A program made the translations under genes and the position numbers. Under the pieces are notes generated by a model. That model was not told the origin of the DNA, searched no databases, and worked only from the letters and a program-made list of their open reading frames with translations. A stretch of DNA of 33,414 nucleotides from Gammaproteobacteria bacterium (GTDB lineage: Bacteria; Pseudomonadota; Gammaproteobacteria; UBA6186; Azoamicaceae): the NCBI GenBank assembly GCA_018061325.1, contig JAGOUJ010000013.1:1-33414 (forward strand). The letters run 5' to 3'. Each line of letters opens with the position of its first letter. Position 1 is the stretch's first letter. Shown piece after piece: positions 1 to 33,414 of the stretch.

Positions 1-776
1 CCGTCGATTAACTTTAGTAAAACCGATGTGCTAATCGGCGCGTAGTCTATTGACTTTTTAAATCTCAAATTAACGATGGGAGCCAAAAATATTTTCAAAA
101 TGGGGTTGACGGGCAATACAGATGCTACATACAAACGCTGAGCGGGCGAGGTGTTGGCAAATAACACAGCACTATTCAGCGTTAATTGTGATTCATTACC
201 ATTCGTAGAAAAAGAGACGCTGGTGTTTGGGGGGGTGATAGTGACGGCCCCCGCTACGGTCGTAGCCGTACTATAGGCATTCAATCCATCACTGGGATGA
301 TCCGTATCAACACCATAAACCCCCGCATTATAGACAACCAAACGACAATCATTGGCGACACAGGTAGCATTGGTTGGGGCTGTGTTAAAAAGACCGATAG
401 TATCAAATTGCGTTGAACCAGACCCTGTAAAGTCCAAAAAAGGATTAGGACTGGTCGCACGATATCGAATGCTTTCTACAACATTCATAAATTCTAGGGC
501 TATACGGTTGGCATTATTGGGATCTTGTTTCACACGAATGCTGTTGGGTAACGCTCTTTGTAAATCAGCTCGCATTCTTTCGAAGGCCATTTCCGCAGAA
601 TCTAACAAATCTGCTCGATGCCTCACATCGCTATAAGCCAGAATAGGATAGGTCATAAACAGTGAAACAACAGCCAACAAAAAACCTGAAAGCGTGATGG
701 TAATCACAAGCTCAATCAAGGTAAAACCCTGAGTTTTTTGCTTTGAATCATCGCCCAAGCTGTTTTTAATCTTCAT
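1..776 (-). CDS. mshO: MshO-like minor pilin, 3' end beyond window
   Basis: The reading frame starts at ATG 774-776 and stays open to the window edge, giving 258 residues without a stop. The N-terminus has a type IV prepilin signal, TQG followed by FTLIELVIT, so cleavage leaves F at +1 and the conserved Glu at +5, then a hydrophobic helix. Its position last after an MshD-like gene, six bases downstream of that stop, matches mshO of MSHA operons. MshO-type proteins are minor pilins thought to sit at the pilus tip or prime assembly at the inner membrane. The C-terminal stretch from about residue 215 is hydrophobic and lacks the Cys-containing tail I expect in this family, so a frameshift or a divergent tail is possible. 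Other type IV minor pilins (PilW or GspJ type) are the alternative identity. Confidence 0.7.
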   Translation of the reverse strand, partial: MKIKNSLGDDSKQKTQGFTLIELVITITLSGFLLAVVSLFMTYPILAYSDVRHRADLLDSAEMAFERMRADLQRALPNSIRVKQDPNNANRIALEFMNVVESIRYRATSPNPFLDFTGSGSTQFDTIGLFNTAPTNATCVANDCRLVVYNAGVYGVDTDHPSDGLNAYSTATTVAGAVTITPPNTSVSFSTNGNESQLTLNSAVLFANTSPAQRLYVASVLPVNPILKIFLAPIVNLRFKKSIDYAPISTSVLLKLID

Positions 777-782
777 AATACC

Positions 783-1232
783 CTAATGATTGGTTTTATA
801 GGCACTCATTTGAATCGTTTGCATACTGCTATGCGATACCGTCACATCCACACGTGCAACCGCGGTAGAACCACTAAAAGATCCCAAACTTTCTGTTGTG
901 TTATCGACATTCACTGTAACGGTATAATCGCTCAGTGCAGCCAGAGAATTACCCTCCTGATCAGTGGGTGACTCGCTGAGACCCTGGTAATGGCAAATAT
1001 TGCTATAATTAGAACGTATTGCAGCAGGACAAGGACTGATTGGAAAATGTCTATTGCCTATTTCCTGCAAATAACTCTCTGCAATCGAAACGGCCTGTTG
1101 CACTAAGAGTGGATCGGAGCTTGATAAGATTACGGTATTGATCGATATTAAAGAACCTAACAAGGCAATCGATAGAATGGCCATGGATATGACCAATTCT
1201 ATTAAACCCACCCCTTGTGATATTTTTTTCAT
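783..1232 (-). CDS. mshD: MshD-like minor pilin
   Basis: A 149-residue prepilin-like protein. The N-terminus MKKISQG precedes VGLIELVIS, so prepilin peptidase would cut after Gly7 and leave Glu at +5; a hydrophobic helix of about 20 residues follows. The rest is a small periplasmic domain with two cysteines (in SPCPA and NICHY) and beta-rich threonine and valine stretches. The start overlaps the stop of the upstream pilin by four bases (ATGA), indicating translational coupling. The order mshC, mshD, mshO is that of MSHA loci. The likely role is a minor pilin that primes or caps the fibre; a PilV or GspI type pilin is the alternative reading. Confidence 0.72.
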   Translation of the reverse strand: MKKISQGVGLIELVISMAILSIALLGSLISINTVILSSSDPLLVQQAVSIAESYLQEIGNRHFPISPCPAAIRSNYSNICHYQGLSESPTDQEGNSLAALSDYTVTVNVDNTTESLGSFSGSTAVARVDVTVSHSSMQTIQMSAYKTNH

Positions 1233-1726
1233 TCGATAAATCCCGTTTCAGGATAAATCGAAAAACTGGATTGATCATCCACCCCTATGCTAATAAGACT
1301 CGTGCCTATTTGACAATCGCTGGCACGCAGGGCCTGACCTAGACGATTAAAATAAATAGGCCATTGACTGGAAAAATTGAGTGTTGTATGACTCGGTGCT
1401 GTTCTTACATAACCCACAAAATTGGTCAACGGATCAACAATATCTGAAAAACTGGTTCCAGTCGTACAACTGGCACCTTCTGTTCTTTGCTGCAAGCCAA
1501 TACTAGTGTCTGTCACAGAAACCTGAATAGAATAACCCGAAGCAACCGCCAATTTTCTCGCATAACGAATCGTATTGACTACTTCATCCTGGTAAAATTT
1601 TTGATTATAGGTAGCAAGCGAAAAAAATAAAGGGGTCGCGACGGCGGCTAAAACACCTAGGACTACCAAAGTGATTGTAGATTCAACCAGCGTAAAACCA
1701 CCCTGTCTTTTTCGCTTTTCTATCAT
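1229..1726 (-). CDS. mshC: MshC-like / GspH-type prepilin
   Basis: Start chosen at ATG 1724-1726, giving 165 residues, because it places a canonical prepilin leader (MIEKRKRQGG before FTLVES) at the N-terminus and lies seven bases after the mshG stop. A longer frame from about 1789 would put 21 unrelated residues in front and overlap mshG. After cleavage the protein has Glu at +5, a hydrophobic helix and a GspH/FimT-like globular domain with a cysteine pair (GASCTT and ASDCQI). In MSHA operons major pilin genes mshB and mshA normally lie between mshG and mshC; here this gene follows mshG directly. It could therefore be a minor pilin or, less likely, the main fibre subunit. Confidence 0.68.
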   Translation of the reverse strand: MIEKRKRQGGFTLVESTITLVVLGVLAAVATPLFFSLATYNQKFYQDEVVNTIRYARKLAVASGYSIQVSVTDTSIGLQQRTEGASCTTGTSFSDIVDPLTNFVGYVRTAPSHTTLNFSSQWPIYFNRLGQALRASDCQIGTSLISIGVDDQSSFSIYPETGFIE

Positions 1727-1733
1727 AGATCTT

Positions 1734-2963
1734 TTAACCCTTATTACCCGTGATTTTCCAAAGATCCCACATAGGCAGAAAAATACCAAGTGCCAGGAGC
1801 AAAACTAATGCGGCGATAAAACTAATGAGTATAGGCTCTATAGCATCGCCTAATTGTTCCACATCGTAATCCACTTCTTCCTCGTAAGCATCTGCGACCT
1901 GATCCAATAGTTTATCGAGCTCTCCCGTTTCTTCACCAATCGATAGCATCTGTAAGATCAAGGGTGTAAATATGCTAATTCTTGTAGCAGCTACCGTAAT
2001 AGACTCTCCTCTTTTAATATATTCACACATGGAAATAACTTTTTCACCCACATAACTGTTATCGGTTGTTTTTGAAATAAGCGCTATCGATTCAAGCAAG
2101 GGGACACCGGTTCTAATAGACAAAGCAAAACTTCTAGCAAATCTAGCCATCAGAGCCAAATGCATTATTTTCCCAACCAAAGGTATTTTTAACTTAAAGC
2201 GATCCCACATTGGACGACCCACAACACTATTCGTAAATTTTAAAAACCCAACAACAACGAACACCATGATAACAACAAGAACATACCAATAGTTCACAAA
2301 AAAATGAGAGGACGCTATTAAAAATTTTGTTGGCAAAGGCAGATCGGTCTTAAACTGGTCAAAAAATTTCGTAAAAGATGGGATTACAAAAATATTCACT
2401 AACGCCACCGCTGCGCCAATCACTATTCCAACAATCATTGGATAACGCAGAGCCGATTTTATTTGCTTGCTTGTTTTTGCATCTCTTGAAAAATGCACCG
2501 ATAGCTGTTTAAATATCTCATCTAATCCACCTGTGCTTTCCCCAACGCTCACCAAACTAATCATCAGCGCTGGAAAAACTTTTGGATGTTGGCGCATACC
2601 CACAGAAAAAGACTGACCAGACTCCATAAAAGCTAAAATATTACTCAGTGCTTCTTTGAGCTTCTGGTTTTTAGCACTTTCCAAAACAACATTCACCGAA
2701 CGCATCATGGGCACACCCGCTTTAATAAGCGTATAAAGCTGCCGACTAAAAAAAGTTAGATCCTGTACAGAAGGCGGACCCTCTGCTAAAAAACTCGTTA
2801 TTTTTTTCAGAAAAGATTTTCTTTTGAGTCTTAATGCTATTGAAATAGGCACAATACCATTTCTCACCAGCTCTAACGCAACTGTTGATTCATTGGGTGC
2901 CGTCACAATGCCTTTGATAGGTTTTCCAACAGAATTTCTACCATGGTATTCAAATTCTGGCAT
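1734..2963 (-). CDS. mshG: MshG, inner-membrane platform protein (GspF/PilC family)
   Basis: A 409-residue member of the GspF/PilC family with the usual two T2SSF repeats, about residues 70-190 and 270-395. The helical cytoplasmic lobes are followed by membrane segments near residues 170-200, 220-245 and 375-400. Typical motifs are visible: FSRQLYTLIKAGVPM, GESTGGLDEIF in the first repeat and FARSFALSIRTGVPLLE with SIGEETGELD in the second. The protein is the inner-membrane platform that couples ATPase motion to pilin extraction and polymerisation. It starts nine bases after the mshE stop, behind an AAGGA ribosome-binding site, and is followed at seven bases by the pilin gene, so the genes are surely co-transcribed. 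Confidence 0.9.
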   Translation of the reverse strand: MPEFEYHGRNSVGKPIKGIVTAPNESTVALELVRNGIVPISIALRLKRKSFLKKITSFLAEGPPSVQDLTFFSRQLYTLIKAGVPMMRSVNVVLESAKNQKLKEALSNILAFMESGQSFSVGMRQHPKVFPALMISLVSVGESTGGLDEIFKQLSVHFSRDAKTSKQIKSALRYPMIVGIVIGAAVALVNIFVIPSFTKFFDQFKTDLPLPTKFLIASSHFFVNYWYVLVVIMVFVVVGFLKFTNSVVGRPMWDRFKLKIPLVGKIMHLALMARFARSFALSIRTGVPLLESIALISKTTDNSYVGEKVISMCEYIKRGESITVAATRISIFTPLILQMLSIGEETGELDKLLDQVADAYEEEVDYDVEQLGDAIEPILISFIAALVLLLALGIFLPMWDLWKITGNKG

Positions 2964-2972
2964 GAATAATCC

Positions 2973-4676
2973 TTAAGAAACTTCTCCAGTTATTTTAAAG
3001 ACTTCAGCTAAAGTCGTGATCCCTTCTGAAGCTTTATCGAAAATAAACTGCGTCAAGGTCTGGTAACCAACTTGTGTCCGTGTTGCTTTAATAAAAGCAT
3101 TGGTATCATTGGTTCTTAAAATATCGGCTAATTCGGGGGTTATTTCTAAGTATTCATAAACGCCGATACGACCCAAATAACCACTTTGATTACAGCGCGA
3201 ACATCCTTTGCCTACTTTAAAAGAAAAAGCACTATATTCCTTGGCCATTAAACCATAAATCCAAGCCTTTTCTTGCTCTGTAGGCATATAAGACGTAATA
3301 CATCCATCACAAATTTTTCTTGCCAATCGCTGGGCTAGAATACCTCTTAAAGCACCTGCTACTAAAAATCCTTCAGCCCCCATATCAATAAGGCGTACCG
3401 CACAACTGGCCGCATCATTGGTATGCAAAGTCGAAAATACCAAATGTCCTGTCATGGCCGATCGCAAACCAATCTTAACGGTCTCCTCGTCACGCATTTC
3501 ACCCACCATAATCACATCGGGATCGTGTCGAAGTGTTGCCCGAAGAACAGCCGCAAAATTTAAATCAATACTATTATTAATCTGCACTTGATTGACCCTA
3601 GGTAAAACGTATTCTACCGGATCTTCAATGGTAATAATTTTTCTATCGGCCGTATTTAACTCGTTGAGCATAGAATACAAACTGGTTGTTTTTCCGCTAC
3701 CTGTGGGTCCTGTAACCAAAATAATACCATTAGGCCGACTGATAAGATTTTTAATTTTTGTGAGCATTGCGTTAGGGAATCCTAATTTATCGAGCTTCAC
3801 AATACCTTTTGATTGATCCATTAAACGAAATACCACAGCCTCTCCAAAATGGACGGGCATAACAGCGGCTCTCACATCAATATTTTTATCTTTCACAGTC
3901 ACCCTAAACCGACCATCTTGTGGCAAGCGTTTTTCTGAAATATTCATCTCGGCCATCAGTTTTATTCTAAGCACCAAGGCCGAGGCAATCTCCTTACCAG
4001 GAATAATGTTTTCATGCAAAATGCCATCTACACGCTGCCTAATGCGCAAGGAGCTCTCATCAGGCTCTATATGAATATCAGAAGCGCGCATTTGAACAGC
4101 ATCTTCAAAAATAGAATCCAAGAGTTTAATCACAGGTGCCGCATTGGCACTAATCGATTTTACTTCTTCTGTTTTATCTTCGCCTTGTTGTATCTCATCT
4201 TTTAGTTCTTTTGCAAAAGAACTAATGTCTTCTGTCTTTCTATAAATGGCGTTAAAAACATGATTAAGATCGCTTTGTAATACGATAGCTGTTTCTACGT
4301 GACTATTAAGTATTTGTGTTAAGGCATCATAAGCTGCCAGATCAGAAGGATCCGCCATACCCACCAAATAACCACTGTCGACGGTATCTAACAAAATCGA
4401 TCCATAGCGTCTCGCTATTTTTTCAGGTAACTTTTGCACGACTTCAGATCTAAAAGAATATTCTCTTAAATCAATAAAAGGTACATTTAATTGTTTCCCT
4501 AGCACTTGTGCAAAATCTAGATCTGTTAAGCAGCCAAGATGCACCAAAACATCACCTAGTTTACCACCTTTTTCTTTTTGTACATTAAGCGCTTCATTTA
4601 ACTGATCCTGCGTAATTTTTCCAGCATCAATCAGCAACTCGCCAATTTTTATTTTTTTCGTTTTACCAAAAATCAT
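2973..4676 (-). CDS. mshE: MshE, pilus extension ATPase with MshEN domain
   Basis: A 567-residue GspE/PilB-family ATPase. Residues 10-62 form an MshEN domain made of two 24-residue motifs (10-33 and 39-62) separated by five residues; in studied homologues this domain binds cyclic di-GMP. Here the first residue of both motifs is Lys rather than the usual Arg. The catalytic core has Walker A GPTGSGKTT (323-331), an Asp box around TIEDPVE (349-355), Walker B at DVIMVGE (387-393), a His box STLHTND, and a zinc-binding tetracysteine (C456, C459, C492, C495). The protein powers pilin polymerisation at the cytoplasmic face together with MshG. The gene starts six bases after the mshN stop with AAGGA upstream. 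Confidence 0.93.
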   Translation of the reverse strand: MIFGKTKKIKIGELLIDAGKITQDQLNEALNVQKEKGGKLGDVLVHLGCLTDLDFAQVLGKQLNVPFIDLREYSFRSEVVQKLPEKIARRYGSILLDTVDSGYLVGMADPSDLAAYDALTQILNSHVETAIVLQSDLNHVFNAIYRKTEDISSFAKELKDEIQQGEDKTEEVKSISANAAPVIKLLDSIFEDAVQMRASDIHIEPDESSLRIRQRVDGILHENIIPGKEIASALVLRIKLMAEMNISEKRLPQDGRFRVTVKDKNIDVRAAVMPVHFGEAVVFRLMDQSKGIVKLDKLGFPNAMLTKIKNLISRPNGIILVTGPTGSGKTTSLYSMLNELNTADRKIITIEDPVEYVLPRVNQVQINNSIDLNFAAVLRATLRHDPDVIMVGEMRDEETVKIGLRSAMTGHLVFSTLHTNDAASCAVRLIDMGAEGFLVAGALRGILAQRLARKICDGCITSYMPTEQEKAWIYGLMAKEYSAFSFKVGKGCSRCNQSGYLGRIGVYEYLEITPELADILRTNDTNAFIKATRTQVGYQTLTQFIFDKASEGITTLAEVFKITGEVS

Positions 4677-4682
4677 CCCATG

Positions 4683-5564
4683 TTATCCTTTCAATGCAAG
4701 CATACGTTCTTTGGCATATTTCACAATATTCGGATCCACACCCATTTTATCGCTCAGACGTTTGTAACCCTCAAGCGCTGATTCTCGTTCTCCTTCGGAC
4801 TCTAAGGCTATACTAAGACCTAACAACCATGCAGGATCATCTGGCTCTTTCTCTAACAAACGAAAATATTGCTGCCTTGCCAAATCATAATGCCCTGTTT
4901 TCTGATAAATATAGCCCAAAAATGAAATATAATGTTTATCCTGTCTTTGATGATTCCTCACCTTCGTTAAAAGTTCCAAAGCTTTTTCAGGTGCCTGCCG
5001 GCGATCGTGTATATAAGCTACCAATCTTAAAAAATCAGGATGGTATTCATCTAGCAACAATCCTTCTAACAATAGATTTTGTGCAAGATCGAGTTTTTTT
5101 TGCTGCAAATAGAGAGTAGCCAATGCCACTCTGGCAGGATGATAATCAAGTCGTTCACTTAAAACGCGTAGAAAAAGAGGCTCTGCCTTAACATCATTCC
5201 CCTTGGCATAGTGATAGAGAGCCCGTTTATAATCCACGTTCATTTCCTCTGCCACGGATAATTGAGCCGGCCTTTTTTCAAAGGTAAAGGCTTTGGGATC
5301 GGTGCTAGTCTTTAGACCAAACGCTGTCGGTGGATTCTGAGAAACTTTAAAACTTTCTAAGGTAGGGGCTAGCACAACGAAGGATTGGGCTTGGCTTTGT
5401 AGCGCTGTATTATGGGCGAGTTCTGAAATGGGCATGGAACCGCTCAGTTCTACAACGCGCTGCGATACCATCCAAGAGAAAGCAGTAGTGGAATAAAGTA
5501 GGGTTATCCCCAATAGCAATGTTTTATTGATAGGCTTGTTTGTTAATATTTTAATGTAATGCAT
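4683..5564 (-). CDS. mshN: MshN-like TPR protein
   Basis: A protein of about 293 residues with an N-terminal hydrophobic segment (about residues 15-32), a linker rich in Ser, Pro and Gln, and tetratricopeptide-type helices from about residue 110 to the end (for example YHPARVALATLYLQQ, LLEGLLLDEYHPDFLRL, AWLLGLSIALESEGERESA). The TPR region and the position between secretin and ATPase match mshN, an accessory factor probably acting in the periplasm on secretin or pilus assembly. ATG 5562-5564 is preferred; a GTG two codons upstream at 5568-5570 is possible. The 5' end overlaps the end of mshL. The AAA ATPase gene mshM, which normally separates mshL and mshN, is absent. Confidence 0.78.
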   Translation of the reverse strand: MHYIKILTNKPINKTLLLGITLLYSTTAFSWMVSQRVVELSGSMPISELAHNTALQSQAQSFVVLAPTLESFKVSQNPPTAFGLKTSTDPKAFTFEKRPAQLSVAEEMNVDYKRALYHYAKGNDVKAEPLFLRVLSERLDYHPARVALATLYLQQKKLDLAQNLLLEGLLLDEYHPDFLRLVAYIHDRRQAPEKALELLTKVRNHQRQDKHYISFLGYIYQKTGHYDLARQQYFRLLEKEPDDPAWLLGLSIALESEGERESALEGYKRLSDKMGVDPNIVKYAKERMLALKG

Positions 5565-7293
5565 TTTCACGCTCTATAATCTCTTCGTTAATATCCTGGA
5601 TCCGACTAAGACTCTTATCCGTTTCACGCGCGGCTGCGCCAGAATCTGCTATAATGGGTCTTATTAAAATAACCACTTCGCTTTTTTGCATACTTTGGGC
5701 TTTTTGACTAAAGAGGCCTCCAATCATCGGTAATTTACCAAGAATCGGAATGCCTTCTTTGATATTCATCGTCTTATTTTGAATAAGCCCGCCAATAATA
5801 ATCATTTCTCCATTGCGTGCTTTAACCATACTATCGGACTCTCGAACGCTGCTTTTTGCTAAAGGCACAGTTGTTGTATCAGTGCCAACCGTATAGCTCT
5901 TTTGTTCATCTGTAACAGAACTAATGGTTGGATGAATATGTAAGGTTATTTCATCATCAGCCGTAATTTGTGGCGTTACATCTAGAGAAACGCCGGAAAA
6001 GAACGGTGTTAAAGTCACATTCGGCGTGACTGTTGCAGGTGCTGAGCCCCCCGACGCTGTGGTTGTGGTTGAAACATTGGTAATAAAATACGAATCATCA
6101 CCTGCTTTAATCAAAGCTTTTTGATTGTTCATGGTGGTCACTCTTGGATTAGATAATACATGCACATCACCCTGAGCCTGTAATAAATCTATAAAAGTAC
6201 TTAAATTTTTATAATTGACTGCCATCGCAACAATACCGCCAAACACAGGCACGCCCCCCCCCCCTGCCAACGAAGTAGTCCCTGTACCCGGTTGCATATT
6301 GATGGAGACCGGAAACCCTTCAGTCGGCACTGGAAAGTTTCCACCTGTGGCACCAATACCGTTTATCACCTCGGAAGAACCCATCTGGGCCGCACTTAAA
6401 CGACCACTGATTAATCCCCAGTTAATACCCGCTTGATAGGCTTCATTTAACTGTACTTCAATAATTTTCGCCTCTAAAATAACCTGTCGATTAAGCGAAA
6501 GTTGAGCCTTTTTTAGAAAGTCTTCGACGCGTCTTAATTCATCCGGCATCGCTTGCACAATGATTAAACTGGATAAAGGACTAATAGCCACTTTACGACC
6601 CTCGGCTGAACCAATAATGGTTTCTACAGCCGTCCTTAATTCTTTCCAAAAATCGCTGGTCGAATTAGTCTTCACCTCGCTACTAGCATCTGCGGCCTCT
6701 GCCGATAGACTGCTGGCTGATACTTGCAAGGAAGACTTACCATTACGACTAATATCCAGATAGTTCACTGGAAAAGCGCGTGTTTGGAGCGTTGCCGGTA
6801 AAATCTCGATACCTTGCGCCGTTTGTCGATAATCAAAGCCATAAACATTCTGAATTGTTTCTAAAATCTGCGGAATCGTTACTTTTTTTAACTGTAAGCT
6901 AATCTTACCCTGTACGAGTGGGTGCACCGTGATATTGTAGTGAGTATCCTCCACCAAACTTAAGAAAAAGGTTTGGGCAGGAACTTGATCAGCTACGATA
7001 TCAAAGCGTTTTTCAAAGAGTGCATCCTTAGTGCCGGCTATGGGCGACAACGTAGCACCTAAGCTTTTCCCCAGATCGCCTGAAAACCCTAAGGGATCAC
7101 CCTGAGTACTGTTTTGTACAGCCTCTATGCTTGGTTTATCGAGCATTTCTTGGGTCTCTGCAGTCATAAACCGTTTCTTTTGGGGCAATTGACACCCCAT
7201 TAATAGCATATTAAAAAGGGCCAAAATACTAAGACAACAAGGGATGATCTTAAAAAACCGATCATCCATGCCATTTTTCCTAAATTTTTTCAT
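5551..7293 (-). CDS. mshL: MshL, outer-membrane secretin lipoprotein
   Basis: A 580-residue secretin. The N-terminus has a lipoprotein signal ending at a lipobox with LMGC (Cys34). An STN-like domain lies at about residues 95-175, followed by N-domain motifs (IIVQAMPDELRRVEDFL, a KH-like N1 fold) and the C-terminal secretin domain (ILEAKIIEVQLNEAYQAGINW through GKLPMIGGLFS and VVILIRPII). It forms the outer-membrane channel for the pilus. Oddity: the codons for residues 344-347 (Gly-Gly-Gly-Gly) are a homopolymer of 11 G on the coding strand, so a one-base slip would truncate the secretin near mid-length. The start overlaps the mshK stop by four bases (ATGA). Confidence 0.93.
   Translation of the reverse strand: MKKFRKNGMDDRFFKIIPCCLSILALFNMLLMGCQLPQKKRFMTAETQEMLDKPSIEAVQNSTQGDPLGFSGDLGKSLGATLSPIAGTKDALFEKRFDIVADQVPAQTFFLSLVEDTHYNITVHPLVQGKISLQLKKVTIPQILETIQNVYGFDYRQTAQGIEILPATLQTRAFPVNYLDISRNGKSSLQVSASSLSAEAADASSEVKTNSTSDFWKELRTAVETIIGSAEGRKVAISPLSSLIIVQAMPDELRRVEDFLKKAQLSLNRQVILEAKIIEVQLNEAYQAGINWGLISGRLSAAQMGSSEVINGIGATGGNFPVPTEGFPVSINMQPGTGTTSLAGGGGVPVFGGIVAMAVNYKNLSTFIDLLQAQGDVHVLSNPRVTTMNNQKALIKAGDDSYFITNVSTTTTASGGSAPATVTPNVTLTPFFSGVSLDVTPQITADDEITLHIHPTISSVTDEQKSYTVGTDTTTVPLAKSSVRESDSMVKARNGEMIIIGGLIQNKTMNIKEGIPILGKLPMIGGLFSQKAQSMQKSEVVILIRPIIADSGAAARETDKSLSRIQDINEEIIERENALH
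6254..6264. repeat. Homopolymer C11 (G11 in mshL sense strand)
   Basis: Eleven consecutive C on the plus strand, read as GGG GGG GGG GG inside the mshL coding sequence. It is by far the longest G/C homopolymer in an otherwise AT-rich operon. Tracts of this length are known slippage sites in phase-variable surface genes, but variation here is inferred, and an assembly error in the tract length is possible. Confidence 0.9.
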
Positions 7294-7667
7294 GAAGATA
7301 CTTCCTTCACCTTCGTATCGAACAAAGTTAATACAGAGTCTTTGTTTTTACCTTCTCTTAAGACCACCTGATAATCCTCAATAGAAATAATTTTTTTAGT
7401 GCCCACCCTATCACCCACTTCCACAATTTTTTGGTTAATCACCGCCACCTTATGGGTGCCCGAAATAATAATTGCTTCCAAACGCATATCCTCAGAATCG
7501 ACCTGCCCCCCTCGGCTGGCTGCCCCCACAAAATCAGAGGGCTTTGTGGGATCTTCTAAAGAAGGTTCTTCGGCTATAACGCCAAAACCCACAAACAGGA
7601 AAAAGAATAAAAAAGCCGATTGAACATATGATCTTTTTGCCTGCTTATACACCAATCCAATCCTCAT
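7290..7667 (-). CDS. mshK: MshK-like pilus assembly protein
   Basis: A 125-residue protein with an N-terminal hydrophobic segment (about residues 17-31) ending near VIAEEPS, then the sequence LEDPTKPSDF, which is typical of MshK/PilP-type proteins, and a small beta-rich domain (LEAIIISGTHKVAVINQKIVEVGDRVG). MshK is a periplasmic partner of the secretin, comparable to PilP or GspC. It overlaps the end of mshJ by 23 bases and the start of mshL by four, so the order mshJ-mshK-mshL is conserved. The start ATG at 7665-7667 lies inside mshJ; a slightly shorter start cannot be ruled out. Confidence 0.8.
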   Translation of the reverse strand: MRIGLVYKQAKRSYVQSAFLFFFLFVGFGVIAEEPSLEDPTKPSDFVGAASRGGQVDSEDMRLEAIIISGTHKVAVINQKIVEVGDRVGTKKIISIEDYQVVLREGKNKDSVLTLFDTKVKEVSS

Positions 7668-8379
7668 CTAAACTTAAAGTATGCATCACTATCTTTATCT
7701 CTGCCTGTGGGTATTTTACAACATCATAATCAATCTCATCCCACACAACACTTAAATGGCGTTTTTCTAAAGACTTTAAAAAATCAAGGGTTTCAAAATA
7801 ACCACCCGACAGTTCAATCGAAAGTCCATGCTCAAAAATACTAAGGTTTCCCTTCTGAGTAGAACGCCCTATCGTGTCATCCTTTTGAAAACTATCATTT
7901 TTCAGGCTATCACTCTGACCATTACCGCTTTGTGTTCCCTCTGTTTTTTTCTGCACCAAAATCTTTTTTCCTAGGCTTTCCATCTTCAATACGATGAGCC
8001 CATCACTTTTCTGTATCACCTGTTCCAAAATACTATTCATGTCTTTAGGTGAAACCATCCTGGCCGTTCTATCATGAATTTTTTTATCTAATTCAGCGCT
8101 TGTTTTTTTGGCACCATCAACCTGCTGACTCAATCCCTGCTTGGGGTTGCTTTTTACAATATCAGAAGCTTCATTTATTTTAAGCTTCGTTTCTTCTATT
8201 TTACTTTTTAAAGCTTTGGATTGTTTGGAAAAATCTTCACGGAACCCCACAAAACTTTGATCGATAATAAAACTCCAAAAAATATACAAAAAAACAACCA
8301 TAGAAAAGCAAAAAAATATCTTTTTGTATAAAGAAAGATTTTCAAATTTTTTTGAGAATCTTATCATAAGTGTATTCAT
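7645..8379 (-). CDS. mshJ: MshJ, PilO-like inner-membrane protein
   Basis: A 244-residue bitopic protein with a short cytoplasmic head, one membrane helix at about residues 20-40, a coiled-coil stretch (about 48-110, rich in Lys, Glu and Ser), and a PilO/GspM-type ferredoxin-like domain in the C-terminal half (LSIELSGGYFETLDFLKSLEKR is diagnostic in style). It pairs with the PilN-like protein encoded just upstream to form the inner-membrane alignment complex that links the cytoplasmic motor to the secretin. It overlaps the PilN-like gene by four bases (ATGA) and mshK by 23 bases. Confidence 0.82.
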   Translation of the reverse strand: MNTLMIRFSKKFENLSLYKKIFFCFSMVVFLYIFWSFIIDQSFVGFREDFSKQSKALKSKIEETKLKINEASDIVKSNPKQGLSQQVDGAKKTSAELDKKIHDRTARMVSPKDMNSILEQVIQKSDGLIVLKMESLGKKILVQKKTEGTQSGNGQSDSLKNDSFQKDDTIGRSTQKGNLSIFEHGLSIELSGGYFETLDFLKSLEKRHLSVVWDEIDYDVVKYPQAEIKIVMHTLSLDEDWIGV

Positions 8380-8975
8380 GACAAGGCCTTTTTTGTTTCA
8401 ACATTAAAAGTAATTTTTTTACTTTTTTCATCCAAAGCCATATTAAACAAAGCAAATGTTTTTCCAGAAAAAGCAGACTCTGAACTTAGACTTGCTATAA
8501 ATTGTGTGACAAGTTCTGGACTTAGGCACTCTCCGCTCAAGAAGAGATAATTTCCACTGTCTTTAATTACAACTTTATTAACCCACAACCCTTGAATCGT
8601 TTTCTTGGCCAGCGATTCAAAATAATTAGAATACCCAATGATTTTTGCGTTGTCAGACGCAGATAAACTCTCAAGCAATGCATTCTTTGATTTGTTTTTA
8701 TCCTCATACAACTTTAATTCCTCTAGAATTTTTTCATTTGCTTTTTGTTGCTCGACCTGACTCATCATGCCATCCAGATCCTTTGTTTGAATGCTTTGTA
8801 TTTTCTCAAGCTTTTCAATATCTATTTTATCCTTCACAAAACCATAAATATTATGAACCGTCATCAAAAATAAAATACCCAAAAAAACCCAAAAGCCAAT
8901 AAGAAACTGCTTGAAGCTAATGCGTTTATCAACTTCTATTTTCTCAACCTTATAAAGGTTTATCTGCTGAATCAT
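8376..8975 (-). CDS. PilN-like protein of the MSHA operon (MshI2-like)
   Basis: A 199-residue protein beginning MIQQINLYKVEKIE, an N-terminus typical of PilN: it carries the short INLY-type motif that docks in the PilM-like ATPase-fold protein. A membrane helix follows (about residues 25-45), then a coiled coil and a small C-terminal domain (FESLAKKTIQGLWVNKV, FLSGECLSPELVTQFIASL). The gene overlaps the end of mshI by 26 bases and the start of mshJ by four. In some MSHA operons the corresponding gene is called mshI2. It works with MshJ in the inner-membrane platform. Confidence 0.8.
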   Translation of the reverse strand: MIQQINLYKVEKIEVDKRISFKQFLIGFWVFLGILFLMTVHNIYGFVKDKIDIEKLEKIQSIQTKDLDGMMSQVEQQKANEKILEELKLYEDKNKSKNALLESLSASDNAKIIGYSNYFESLAKKTIQGLWVNKVVIKDSGNYLFLSGECLSPELVTQFIASLSSESAFSGKTFALFNMALDEKSKKITFNVETKKALS

Positions 8976-9930
8976 TTTTTAAATCCTGATCTTTTAATAG
9001 CGCCCCTATCGCACAAAGACATTCTGTTTTTTCCTCGTCGCTCATAGGTTTTTCTGTTTTTAGATTTTCACACGGATCGAAAATATTTACTTCAAAACCC
9101 AAAGTGTTTTTGATCGACTCTTGTATTAAGGCAATATTTAAGAATGTTGGTGCCAATACAACTGTGTTACTAATATTTTTTCTAAACATACTATTCACAT
9201 AATCAAAGGAACGGTGAATTTCTAGACATAAAGATTCTAAGGACTTGAGTCCTTCTTCCGAAGCTAGATTGTCAAGCGTTAAATCAAAAGAACGTATCAT
9301 ACAAATACTGTTATCTTGACAAAGCATTAAACGACCACCCTGTGCATGCAGTTGAACAAAAGCGCAGCCTGCCGTATATTTCGGATCCAGATTGAGAATA
9401 TTTTTCAAGGCTAATTCTGGAATATCGATATAGGTTAAAACAAGACCCGATGCATGAGTAAAACCTTCAATACTGGCAATTTGAGTCTTTCGCATCACCA
9501 CCGCATAAAGCATATTGAGATTATCTCTGGCTCTTGGAAAAGGTAATTCAAAGGTATCAATCACAGCCTCCTCAATGGGAAAACTTACTAAATCTCTAAT
9601 AAGCCAAGAAACAGCCTGGGATCGTTCTTGGCTCGCAACGGCGGGCGCCTCTACTAAATGCAAACTATATTCTCCAGCTCCAAGCACATACACACAGGCC
9701 ACCCCCTGTAACTGATTGGCCTGTACAAATCTTTGCAAAGCAACCTGCTTGATCCCTGCATCCCCAGAAATAAGGCTTTGAAAAAGCTGCGCCTTAATTA
9801 CAAAATCCTCTCCCTGACCAACTCCATAAGCTATGGATAAACTTTTAGGGGTCTCATAGATACCTACGAGACCCTCTACTGTCTGCTCTAAGGTTTGTTT
9901 TTTTGTTTTTGAACCGAAAGACCAGCGCAT
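8950..9930 (-). CDS. mshI: MshI, PilM-like cytoplasmic actin-fold protein
   Basis: A 326-residue protein beginning MRWSFGSK with the MshI/PilM-like pattern: a GxxxxxxxLSIAYG beta segment (residues about 22-36), WLIRDLVSFPIEEAVIDTFELP (about 108-129) and a helical stretch ending in SFDYVNSMF. It has no membrane segment, so it is the cytoplasmic ring component that binds the PilN-like N-terminus. It is the first gene of the operon, about 190 bases from the divergent L,D-transpeptidase gene. A weak AGG-containing ribosome-binding site precedes ATG 9928-9930. The regulator gene mshH that can precede mshI elsewhere is not here. Confidence 0.82.
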   Translation of the reverse strand: MRWSFGSKTKKQTLEQTVEGLVGIYETPKSLSIAYGVGQGEDFVIKAQLFQSLISGDAGIKQVALQRFVQANQLQGVACVYVLGAGEYSLHLVEAPAVASQERSQAVSWLIRDLVSFPIEEAVIDTFELPFPRARDNLNMLYAVVMRKTQIASIEGFTHASGLVLTYIDIPELALKNILNLDPKYTAGCAFVQLHAQGGRLMLCQDNSICMIRSFDLTLDNLASEEGLKSLESLCLEIHRSFDYVNSMFRKNISNTVVLAPTFLNIALIQESIKNTLGFEVNIFDPCENLKTEKPMSDEEKTECLCAIGALLKDQDLKNDSADKPL

Positions 9931-9960
9931 TTACCTACCCATTGATGGAAACATAGAGTT

Positions 9961-9988
9961 ATTCTAGTACATCCACTAACTAGTGCAA
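9961..9988 (-). promoter_or_regulatory. Possible promoter of the msh operon
   Basis: On the minus strand TTGCAC (9983-9988) and TAGAAT (9961-9966) are separated by 16 bp. The -10 matches five of six consensus bases, the -35 only three. It lies 30 bp upstream of the mshI start in the only intergenic space before the operon. Weak by sequence alone. Confidence 0.35.
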
Positions 9989-10117
9989 GTTCACTGTCTA
10001 TTACTGCCGACCTTTAATGATTGCAGGTATTTTGCTAAGATTCCCCGTGGAATTTGATAACAAGCCCCCTCTCCCTCAAGATGAGAGGCATACACATGGC
10101 TCCTAGGAGAGACCTTT

Positions 10118-11059
10118 TTGAACAAATGCTTTGACTCTATGCGTCATGGAAAACTCACAAGCCTAGCGCTTATCCTAGGTCTTTTGCTTGCAAATAGTGT
10201 CACTGCACTACAATTTCCGCTGCTAGAACAAGGTGATATAATTGGTGCTCTGCAAACAACCACCGTACAAGCGGGCGAATCACTGGGAGAGATCGGTCGA
10301 AAATTTGATGTGGGGGTCTATGAGATGATAGAGGCCAACCCTGCTTTAGACCCCTGGGTACCCACCGTTGGTGCAACGGTCATCCTACCCACCGAGTTTA
10401 TACTGCCTCAGGTGCCCCGAGTAGGACTGGTCCTTAATCTGGCCGAAATGCGTTTGTACTATTTTGATAACAAGGCCCATACCGTCACGACCCATCCCCT
10501 CGGCATTGGTAAAAAAGGATGGTCCACACCTTTAGGTGAATCGCTGATTACCCATAAAAGAAAAGATCCGCCTTGGTACCCTCCAAAGTCTATACACAAA
10601 GAACATCTGGAAAAAAAGGACCCTTTGCCTGCAGTCGTCCCAGGCGGAACCCCGGATAATCCTTTAGGCCTATACGCGCTCTATCTGCATAAAACAGGCC
10701 TTTCTGCCAAAGGGGATTTTTTAATCCATGGCACGAATCGTCCTGCAGGCATTGGGGTGCGGGGTACCCATGGCTGTATTCGTCTTTTCCCAGAAGATAT
10801 TGAGTCGCTTTTCGAACAGATCCCCGTGGGCACACCCGTACGGATCATCCATGAACCCTATAAAGTAGGATGGAAAGACAAGCATTTATATTTAGAAGCG
10901 CATCAACCACTGACCGAGGCGCACTATGCAGCTTCCGGTAGTCTTGATCGCTTATCGAAAATTATCAATGGTGCTATAAAGGAAGCACATTGGGTGAATT
11001 GGGGCAGTGCAAAGATGGCCATAAAGCACCCGAATGGGTACCCTGTTCGCATCGATTAA
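10118..11059 (+). CDS. L,D-transpeptidase (ErfK/YbiS/YnhG type) with LysM-like domain
   Basis: A 313-residue periplasmic enzyme: signal segment (about residues 12-30), a LysM-like peptidoglycan-binding region (47-93, VQAGESLGEIGRKFDVG) and a YkuD catalytic domain (about 101-245). Catalytic features are His204 in IHGTN and HGC at 218-220 with Cys220 in THGCIRLFPED. Such enzymes make 3-3 cross-links between meso-diaminopimelate residues or attach Braun-type lipoprotein to peptidoglycan. The start is TTG at 10118: an AGGAGA ribosome-binding site lies seven bases before it, whereas the next in-frame ATG at 10139 has none. The gene diverges from the msh operon and converges on a small lipoprotein gene. 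Confidence 0.9.
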   Translation: MNKCFDSMRHGKLTSLALILGLLLANSVTALQFPLLEQGDIIGALQTTTVQAGESLGEIGRKFDVGVYEMIEANPALDPWVPTVGATVILPTEFILPQVPRVGLVLNLAEMRLYYFDNKAHTVTTHPLGIGKKGWSTPLGESLITHKRKDPPWYPPKSIHKEHLEKKDPLPAVVPGGTPDNPLGLYALYLHKTGLSAKGDFLIHGTNRPAGIGVRGTHGCIRLFPEDIESLFEQIPVGTPVRIIHEPYKVGWKDKHLYLEAHQPLTEAHYAASGSLDRLSKIINGAIKEAHWVNWGSAKMAIKHPNGYPVRID

Positions 11060-11076
11060 ATGAAGCTTTTTGAAAA

Positions 11077-11100
11077 AAGCTCCCCTGTTAAGAGGAGCTT
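11077..11100 (-). terminator. Rho-independent terminator of the small lipoprotein gene
   Basis: A perfect 7-bp stem AAGCTCC / GGAGCTT with a 10-base loop; on the minus strand the stem is followed by a T run (positions 11078-11073). It lies 19 bases after the stop of the 49-residue lipoprotein gene. On the plus strand no T run follows, so it serves the minus-strand transcript. Confidence 0.75.
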
Positions 11101-11119
11101 CGATCGTTCAAGAAACGGC

Positions 11120-11269
11120 TTACTTGCCGACTCTTTCGTGTTTCATTTTTTCAAGTTTGTGATGCTGATGTTCTGTTTCTGAACAGCAACGCTTTCCGCC
11201 ACATGCTGTTAAGCAAGCAACAGGTACCAACATACAAGCTAAAACAACAACTTTTGCTAAGTTCTTCAT
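11120..11269 (-). CDS. Small Cys/His-rich lipoprotein (49 aa)
   Basis: ATG 11267-11269 to TAA 11120-11122 encodes 49 residues. The first 22 form a lipoprotein signal (basic MKNLAK, hydrophobic core, lipobox LTAC with Cys23). The mature part has only 27 residues: CGGKRCCSETEHQHHKLEKM and then KHERVGK, containing a CC pair and an EHQHH cluster that could bind metal. An AGGGGAG ribosome-binding site sits four bases before the start, a promoter-like pair lies at 11318-11346, and a terminator follows, so the gene stands as a complete single-gene unit. The family is not recognised. Entericidin-like toxin lipoproteins are similar in size, but the His/Cys cluster differs; envelope metal binding or peptidoglycan-associated stress roles are guesses. 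Confidence 0.75.
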   Translation of the reverse strand: MKNLAKVVVLACMLVPVACLTACGGKRCCSETEHQHHKLEKMKHERVGK

Positions 11270-11317
11270 AAGACTCCCCTTCCATTCCACTTTATTTTCA
11301 CAAAAACCATAAGCTAC

Positions 11318-11346
11318 AGTCTAAGCAATTCTACGTGATTTGCCAA
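11318..11346 (-). promoter_or_regulatory. Sigma-70-type promoter of the small lipoprotein gene
   Basis: On the minus strand TTGGCA (11341-11346, five of six consensus) and TAGACT (11318-11323, four of six) are spaced by exactly 17 bp, about 50 bp upstream of the lipoprotein start codon. It lies between the gpsA stop and the lipoprotein gene. Confidence 0.55.
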
Positions 11347-11366
11347 ACTATTTGCCTACAGAACCC

Positions 11367-12353
11367 TTAAAACAACGCCTTTATTGCCTCTCGCGCAGAA
11401 ATCTGTTGCTGAATCACAGCAAACACTTGTTCTACAATGGGCAAGTTCAACCCATAATGCTTCGCCAAATCGCGCAATTGCTCCACATTGTACAAGCCTT
11501 CGACCACCCCGCCAATACGTGCGAGCGCCTGATCGACACTTAAACCCTCGGCCAAGGCCAAACCGAAGCGCCTATTACGAGATTGATTATCGGTACAGGT
11601 TAAAATAACGTCCCCACACCCTGACAGTCCCATAAAAGTCTCTGGTCGAGCGCCCATGGCCGTACCCAACTGCATCATTTGTGCCAAGCCCTGCGTCATC
11701 AACGCTGCCCTGGCATTAGCACCAAACTGTACCCCATCCGATAGACCCACAGCAACTGCTAAAACATTTTTAAAAACAGCCCCCAGTTGCACGCCAACAA
11801 TGTCATCACTTAGTTGAATACCAAAAATGGCATTCTCAAAGAGTACCTTCAGTGCTTCTGCAAAAACTTTGTCCTTAGAAGCGATGGTCACAGCGGTGGG
11901 TAGACCTAAGGCTACCTCCAGTGCAAAACTAGGGCCCGACAACACCGCATAAGGATAACCTGTACCCAATAAACGTTCCAACACGGTGTGCAATAGCGCC
12001 GCCGTACCACGTTCTAAGCCCTTTGTCGCCCATACAATACGATGGACCGGCCGCAGCAAAGGTTGCATAGCGGCTAAAAGCAAACCAAAGGCTTGACTGG
12101 GTACAGCCACTACGATGGTATCGGCCTTGTTCAAGGCCTCTTCTAAGGACGCATAAATGAATAGTTGATCAGGAAAAGCCACCTCGGGTAGATAACGTGT
12201 ATGACGCCGCTCTTGGCTTAAAAGTGTTAATAAAGCAGCCGCATGATCCCATAAACCCACCGGTTGCCCATTTTTAGCCAACAGAATAGCCAAGGCTGTT
12301 CCCCAAGCACCTGCCCCAAGGACTGCAACCGATCCACTCTGAGCTTTTTGCAT
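11367..12353 (-). CDS. gpsA: Glycerol-3-phosphate dehydrogenase [NAD(P)+]
   Basis: A 328-residue cytoplasmic enzyme that reduces dihydroxyacetone phosphate to sn-glycerol 3-phosphate for phospholipid synthesis. The Rossmann motif GAGAWGTA is at 13-20 (VAVLGAGAWGTALA). Family signatures include VWATKGLE, VLSGPSFALEVALGLPTA, the catalytic-lysine segment GAVFKNVLAVAVGLSDG and the C-terminal GCGDVILTCTDNQSRNRRFG. Length is normal for the family. It starts one base after the secB stop; secB-gpsA adjacency is the standard gammaproteobacterial arrangement. Confidence 0.96.
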   Translation of the reverse strand: MQKAQSGSVAVLGAGAWGTALAILLAKNGQPVGLWDHAAALLTLLSQERRHTRYLPEVAFPDQLFIYASLEEALNKADTIVVAVPSQAFGLLLAAMQPLLRPVHRIVWATKGLERGTAALLHTVLERLLGTGYPYAVLSGPSFALEVALGLPTAVTIASKDKVFAEALKVLFENAIFGIQLSDDIVGVQLGAVFKNVLAVAVGLSDGVQFGANARAALMTQGLAQMMQLGTAMGARPETFMGLSGCGDVILTCTDNQSRNRRFGLALAEGLSVDQALARIGGVVEGLYNVEQLRDLAKHYGLNLPIVEQVFAVIQQQISAREAIKALF

Positions 12354-12354
12354 A

Positions 12355-12873
12355 CTAAACCCTTGCGCCCTGTGTGCTTTCCGTCTGGCCGCTTAGATGC
12401 TGGGCATACATGCGATCAAAGTTAATGGGTGGTAACACTAATTGTGGAAATCCCCCCCGTGTTGCCAAGCTCGAAACGGTTTCGCGCGCATAAGGAAACA
12501 GTAGCGTGGGACAGGTGGTAGCCAACACTTGCCTTAAGGCTTCGTCTGAAAAATCTTTGGCAGTAAAAGCGCCGGCCTGTTGTAAATCAATCACAAAAGC
12601 CACTTGCTCCTGCTCCCCTTCTCCCAACTTCGCGGTCACTGTTAAATGTAAAACAACTTCGTAAATATGTTCGGGTTCTGAGAGTACTTGTGATCCCATT
12701 TGCAGATCAAAATCGACCTTGGGTTTCCATGCTTGCTGAAAAATCTGCGGCGCATGGGGTGCCTCAAACGATATATCTTTCAAATAAATGCTGTGCACCG
12801 AAAATAAAGATCCCTCCAGGCTATCAAGCTCGTTCTGTGGGATACCCTGGCCATTTAAACTGTTTGTGTTCAT
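12355..12873 (-). CDS. secB: Protein-export chaperone SecB
   Basis: A 172-residue SecB: FSVHSIYLKDISFEAPHAPQIF at the N-terminal core, EVVLHLTVTAKLGE in the middle, and the signature CPTLLFPYARETVSSLATRGGFPQLVLPPINFDRMY near the end. The tetrameric cytosolic chaperone holds precursors unfolded and delivers them to SecA. The N-terminus is about 20 residues longer than in E. coli, with a polar extension before the conserved core. It lies 13 bases downstream of yibN; the glutaredoxin gene grxC that sits between yibN and secB in E. coli is missing. Confidence 0.95.
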   Translation of the reverse strand: MNTNSLNGQGIPQNELDSLEGSLFSVHSIYLKDISFEAPHAPQIFQQAWKPKVDFDLQMGSQVLSEPEHIYEVVLHLTVTAKLGEGEQEQVAFVIDLQQAGAFTAKDFSDEALRQVLATTCPTLLFPYARETVSSLATRGGFPQLVLPPINFDRMYAQHLSGQTESTQGARV

Positions 12874-12886
12874 CGTCTATTTTTCC

Positions 12887-13303
12887 TTACTGTACCACGG
12901 GCAAGCCGTTCGATTTCCACTGTTGCAAACCCCCACCCAATACAACGGCTTTAAAACCTTCTTGGTTCAACAGCTGCGCTGCTTGCATCGCGGTATGACC
13001 TGCTTGACACACAATAATAAGGGGGTGCTTCCGGTATTTTTCCAGACTCTGTATTTTCTTTTCCAACAGGGCCTGTTCGATAGAGAGTGATCCTAATAGA
13101 TGCCCTTGTGCAAAGGCTGCCTGCGAGCGTATGTCGATCACGACAGCCTGCTGCTGATTCATCCACTGCACTGCTTGTTCAGGTGTAATCTGAAGGATGC
13201 CAGAACTGCGATGCTGCCATTCTTGCTGCAAAAACAGTAGCAAAACCAGCACCAAAAGCGTACAAAGTATCCAATGTTTAGTTATAAAATCGACCAACTG
13301 CAT
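12887..13303 (-). CDS. yibN: YibN-like membrane-anchored rhodanese-domain protein
   Basis: Start set at ATG 13301-13303 (138 residues): MQLVDFITKHW then a membrane helix (about residues 11-30), then a rhodanese domain with AVVIDIRSQAAFAQGHLLGS and the active-site loop IIVCQAGHTA containing Cys. A longer frame begins with TTG at 13352-13354 and runs through a tandem 15-bp repeat, which makes it unlikely. The protein matches E. coli YibN in size, anchor and genomic place (upstream of secB-gpsA, divergent from gpmI). Rhodaneses transfer sulfane sulfur; the physiological role of YibN is not settled, although it has been linked to inner-membrane protein insertion. Confidence 0.85.
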   Translation of the reverse strand: MQLVDFITKHWILCTLLVLVLLLFLQQEWQHRSSGILQITPEQAVQWMNQQQAVVIDIRSQAAFAQGHLLGSLSIEQALLEKKIQSLEKYRKHPLIIVCQAGHTAMQAAQLLNQEGFKAVVLGGGLQQWKSNGLPVVQ

Positions 13304-13307
13304 ATGC

Positions 13308-13334
13308 GATAAACCTGAACGTGATAAACCTGAA
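13308..13334. repeat. Tandem 15-bp repeat upstream of yibN
   Basis: GATAAACCTGAA occurs at 13308-13319 and again at 13323-13334, a 15-bp period with CGT between the copies. It lies in the divergent yibN-gpmI intergenic region, just upstream of the yibN start. It could be a paired regulator site or a simple local duplication. Confidence 0.6.
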
Positions 13335-13413
13335 AGAGCCCAAGTATATCTCAAATACCGCTAAAATAAAATGTAAGGCTGGGGTGGGGGACAATAATCG
13401 GTTATCATAGCGC

Positions 13414-14970
13414 ATGAATCAAACAACTCTGGTATTAATCATTTTGGATGGTTGGGGAGAAGGTCCCCCCACCGCGGATAATGCGATCGCGCATGCAAAG
13501 ACACCCACCTGGGATCGGCTATTACGCGAATATCCTCATAGCACCTTATCAGCCTCAGGCGTCGATGTAGGCCTCCCCCCAGGCCAAATGGGCAATTCAG
13601 AAGTCGGGCATCTTTGTATGGGTTCTGGCAGAGCGCTTTTGCAAGACTTAGGCCTCATCAACGCGGCTATTCAAAATGGCGATTTCGATCGTAATACTGT
13701 TTTGCTAAAGGCCTTCAAAGACGCCACAGAAAAAAAGCGTGCGGTCCATCTTTTAGCTTTGTTATCACCGGGCGGTGTTCATAGTCACGAAGATCATCTT
13801 TATGCTGCGATACAACTCGCTGCCAAACAAGGCATTTCACAGATTTGGATCCATGCTTTCTTAGATGGCCGCGATACGCCCCCCAGCAGTGCCAAGGCTT
13901 CCCTACGCCAATTGCAAAAGGTATGCAGCGCATTGCCTGTCTCAACCCATGCTGCCATTGCTTCCATTAGCGGACGCTACTATGCAATGGATCGCGACAA
14001 ACGTTGGGACCGCACACAACGTGTGTATGAATTGCTCACAGAAGGCAAAGCCGCGTGGTCTTGTTCATCAGCCTTAGAAGGGCTTATTTTTGCGTATGCG
14101 CGTGGCGAAACCGATGAATTTGTCACGCCAACACTCATTGGTTCAAGCCCCCCCATTCACGCAGACGATCTCGTACTATTTATGAACTTTCGTGCAGACA
14201 GAGCTCGACAGTTAAGTGCTGCCTTAAGCGATCCCCATTTTACAGGTTTTGTTAGAAAAACATGGCTTGCATCGCTACCGTTTGTCACGCTCACTGAATA
14301 CGATTCGAAGTTAAGTGCAAAGGTCGCTTTTCCCAAAATAGCCATCCGCCCTGTCTTGGGTGAAATCCTTGCTGCGCACGGTTTAAAACAACTACGTATC
14401 GCGGAAACCGAAAAATATGCCCATGTCACTTTCTTTTTTAATGCAGGATTAGAGACGCCTTTTGCACAAGAAGATCATATTCTCATCCCTTCAAAAAAGG
14501 AGGCTACCTACGATCAATGCCCTGCCATGTCTGCTTTTGAAATCACAGCGGCTTTGTGTGATGCGATTGAAGCCCATCGCTTTGATGTCATTATTTGTAA
14601 TTATGCCAATGCCGATATGGTAGGACATACCGGCCATTTCCCCGCAACAGTCCAAGCCATTGAAACCCTCGATCAATGCTTGGCAAACGTGTGTGCGGCC
14701 TTAGAACGTGCGGGTGGCGAACTGATCATTACTGCCGATCATGGCAATGCGGATTGTCTTTTTGATCCCCAAACACACCAAGCCCATACGGCCCATACCA
14801 CTGCGCGCGTCCCTTTTGTCTATGTGGGCAAACCCGCAACCATTCTAAAAGAACAAGGCACGCTCGCTGATATAGCGCCCACCATGCTTCAACTGCTGGG
14901 GATTGCAATACCCCTCGAGATGTCCGGCACCCCGCTCATTGCCCTAAAAAAAATAGGCGAAACCCTGTAA
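13414..14970 (+). CDS. gpmI: 2,3-bisphosphoglycerate-independent phosphoglycerate mutase
   Basis: A 518-residue cytoplasmic glycolytic enzyme interconverting 3- and 2-phosphoglycerate through a phosphoserine. The alkaline-phosphatase-like metal centre is visible: LDGWGEG (Asp11), the nucleophile Ser62 in MGNSEVGH, HAFLDGRDTPP, FMNFRADRARQL, ANADMVGHTGH and ITADHGNAD. Length (about 515) is standard. There is no clear Shine-Dalgarno sequence before ATG 13414, while a TATCAT hexamer ends only five bases upstream, so a very short leader is possible. It is divergent from yibN-secB-gpsA as in E. coli, but envC does not follow it. Confidence 0.97.
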   Translation: MNQTTLVLIILDGWGEGPPTADNAIAHAKTPTWDRLLREYPHSTLSASGVDVGLPPGQMGNSEVGHLCMGSGRALLQDLGLINAAIQNGDFDRNTVLLKAFKDATEKKRAVHLLALLSPGGVHSHEDHLYAAIQLAAKQGISQIWIHAFLDGRDTPPSSAKASLRQLQKVCSALPVSTHAAIASISGRYYAMDRDKRWDRTQRVYELLTEGKAAWSCSSALEGLIFAYARGETDEFVTPTLIGSSPPIHADDLVLFMNFRADRARQLSAALSDPHFTGFVRKTWLASLPFVTLTEYDSKLSAKVAFPKIAIRPVLGEILAAHGLKQLRIAETEKYAHVTFFFNAGLETPFAQEDHILIPSKKEATYDQCPAMSAFEITAALCDAIEAHRFDVIICNYANADMVGHTGHFPATVQAIETLDQCLANVCAALERAGGELIITADHGNADCLFDPQTHQAHTAHTTARVPFVYVGKPATILKEQGTLADIAPTMLQLLGIAIPLEMSGTPLIALKKIGETL

Positions 14971-15033
14971 TCCAGATTATACTTCGTAGATTCTACCATT
15001 TTCGTTCACTTTTCTTTATTTGGAGTTCCAAAT

Positions 15034-16443
15034 ATGCAATTAACAGGGCATCGTTCCCGGGCTATGGCACGAATGAGTTTTTTGGGATGTTTGGTAGGAT
15101 GCCTTTGTTTATCGCTACCCGGTAGTGTTTTTAGCAAAGAACCTACCGAGAGCAAATTGCCCTTAGCCGAGCTACAACGCTTTACCAAAGTCATCGAATA
15201 TATCAAAGAATACTATGTACAACCGGTCAGCGACGAAATGCTGTTTGAAAATGCTGTGCGTGGCATGTTATCCGGCTTAGATCCCCATTCCAGTTATTTC
15301 GATGCCGAAGAGTTTGCCGATCTCAAAGCCAATACCAGCGGACAGTTTGGGGGATTGGGCGTCGAAGTACTCCCCGAAGATGGCTATATTCGTGTGATTA
15401 GCCCCCTCGACGATAGCCCCGCCCAGCGCGCAGGCGTCCAAGCAGGCGATTTAATCGTACGGATCAACGATACCCCCATCAAAGGACTCACCACCCGTGA
15501 GGCTATCGAACGCATGCGTGGCGAAAAAGGTTCAAAAGTTAAGTTAACGATTGTACGTCAATCCGAAGCCGCCCCGCTTATCCTCGAGGTAACGCGAGAG
15601 ACTATTCATGTCCAAAGTATTCGCGGAAGAATGCTCGACAAACGTCATGCCTATATTCGTATTGCACAATTTCAAACGAATTCTGGGGATGATCTGATCA
15701 AGACGCTCCAAACACTACGAAAAAACAATGGCGATGTCTTAGATGGCATCATCTTAGATCTACGCAATAATCTGGGTGGTGTGGTTGAAAGTGCGGTGCA
15801 AGTAGCCGATACCTTCTTAGATCGAGACAAACTCAAACAATACGATGGGCTTATCGTCTACGCCAAAGGTCGTCTACCCGATACCCAGCTCAAAGAAAAA
15901 GCCCATGGCACCGATATTTTGAAGGGTGCCCCGATCGTCATACTTATTAATGCAGGCACCGCCTCTGCCTCTGAAATTGTGGCCGGTGCACTCCAGGATT
16001 ATCGTCGCGCAGTCATTGTGGGCACCCAAAGCTTTGGTAAGGGATCCATGCAAACTGTATTCCCCCTCAAAGATGATCGTGGGCTCAAACTCACCACACA
16101 GCTCTATTACACGCCCTCAGGACGCTCCATTCAAGCCACCGGCATTACGCCCGATATCATTGTCCAAAACCTACAGATCCCAGAACCCAAGAACACCGAA
16201 GATACAAGCTCGCTCGTCATCCACGAGGAAGATCTGCTCAGGCATTTAGAAAATGGTAACAAAAAAGAAAAAGGTACCGACACCAAGAACGCGACCAATA
16301 CAACAGCAGCCCCAACAGGCCATAGTCCAGAGGCTAAGGACAATGGCAAGGCTGATAACCTCTTATATACGGATTACCAACTCTATGAAGGCTTGAACCT
16401 ACTCAAGGCCCTCACGATAGCTGGCAACCCAAAAGGTAAGTAA
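15034..16443 (+). CDS. Carboxy-terminal processing protease (S41, CtpA-type)
   Basis: A 469-residue secreted or membrane-anchored protease. It has an N-terminal signal (about residues 14-34), a PDZ domain (about 97-180, with GLGVEV and GVQAGDLIVRIND) and an S41 peptidase core. The catalytic triad by family alignment is Ser311 (TASASEI), Lys336 (SFGKGSMQ) and Gln340. The C-terminus has a polar low-complexity linker (about 395-445, rich in Asn, Thr and Lys) before a short conserved helix. Such proteases trim periplasmic proteins and control peptidoglycan hydrolases. GGAG lies about ten bases before ATG 15034. gpmI-(envC)-S41 is a common gammaproteobacterial order; here envC is missing. Confidence 0.93.
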   Translation: MQLTGHRSRAMARMSFLGCLVGCLCLSLPGSVFSKEPTESKLPLAELQRFTKVIEYIKEYYVQPVSDEMLFENAVRGMLSGLDPHSSYFDAEEFADLKANTSGQFGGLGVEVLPEDGYIRVISPLDDSPAQRAGVQAGDLIVRINDTPIKGLTTREAIERMRGEKGSKVKLTIVRQSEAAPLILEVTRETIHVQSIRGRMLDKRHAYIRIAQFQTNSGDDLIKTLQTLRKNNGDVLDGIILDLRNNLGGVVESAVQVADTFLDRDKLKQYDGLIVYAKGRLPDTQLKEKAHGTDILKGAPIVILINAGTASASEIVAGALQDYRRAVIVGTQSFGKGSMQTVFPLKDDRGLKLTTQLYYTPSGRSIQATGITPDIIVQNLQIPEPKNTEDTSSLVIHEEDLLRHLENGNKKEKGTDTKNATNTTAAPTGHSPEAKDNGKADNLLYTDYQLYEGLNLLKALTIAGNPKGK

Positions 16444-16467
16444 TTTAACTAATATTTTGAGAGGCGG

Positions 16468-16496
16468 TTGACCCTCCCACAGAACTCCGCTATCAT
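16468..16496 (+). promoter_or_regulatory. Promoter of tRNA-Asn
   Basis: TTGACC (16468-16473), exactly 17 bp, then TATCAT (16491-16496), followed by the GC-rich discriminator CGCG. The tRNA begins 31 bases further on. A GC-rich discriminator is typical of stringently controlled stable-RNA promoters. Confidence 0.75.
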
Positions 16497-16527
16497 CGCG
16501 CAACGTATCTATTGTCATGCCTATTTT

Positions 16528-16603
16528 TCCCCGGTAGCTCAGTTGGTAGAGCACGTGGCTGTTAACCACTAGGTCGGCGGTTCGAGTCCGTCCCGGGGAG
16601 CCA
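16528..16603 (+). tRNA. tRNA-Asn (anticodon GTT)
   Basis: A 76-nt cloverleaf with encoded CCA. The acceptor stem TCCCCGG pairs fully with CCGGGGA. The D-arm is GCTC/GAGC, the anticodon loop CTGTTAA contains GTT, and the T-arm is GGCGG-TTCGAGT-CCGTC. The discriminator is G. One oddity is a C-U mismatch at the top of the anticodon stem (27-43), where a pair or G-U wobble is usual. The 3' part (16559-16603) is repeated imperfectly at 18081-18125. Confidence 0.97.
16559..16603 (+). repeat. attL-like repeat: 3' half of tRNA-Asn
   Basis: A 45-bp segment from the anticodon loop to CCA, matching 18081-18125 at 40 of 45 positions in the same orientation. tRNA 3' halves are the standard integration targets of tyrosine recombinases, so this is the likely left boundary of an inserted islet. 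Confidence 0.7.
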
Positions 16604-16649
16604 CATAACCCTCTTAAAAACATGATTTTTTCGATCCATTTCACACACA

Positions 16650-16811
16650 TCACCCTTGATCCCCTACCCTGCCTTGCGCGAATTTTGCGCCGCTTGGTAA
16701 AAAGGTTGGTTTAATAAAAGGAACCTCTACCCGACTGCGTTCATCACACACGGTGTTTGCAGCTTTCCACAGGTTTATAAGCTCAGCGTCGGATAGCCAA
16801 GGAGTGTCACA
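16650..16811 (-). pseudogene. Possible tyrosine-integrase remnant
   Basis: A minus-strand stretch open between TAA at 16812-16814 and TGA at 16650-16652 encodes 53 residues without a plausible start. Its part PWLSDAELINLWKAA resembles the loop-helix joining the core-binding and catalytic domains of phage-type integrases (pattern LSDxELxxLW). The remainder (VPFIKPTFLPSGAKFAQG) shows no catalytic Arg, His or Tyr motif. Its place directly beside the tRNA attachment site is where an integrase is expected. The match is short, so the assignment is tentative. Confidence 0.3.
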
Positions 16812-16859
16812 TTAAGTCGAAACTAGTACACCGAACAAAAAATTTCACATGAAAAATAA

Positions 16860-17969
16860 TTAAACCTCATCTGCCAAACGGTAACTGGTACTTCGCCCGC
16901 TGCCAGAATTTTGTATAAAAATGCCTCTTCCCTTTAAAACATGAATATCTCTAAGCGCTGTATCGTTTGAACATTTCGCTAATTTAGCATATTTTGATGT
17001 GTTCATATGCCCTTTAAAATCATCCTCCAACATGCGGTTAATTATGCGGCGTTGTCGCGCATTTACAGGGTTTTGATTAATCTCGTTCCAAAGTTGAGCC
17101 TTAAACATTACCTTGCTCAACGTGTCTTCTGCGCTAGAAACAGCTCGTCCAAGGCAATCTAAAAACCATTCCAACCAACCCGTTATTTCAGGTGTGCTGC
17201 ATTGTTGCCTTTCTAGCTGGTTGTAATAGTCTTTACGCTCAAATTCATATTGAGAGGAAAGACTATAAAAACGATACGCCGTGTTATCCGCACGCGCCAA
17301 TACCATATCAGCAATAGCTCTGGCAATACGGCCATTCCCATCTTCAAAAGGATGAATAGTAACAAACCAAAGATGCGCAATCCCCGCTCTTAGAACGGGA
17401 TCAACATTATCTGGTTCTTCAAACCATGAAAGAAAGGTTGCCATCTCTTTATGAAGTCTATCTGCACTTGGCGCTTCAAAATGAATTGTTTCATGTCCGA
17501 TAGGCCCAGAAACAACCTGCATCGGGCCACTATCATCGTTGCGCCAGCCTCCAACGACAATGGAATGCATTCCGCTACGTCCTGTGGGAAACAAGGCTGC
17601 ATGCCAATCAAACAAACGTTTCTTGCTAAGGGGTTTTGAAAATGACTGTGTGGCATCCAGCATCATTTCCACAATACCCTCAACATTACGGCTGGCGGGT
17701 ATAAGACCAGCGACATTCATTCCTAACCGACGTGCAATCGATGACCGGACTTCATCAGGATTAAGGTTTTCTCCCTCAATAGCTGAAGACTTCACCACGT
17801 CACTGGTCAAAGTACTAAGCAGTGCCTCACGGTTAAGATCGAAGCCTAGACCCTCCATTCTTCCTAGCAAACGACCTTGGCGATGCCGAATATCGGCCAA
17901 CTTGGAGCTTAGTCTCCGGTCATCCCAACTGAAGTTCGGCCAGCCCCTATGTTCGTATATCCACATCAT
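16860..17969 (-). CDS. Fic-domain protein (DUF4172 + Fic + winged helix)
   Basis: A 369-residue protein. Residues about 1-85 match the DUF4172-type N-terminal domain and include the inhibitory motif SSAIEG (61-66, pattern S/TxxxEG/N), so it is a class II, self-inhibited Fic. The catalytic motif HPFEDGNGR is complete at 206-214, predicting AMP transfer to protein hydroxyl groups. The C-terminal 70 residues form a winged-helix-like domain (RRIINRMLEDDF, YAKLAKCSNDTALRDIHVLKGRGIF). ATG 17967-17969 is used; the next codon is also ATG. The start codon lies inside one arm of a 14-bp inverted repeat. It is the only intact gene of the tRNA-Asn islet. The target protein is unknown; such Fic proteins can modify topoisomerases or act as regulators. 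Confidence 0.92.
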   Translation of the reverse strand: MMWIYEHRGWPNFSWDDRRLSSKLADIRHRQGRLLGRMEGLGFDLNREALLSTLTSDVVKSSAIEGENLNPDEVRSSIARRLGMNVAGLIPASRNVEGIVEMMLDATQSFSKPLSKKRLFDWHAALFPTGRSGMHSIVVGGWRNDDSGPMQVVSGPIGHETIHFEAPSADRLHKEMATFLSWFEEPDNVDPVLRAGIAHLWFVTIHPFEDGNGRIARAIADMVLARADNTAYRFYSLSSQYEFERKDYYNQLERQQCSTPEITGWLEWFLDCLGRAVSSAEDTLSKVMFKAQLWNEINQNPVNARQRRIINRMLEDDFKGHMNTSKYAKLAKCSNDTALRDIHVLKGRGIFIQNSGSGRSTSYRLADEV

Positions 17970-18071
17970 TAATCACCGCAAAGTTTACAGTGATTATGGC
18001 AGCTATTAACCGCACAATCAAGCTTAATCGATGCATGTTATGCGGTGATTAATGACCCTATTCACCGCAAA
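17967..18071. promoter_or_regulatory. Repeated operator-like sites around the fic promoter
   Basis: CATTAATCACCGCA (17967-17980) and its perfect reverse complement TGCGGTGATTAATG (18041-18054) bracket the fic promoter. Related half-sites are TTAACCGCAC (18006-18015), between -10 and -35, and TATTCACCGCAAA (18059-18071). One arm covers the ribosome-binding region and start codon, the other lies upstream of -35. Binding by a dimeric regulator, perhaps Fic through its own winged helix, would repress fic; this last point is inference. Confidence 0.65.
17993..18021 (-). promoter_or_regulatory. fic promoter
   Basis: On the minus strand TTGATT (18016-18021) and CATAAT (17993-17998, five of six consensus) are separated by exactly 17 bp, 24 bp upstream of the fic start codon. 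It is enclosed by the inverted repeat arms. Confidence 0.65.
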
Positions 18072-18080
18072 ACCCTAAAA

Positions 18081-18125
18081 CTGTTAACCACTGGGTCAGT
18101 GGCTCGAGCCCGTCCCGGGGAGCCA
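18081..18125 (+). repeat. attR-like degenerate copy of the tRNA-Asn 3' half
   Basis: A 45-bp direct copy of 16559-16603 with five transitions and no 5' half, so it is not a functional tRNA. The conserved TTC of the T-loop has become CTC. It marks the likely right edge of the fic islet. Confidence 0.75.
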
Positions 18126-18194
18126 ACATTACCCAAATGATATTTTTGAACATTGAGCTTTACTTGCCAACTACTTGTGGGTGCATGCGAGGTA

Positions 18195-19373
18195 CTAGCC
18201 CCCCTGATTAGCCTGCAACCGTTCATAGGTCTGCAAGACTTGTACGATATACGCCATCATGTCATCAAAGGTTAAATTATTTTTCGCAAAGTCTGATCCA
18301 TGGATGGCGATGGCTTCTAACTGAGTGTCTGTGTAGGCTTTAACACTGGCTTCTAGCTGATTCACATCATTGGATACGGGAATATAATCTACACCGGGCT
18401 GTAGGGCTGCATAATACCATTGGGTCATGGGTGAGTCTTGCTTAAGCATCACACTGTTTGAAAATAATTGCCAAATAGGTCTGGTCCATGCCGCAGTATG
18501 CCCATCGATGCTTAATAAGCATTTAGCACGCACTTGCATTTCTGGACTTAAAAAATCCTTCTGTTCAACCACAAATTTTGCATCTACAAATTCAGGATGT
18601 TTTTCACCAAAGGCAACCACTTTGGCTCTAAATCCAGAAACATCTGCATAACCCCCACGCCACAGTACTTTGTCTTCTTTACTTTGCCAAGGAAAGACGG
18701 TATTTGCAAACAATACTCGATCCGCTATTTTTGTTATATCCTCTAAGCTCATATAATCTGGGATCAGAATAAATTTCTTTTCTTTGGTTTTGCTTAAATC
18801 TTTAGCCGTGGTTAAAATCGGAGCAGACATAGCCACTTGCCGCTCAGAAGCATTGTGCATAAAATCCGACAATCTGAGTAAAAAACTCAGATCATTCACA
18901 TAACCTTGCTTGGCTATATATCGAAAAATATTGCTGTACATTTTTAAACCCTGTGTGGCCGATCCATTCAATACTGTGTCTTTCTTCTGCGTAACGGTTA
19001 ATTGACCCTTTTCAATCTGAAAGAGAATCACCCAATCGCCTGCTGGAAGGTCATTGTAGGTGGCGATCACATTTTGCTTGGAAACATCATGATAGTTGCT
19101 AAAATCATTGTTGATTTGTATGGGTATCCAAGCCGCTGGATGTGCCAACTTATCATCCAGGTTTTTTTTGGAAATATAGCTTGCTGGCATCGGTTGACCC
19201 AAGAAAATTTGTGAATACTTTGCATACAAATTGTACTTGGGGCTGCTGTAGCGTTTATACATAAAAAGCTTATTGTCTGGGCTAAGCTTCAAAAAAACTG
19301 CCACCATCAACGCCAGGAACAACAGTGTACCCATACTAATACGCAGTCTTTTTATGGCTTTACCTTTTAACAT
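18195..19373 (-). CDS. GT90 (CAP10-type) glycosyltransferase, membrane-anchored
   Basis: A 392-residue protein with an N-terminal membrane anchor (about residues 11-29) and a GT90/CAP10 catalytic region from about residue 195. Recognisable family segments are IPDYMS, PWQSKEDKVLWRGGYAD, KCLLSIDGHTAAWTRPIWQLFSNSVMLKQDS, QWYYAALQPGVDYIPVSNDVNQLEASV and SDFAKNNLT. GT90 enzymes (fungal CAP10, animal POGLUT, bacterial LPS-modifying relatives) transfer xylose or glucose to proteins or glycans. The anchor suggests action on envelope glycans. It stands alone, transcribed away from a small LuxR-type regulator, with a GGGGGAAG ribosome-binding site. The substrate is unknown. Confidence 0.82.
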   Translation of the reverse strand: MLKGKAIKRLRISMGTLLFLALMVAVFLKLSPDNKLFMYKRYSSPKYNLYAKYSQIFLGQPMPASYISKKNLDDKLAHPAAWIPIQINNDFSNYHDVSKQNVIATYNDLPAGDWVILFQIEKGQLTVTQKKDTVLNGSATQGLKMYSNIFRYIAKQGYVNDLSFLLRLSDFMHNASERQVAMSAPILTTAKDLSKTKEKKFILIPDYMSLEDITKIADRVLFANTVFPWQSKEDKVLWRGGYADVSGFRAKVVAFGEKHPEFVDAKFVVEQKDFLSPEMQVRAKCLLSIDGHTAAWTRPIWQLFSNSVMLKQDSPMTQWYYAALQPGVDYIPVSNDVNQLEASVKAYTDTQLEAIAIHGSDFAKNNLTFDDMMAYIVQVLQTYERLQANQGG

Positions 19374-19498
19374 AAACTTCCCCCATGGGCATAATTTAAG
19401 AACAATTGATATTGTAATGATAAATAGGGGTAGTTACTAGTATCCTCTAAAATTAAGCGTAGATACGCTATTGTACTTACACTCGGGTATTTTAACAA

Positions 19499-19527
19499 TT
19501 TACAAAGTGCTGCTAGAAAATTATGAT
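19499..19527 (+). promoter_or_regulatory. Promoter of the LuxR-type gene
   Basis: TTTACA (19499-19504), 17 bp, TATGAT (19522-19527): each hexamer matches five of six consensus bases. It lies 44 bp before the start codon and is among the best promoters in the window by sequence. Confidence 0.7.
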
Positions 19528-19570
19528 CACTCTTTCTATAACACCATAATGTTTTACAGGGATTGAAAAT

Positions 19571-19876
19571 ATGCAGCTAAAACCAAGGGATTTGCCTGAG
19601 CCATTGTTTAATGTTCGTTTCGATTGGGAGCCCATTATGCTCGCCATACGAACAGAAACCCACCAAAGACTCACACGCCGAGAAATAGAATGTCTGCGCT
19701 TTTGGCTCAATGGTTTTTCGATTAAAGAAACGGCCCGATCACTCGATGGCATATCGATCAGAACCGTACAAACCTTTAGAGAAAACATTAAACGCAAACT
19801 ACAGGTGAAAACCTATCAACAATTGTTTCAATCTATTCAAGCCTGTGGTCTTATGCGGTTTTTTTTACAATCATAA
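19571..19876 (+). CDS. Minimal LuxR-type HTH protein
   Basis: A 101-residue protein that consists almost only of a LuxR/GerE-type DNA-binding domain (about residues 34-88): LTRREIECLRFWLNGFSIKETA, then RTVQTFRENIKRKLQVKT. There is no receiver or autoinducer-binding domain; about 30 N-terminal residues of unrecognised sequence precede the HTH. Such HTH-only proteins act as transcription regulators, often dimerising through the last helix. It is divergent from the GT90 gene, with a 197-bp shared intergenic region, and its last six bases overlap the convergent galU end. Targets are unknown; the adjacent GT90 or galU genes are candidates only by position. Confidence 0.82.
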   Translation: MQLKPRDLPEPLFNVRFDWEPIMLAIRTETHQRLTRREIECLRFWLNGFSIKETARSLDGISIRTVQTFRENIKRKLQVKTYQQLFQSIQACGLMRFFLQS

Positions 19877-20761
19877 GCTTTTTTTTAAGAAAGCTTCAAA
19901 AGCCTTCCCTAAGGCTGGATGTTTAAGACCATAGTGCACAATAGCCTGCAAGTACCCTAATTGACTGCCACAATCATAGCGCGTACCTTGCACTAGGTTT
20001 GCATACACTGTCTCCGTTGCAAGTAGTTTATCAATCGCATCGGTTAATTGAATTTCTGCATCAACGCCTTTTTGTAGATCTTCAAGCGCTGCAAAAAGGC
20101 TAGGATTAAAAATATAACGCCCCACAACACCCAAATGAGAAGGCTCCAAACCCAAGGCTGGCTTTTCAACTATTTTATTGATCACACCATATTTTTCGAA
20201 ATTTTCAGCAAAACGCACAACGCCATAATGACACAGTTCCTGAACAGGCATTTTTTGCACCGCTACAACACTGCGACGCACCTCTTTAAAAACGGCTAGC
20301 ATTTGGGATAAACAAGATGATTCCGTGTTTTCGATCAGATCATCGGCCAACAGTACAGCGAAAGGCTCTGAACCCACAACCGACTTTGCACATAGAATGG
20401 CATGGCCTAATCCTAAAGGCTCTGCTTGCCGAATATAAATACAGCGTACGCCCTCGGGTAAAATATTACGAACCAAGTCTAAAAGCGCTGTTTTTTCAGC
20501 TTTTTCAAGCCTGTATTCCAATTCGAAATTTTTATCAAAATGATCTTCAATCGCACGTTTGGTACCACTGGTTACAAAAATAAGCTCTTGGATCCCAATG
20601 GAAACGGCTTCTTCAACCGCATACTGTATTAAAGGTTTATCAACAATAGGCATCATTTCCTTAGGACTGGCCTTCGTAGCAGGCAGAAAACGCGTCCCGA
20701 TGCCGGCCACAGGAAAAACAGCTTTGCGAATCAATCCAGGTGTATGCTGAAACAGGGTCAT
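19871..20761 (-). CDS. galU: UTP-glucose-1-phosphate uridylyltransferase
   Basis: A 296-residue cytoplasmic nucleotidyltransferase producing UDP-glucose for LPS, exopolysaccharide and glycolipid synthesis. The nucleotide-binding motif is near the N-terminus (FPVAGIGTRFLPATKASPKEM, about residues 16-36), followed by PIVDKPLIQYAVEEA. Later signatures are FAVLLADDLI, IVEKP, VGRYIFNP and EIQLTDAI. Length is normal. It starts three bases after lapB stops, so it is the last gene of the long minus-strand block. Confidence 0.95.
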   Translation of the reverse strand: MTLFQHTPGLIRKAVFPVAGIGTRFLPATKASPKEMMPIVDKPLIQYAVEEAVSIGIQELIFVTSGTKRAIEDHFDKNFELEYRLEKAEKTALLDLVRNILPEGVRCIYIRQAEPLGLGHAILCAKSVVGSEPFAVLLADDLIENTESSCLSQMLAVFKEVRRSVVAVQKMPVQELCHYGVVRFAENFEKYGVINKIVEKPALGLEPSHLGVVGRYIFNPSLFAALEDLQKGVDAEIQLTDAIDKLLATETVYANLVQGTRYDCGSQLGYLQAIVHYGLKHPALGKAFEAFLKKSL

Positions 20762-20764
20762 AGC

Positions 20765-21871
20765 TTATTCATCCATAGGTTTTATAACATCCCAACGCTT
20801 ACAGCTAGGACATTGCCACTGCAAGGTTCTACCCGAAAAGCCACAGGCTTCACATTGATACAAAGGTTTATCAACCAACATTTTCTTTACCAACACCTGA
20901 AACAGTTCGAGATCAGGCTGCGAGGGATCCCCCTCGGCTATTTGCGTCCATTGCATTAAACGATGTAGACCACCCAGCGAAGGATGCTTTTGTAGATGTT
21001 GCACTAAAAAAGCCTTTGCTGCATCAACCCCTTTGCGTTGATAAATCCATTCAGATAAAACTAACACCGCTACAGTACTCATACGCTTTTGTAGATGATG
21101 CTCACAATAGTGGATCATGCCTTCTGGATCTTCTAAGGCATCATAACATCGCGCTAAAGGCAGCACTATTTCTGCAAGAAAGGGTTGGTCTTGGTCATAA
21201 ATAGTCTGATAAATCTGGATAGCCTGTTCAAAATGTCCGGCTTGCGCTTCAATATTAGCCCACAACAGTCCAGCTCTCACACAACGTACATTCACCCCTA
21301 AGGCTGTCTTAATATGCTGGATCGCTTCACCACGCTCACCCTTCAACCATTGCTGCTCTGCAAGCTCACAATGATAATGTGCAATATGATAACGCATATC
21401 ACGATTGGTTTTGGCTTGCCATTGCTCAGCGGTTTGAATGGCACGCACCCAATCTTTACTTTGTTGATACACATCCAGCAGCAAGGAGAAAACAGCATTG
21501 AGATCATGCGCTTGCTCACTCAAATCCAACAGCAAAACTTCTGCTCTATCCAACATGCCTGCACGCATATAATCGCGGCTTAATTCCAATAAAGAAAGCG
21601 CACGTTGCTCGGCCGTTAGCGAGTTTTGATCGGCCAATTGTTGGTGAATGCCTACTGCTTTATCCAGTTCGCCACGGCGCCTAAAGAGACCACCTAAGGC
21701 TAGATGGGTTTCAACATCTTGCTTCATTTCGCTACGCTGATAAAGCGAAGGAGGATTCGTTTCAAGATGAAAAACTTTACGTAGCGTCTCTAAGGTAAAA
21801 AGCCGACGACCCAATAACCAACCTGAATAGGCCGCCAAGGGTAACAGTAAAAAAAAAACAGCGCTCATCAT
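20765..21871 (-). CDS. lapB: LapB (YciM), LPS assembly regulator
   Basis: A 368-residue protein with an N-terminal membrane helix (about residues 3-20), a series of TPR helices (about 50-320) and a C-terminal rubredoxin-like metal site (C340, C343, C354, C357). LapB acts at the cytoplasmic face of the inner membrane and directs FtsH to degrade LpxC, limiting LPS synthesis. It overlaps lapA by four bases (ATGA). Oddity: codons 5-8 contain a run of ten T on the coding strand, so slippage there would end translation almost at once. Confidence 0.94.
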   Translation of the reverse strand: MMSAVFFLLLPLAAYSGWLLGRRLFTLETLRKVFHLETNPPSLYQRSEMKQDVETHLALGGLFRRRGELDKAVGIHQQLADQNSLTAEQRALSLLELSRDYMRAGMLDRAEVLLLDLSEQAHDLNAVFSLLLDVYQQSKDWVRAIQTAEQWQAKTNRDMRYHIAHYHCELAEQQWLKGERGEAIQHIKTALGVNVRCVRAGLLWANIEAQAGHFEQAIQIYQTIYDQDQPFLAEIVLPLARCYDALEDPEGMIHYCEHHLQKRMSTVAVLVLSEWIYQRKGVDAAKAFLVQHLQKHPSLGGLHRLMQWTQIAEGDPSQPDLELFQVLVKKMLVDKPLYQCEACGFSGRTLQWQCPSCKRWDVIKPMDE

Positions 21872-22119
21872 GGCGCTTGATGTCTTTGATAATAAGACTT
21901 TTCTATCTTAAGCCTAATAATGGTGGGTAGCGCTGCCAACCATCCAATCACCAAGCCTAATACTAAAGCGCCCAACACCAGCATAGATAAAGGCATTGTC
22001 TTCGTACCAGCATAATAATGCACTTGTACGAGGTCGGAATTAGACAAGGCAAAACCCAATCCAAATACGACCGCAAAAAGGACCAGCACTATCGCCATGA
22101 AATGATTCAATAAGCGCAT
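21868..22119 (-). CDS. lapA: LapA (YciS), small inner-membrane LPS assembly protein
   Basis: Start set at ATG 22117-22119 (83 residues) because a strong AAGGAGG site lies seven bases before it. An upstream in-frame extension would be encoded by a repeat element and is rejected. Two membrane helices are predicted (about residues 4-24 and 43-65) with the LapA pattern FALSNSDLVQVHYY between them and a basic cytoplasmic tail (IIRLKIEKSYYQRH). It partners LapB in LPS quality control. In most gammaproteobacteria ihfB lies between rpsA and lapA; it is absent here. Confidence 0.88.
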   Translation of the reverse strand: MRLLNHFMAIVLVLFAVVFGLGFALSNSDLVQVHYYAGTKTMPLSMLVLGALVLGLVIGWLAALPTIIRLKIEKSYYQRHQAP

Positions 22120-22153
22120 CACTAATCCTCCTTGCACTAGCAGTCTGTCCAAA

Positions 22154-22247
22154 AAGTTTTTCCGAATGGCACTCGGGGGCATACATCCCTGTATTCGACG
22201 ATTAACCATCCCTGGAATCGACGCCCCTCGCACACTCGGAAAAACTT
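22154..22247. repeat. 94-bp inverted-repeat element between rpsA and lapA
   Basis: Perfect 12-bp terminal inverted repeats AAGTTTTTCCGA (22154-22165) and TCGGAAAAACTT (22236-22247). Inside are two direct copies of a 17-mer, CATCCCTGTATTCGACG (22184-22200) and CATCCCTGGAATCGACG (22207-22223), differing at two positions. The structure resembles a small non-autonomous element (MITE or REP-like). No target duplication is obvious. It lies within 20 bp of the rpsA stop and could also fold in the rpsA-lapA transcript. Confidence 0.65.
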
Positions 22248-22268
22248 ATTTGATGAGGTACACGTGTG

Positions 22269-23948
22269 CTAGTTTTCTTCTTCTTCGCCCTTATCCATCT
22301 GTTCTTTGAGCAGATCACCCAAGGTTGCACGACCTTCTGAACGATGTAGCTCTTGTACAGCCTCACGCTCTTCCTTCGTATCTTTGGCTTTCACTGATAG
22401 ATTCACAACACGGGTCTTGCGATCAACACCCAGTAAAGCGGCTTCCACCACATCGCCTTCCTTTAATACCGTGCGCGCGTCTTCAACTTTGTCACGACTA
22501 AGGTCTGAGGCCTTGATATAACCTTCAACACCCTCTGCTAATTGCAGCGTAGCGCCCTTGGCATCGACGGCCAACACCGTACCACTCAAAATACTACCCT
22601 TGGTATGCTCGGCCATAAAGTCTGCATGACGATCGCTTTCCAACTGCTTAATGCCTAAGGAAATACGCTCACGTTCTGGATCCACAGCCAATACAACCGC
22701 TTCGACTTCTTCGCCTTTCTTATAACGACGTACAGCTTCTTCACCACTTTCATGCCAAGCAATATCTGATAAATGCACCAGACCATCGATACCACCTTCC
22801 AGACCAATAAAGATCCCGAAATCAGTAATTGACTTAATTTTACCGGTCACTTTATCCCCTTTCTGATGGGTGGCACCAAATTCCTCCCAGGGATTCGACT
22901 TGCATTGTTTTAAGCCTAAGGAAATACGACGACGTTCTTCGTCTATATCGAGTACCATCACTTCAACATCCAAGCCCAAATTGACAACTTTGCTAGGATG
23001 AATATTCTTATTGGTCCAATCCATTTCCGAGACATGCACCAAGCCTTCAACCCCTTCTTCGATTTCCACAAAGCAACCATAATCGGTCACATTCGTGACT
23101 TTACCGACCAAGCGTGTACGCTCTGGATAACGGCTAGCAATATTCACCCAGGGATCTTCGCTCAACTGTTTCAATCCTAAAGAAACACGACTTCTTTCGC
23201 GATCAAATTTTAGGATCTTCACCATAATTTCTTGGCCTACCGAGACAATCTCGCTGGGATGTTTAACCCGACGCCATGCCATATCGGTAATATGCAGCAA
23301 ACCATCCACACCCCCTAAGTCTACAAAAGCACCGTAATCGGTCAGGTTCTTCACAACACCCTGAATCGCTTGGCCTTCTTGCAAGCTGGTCATTAAGGCT
23401 TCGCGTTCGGCACCCCCTTCCGATTCGACCACAGAACGTCTGGAAACCACGACATTATTGCGTTTGCGATCAATCTTAATAACTTTAAATTCGAGTTCTT
23501 TACCTTCCAAATTCACAGAATCACGTACCGGCCGCACATCTACCAAGGATCCCGGTAAAAAGGCACGAATATTTTGCAGATCGACCGTAAAGCCACCCTT
23601 GACCTTGGCACTAATAATACCGCGAACTGATTCGCCCGCTTCATGCGCTTCGGCCAACCGTGTCCAAGATTCCATCCGTTTGGCTTTTTCACGGGATAAA
23701 CGGGTAAAACCAAAACCATCTTCGACGGCATCGAGCACCACTTCAACGGTGTCCCCTACCGCAACTTCTAGTTCGCCTGCCTCAGAATAAAATTGCTCCA
23801 GGGGAACGCGTCCTTCTGATTTAAGCCCCGCATGAATAGTGACCATCTCTGGACCTATATGGACGATCGTACCGACAATGACAGAACCTAGTTGTACCTT
23901 GGATTTTTCGGTACTTTGTTTAAATAACTCCGCAAAACTTTCGCTCAT
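22269..23948 (-). CDS. rpsA: 30S ribosomal protein S1
   Basis: A 559-residue protein with six S1 RNA-binding repeats: about residues 20-85, 105-170, 190-260, 275-345, 360-435 and 445-520. Repeats 3-5 carry the classical pattern [24 protein letters not shown] / [25 protein letters not shown] / [26 protein letters not shown]1 binds mRNA leaders and brings them to the 30S subunit. Length matches the six-domain gammaproteobacterial form. It starts 64 bases after cmk, the standard cmk-rpsA order, with GGAAG upstream of ATG. Confidence 0.98.
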
Positions 23949-24012
23949 AAATAATACACTTCCGTAAGCTGTAACATCGCCCAGAGGCTATGCACAGGTT
24001 TTGTTAAGAAAC

Positions 24013-24699
24013 TTAGCAAAGGGGCAGGTTTATCATTTGCATGATCTGTGCACACACCGCCTTTACGCCTAATGCCGTGGTATCAATCACCACAGCATCC
24101 TCCGCAGGCTTCAAAGGTGCATCTGCACGCGCTCTATCGCGTGCATCCCGAAGCACCATCTGCCGCTGGAGGTCTTCTAGACTAACATTCTGCCCTGTTT
24201 CCTTCAACTGCCAATACCGACGTTCGGCGCGCAGAGCAGGAGAAGCCTCTAAAAAAAACTTGAAAGCTGCCTCTGGAAAGACCACGGTACCCATATCACG
24301 GCCATCAGCCACCAAACCAGCAGGGGTCGCAAAAGCACGCTGGCGTGCCAGCAGCGCTAATCGAAGGTTAGGCAACTGGGCTATTTCAGAAGCCATTTGG
24401 CTACACGCGTCAGTACGTATGATTTCGCTAACATCATCGTAGGGGCTGGTCTCTGTGCCGGCCCTTAGCAAGATCCTTCCATCATCCCCAAAAACAACCG
24501 TGAGAGAAGATGCGAGGGCGCACAGGGCTATTTCATCCGTGGGCGTTATCGAGGCCTGCATGGCTGCTAGCGCAACGACTCGATAAAGCGCACCGCTGTC
24601 TAAGAAATGCCAACCCAATTGCTTAGCAAGCATCCGACCCACAGCACCCTTGCCCGAACCACTGGGACCATCCAAGGTAATAATGGGAATATTATTCAT
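24013..24699 (-). CDS. cmk: Cytidylate kinase
   Basis: Start set at ATG 24697-24699 (228 residues), preceded by AGGTC and overlapping the ruvB stop by eight bases. The enzyme phosphorylates CMP and dCMP. The P-loop [11 protein letters not shown] lies at about residues 11-21, LLARQRAF and [17 protein letters not shown] form the CMP-binding and lid region, and the C-terminal [21 protein letters not shown] is typical. Oddity: between GRILL and DVSEIIRT there are about seven more residues (part of [10 protein letters not shown]) than in E. coli or Pseudomonas Cmk as I recall them, and these codons coincide with a copy of the palindromic GGGGCCGG repeat family. Confidence 0.93.
24441..24466. repeat. 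Palindromic repeat copy inside cmk
   Basis: A 26-bp segment matching the palindrome at 30342-30367 (reverse complement) at 22 of 26 positions, beginning AGGGG and ending GGCCCTT. It encodes the extra residues RAGTETSPY of Cmk in frame. Confidence 0.6.
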
Positions 24700-25750
24700 G
24701 GATGACCTGGGACACGGCTGGCACAAGGCCGATCTCGGCCCCTACGGTCGGCGTATACGCTAAACCAAAATGTTTATAAGTACGTTCTGTCACCACGCGG
24801 CCGCGCGGGGTGCGCATTAAAAAACCTTGCTGAATCAAAAAAGGCTCTAAGACTTCCTCAATGGTGCCACGCTCTTCACCAATCGCTGCAGCCACATTAT
24901 CCAAGCCCACAGGACCACCCCCAAAACTTTGGATAATCGTTTGCAGCAGTTTTTGATCCAGGCGATCAAAGCCCGCGCTATCAACGTTCAATAACGCCAA
25001 GGCCTGATCGGCCAGTGCTGCATTGATCAAGCCATTCGATCGAACCTCGGCATAATCCCGCACCCGACGCAGCAAACGATTTGCAATCCGTGGGGTTCCT
25101 CGGGAACGACAGGCAATTTCAGCTGCACCTTCATGGTCGAGTTGAATCTTTAAAATACCCGCTGAGCGTTTCAGGATTTGAATTAAATCTTCCACGGCAT
25201 AAAATTCTAAGCGTTGTACAATACCAAAACGATCGCGCAGAGGCGAGGTTAATAAACCGGCCCTTGTGGTAGCGCCTACCAAGGTAAAAGCCGGTAAATC
25301 CAGTTGAATAGAACGTGCGCCCGCCCCTTCTCCAATCATAATATCAATACGTCCATCTTCCATGGCTGGATATAAAATTTCTTCAACAATAGGACTTAAA
25401 CGATGAATTTCATCAATAAACAAAATATCTTTGGGTTCTAAACTGGTTAAGATCGCCGCTAAATCGGCCGGTCGCTCTAAAATAGGGCCCGAGGTTTGCT
25501 TGAGCGATCCGCCCATTTCAAAGGCAATTACCTGCGCTAAGGTTGTTTTTCCCAAACCGGGTGGCCCAAAAATTAAAACATGTTCCAATGCTTCTGAACG
25601 ATTTTTGGCCGCCTGCATAAAGAGCGTCATTTGCTCGCATACTTCGGATTGCCCAATGTATTCTGATAATTGTTTGGGACGAATAACACGCTCTGCCATC
25701 CGTTCATCGGTTTGCACAAGCGCCGTGCTTAAACGATCGGATTCAATCAT
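24692..25750 (-). CDS. ruvB: Holliday junction branch-migration helicase RuvB
   Basis: A 352-residue AAA+ motor. Walker A is [11 protein letters not shown] (about residues 61-71), Walker [12 protein letters not shown], sensor 1 [18 protein letters not shown], and the C-terminal winged helix is [13 protein letters not shown]. It forms hexamers with RuvA to drive branch migration. It overlaps ruvA by four bases (ATGA). Oddity: after the usual end near KHFGL there is a tail of about 19 residues ([20 protein letters not shown] less one) partly encoded by a diverged copy of the palindromic repeat family, which carries the frame into the cmk start. Confidence 0.97.
24714..24748. repeat. Diverged palindromic repeat copy at the 3' end of ruvB
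   Basis: Read on the minus strand it aligns with the 30342-30367 element as GTAGGGGCC, then a six-base insertion GAGATC, then GGCCTTGTGCCAGCC, lacking one A. It encodes the extra C-terminal residues of RuvB. Weaker than the other three copies. Confidence 0.4.
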
Positions 25751-26382
25751 GAGGTTGTCACCACACGGCCACCCTTTGCCAACACTTGTAAAGCACGGCG
25801 TATTAAATCTTCCGTAGACGCTTCTGTGGGGTGCATCGCTTGAATCATTTTAGAAGCTTCCGAAGGTTTATACCCCAAGGTAATCAATGCAGCAATGGCC
25901 TCTTCTGACGGTGTATTTTCTACGGGCTGATGCGTCGTCTGTTCAAACAGCTGTCTAGATAAAGCTTCTTCTCCCTGATTCAAGGCTAATTTACCCGCCA
26001 TTTCAATCATCAAACGCTCTGCCGTTTTGCGACCCACCCCTGGCAAACGCATGAGGTTTTCAATCAATCGCTGATCCACACACTGAATAAATTGCGAAAC
26101 ACTCATCCCCGACAAAATAGCCAAGGCCATTTTAGGACCCACCCCCGATATTTTAATAAGCGCTCTAAACAGCGTTCTTTCTTGCTCTTGGATAAAACCA
26201 TAAAGCACCTGCAGATCTTCGCGCACATGAAAATGCGTGAGTAAAATAACCTCCGACCCTAACGGCGGCAATTGATAGATCGTCGACATGGGCACTTGCA
26301 CATCATAGCCCAAGCCCCCAAGCTCTACGACCAAAAAAGGCGGTTTTTTAAGGACTAATAAACCCCGTAAACGTCCAATCAT
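25747..26382 (-). CDS. ruvA: Holliday junction DNA-binding protein RuvA
   Basis: Start set at ATG 26380-26382 (211 residues): it has AAGGGTG upstream, overlaps the ruvC stop by four bases and gives the conserved N-terminus MIGRLRGLL. Domain I is an OB fold, domain II has two helix-hairpin-helix motifs ([14 protein letters not shown] and [16 protein letters not shown]), and domain III, which contacts RuvB, is [21 protein letters not shown]. Length is normal. The tetramer holds the four-way junction open for RuvB and RuvC. Confidence 0.96.
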
Positions 26383-26873
26383 ACAACACCCTTCTGATAC
26401 AGACCGTGGTGTTGTGCATGACACAGCGCAACCGCTAAGGCATCGGCCGCATCCACTTGGGGTAATCCATTCAATTTAAATAAAGCTTTGATCATCTGTT
26501 GAACCTGTTTTTTATCGGCGCCCCCAAAACCCACCACCGCTTTCTTGATGCGACGGGGTGCGTACTCCTGCACCACACAACCATGAAGGGCTGCTACCAA
26601 CATCACAATACCTCGCGCTTGCGCTAATTTTAAAGTAGAGGCTACATTTTTATGCACAAAAATTTGCTCCAAGGCTATCACCTGTGGCGTATAATCGGTC
26701 ATTACTTGCGATAAACCTTCAAAAATATGTTTAAGCCTTTCATGAAAGGGATAATTTCCCACCCGAATGCAACCGCTTCCGATATAATGTTGTCGACCCC
26801 GCAGTTGTTCAATCACACCAAAACCGGTAATGCGCGAACCTGGGTCAACGCCTAGGATACGTAGAATGCTCAA
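26379..26873 (-). CDS. ruvC: Crossover junction endodeoxyribonuclease RuvC
   Basis: A 164-residue RNase H-fold resolvase cutting Holliday junctions. Catalytic acidic residues are visible in ILGVDPGSRITGFGVI (first Asp), IALEQIFVH (Glu) and QVDAADALAVALCH (two Asp). The start is TTG at 26871-26873, overlapping the yebC TGA; no in-frame ATG or GTG lies upstream and the conserved core begins only five codons later, so TTG with translational coupling is the best choice. It ends in the four-base overlap with ruvA. Confidence 0.95.
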   Translation of the reverse strand: MSILRILGVDPGSRITGFGVIEQLRGRQHYIGSGCIRVGNYPFHERLKHIFEGLSQVMTDYTPQVIALEQIFVHKNVASTLKLAQARGIVMLVAALHGCVVQEYAPRRIKKAVVGFGGADKKQVQQMIKALFKLNGLPQVDAADALAVALCHAQHHGLYQKGVV

Positions 26874-27622
26874 TCCACATCCATTGCGATGCTTGCATCA
26901 ATCTGCGCATTTGAATGAACGGTTTGTACATCGTCCAATTCTTCTAAGCCATTCGTGAGTTTCATCCATTTTTCGGCAATGAGTGCATCGTCGATGATAA
27001 CATTTGTGGTAGCAATCAATGTAATCTCGGCACCTTCGATTTTCAAACCCTGGGTTTCCATGGCCTGTTTCACCTGATAGAAATCTTCAAAGCGTGTTAG
27101 GACTTCAATACTACCATCCATTTCCACTTGCAAATCTTCTGCACCGGCTTCTAATGCCACCTCTGTGATTTTTTGTTCATCCGCGCCTGGCGCAAAGAAA
27201 ATCTGGCCTTTTTCGCTAAATAAATAAGCGACCGAACCATCAGTCCCTAAATTACCACCATGTTTGACCAATAGATGACGCACATCCGCCACCGTACGTT
27301 TTCGATTATTGGTCATGCAATCGATGATCAAGGCCACGCCCCCTGGGCCATAGCCTTCATAACGTACTTCTTCAATATCCTGACCTTCTTGTCCCCCAAA
27401 GCCACGTTTGACAGCCCGATCAATCACATCACGGGTCATATTCACGGATAAGGCTTTATCAACAGCCCGTCTTAAACGCGGATTGAGTTGGGGATCCATA
27501 CCGCCACCTTGGCGCGCAGCAACGCTGATCTCCCGAATACATTTGGTAAACAATTTGCCCCGTTTGGCATCTTGTCCCATTTTTTTAAATTTAATGTTTG
27601 CCCACTTACTATGGCCAGCCAT
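26870..27622 (-). CDS. yebC: YebC/PmpR-family protein
   Basis: A 250-residue member of the YebC/TACO1 family: MAGHSKWANIKFKKMGQDAKRGK at the N-terminus, YEGYGPGGVALIIDCMTNNRKRT in the middle, and GTDGSVAYLFSEKGQI. Members were described as transcription regulators and more recently as factors that help ribosomes through proline-rich stretches. TGAGGTG lies nine bases before the start. The order yebC-ruvC-ruvA-ruvB is the common gammaproteobacterial one. Confidence 0.96.
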   Translation of the reverse strand: MAGHSKWANIKFKKMGQDAKRGKLFTKCIREISVAARQGGGMDPQLNPRLRRAVDKALSVNMTRDVIDRAVKRGFGGQEGQDIEEVRYEGYGPGGVALIIDCMTNNRKRTVADVRHLLVKHGGNLGTDGSVAYLFSEKGQIFFAPGADEQKITEVALEAGAEDLQVEMDGSIEVLTRFEDFYQVKQAMETQGLKIEGAEITLIATTNVIIDDALIAEKWMKLTNGLEELDDVQTVHSNAQIDASIAMDVD

Positions 27623-27648
27623 GGATAATACACCTCAATGATTTATTG

Positions 27649-28719
27649 TTAGATTCCCCGATGCGATGGTCTAGGCCAAGCACTGAGCACAGCTTTCACT
27701 AAAGTCGCAAGGGGTATGGCAAAGAAAACACCCCAAAAACCCCAAATACCCCCAAAGAAAAGCGTTGCAATAATGATCGCCACGGGATGTAAATTAACAG
27801 CCTCTGAAAACAATAAGGGCACTAAGACATTACCATCCAGCGCTTGAACAATACCATAGGCTAGCATGCAGTAACGAAAGTCTGGACTCCAACCCCACTG
27901 TACATACCCAACCAATAGTACCGGAATACTAATCACCATCGCACCCACATAGGGTATTAATACAGATAATCCCACCAAAGAGGCTAGCAATACCGCATAA
28001 CGCATCTCAAAAAACCAAAAGACCCCATAGGTGCTCATCCCCACCAATAAAATTTCAAATACTTTGCCACGAATATAATTAGCGACTTGATTATTCACCT
28101 CAAACGATACCTGTCTTAACACGCCCCGTTTGCGCGGTAAAAATGCTGCAACCCACTTCATTATCTGTGTTTTATCTTTAAGCAGAAAAAAGACCAATAA
28201 GGGCACTAAAATCGCATAGACCATGCTGGTCATTAAAGTGGTAATCGAAGACCAAGAAGCGAATAACACCATTTTAGCCGCATCGTGACTTTGGGCTAAA
28301 AACTCTGCACTCACGGTGCGGATCTGCTCTTGGGATAACACCGTGGGAAAACGACGCATGAACTCAAATAAAATCGCTTGGCCTTTTGAAAGGATCTGGG
28401 GTAAATCGTCAAACAAAGCCACCGATTGCTTCCATAGTAAAGGTAAGAGCATGAAAAAGGCGATAAGAGATAATCCTAAAAATCCTATAAACACCAATAA
28501 TACTGCAACAATACGAGGCATTTTAAAATATTGTAATTGAGCAATCACCCATTCTAATAGGTAGGCAATCACCACACTGGCTAAAACAGGGGCCAAAATG
28601 CGTCCCACCGTGAGAACAAGGCCAAAACCAATCAGCAATACAAAAAAGAGTACAATCGCCTCTGGGTCTGAAAAATACTGCTTTATCCACTGTCTTAAGG
28701 TATGAATCACTACGCACAC
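27649..28719 (-). CDS. perM: AI-2E/PerM-family membrane transporter
   Basis: About 356 residues with eight likely membrane helices in the AI-2E exporter arrangement: two N-terminal hairpins, a helical soluble segment (about residues 95-150), then helices ending in IIIATLFFGGIWGFWGVFFAIPLATLVKA, the family's C-terminal signature. Some relatives export autoinducer-2 or act as Na+/H+ antiporters; the substrate cannot be read from sequence. The start is uncertain: GTG at 28717-28719 or GTG three codons on at 28708-28710, both with weak ribosome-binding sites. It lies 26 bases upstream of yebC and is probably co-transcribed with it. Confidence 0.87.
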   Translation of the reverse strand: MCVVIHTLRQWIKQYFSDPEAIVLFFVLLIGFGLVLTVGRILAPVLASVVIAYLLEWVIAQLQYFKMPRIVAVLLVFIGFLGLSLIAFFMLLPLLWKQSVALFDDLPQILSKGQAILFEFMRRFPTVLSQEQIRTVSAEFLAQSHDAAKMVLFASWSSITTLMTSMVYAILVPLLVFFLLKDKTQIMKWVAAFLPRKRGVLRQVSFEVNNQVANYIRGKVFEILLVGMSTYGVFWFFEMRYAVLLASLVGLSVLIPYVGAMVISIPVLLVGYVQWGWSPDFRYCMLAYGIVQALDGNVLVPLLFSEAVNLHPVAIIIATLFFGGIWGFWGVFFAIPLATLVKAVLSAWPRPSHRGI

Positions 28720-28779
28720 TCACATGGGAATACTGGGCTTTAGTCTAGCGCAAAAGGCGCTGGGTTGCACCTTGCGTAT

Positions 28780-30318
28780 TCAGGCACCGGCTGCAATCGT
28801 GCTTATCGGTATTTCTGATTTTTGTAAGCTAGTCGACCTGAGAGCTTGATAACATCGATACGCAAAGAGATGCGAAGCATGCACCATACACACCATCACA
28901 TACGTGTAACGCAATGTGCCCGCCATCGAACAAAAAAACAACACAAGCATTAATGTTAAACCCACGGCATTCATACACAATAAGGGCACTGCAGCCCAGG
29001 TTCTACCCAGCGCTCGTAGACCCAGCATGCAATAGGCTATGCATAATAACGCCGGTATAGCATGTGACATGCTCAAGAAAGCAAGCATGGCCAGCGCTTG
29101 GTACCAAACGCTGTCGTAAAATACACTGTCTGCAATCTCTGAGACGGCTTCGATCTCAGGCTCAGACACTTCTGAAACACCTTGAGATAACACACGACCT
29201 AGGCCATACAAAATCTTGTAGGTTGTGGTATGCGGGGCGGCTATTTTTTCTATCACACGAGGCCCCATGGTAAAACCGGGGGGTGATAAAAGCGTGTGCG
29301 ATATATTCTGCAGTCGATGCTGAAGGTACAACACAGGATGAGCCTTGAGTGCTGTTAACCAAGCCGCATACAGTGTATCTCTTTCTGTGGGATCACGCCC
29401 TATTCTTAAAATGGCCTCATGCCCCACGGCGGGATTAGACATCACAAGTTCATCCACACGGTTATTTTTACCATCGAACTGCTTCAAAAAGGCCTCCATA
29501 CTAAAACCAGGAAGCTTGGCAAAGTCTGGAAAGTTCGATTCCTTGGTACGCGCGGCAATACCCGCCAAATCGTAGATTTTCACATATTGCCAGGCATGGT
29601 TTTTTTGAGTCTCTGGTACTAACGTACGATTAATACCGTATAAGGCCGCATAAAAGGCAAGGGATAGGCCAAGACACCCTACGATAAATTGTTTCGAACG
29701 CATTTTATTATCTGCCATCATAAAGGCCATCCAGGCGAGGATAATAGGTGCACAATACTGCGCTTGAAATTTGAGTGCAGTACCATAAAGCAGAATAATC
29801 CCTACCAGGGTGAGTGCATACCACCGTGGTTTTTGATGATGGGCTGCACAATAGCCTAAATAGGCGGTACAAAACAAAAAACTAAAGGCAAAGCCAACGT
29901 CCTTTAAGATCACACTCGAGAAGATAAAAACGTGGGGTATGAGCGGTACGAACAAACAGAATAATCGACTTTTAAACGATGCGAAGCTTTTAATATAAAA
30001 AGCGAGCGCGCCATAGAATAAGGACAACTGGAGTAGGAGCATCAACCCAGGCCCAGGATAGATCTTATCTAAATAGCGCCAAACAAAAGACATGAACGGT
30101 GGATGATGGTCGCTATAAGCCCCCGCGATAGCCTGTGCATACTGCACTTGACTATCGGAGGTTAGGAGACCTGGCCACATCACCCATAGCTGTAACAATC
30201 CCATCAGAAACAGGAACAGCCAAAGGAACCTGTAGGGGCCGGTCTTAGTGCCAGCCCTGCTCGAATCAATAGGATGATTTAGCAATCTAGGATTTAGAAG
30301 CTTGTGTGTATCTATCAT
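28780..30318 (-). CDS. Polytopic membrane protein, GT-C glycosyltransferase-like
   Basis: A 512-residue protein with about ten membrane helices. After the first helix comes LLTSDSQVQYAQAIAGAYSDHHPPFMSFVW, whose acidic SDS and DHHPP motifs in the first loop resemble GT-C enzymes that use polyprenyl-phosphate sugars. A large non-membrane segment (about 255-350) follows the seventh helix. The exact family is not certain. ATG 30316-30318 is chosen because AGGTGG lies six bases before it; a GTG at 30382-30384 would add residues coded entirely by a palindromic repeat. A second repeat copy encodes residues 20-30 (SRAGTKTGPYR) of the retained N-terminus. It lies 60 bases upstream of the perM-like gene. 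Confidence 0.72.
   Translation of the reverse strand: MIDTHKLLNPRLLNHPIDSSRAGTKTGPYRFLWLFLFLMGLLQLWVMWPGLLTSDSQVQYAQAIAGAYSDHHPPFMSFVWRYLDKIYPGPGLMLLLQLSLFYGALAFYIKSFASFKSRLFCLFVPLIPHVFIFSSVILKDVGFAFSFLFCTAYLGYCAAHHQKPRWYALTLVGIILLYGTALKFQAQYCAPIILAWMAFMMADNKMRSKQFIVGCLGLSLAFYAALYGINRTLVPETQKNHAWQYVKIYDLAGIAARTKESNFPDFAKLPGFSMEAFLKQFDGKNNRVDELVMSNPAVGHEAILRIGRDPTERDTLYAAWLTALKAHPVLYLQHRLQNISHTLLSPPGFTMGPRVIEKIAAPHTTTYKILYGLGRVLSQGVSEVSEPEIEAVSEIADSVFYDSVWYQALAMLAFLSMSHAIPALLCIAYCMLGLRALGRTWAAVPLLCMNAVGLTLMLVLFFCSMAGTLRYTYVMVCMVHASHLFAYRCYQALRSTSLQKSEIPISTIAAGA
30234..30259. repeat. Palindromic repeat, copy A (inside the GT-C gene)
   Basis: AGGGGCCGGTCTTAGTGCC then AGCCCTG: an imperfect hairpin with GGGGCCGG pairing with CCAGCCC. 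It is the reverse complement of 30342-30367 at 25 of 26 positions and encodes SRAGTKTGPYR in frame. Confidence 0.85.
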
Positions 30319-30341
30319 TAAAACCCACCTATATCCTGTTA

Positions 30342-30367
30342 CAGGGCCGGCACTAAGACCGGCCCCT
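30342..30367. repeat. Palindromic repeat, copy B (upstream of the GT-C gene)
   Basis: CAGGGCCGGCACTAAGACC then GGCCCCT, the inverted partner of copy A, 24 bp upstream of the chosen start codon. With copy A it could form a long stem in the transcript enclosing the ribosome-binding site and start codon of the GT-C gene. Confidence 0.85.
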
Positions 30368-30470
30368 GCGGTGCAAATTAACACTTCTAGGCCCTTTTTT
30401 CACCTGAAGACCTACAATTAATTAAGTTAAATTACTTTTAAACTTGCTGCCTCTTACCCTTATTTAAAGC

Positions 30471-30500
30471 TTGCCCGATTTTCCATGCTACAGATATACT
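30471..30500 (+). promoter_or_regulatory. Probable hppA promoter
   Basis: TTGCCC (30471-30476), 18 bp, TATACT (30495-30500, five of six consensus), 55 bp before the hppA start. It is the best candidate in the intergenic space after the palindromic repeats. Confidence 0.5.
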
Positions 30501-30555
30501 TCCTGATAGTTCGAAATCAATTTTTTTAACCGCCCTATTTAGGAAGAGGTAGCCC

Positions 30556-32640
30556 ATGACCAACATTTATTATTTTATTGTGTTAAGCGGCTTATTCGCG
30601 CTGGCTTATGGTGCCCTCGGTGCACGCAGTATTCTGCAGGCTCCCACAGGTAATGCACGTATGCGAGAAATTGCAGCCGCCATCCAAGAAGGTGCCAAAG
30701 CCTATTTGAATCGACAATATACCACTATCGCCTGGGTAGGGCTGGTCATCATGATGGCCTTATATGCGCTGCTGGGAGGCTATTCAGCCATAGGCTTTGT
30801 CATCGGTGCGGTCCTTTCTGGATTAGCAGGCTACATCGGTATGGGTGTTTCGGTGCGCGCCAATGTGCGTACCGCTGAAGCGGCCAAGACTGGCTTAGCC
30901 AAAGCCCTATACATTGCCTTTACCGCAGGATCGGTCACCGGTCTATTGGTGGTGGGCCTGGCCTTGTTAGGTGTCACCGGTTATTACTTTTTCTTAAAAC
31001 AACTCTGGTTACCAGAACGCGTTTTAACAGAGGCTCTGGTTTCTTTAAGTTTTGGGGCTTCTTTAATTTCTATTTTTGCACGTTTAGGCGGCGGTATTTT
31101 TACCAAAGGGGCCGATGTAGGCGCCGATCTAGTAGGTAAATTAGAAGCCGGAATCCCCGAAGATGATCCACGTAACCCTGCAGTCATTGCCGATAATGTC
31201 GGGGATAATGTCGGGGATTGTGCGGGTATGGCCGCCGATCTGTTTGAAACCTACGCCGTGACCATGGTCGCCAGCATCGTACTGGCTGGGATCTTAGTCT
31301 CAGGCCAGTTAAAAGAAACGCTGATGCTCTATCCTTTAGGCATTGGTGCTGTGTGTATTTTTGGTTCTATCTTAGGTACTTTCTTTGTACGCTTAGGGGC
31401 TTCTAAAAATATTATGGCAGCCCTCTACAAAGGCTTGCTTGCAACCTCGATTCTCTCTGCCATCGGTATTGTAGGTCTCACCGATTGGTTAATTGGTTTA
31501 CAGAGCGTGATTGAAGTAGGCTCACAGCGCTTATCGGGTATCGATCTTTGTTTGTGTGCCTTTGCGGGGCTTATTATTACTGGACTGCTCGTGTGGATCA
31601 CCGAGTACTACACTTCTACCCGTTTTAGGCCCGTACGCAGCATTGCAGAGGCCTCTCTTACCGGACATGCCACGAATATTATTCGAGGCTTAGCCATCTC
31701 GATGGAAGCCACGGTGCTGCCAATCTTTGTGATTAGTGGCGGGATCCTGGTCACCTATCACTACGCAGGATTATTTGGTATTTCATTGGCAGCCACCACC
31801 ATGCTGGCCTTAGCCGGCACCATTGTGGCTTTAGATGCCTATGGTCCTGTCACCGACAATGCCGGTGGTATTGCAGAAATGTCTAAGCTGGATAATAAAG
31901 TGCGTGTTATAACCGATGCCTTGGATGCAGTTGGGAACACCACCAAGGCCATTACCAAGGGCTATGCCATTGGTTCTGCAGCACTCGCAGCATTGGTACT
32001 CTTTGCAACGTACACCGAAGATTTGCAGCATTATTTTCCTGATCTGGATTTCCCTTTTAGCCTACAAGATCCCTATGTAATGGTAGGACTCTTTCTAGGC
32101 GGCTTGCTGCCCTATTGGTTCTCTTCCTTCGGTATGATGGCGGTAGGACGTGCAGGTAGCCAGGTCGTCATGGAAGTACGACGCCAATTTAAGGAAATTA
32201 AAGGCCTTATGGAAGGCACGGCCAAACCTGAATATGGTGTGGCGGTCGATCTCCTCACACGGGTTGCGATCCGCGAGATGCTCATCCCTTCTCTCTTGCC
32301 TGTATTGGCACCCATTGTGCTCTATGCAGTCCTGTGTGCGGTTGCCACACAAACAGCCGCTTTTACCGCGGTGGGTGCAATGATCTTAGGCACGATTGTC
32401 ACCGGATTATTTATGGCCATTTCTATGACCTCGGGCGGCGGGGCTTGGGATAATGCCAAGAAATATATCGAAGATGGCCATTGTGGTGGCAAGGGTTCCG
32501 AAGCCCATAAAGCGGCGATTACCGGCGATACTGTCGGCGATCCCTACAAAGACACCGCAGGTCCTGCCATTAATCCGATGATTAAGATCATCAACATTGT
32601 GGCTTTATTGCTGCTGGCGATGGTGGCACGCTTCGCTTAA
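30556..32640 (+). CDS. hppA: Membrane-bound H+-translocating pyrophosphatase
   Basis: A 694-residue integral membrane pump with about 16 helices that couples pyrophosphate hydrolysis to proton export. The substrate site is visible: [19 protein letters not shown], then [20 protein letters not shown] with its Asp ladder, and near the end [16 protein letters not shown] with [23 protein letters not shown]. In the segment [17 protein letters not shown] the residue that distinguishes subtypes is Lys464, which marks the K+-independent class. A good AGAGG ribosome-binding site precedes ATG 30556. The gene stands alone with its own promoter and a strong terminator. Confidence 0.97.
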
Positions 32641-32661
32641 GTCGAACCAAGACATGTCTAT

Positions 32662-32687
32662 AAAAAGGGGCCGTATGGCCCCTTTTT
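32662..32687. terminator. Strong terminator after hppA, bidirectional in form
   Basis: A perfect 11-bp inverted repeat AAAAAGGGGCC / GGCCCCTTTTT with the four-base loop GTAT, 21 bp after the hppA stop. The GC-rich stem is flanked by A and T runs on both sides, so it can terminate transcripts from either direction. Confidence 0.95.
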
Positions 32688-32747
32688 AATGAACAAACTC
32701 TCATTCATAAGTCTTCGAGCAATGCTTGACATTCTATTTTTTTGTAA

Positions 32748-32927
32748 CTACAAGAGGATGTTCGCCATTTGTATCCGGAACAACGCTTTGTAGCCATAGG
32801 TTATTTAGAAGGACGATTACATGTGCTTTTTTTTACCGCCATTAAAGGCGAAATAAGAGTCATTAGTTTTCGCAAAGCCAATTTAAGAGAGGTGAAACGT
32901 TATGAAAAAGCAATCACTAACCAATAA
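32748..32927 (+). pseudogene. brnT: Truncated BrnT toxin (C-terminal part)
   Basis: After an in-frame TAA at 32745-32747, 59 codons encode LQEDVRHLYPEQRFVAIGYL and onward to the BrnT-type end IRVISFRKANLREVKRYE, stopping at 32925-32927. Intact BrnT is about 90 residues, an RNase-fold toxin; the N-terminal third is missing here and no ATG starts this piece. A neighbouring frame (32714-32737) reads FEQCLTFY, possibly a leftover of the usual FEEA-containing segment, which would mean a frameshift plus loss of the start. The piece overlaps the brnA start by 26 bases, the normal toxin-antitoxin arrangement. Confidence 0.72.
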
Positions 32928-33192
32928 GGTAGGCAAAGTTCGAGAGCTGATGCTCAAAGATATCCGGGCTATGCGACCTGCAAGCGAAGTATTGCCGGAT
33001 GATTTACGTCAGGTTTTACCCAAGCGTAAGGTAGGCCAACGTGGTGTACAGAAAAAACCCACAAAGATAGCCATTACATTGCGATACAGCCCAGAAGTTA
33101 TAGGCTATTTCAAAGCAACGGGTCAAGGGTGGCAAATACGCATGGATAGCGCACTCAAAGAGTGGATTAGAAAAAACTCACGTGCTGCATAA
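32902..33192 (+). CDS. brnA: BrnA-family antitoxin
   Basis: A 96-residue protein with a basic, flexible N-terminal half and the BrnA C-terminal ribbon-helix-helix domain: KPTKIAITLRYSPEVIGYFKATGQGWQIRMDSALKEWIRK. BrnA binds and neutralises BrnT and represses the operon. The ribosome-binding site AGAGAGG lies inside the decayed brnT sequence upstream. Because the toxin looks broken, this is probably an orphan antitoxin; it may still repress its promoter or protect against related toxins. An IS3-type transposase end lies about 130 bases downstream. Confidence 0.85.
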   Translation: MKKQSLTNKVGKVRELMLKDIRAMRPASEVLPDDLRQVLPKRKVGQRGVQKKPTKIAITLRYSPEVIGYFKATGQGWQIRMDSALKEWIRKNSRAA

Positions 33193-33318
33193 GCATACAA
33201 GTTAGTACGACGTTTGCAAAGATGCTTCCTTGCTATTGGGAGCACTCGATATATTCTCTCAAACACTTCATGATTGTGTAAAAATCTCTTTTCATTAGCC
33301 ACTCTAAAGTAGACACCA

Positions 33319-33414
33319 TCATAAGTTATTTGCCATATATTCCCAGGGTGTTTGATCACCCAGAGAAGAATGAGGCCTTTGCCCATTGTACATATTCATC
33401 CATTCCTCCGTTAT
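33319..33414 (-). CDS. IS3-family transposase (OrfB), C-terminal end
   Basis: The last 31 residues of a DDE transposase enter from the right window edge on the minus strand: EEWMNMYNGQRPHSSLGDQT then PWEYMANNL and TGA at 33319-33321. The YNxxRPHSSLGxxTPxEY pattern is diagnostic of IS3-family OrfB C-termini. Just after the stop, minus-strand GGTGTCTACTTTAGAG resembles IS3-type terminal sequence, so the element probably ends near 33300, but the opposite end is outside the window. Confidence 0.85.
   Translation of the reverse strand: MTEEWMNMYNGQRPHSSLGDQTPWEYMANNL

Follow-up and report, generated by a model that had tools for sequence, protein, structure and literature searches.

Does a run of 11 G within the gene of a pilus secretin act as an on/off switch, or is it a homopolymer that grew by chance? 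The run lies in mshL, in a window (the whole stretch of DNA analysed, 33,414 nucleotides) from the 1.28-Mb draft genome of a gammaproteobacterium, which is 96.7% complete in 67 contigs. Its position and the residues that it encodes coincide exactly with those of the original prediction, which had proposed a possible phase-variable pilus.

The secretin gene and its operon

The pilus genes of the window include the following features:

5551-7293, minus strand: mshL, secretin of the MSHA-type pilus, 580 aa with the frame intact (TIGR02519, PF00263, PF07655)
6254-6264, minus strand: 11-G homopolymer tract, Gly344-Gly347 (sequence, run count, translation)
4683-5570, minus strand: downstream gene for a TPR protein, in the MshN position, with a GTG start overlapping the end of mshL by 20 nt (ORFs, domain search)
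2973-4676, minus strand: mshE-like extension ATPase with the MshE N-terminal c-di-GMP-binding motif (NF053729, PF05157; domain and family search)
1734-2963, minus strand: mshG-like inner-membrane platform protein (T2SSF; domain search)
3-1789, minus strand: three prepilin-like genes, at 3-776, 783-1232 and 1229-1789 (N_methyl matches)
7290-9930, minus strand: upstream assembly genes, at 7290-7667, 7645-8379, 8376-8975 (PilN-like) and 8950-9930 (PilM-like) (weak PilN and PilM matches; order kept in congeners)

The name MshL, already given to the protein from its sequence, is upheld by a TIGR02519 (equivalog) score of 267 bits, above the curated cut-off of 250.2, and by Pfam matches to the N-terminal secretin domain (PF07655, residues 171-239) and the Secretin domain (PF00263, residues 371-549). 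No second PF00263 match was found in the draft genome. As in other MSHA type IV pilus systems, mshL stands alongside genes for an MshE-type ATPase, a platform protein and prepilins, and each of the five congeners shows the same operon order over the part covered by its contigs. The N-terminal motif of the ATPase suggests that c-di-GMP may control the pilus even in a small genome.

On the coding strand of mshL the tract forms codons 344-347, GGG GGG GGG GGC, directly preceded by GCA; the forward strand reads 11 C. It is the longest G/C run of the whole window, where the next longest measures 7, and of the genome, where a whole-genome pattern search gave a runner-up of 9. The operon had been described as AT-rich, which holds only mildly, mshL having a GC content of 42% and the sampled genome 44%. 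Both mutS and mutL are present (MutS and MutL domains were found), and judged on gene content the genome is not deficient in mismatch repair; loss of this function as a source of tract instability was thus ruled out.

The tract length was read from a single assembly of the species. A scan of contigs for strains of the same species in collections with one genome per species gave matches only to distant relatives (35-41% identity). Homopolymers are a frequent site of sequence length errors, and in a draft of 67 contigs the assembled length could be wrong, or could be the consensus of variable reads, so that 11 would not be the real or the only length. However, 11 belongs to the only length class that keeps the 580-residue frame open into the conserved Secretin domain, and a random error would usually break the frame, which makes an assembly artefact very unlikely.

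Changes of tract length and precedents for switching

The effect of a length change was followed in silico. Tracts of 10 and 12 G give products of 363 and 361 aa, and tracts of 9 and 13 G products of 360 and 364 aa, whereas 8 and 14 G preserve the frame. All out-of-frame products end N-terminal of the Secretin domain, so that a one-base slip deletes the pore domain, as had been foreseen:

6201-6203, minus strand: out-of-frame TAA closing the 10-G product (in-silico length change, sequence)
6209-6211, minus strand: out-of-frame TAA closing the 12-G product (in-silico length change, sequence)
5647-6183, minus strand: Secretin domain (PF00263), residues 371-549, lost at every frameshifted length (Pfam and in-silico length change)

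It is plausible that a frameshift in mshL would also be polar on the downstream TPR gene, because the start of the latter overlaps the mshL stop.

It can be proposed from these properties that the tract is a contingency locus, in which slipped-strand mispairing at G11 toggles MshL and the whole pilus and in which the tract is retained by selection for switching. That such tracts switch genes in other bacteria, as the original prediction stated for surface structures, has precedents. Genes of Campylobacter are switched by G tracts of 8 or more (PMC6321876), and in Neisseria meningitidis most homopolymers of at least 8 are variable (PMC5084427). In Vibrio cholerae the poly-G tract of tcpH frameshifts at about 1e-4 (PMC5854121), and motility of Helicobacter pylori is switched by a short homopolymer within the flagellar structural gene fliP (cited in PMC11898584).

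With 11 G, the tract in mshL exceeds the threshold of at least 8 established in the first two of these systems. It resembles the poly-G/C contingency loci of the PhasomeIt catalogue (PMC6321876) in being an in-frame G run of more than 8, in a surface-structure gene, where a one-base change truncates the product; its place 5' of the pore domain is that expected of a switch. Moreover, the longest G run of the genome falls in the gene of its sole secretin. The likeness to fliP and tcpH is that a gene for a surface organelle, structural or regulatory, carries a homopolymer at which a slip gives a null; in those genes, however, variation was shown experimentally, whereas here the tract was read from one assembly. 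Furthermore, the catalogued loci differ from the present case, which has no genome-wide excess of tracts, no conservation and no family of tract-bearing surface genes.

The tract thus has two features of a contingency locus, its length and its effect on the frame, and lacks two usual ones, excess over chance and conservation. Further points against a selected switch are the presence of mutS and mutL and the literature searched, in which no report ties mshL to phase variation through a tract: the searches returned no such switch for an MshL or PilQ secretin, and PMC9490421, the one paper found to mention both 'mshL' and 'phase variation', has no tract linking them. Overall, we regard retention by selection for switching as rather unlikely. 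That the secretin is phase-variable is likewise rather unlikely; in that case one slip at G11 would shut down the type IV pilus altogether, along with whatever else crosses the sole secretin of this small-genome gammaproteobacterium. Should length variation exist, the pilus of a reduced-genome bacterium would be turned on or off as a whole by a simple mechanism acting on its pore in the outer membrane.

Long G runs in the genome and its relatives

The spectrum of runs was obtained from whole-genome pattern searches and from 395 kb of sampled stretches. In the latter, the number of G/C runs drops about 0.24-fold with each added base (fits 0.22-0.25). The whole genome has 15, 5, 0 and 1 runs of exactly 8, 9, 10 and 11, respectively, which fits this geometric decay: extrapolation gives 4.7 runs of at least 9, against 6 seen, and 0.27 runs of at least 11, against 1 seen (P about 0.24). 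Long tracts above chance in the genome, a usual but not obligatory mark of contingency loci, were therefore not found. The tract had been called unlikely by chance. This is true of mshL alone (0.0004 runs of at least 11 expected) or of the window alone (0.007), but not of the genome. The smaller expectations are apt only for a gene picked beforehand; since the whole genome was effectively scanned, the value of 0.27 applies.

The count was extended to 21 genomes: this one, five congeners, five of the same family and ten of the same class. Together they hold 90 runs of at least 9, 19 of at least 10 and 5 of at least 11; the decay is unchanged and long tracts are not in excess. A run of 11 or more occurs in 5 of the 21 genomes. 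It follows that a striking long G run, even in a surface gene, should be viewed with caution: chance alone yields one in about every four genomes of such composition, so that population data are needed before such runs are called switches.

The genes in which the other long runs lie point the same way. Three of the five 9-G runs of the genome are outside any ORF of at least 80 aa and two are within ORFs, one at the 3' end of what is presumably a farnesyl-diphosphate synthase gene and the other within a gene for a Sel1-type repeat protein. In the congeners, runs of at least 9 are found in ORFs whose translations we take to be a YbeY-type protein, a pseudouridine synthase, an M20 peptidase, a TolA-like and a patatin-like protein. 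Where they are not outside large ORFs, such runs lie in what we read as housekeeping genes, among them genes for isoprenoid synthesis, maturation of rRNA, pseudouridine formation and peptidases, and no bias towards pilus or surface genes was seen in this genome or in the congeners. This differs from Campylobacter, where poly-G tracts exceed chance (PMC6321876).

Two minor points concern the genus. A genus-wide system of G-tract switches was considered and ruled out, long runs being located in unrelated genes. One congener (L062:1947-1966, or G001:C20:21946-21965) has a 20-G run with A14 and G6 runs next to it. The surrounding sequence is AT-rich and of low complexity, and may be an assembly artefact or belong to a foreign contig.

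Each of the five congeners has an MshL homologue, and so do further genomes of the family and the class. Conservation of the tract across related species, again usual but not obligatory for a contingency locus, is not observed: none of the 32 other mshL homologues has a G run longer than 7 in the gene or longer than 6 in the loop that corresponds to the tract region, and in the operon loci of the five congeners every G run is shorter than 8. Inheritance of the tract within the genus was thus ruled out. At the tract site the nearest homologue (G002, 71-74% identical) has TCG GGT GGA AGC in place of GCA GGG GGG GGG GGC, and in the remaining four the site encodes Ala, Ser, Asn, Thr or a single Gly. 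Other Gly codons in close relatives were what the original prediction had itself named as evidence against switching; other codons are indeed found in all five congeners, GGT GGA being those of the nearest. Absence from other species would still be compatible with a switch in this one, as even within the genus Campylobacter variable genes commonly have homologues that do not vary (PMC6321876).

The loop that holds the tract is the least conserved part of MshL:

6241-6396, minus strand: fast-evolving, length-variable Gly/Ser/Thr-rich loop holding the tract, residues 300-351 (identity, alignment, weak structure model)

Compared with the congeners, residues 300-350 are 18-57% identical, against 56-86% elsewhere in the conserved protein. 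The values are 57% against 77-86% for the closest relative and 18-22% against 56-78% for the other four. The length of the loop also differs among the aligned homologues. An AlphaFold2 model, itself weak (4-row alignment, mean pLDDT 51.5), gives residues 300-351 a pLDDT below 50, which lends mild support to a loop that is unstructured.

The four glycines could have been selected as a structural feature of this loop, a flexible hinge or the tip of a gate, the G run merely encoding them; the loop is indeed rich in Gly, Ser and Thr here and in the closest relative. However, the alignment shows Gly4 to be kept in no homologue. In addition, mixed codons would be expected if glycine alone mattered: the other Gly codons of mshL are mostly GGT and GGC, and three consecutive GGG have a probability of about 0.004. 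Selection for the glycines appears very unlikely.

The explanation that we favour, with a probability of roughly 0.74, is that the tract is a chance, lineage-specific homopolymer, grown neutrally in an indel-tolerant loop, prone to slippage and without sign of selected switching. The tract would have arisen in a single lineage through substitutions, probably together with in-frame slippage, within a disordered Gly/Ser/Thr-rich segment of MshL tolerating changes of both sequence and length. We infer all three of the neutral origin, the disorder of the loop and the actual rate of slippage. At its present length of 11 the tract leaves the frame open, which would correspond to a pilus in the 'on' state. 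By analogy, the site is probably an indel hotspot in the present species as well, because tracts of at least 8 are unstable in Campylobacter and N. meningitidis and the tcpH poly-G tract frameshifts in V. cholerae; G11 would occasionally yield secretin-null, and hence pilus-null, cells able to revert. With runs of this length expected in roughly one of four genomes, and with this one missing from close relatives, the tract looks like an ordinary site of frequent mutation and not like a switch shaped by evolution. The phase-variable pilus originally suggested is accordingly left without support by the chance-like run spectrum, the lack of surface bias among long runs and the other codons of the five congeners. 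Among MshL proteins of MSHA pili, a G11 run in the variable loop distinguishes this one from all 32 homologues examined.

Other features of the window

A second homopolymer is found at 21849-21858, where ten A on the forward strand (T10 on the coding strand) lie among the initial codons of a lapB-like gene (20765-21871, minus strand), which adjoins a lapA-like gene (21868-22233, minus strand). A pattern of homopolymers located at the 5' ends of genes has been reported (PMC2831843). At 16860-17969 (minus strand) the window encodes a Fic/DOC family protein with an N-terminal DUF4172 domain. A glycosyltransferase family 90 protein (PF05686) is encoded at 18195-19373 (minus strand), near a nucleotidyl transferase gene (19871-20761) and the lapAB-like genes, and this region is perhaps a surface-glycan locus.

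Follow-up and report, generated by a model that had tools for sequence, protein, structure and literature searches.

Results

Four palindromes at the cmk-ruvB locus

The window analysed here is a 33,414-nucleotide stretch of contig JAGOUJ010000013.1 from the 1.28-Mb genome GCA_018061325.1 (assembly 96.66% complete; hereafter G000). The host is an uncultured relative of Legionella within the Legionellales lineage, the order to which Coxiella burnetii also belongs. The locus comprises cmk, ruvB, whose end overlaps the cmk start, and a gene for a membrane protein, together with the four related palindromes of the original prediction, all of which are present although copy D is decayed (Table 1).

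Table 1. Palindromes (REP copies) and host genes at the locus, in window coordinates
Feature	Position	Strand	Description
REP copy A	30232..30257	+ (GTAG on + strand)	In N-terminal part of membrane-protein ORF (- strand); frame gives RAGTKTGPYR (probable)
REP copy B	30344..30369	- (GCAG head on - strand)	Tail-to-tail relative to A; upstream of likely ATG 30318; probably untranslated
REP copy C	24439..24464	+	Within cmk; read in frame; 7 alignment columns beyond REP-free relatives
REP copy D (decayed)	24720..24745	-	In the lengthened C-terminal end of ruvB; the intact copy in the sister is 6 nt longer, with the frame unchanged
cmk, cytidylate kinase	24013..24699	-	PF02224; carries copy C
ruvB, Holliday junction helicase	24692..25750	-	PF05496/PF17864/PF05491; carries copy D
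Predicted multi-span membrane protein	28780..30318	-	Multi-span by eye; no family match; carries copy A

Copies A, B and C each lie within three mismatches of a 22-nt core for which 100 shuffles gave an expectation of 0.00, and this result, together with the genome-wide count reported below, rules out a chance repeat. Copy D is too decayed for the core pattern, and the orthologous place in the sister genome holds an intact REP. A and B do form an inverted pair, with 26-nt arms that are 96% complementary and spaced 82 nt apart, and the near-identical peptides noted for A and C proved to be one frame of one repeat.

The in-frame reading claimed for A, C and D was confirmed for C in Cmk and for D in the RuvB tail, and is only probable for A. 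Alignment with relatives, as had been proposed, showed residues without counterpart in both enzymes. The predicted enlargement of Cmk by about seven residues corresponds to the seven extra columns, which are common to G000 and its sister only and missing in 19 of 21 aligned Cmks; the REP in the extended tail of RuvB was found in G000 and genome G002 and is missing in the other four of six proteins compared. A structure prediction for Cmk from a two-sequence alignment had a mean pLDDT of 44.5, which made it unusable, and it was set aside. Copy A can be read in frame only from a start codon on its upstream side, ATG 30318 or some other. Inspection of the letters showed no ATG, GTG or TTG in that frame from A to where the first hydrophobic segment begins, and AGGTGGG stands before ATG 30318, so that copy A is likely translated. 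The GT-C identity originally given to this protein is unsupported, since it had no Pfam or NCBIfam match. A tblastn comparison with plasmids returned one weak match (27% identity), and the segment 28888-30395 is missing from the sister contig.

A GTAG-headed REP dispersed through the genome

The element, GTAGGGGCCGGTCTCnGTGCCGGCCC, occurs in 21 copies on 16 contigs of G000 (at most three mismatches to a degenerate form of GTAGGGGCCGGTCTCnGTGCCGGCCC; reversed control, 0), so that the motif is not rare genome-wide, and neither of the two findings that would have refuted the original reading was made. This count leaves out copy D and a decayed partner REP in AcnA. Across the family, 132 copies were found in 5 of 11 genomes (reversed-pattern control, 0). 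The layout, as read from the sequence, is about 30 nt long and consists of a GTAG head, a 7-bp GGGCCGG/CCGGCCC stem, within the 6-13 bp of GTAG-tagged REPs, and an 8-nt loop; the three lowest pairs of the stem, GGG/CCC beside GTAG, are all G-C. GTAG stands at the start of 20 of the 21 G000 copies, under a search pattern that itself opens with GTAG and tolerates up to three mismatches. Both single units and inverted dimers are present, the latter including the A-B pair and a REP dimer in AcnA. On these sequence features, the palindromes are members of the GTAG-tagged REPs, a known and probably mobile family of bacterial hairpins.

One Legionellales MAG carries the same REP plus a 31-nt spacer at six places with similar spacers, suggesting that REP dimers recur as units. 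Contigs C4 and C8 of G006 likewise hold dimers with a common spacer (by eye). In the same comparison with the REPIN pattern, in which two inverted REPs and their spacer recur as a single mobile unit, the A-B spacer was unlike that of any other dimer examined.

In-frame copies and gene fusions

We built the list of in-frame copies on ORFs plus Pfam. Eight of the 21 G000 copies are read in frame (A included as probable), as is D; the eight hosts are AcnA, MutL, AceF, TilS, Cmk, a ferredoxin, the membrane protein (A, probable) and a ligase-GT2 fusion. The copies not counted as coding were those on contigs C12, C23 and C59, where a plausible start coincides with the REP or follows it, three in transposase remnants (two on contig C6 and one on C66), and seven, including B, that fall outside supported ORFs. 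A hexamer coding-score heuristic also flagged 8 of 21 but as a different set, which took in contigs C23 and C59, where the REP lies at the very ORF start, but neither TilS nor the membrane protein. In G002, 5 of 23 copies are firmly in frame (CtaA-CtaB, LpxK, GatB, Cmk and RuvB); the copies near the N-termini of TolB, MltB, HemF and MutH, and those in three ORFs that have no Pfam match, stand outside this firm count. For G003, G005 and G006, copies were assessed from ORFs alone.

Four reading frames of the repeat occur in genes. The high GC content of the repeat leaves most of its frames open, and the idea that REPs were selected for such openness received no support: the consensus has 4 open frames against a shuffle mean of 4.5, and 956 of 1000 shuffles reach 4.

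In both G000 and its sister, the REP appears to weld neighbouring genes together. An O-antigen ligase-like gene and a GT2 gene are REP-joined in G000 and separate in the sister, while CtaA and CtaB are fused in the sister and separate in six relatives.

Filled and empty sites between sister genomes

Several REP sites are empty in the sister genome. Filled/empty pairs were found in AcnA (+84 nt, a REP dimer), in LpxK (+27 nt), at the ferredoxin C-terminus (+58 nt) and at three further sites outside supported ORFs, one of which, at G000 contig C7:4517, is a near-clean 39-nt difference. Most insertions are not clean and some replace adjacent bases. In both LpxK and AcnA, moreover, residues present in other relatives are missing from the "empty" sister, and these two features together make the direction and mechanism of change uncertain. 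By eye, at the contig C23 site of G000 and at TolB the sister has a different palindromic family at the equal position, and the contig C32 site of G002 has another hairpin.

REP-bearing RAYT genes

Intact RAYT genes with the same REP as in G000 were found in other MAGs. In a Legionellales MAG (L207) there are REPs on both sides of the gene and in overlap with its 3' end; in an Auribacterota MAG (L202) one REP lies in frame within the gene. A REP in frame between the HuH and Tyr motifs was found in L202 (same REP) and in L087 (a type-2 REP) but not in L207. The best NCBIfam match of L202 and L207 was the REP-associated tyrosine transposase; L087, L202 and L207 score 67.0, 63.2 and 58.3 bits against a cut-off of 80. 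No intact RAYT was found in G000, which has two C-terminal fragments only, or in G002, so that present mobility is unsupported; such mobility would need an intact cognate transposase in the same genome, which membership of the family does not.

Discussion

We consider it highly probable that the REP copies spread, or once spread, by way of a RAYT, that in-gene survivors are those that keep frame at tolerant sites, and that their peptides are passengers. In such a process, REPs would move as single-stranded hairpins handled by the REP-associated HUH tyrosine transposase (RAYT/TnpA_REP, resembling subclass 2.4). A copy within a gene would survive if its net length change were a multiple of three and if it fell in a loop, an inter-domain linker, a protein end or a gene junction, and the added peptide would be a passenger instead of an evolved part. 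We infer that a RAYT moved the G000 copies and that the REP-bearing proteins stay functional.

Instead of transposing, the repeat could have spread through recombination, through template switching or by palindromes taking each other's place where hairpins make hot spots. The exchanged palindromes at contig C23, TolB and contig C32, the insertions that replace bases, and the failure to find an intact RAYT in G000 would all suit such exchange; we nonetheless think it unlikely, given the near-clean presence/absence site at contig C7, dimers that appear to recur as units and the REP-bearing intact RAYT genes of other MAGs. That the in-frame copies are selected protein parts (useful linkers, tails or fusion joints) and not tolerated passengers seems improbable to us. 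Persistence of the Cmk and RuvB copies in two species at about 90% DNA identity here (G000 versus sister) speaks for selection, as do the exact 6-nt, frame-keeping shortening of copy D and the joining of CtaA and CtaB, which we take to be two genes of one pathway. Against this, all four usable frames occur, so that no common peptide is favoured, the inserts fall at alignment gaps when compared with solved relatives, open frames are no commoner than in shuffles, and selection on the host gene would by itself be enough to keep the frame. Transfer of Rickettsia-type elements (RPEs, CGTC-tagged REPs) into a gammaproteobacterium is extremely improbable: the habit of a short palindrome in frame in many unrelated genes is the same, but the GTAG tag of 20 of the 21 copies rules out membership, and the present repeat sits at RAYT genes whereas CGTC REPs are reported without a dedicated transposase (PMC3733652). 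The original likeness to Rickettsia protein-invading palindromes thus stands for behaviour (dispersed and in frame, in a gammaproteobacterium) and fails for membership.

We tentatively raise a broader and rather doubtful possibility, that GTAG REPs in this Legionellales lineage are a recurrent source of protein change, providing housekeeping enzymes with ready-made linkers and neighbouring genes with fusion joints (CtaA-CtaB, ligase-GT2), at sites that behave as hot spots, one palindromic family giving way to an unrelated one from one sister species to the other. The finding adds a clear case of REPs entering coding sequence, with filled and empty sister sites, in housekeeping genes of a small-genome lineage. 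It also supplies forms of Cmk, AcnA, LpxK, GatB and MutL with naturally occurring inserts, along with two gene fusions that REPs may have made, each within reach of simple experiments.

Parts of this behaviour are already known: GTAG REPs with intragenic units, some wholly inside ORFs and in frame, repair genes included, were described by Di Nocera et al. in 2013 (PMC3733652), and in-frame REPs within their own transposase genes in 2018 (PMC6006769). What is new is the clade in which the repeat occurs, the set of housekeeping genes affected and the two REP-bridged fusions; the sections of the 2013 study drawn on here describe no gene fusions across a REP. In the traits given in its text, our repeat shares with those GTAG REPs the head, the short palindrome, single units and head-to-head or tail-to-tail dimers, the many copies and the in-frame ORF units, and differs in its host clade. 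The Rickettsia elements covered there are likewise short palindromes in frame in many genes, but they belong to alphaproteobacteria, R. conorii RPEs carry the CGTC tag, and no dedicated transposase is reported for them (PMC3733652). Likeness to TnpA_REP subclass 2.4, by traits and not by tree, extends to a long REP whose stem rests on three G-C pairs, to the occurrence of "double foot" variants (represented here by the type-2 copy of contig C66) and to an in-frame REP between the HuH and Tyr motifs (here L202 and L087) (PMC6006769), whereas G000 has transposase fragments only. The Coxiella burnetii QMITE2/GTAG REP is again a GTAG REP in a gammaproteobacterium of intracellular lifestyle and likewise involves ruvB, where one copy reaches 6 bp into the 3' end of the gene; the Coxiella elements are mostly 150-190 bp MITEs with direct repeats, their short versions being essentially REPs (PMC5896051), whereas ours are bare REPs and the RuvB copy lies well inside the tail.

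Palindromes of the window and their host proteins

The original prediction of four related palindromes, with A and B inverted, was borne out: the 26-nt arms of A and B are 96% complementary, and a 22-nt core pattern matched A, B and C against a chance expectation of 0.00. The element is a GTAG-tagged REP, a short palindrome with a GTAG head. Where the window has the decayed copy D, GTAGGGGCCGACCTCTGTGTCGGCCC is present in the sister genome G002; D is shorter by 6 nt, with the frame kept. With ATG 30318, which AGGTGGG precedes, as the start of a predicted multi-span membrane protein, palindrome A would be read as protein; B is positioned before this ATG. The label of GT-C protein for the host of A was not sustained, since a search for a family match to the membrane protein returned none. 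The segment that holds the gene of this protein together with A and B is an indel between the window and G002: the G002 contig lacks it here, and gain and loss are both possible. Long ORFs cover about 94% of the window by a generous stop-to-stop count. The window also holds a tRNA-Asn gene and, 1.5 kb away, a partial copy of its 3' end (89% over 45 nt), which could be the mark of an integrated element.

Coordinates of palindromes, in-gene copies and associated features
Feature	Position	Context
Palindrome A	window 30232-30257	arm of inverted pair with B
Palindrome B	window 30344-30369	arm of inverted pair with A
Palindrome C	window 24439-24464	in cmk
Palindrome D	window 24720-24745	in 3' end of ruvB; decayed
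Indel relative to G002	window 28888-30395	membrane-protein gene, A, B
tRNA-Asn gene	window 16528-16603	
Partial tRNA-Asn copy	window 18081-18125	
REP in AcnA	residue 456	within Aconitase 118-624
REP in MutL	residue 396	between DNA_mis_repair and MutL_C
REP in AceF-type acyltransferase	residue 115	between lipoyl and E3-binding domains
REP in TilS	residue 321	just past its last domain
REP in 4Fe-4S ferredoxin-like protein	residue 157 of 171	
REP in O-antigen ligase-like protein fused to GT2	residue 416	between Wzy_C 209-353 and Glycos_transf_2 432-549
Five clustered REPs (locus L182)	G006 C4:100953-101237	one orientation
MITE-like element (locus L015)	1-1000	about 0.5 kb
MITE-like element (locus L016)	1350-2000	about 0.5 kb

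Alignment of 21 Cmk sequences, extracted by script from 30 loci, confirmed that C adds about seven residues to Cmk: seven columns are occupied in the window's own genome (G000) and G002 and missing in the other 19 of 21. Against the solved E. coli cytidylate kinase 1kdo, gaps surround 'evILEGEDVS'; since 1kdo has extra residues immediately before this point, the turn as a whole differs by only 4 residues net. The tail proposed for RuvB at D was also found, being longer in the own genome and G002 than in four other RuvBs compared, with the REP inside it. In all six genomes compared, ruvB ends at the start of cmk.

Distribution of copies within and outside genes

Using the pattern GTAGGGGCSGNYCNCNGTGNCSGCCC with up to 3 mismatches, we counted 21 copies on 16 contigs of the own genome (1,283,856 bases, 67 contigs), so the motif is not rare, as the prediction required. 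The reversed pattern gave 0 in all 11 family genomes. Other family genomes held 23 (G002), 16 (G003), 11 (G005) and 61 (G006) copies, and the remaining 6 of the 11 held 0. In a wider search among relatives a stricter pattern was present in 4 of 52 genomes. An exact scan of a named genome collection yielded 53 stretches. Several of the MAGs concerned are labelled Legionellales, Legionella sp. or unclassified gamma-/proteobacteria, and kinship with these would place the own genome in Legionellales; the others are Auribacterota and Clostridia MAGs and another proteobacterial MAG. At L182 an ORF of 918 residues has several in-frame REPs towards its N-terminus, giving GPARGPAPT repeatedly. In the Legionellales MAG CANJMM, a unit of two REPs separated by a similar 31-nt spacer was found at six loci (L205, L211, L212, L213, L220, L223).

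Host genes in the own genome were called by ORF and Pfam. Counting Cmk and the membrane protein (A being translated if the start is ATG 30318), 8 of 21 copies are in genes, five of them internal; adding D gives 9 of 22. Three others lie in transposase remnants and 10 outside supported genes. Five of the 23 G002 copies are firmly in genes (CtaA-CtaB, LpxK, GatB, Cmk, RuvB). The consensus has four open frames, each used in genes (VGAGLSAGP, RGRSQCRP, GPALRPAPT and RAGTETGPY types), and showed no excess of openness over its own shuffles. By rough estimate, if hits were random, about one third of them kept the frame and most frames were open, in-frame hits would form a large part of the survivors; on this reckoning the observed 8 of 21 would fit in-frame insertions that do little harm.

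Another GC-rich palindromic family, CCYTCTCCC..GGGAGARGG, often followed by GCGAAGC..GAGGGTGAGGG, was seen at L110, L352, L349, L131, L119 and L129. Both sister genomes have an in-frame copy in the linker of MutL (L110, L352), and the own genome has one in the N-terminal region of TolB (L349); at two sites it occupies the position of the GTAG REP in the sister.

Filled and empty sites and gene fusions

Of the 21 own copies, 11 could be compared with orthologous G002 DNA; three are shared (contigs C12, C17 and cmk) and eight have no G002 counterpart (C4, C5, C7, C23, C42 twice, C55 twice). Conversely, of eight G002 copies assessed in the own genome, four are shared, one being the decayed D, and four absent. 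Some stretches were picked by synteny with known sites, making these fractions a biased sample. A near-clean difference of 39 nt lies at G000 C7:4517, outside any supported ORF. AcnA is 84 nt longer in the own genome, the extra DNA holding two oppositely oriented REPs, of which the second is decayed; LpxK is 27 nt longer in G002. At these two genes the REP-less sister also lacks residues found in other relatives, which speaks against simple insertion; a REP present earlier may have been lost there by deletion.

In G002, ctaA and ctaB form a single 652-residue ORF joined via RAGTETGPYN, with both Pfam domains present. They match separate ORFs in six family genomes (G001, G003, G004, G005, G007, G009); G006 has an interruption within its ctaB part, and no close relative of either gene was found in the own genome. 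There, the ligase-like and GT2 genes form one 698-residue ORF through GRGRSQCRPL; the region is 34 nt longer than in G002, where the first gene stops at a TGA just before the second. A search of mostly open-access literature listed no report of REPINs or palindromic elements fusing adjacent genes.

Transposases and relation to known REPs

The own genome has only two Y1 transposase fragments, both C-terminal and each adjoining a sister REP type, GTAGGGGCGGACCGCnGTGTCCGCCC. Intact-looking transposase genes accompany the window's REP type at L207 (CANJMM), where REPs flank the gene and overlap its 3' end, and at L202 (Auribacterota JAGLFH), where one REP is in frame within the gene as GPAQRPAPT and one is at the 5' end. 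For both, the best match was NF047646, REP-associated tyrosine transposase (RAYT), below its cut-off. Among 229 genomes of the class, 65 had relatives of the G005 transposase, though many of these matches were weak. L015 and L016, the loci of the MITE-like elements, both contain a type-2 REP and the decayed C-terminus of a RAYT; by eye, the ends of the L016 element are inverted repeats around TATATACCCGTTxCACCTCAAGATGCGAACA.

Among 19 transposase-like ORFs, extracted by motif script from all examined loci with near-duplicates dropped, 12 contain a GTAG palindrome, placed by eye between the HuH and Tyr regions in 10. This agrees with the account in PMC6006769 of TnpA_REP subclass 2.4, in which REP insertions preserve the transposase frame. 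PMC3733652 describes GTAG and CGTC super-families of REPs; it finds intra-ORF REPs in several species, with repair genes as hosts of many, and places RPE-4 and RPE-6 of R. conorii in the CGTC kind. PMC5896051 reports a Coxiella burnetii GTAG REP with one copy overlapping the ruvB 3' end, and PMC8266576 that TnpA_REP binds and cleaves hairpins in a GTAG-dependent manner. The element is therefore of an already known kind, and the present case is a new host and a new set of sites for it.
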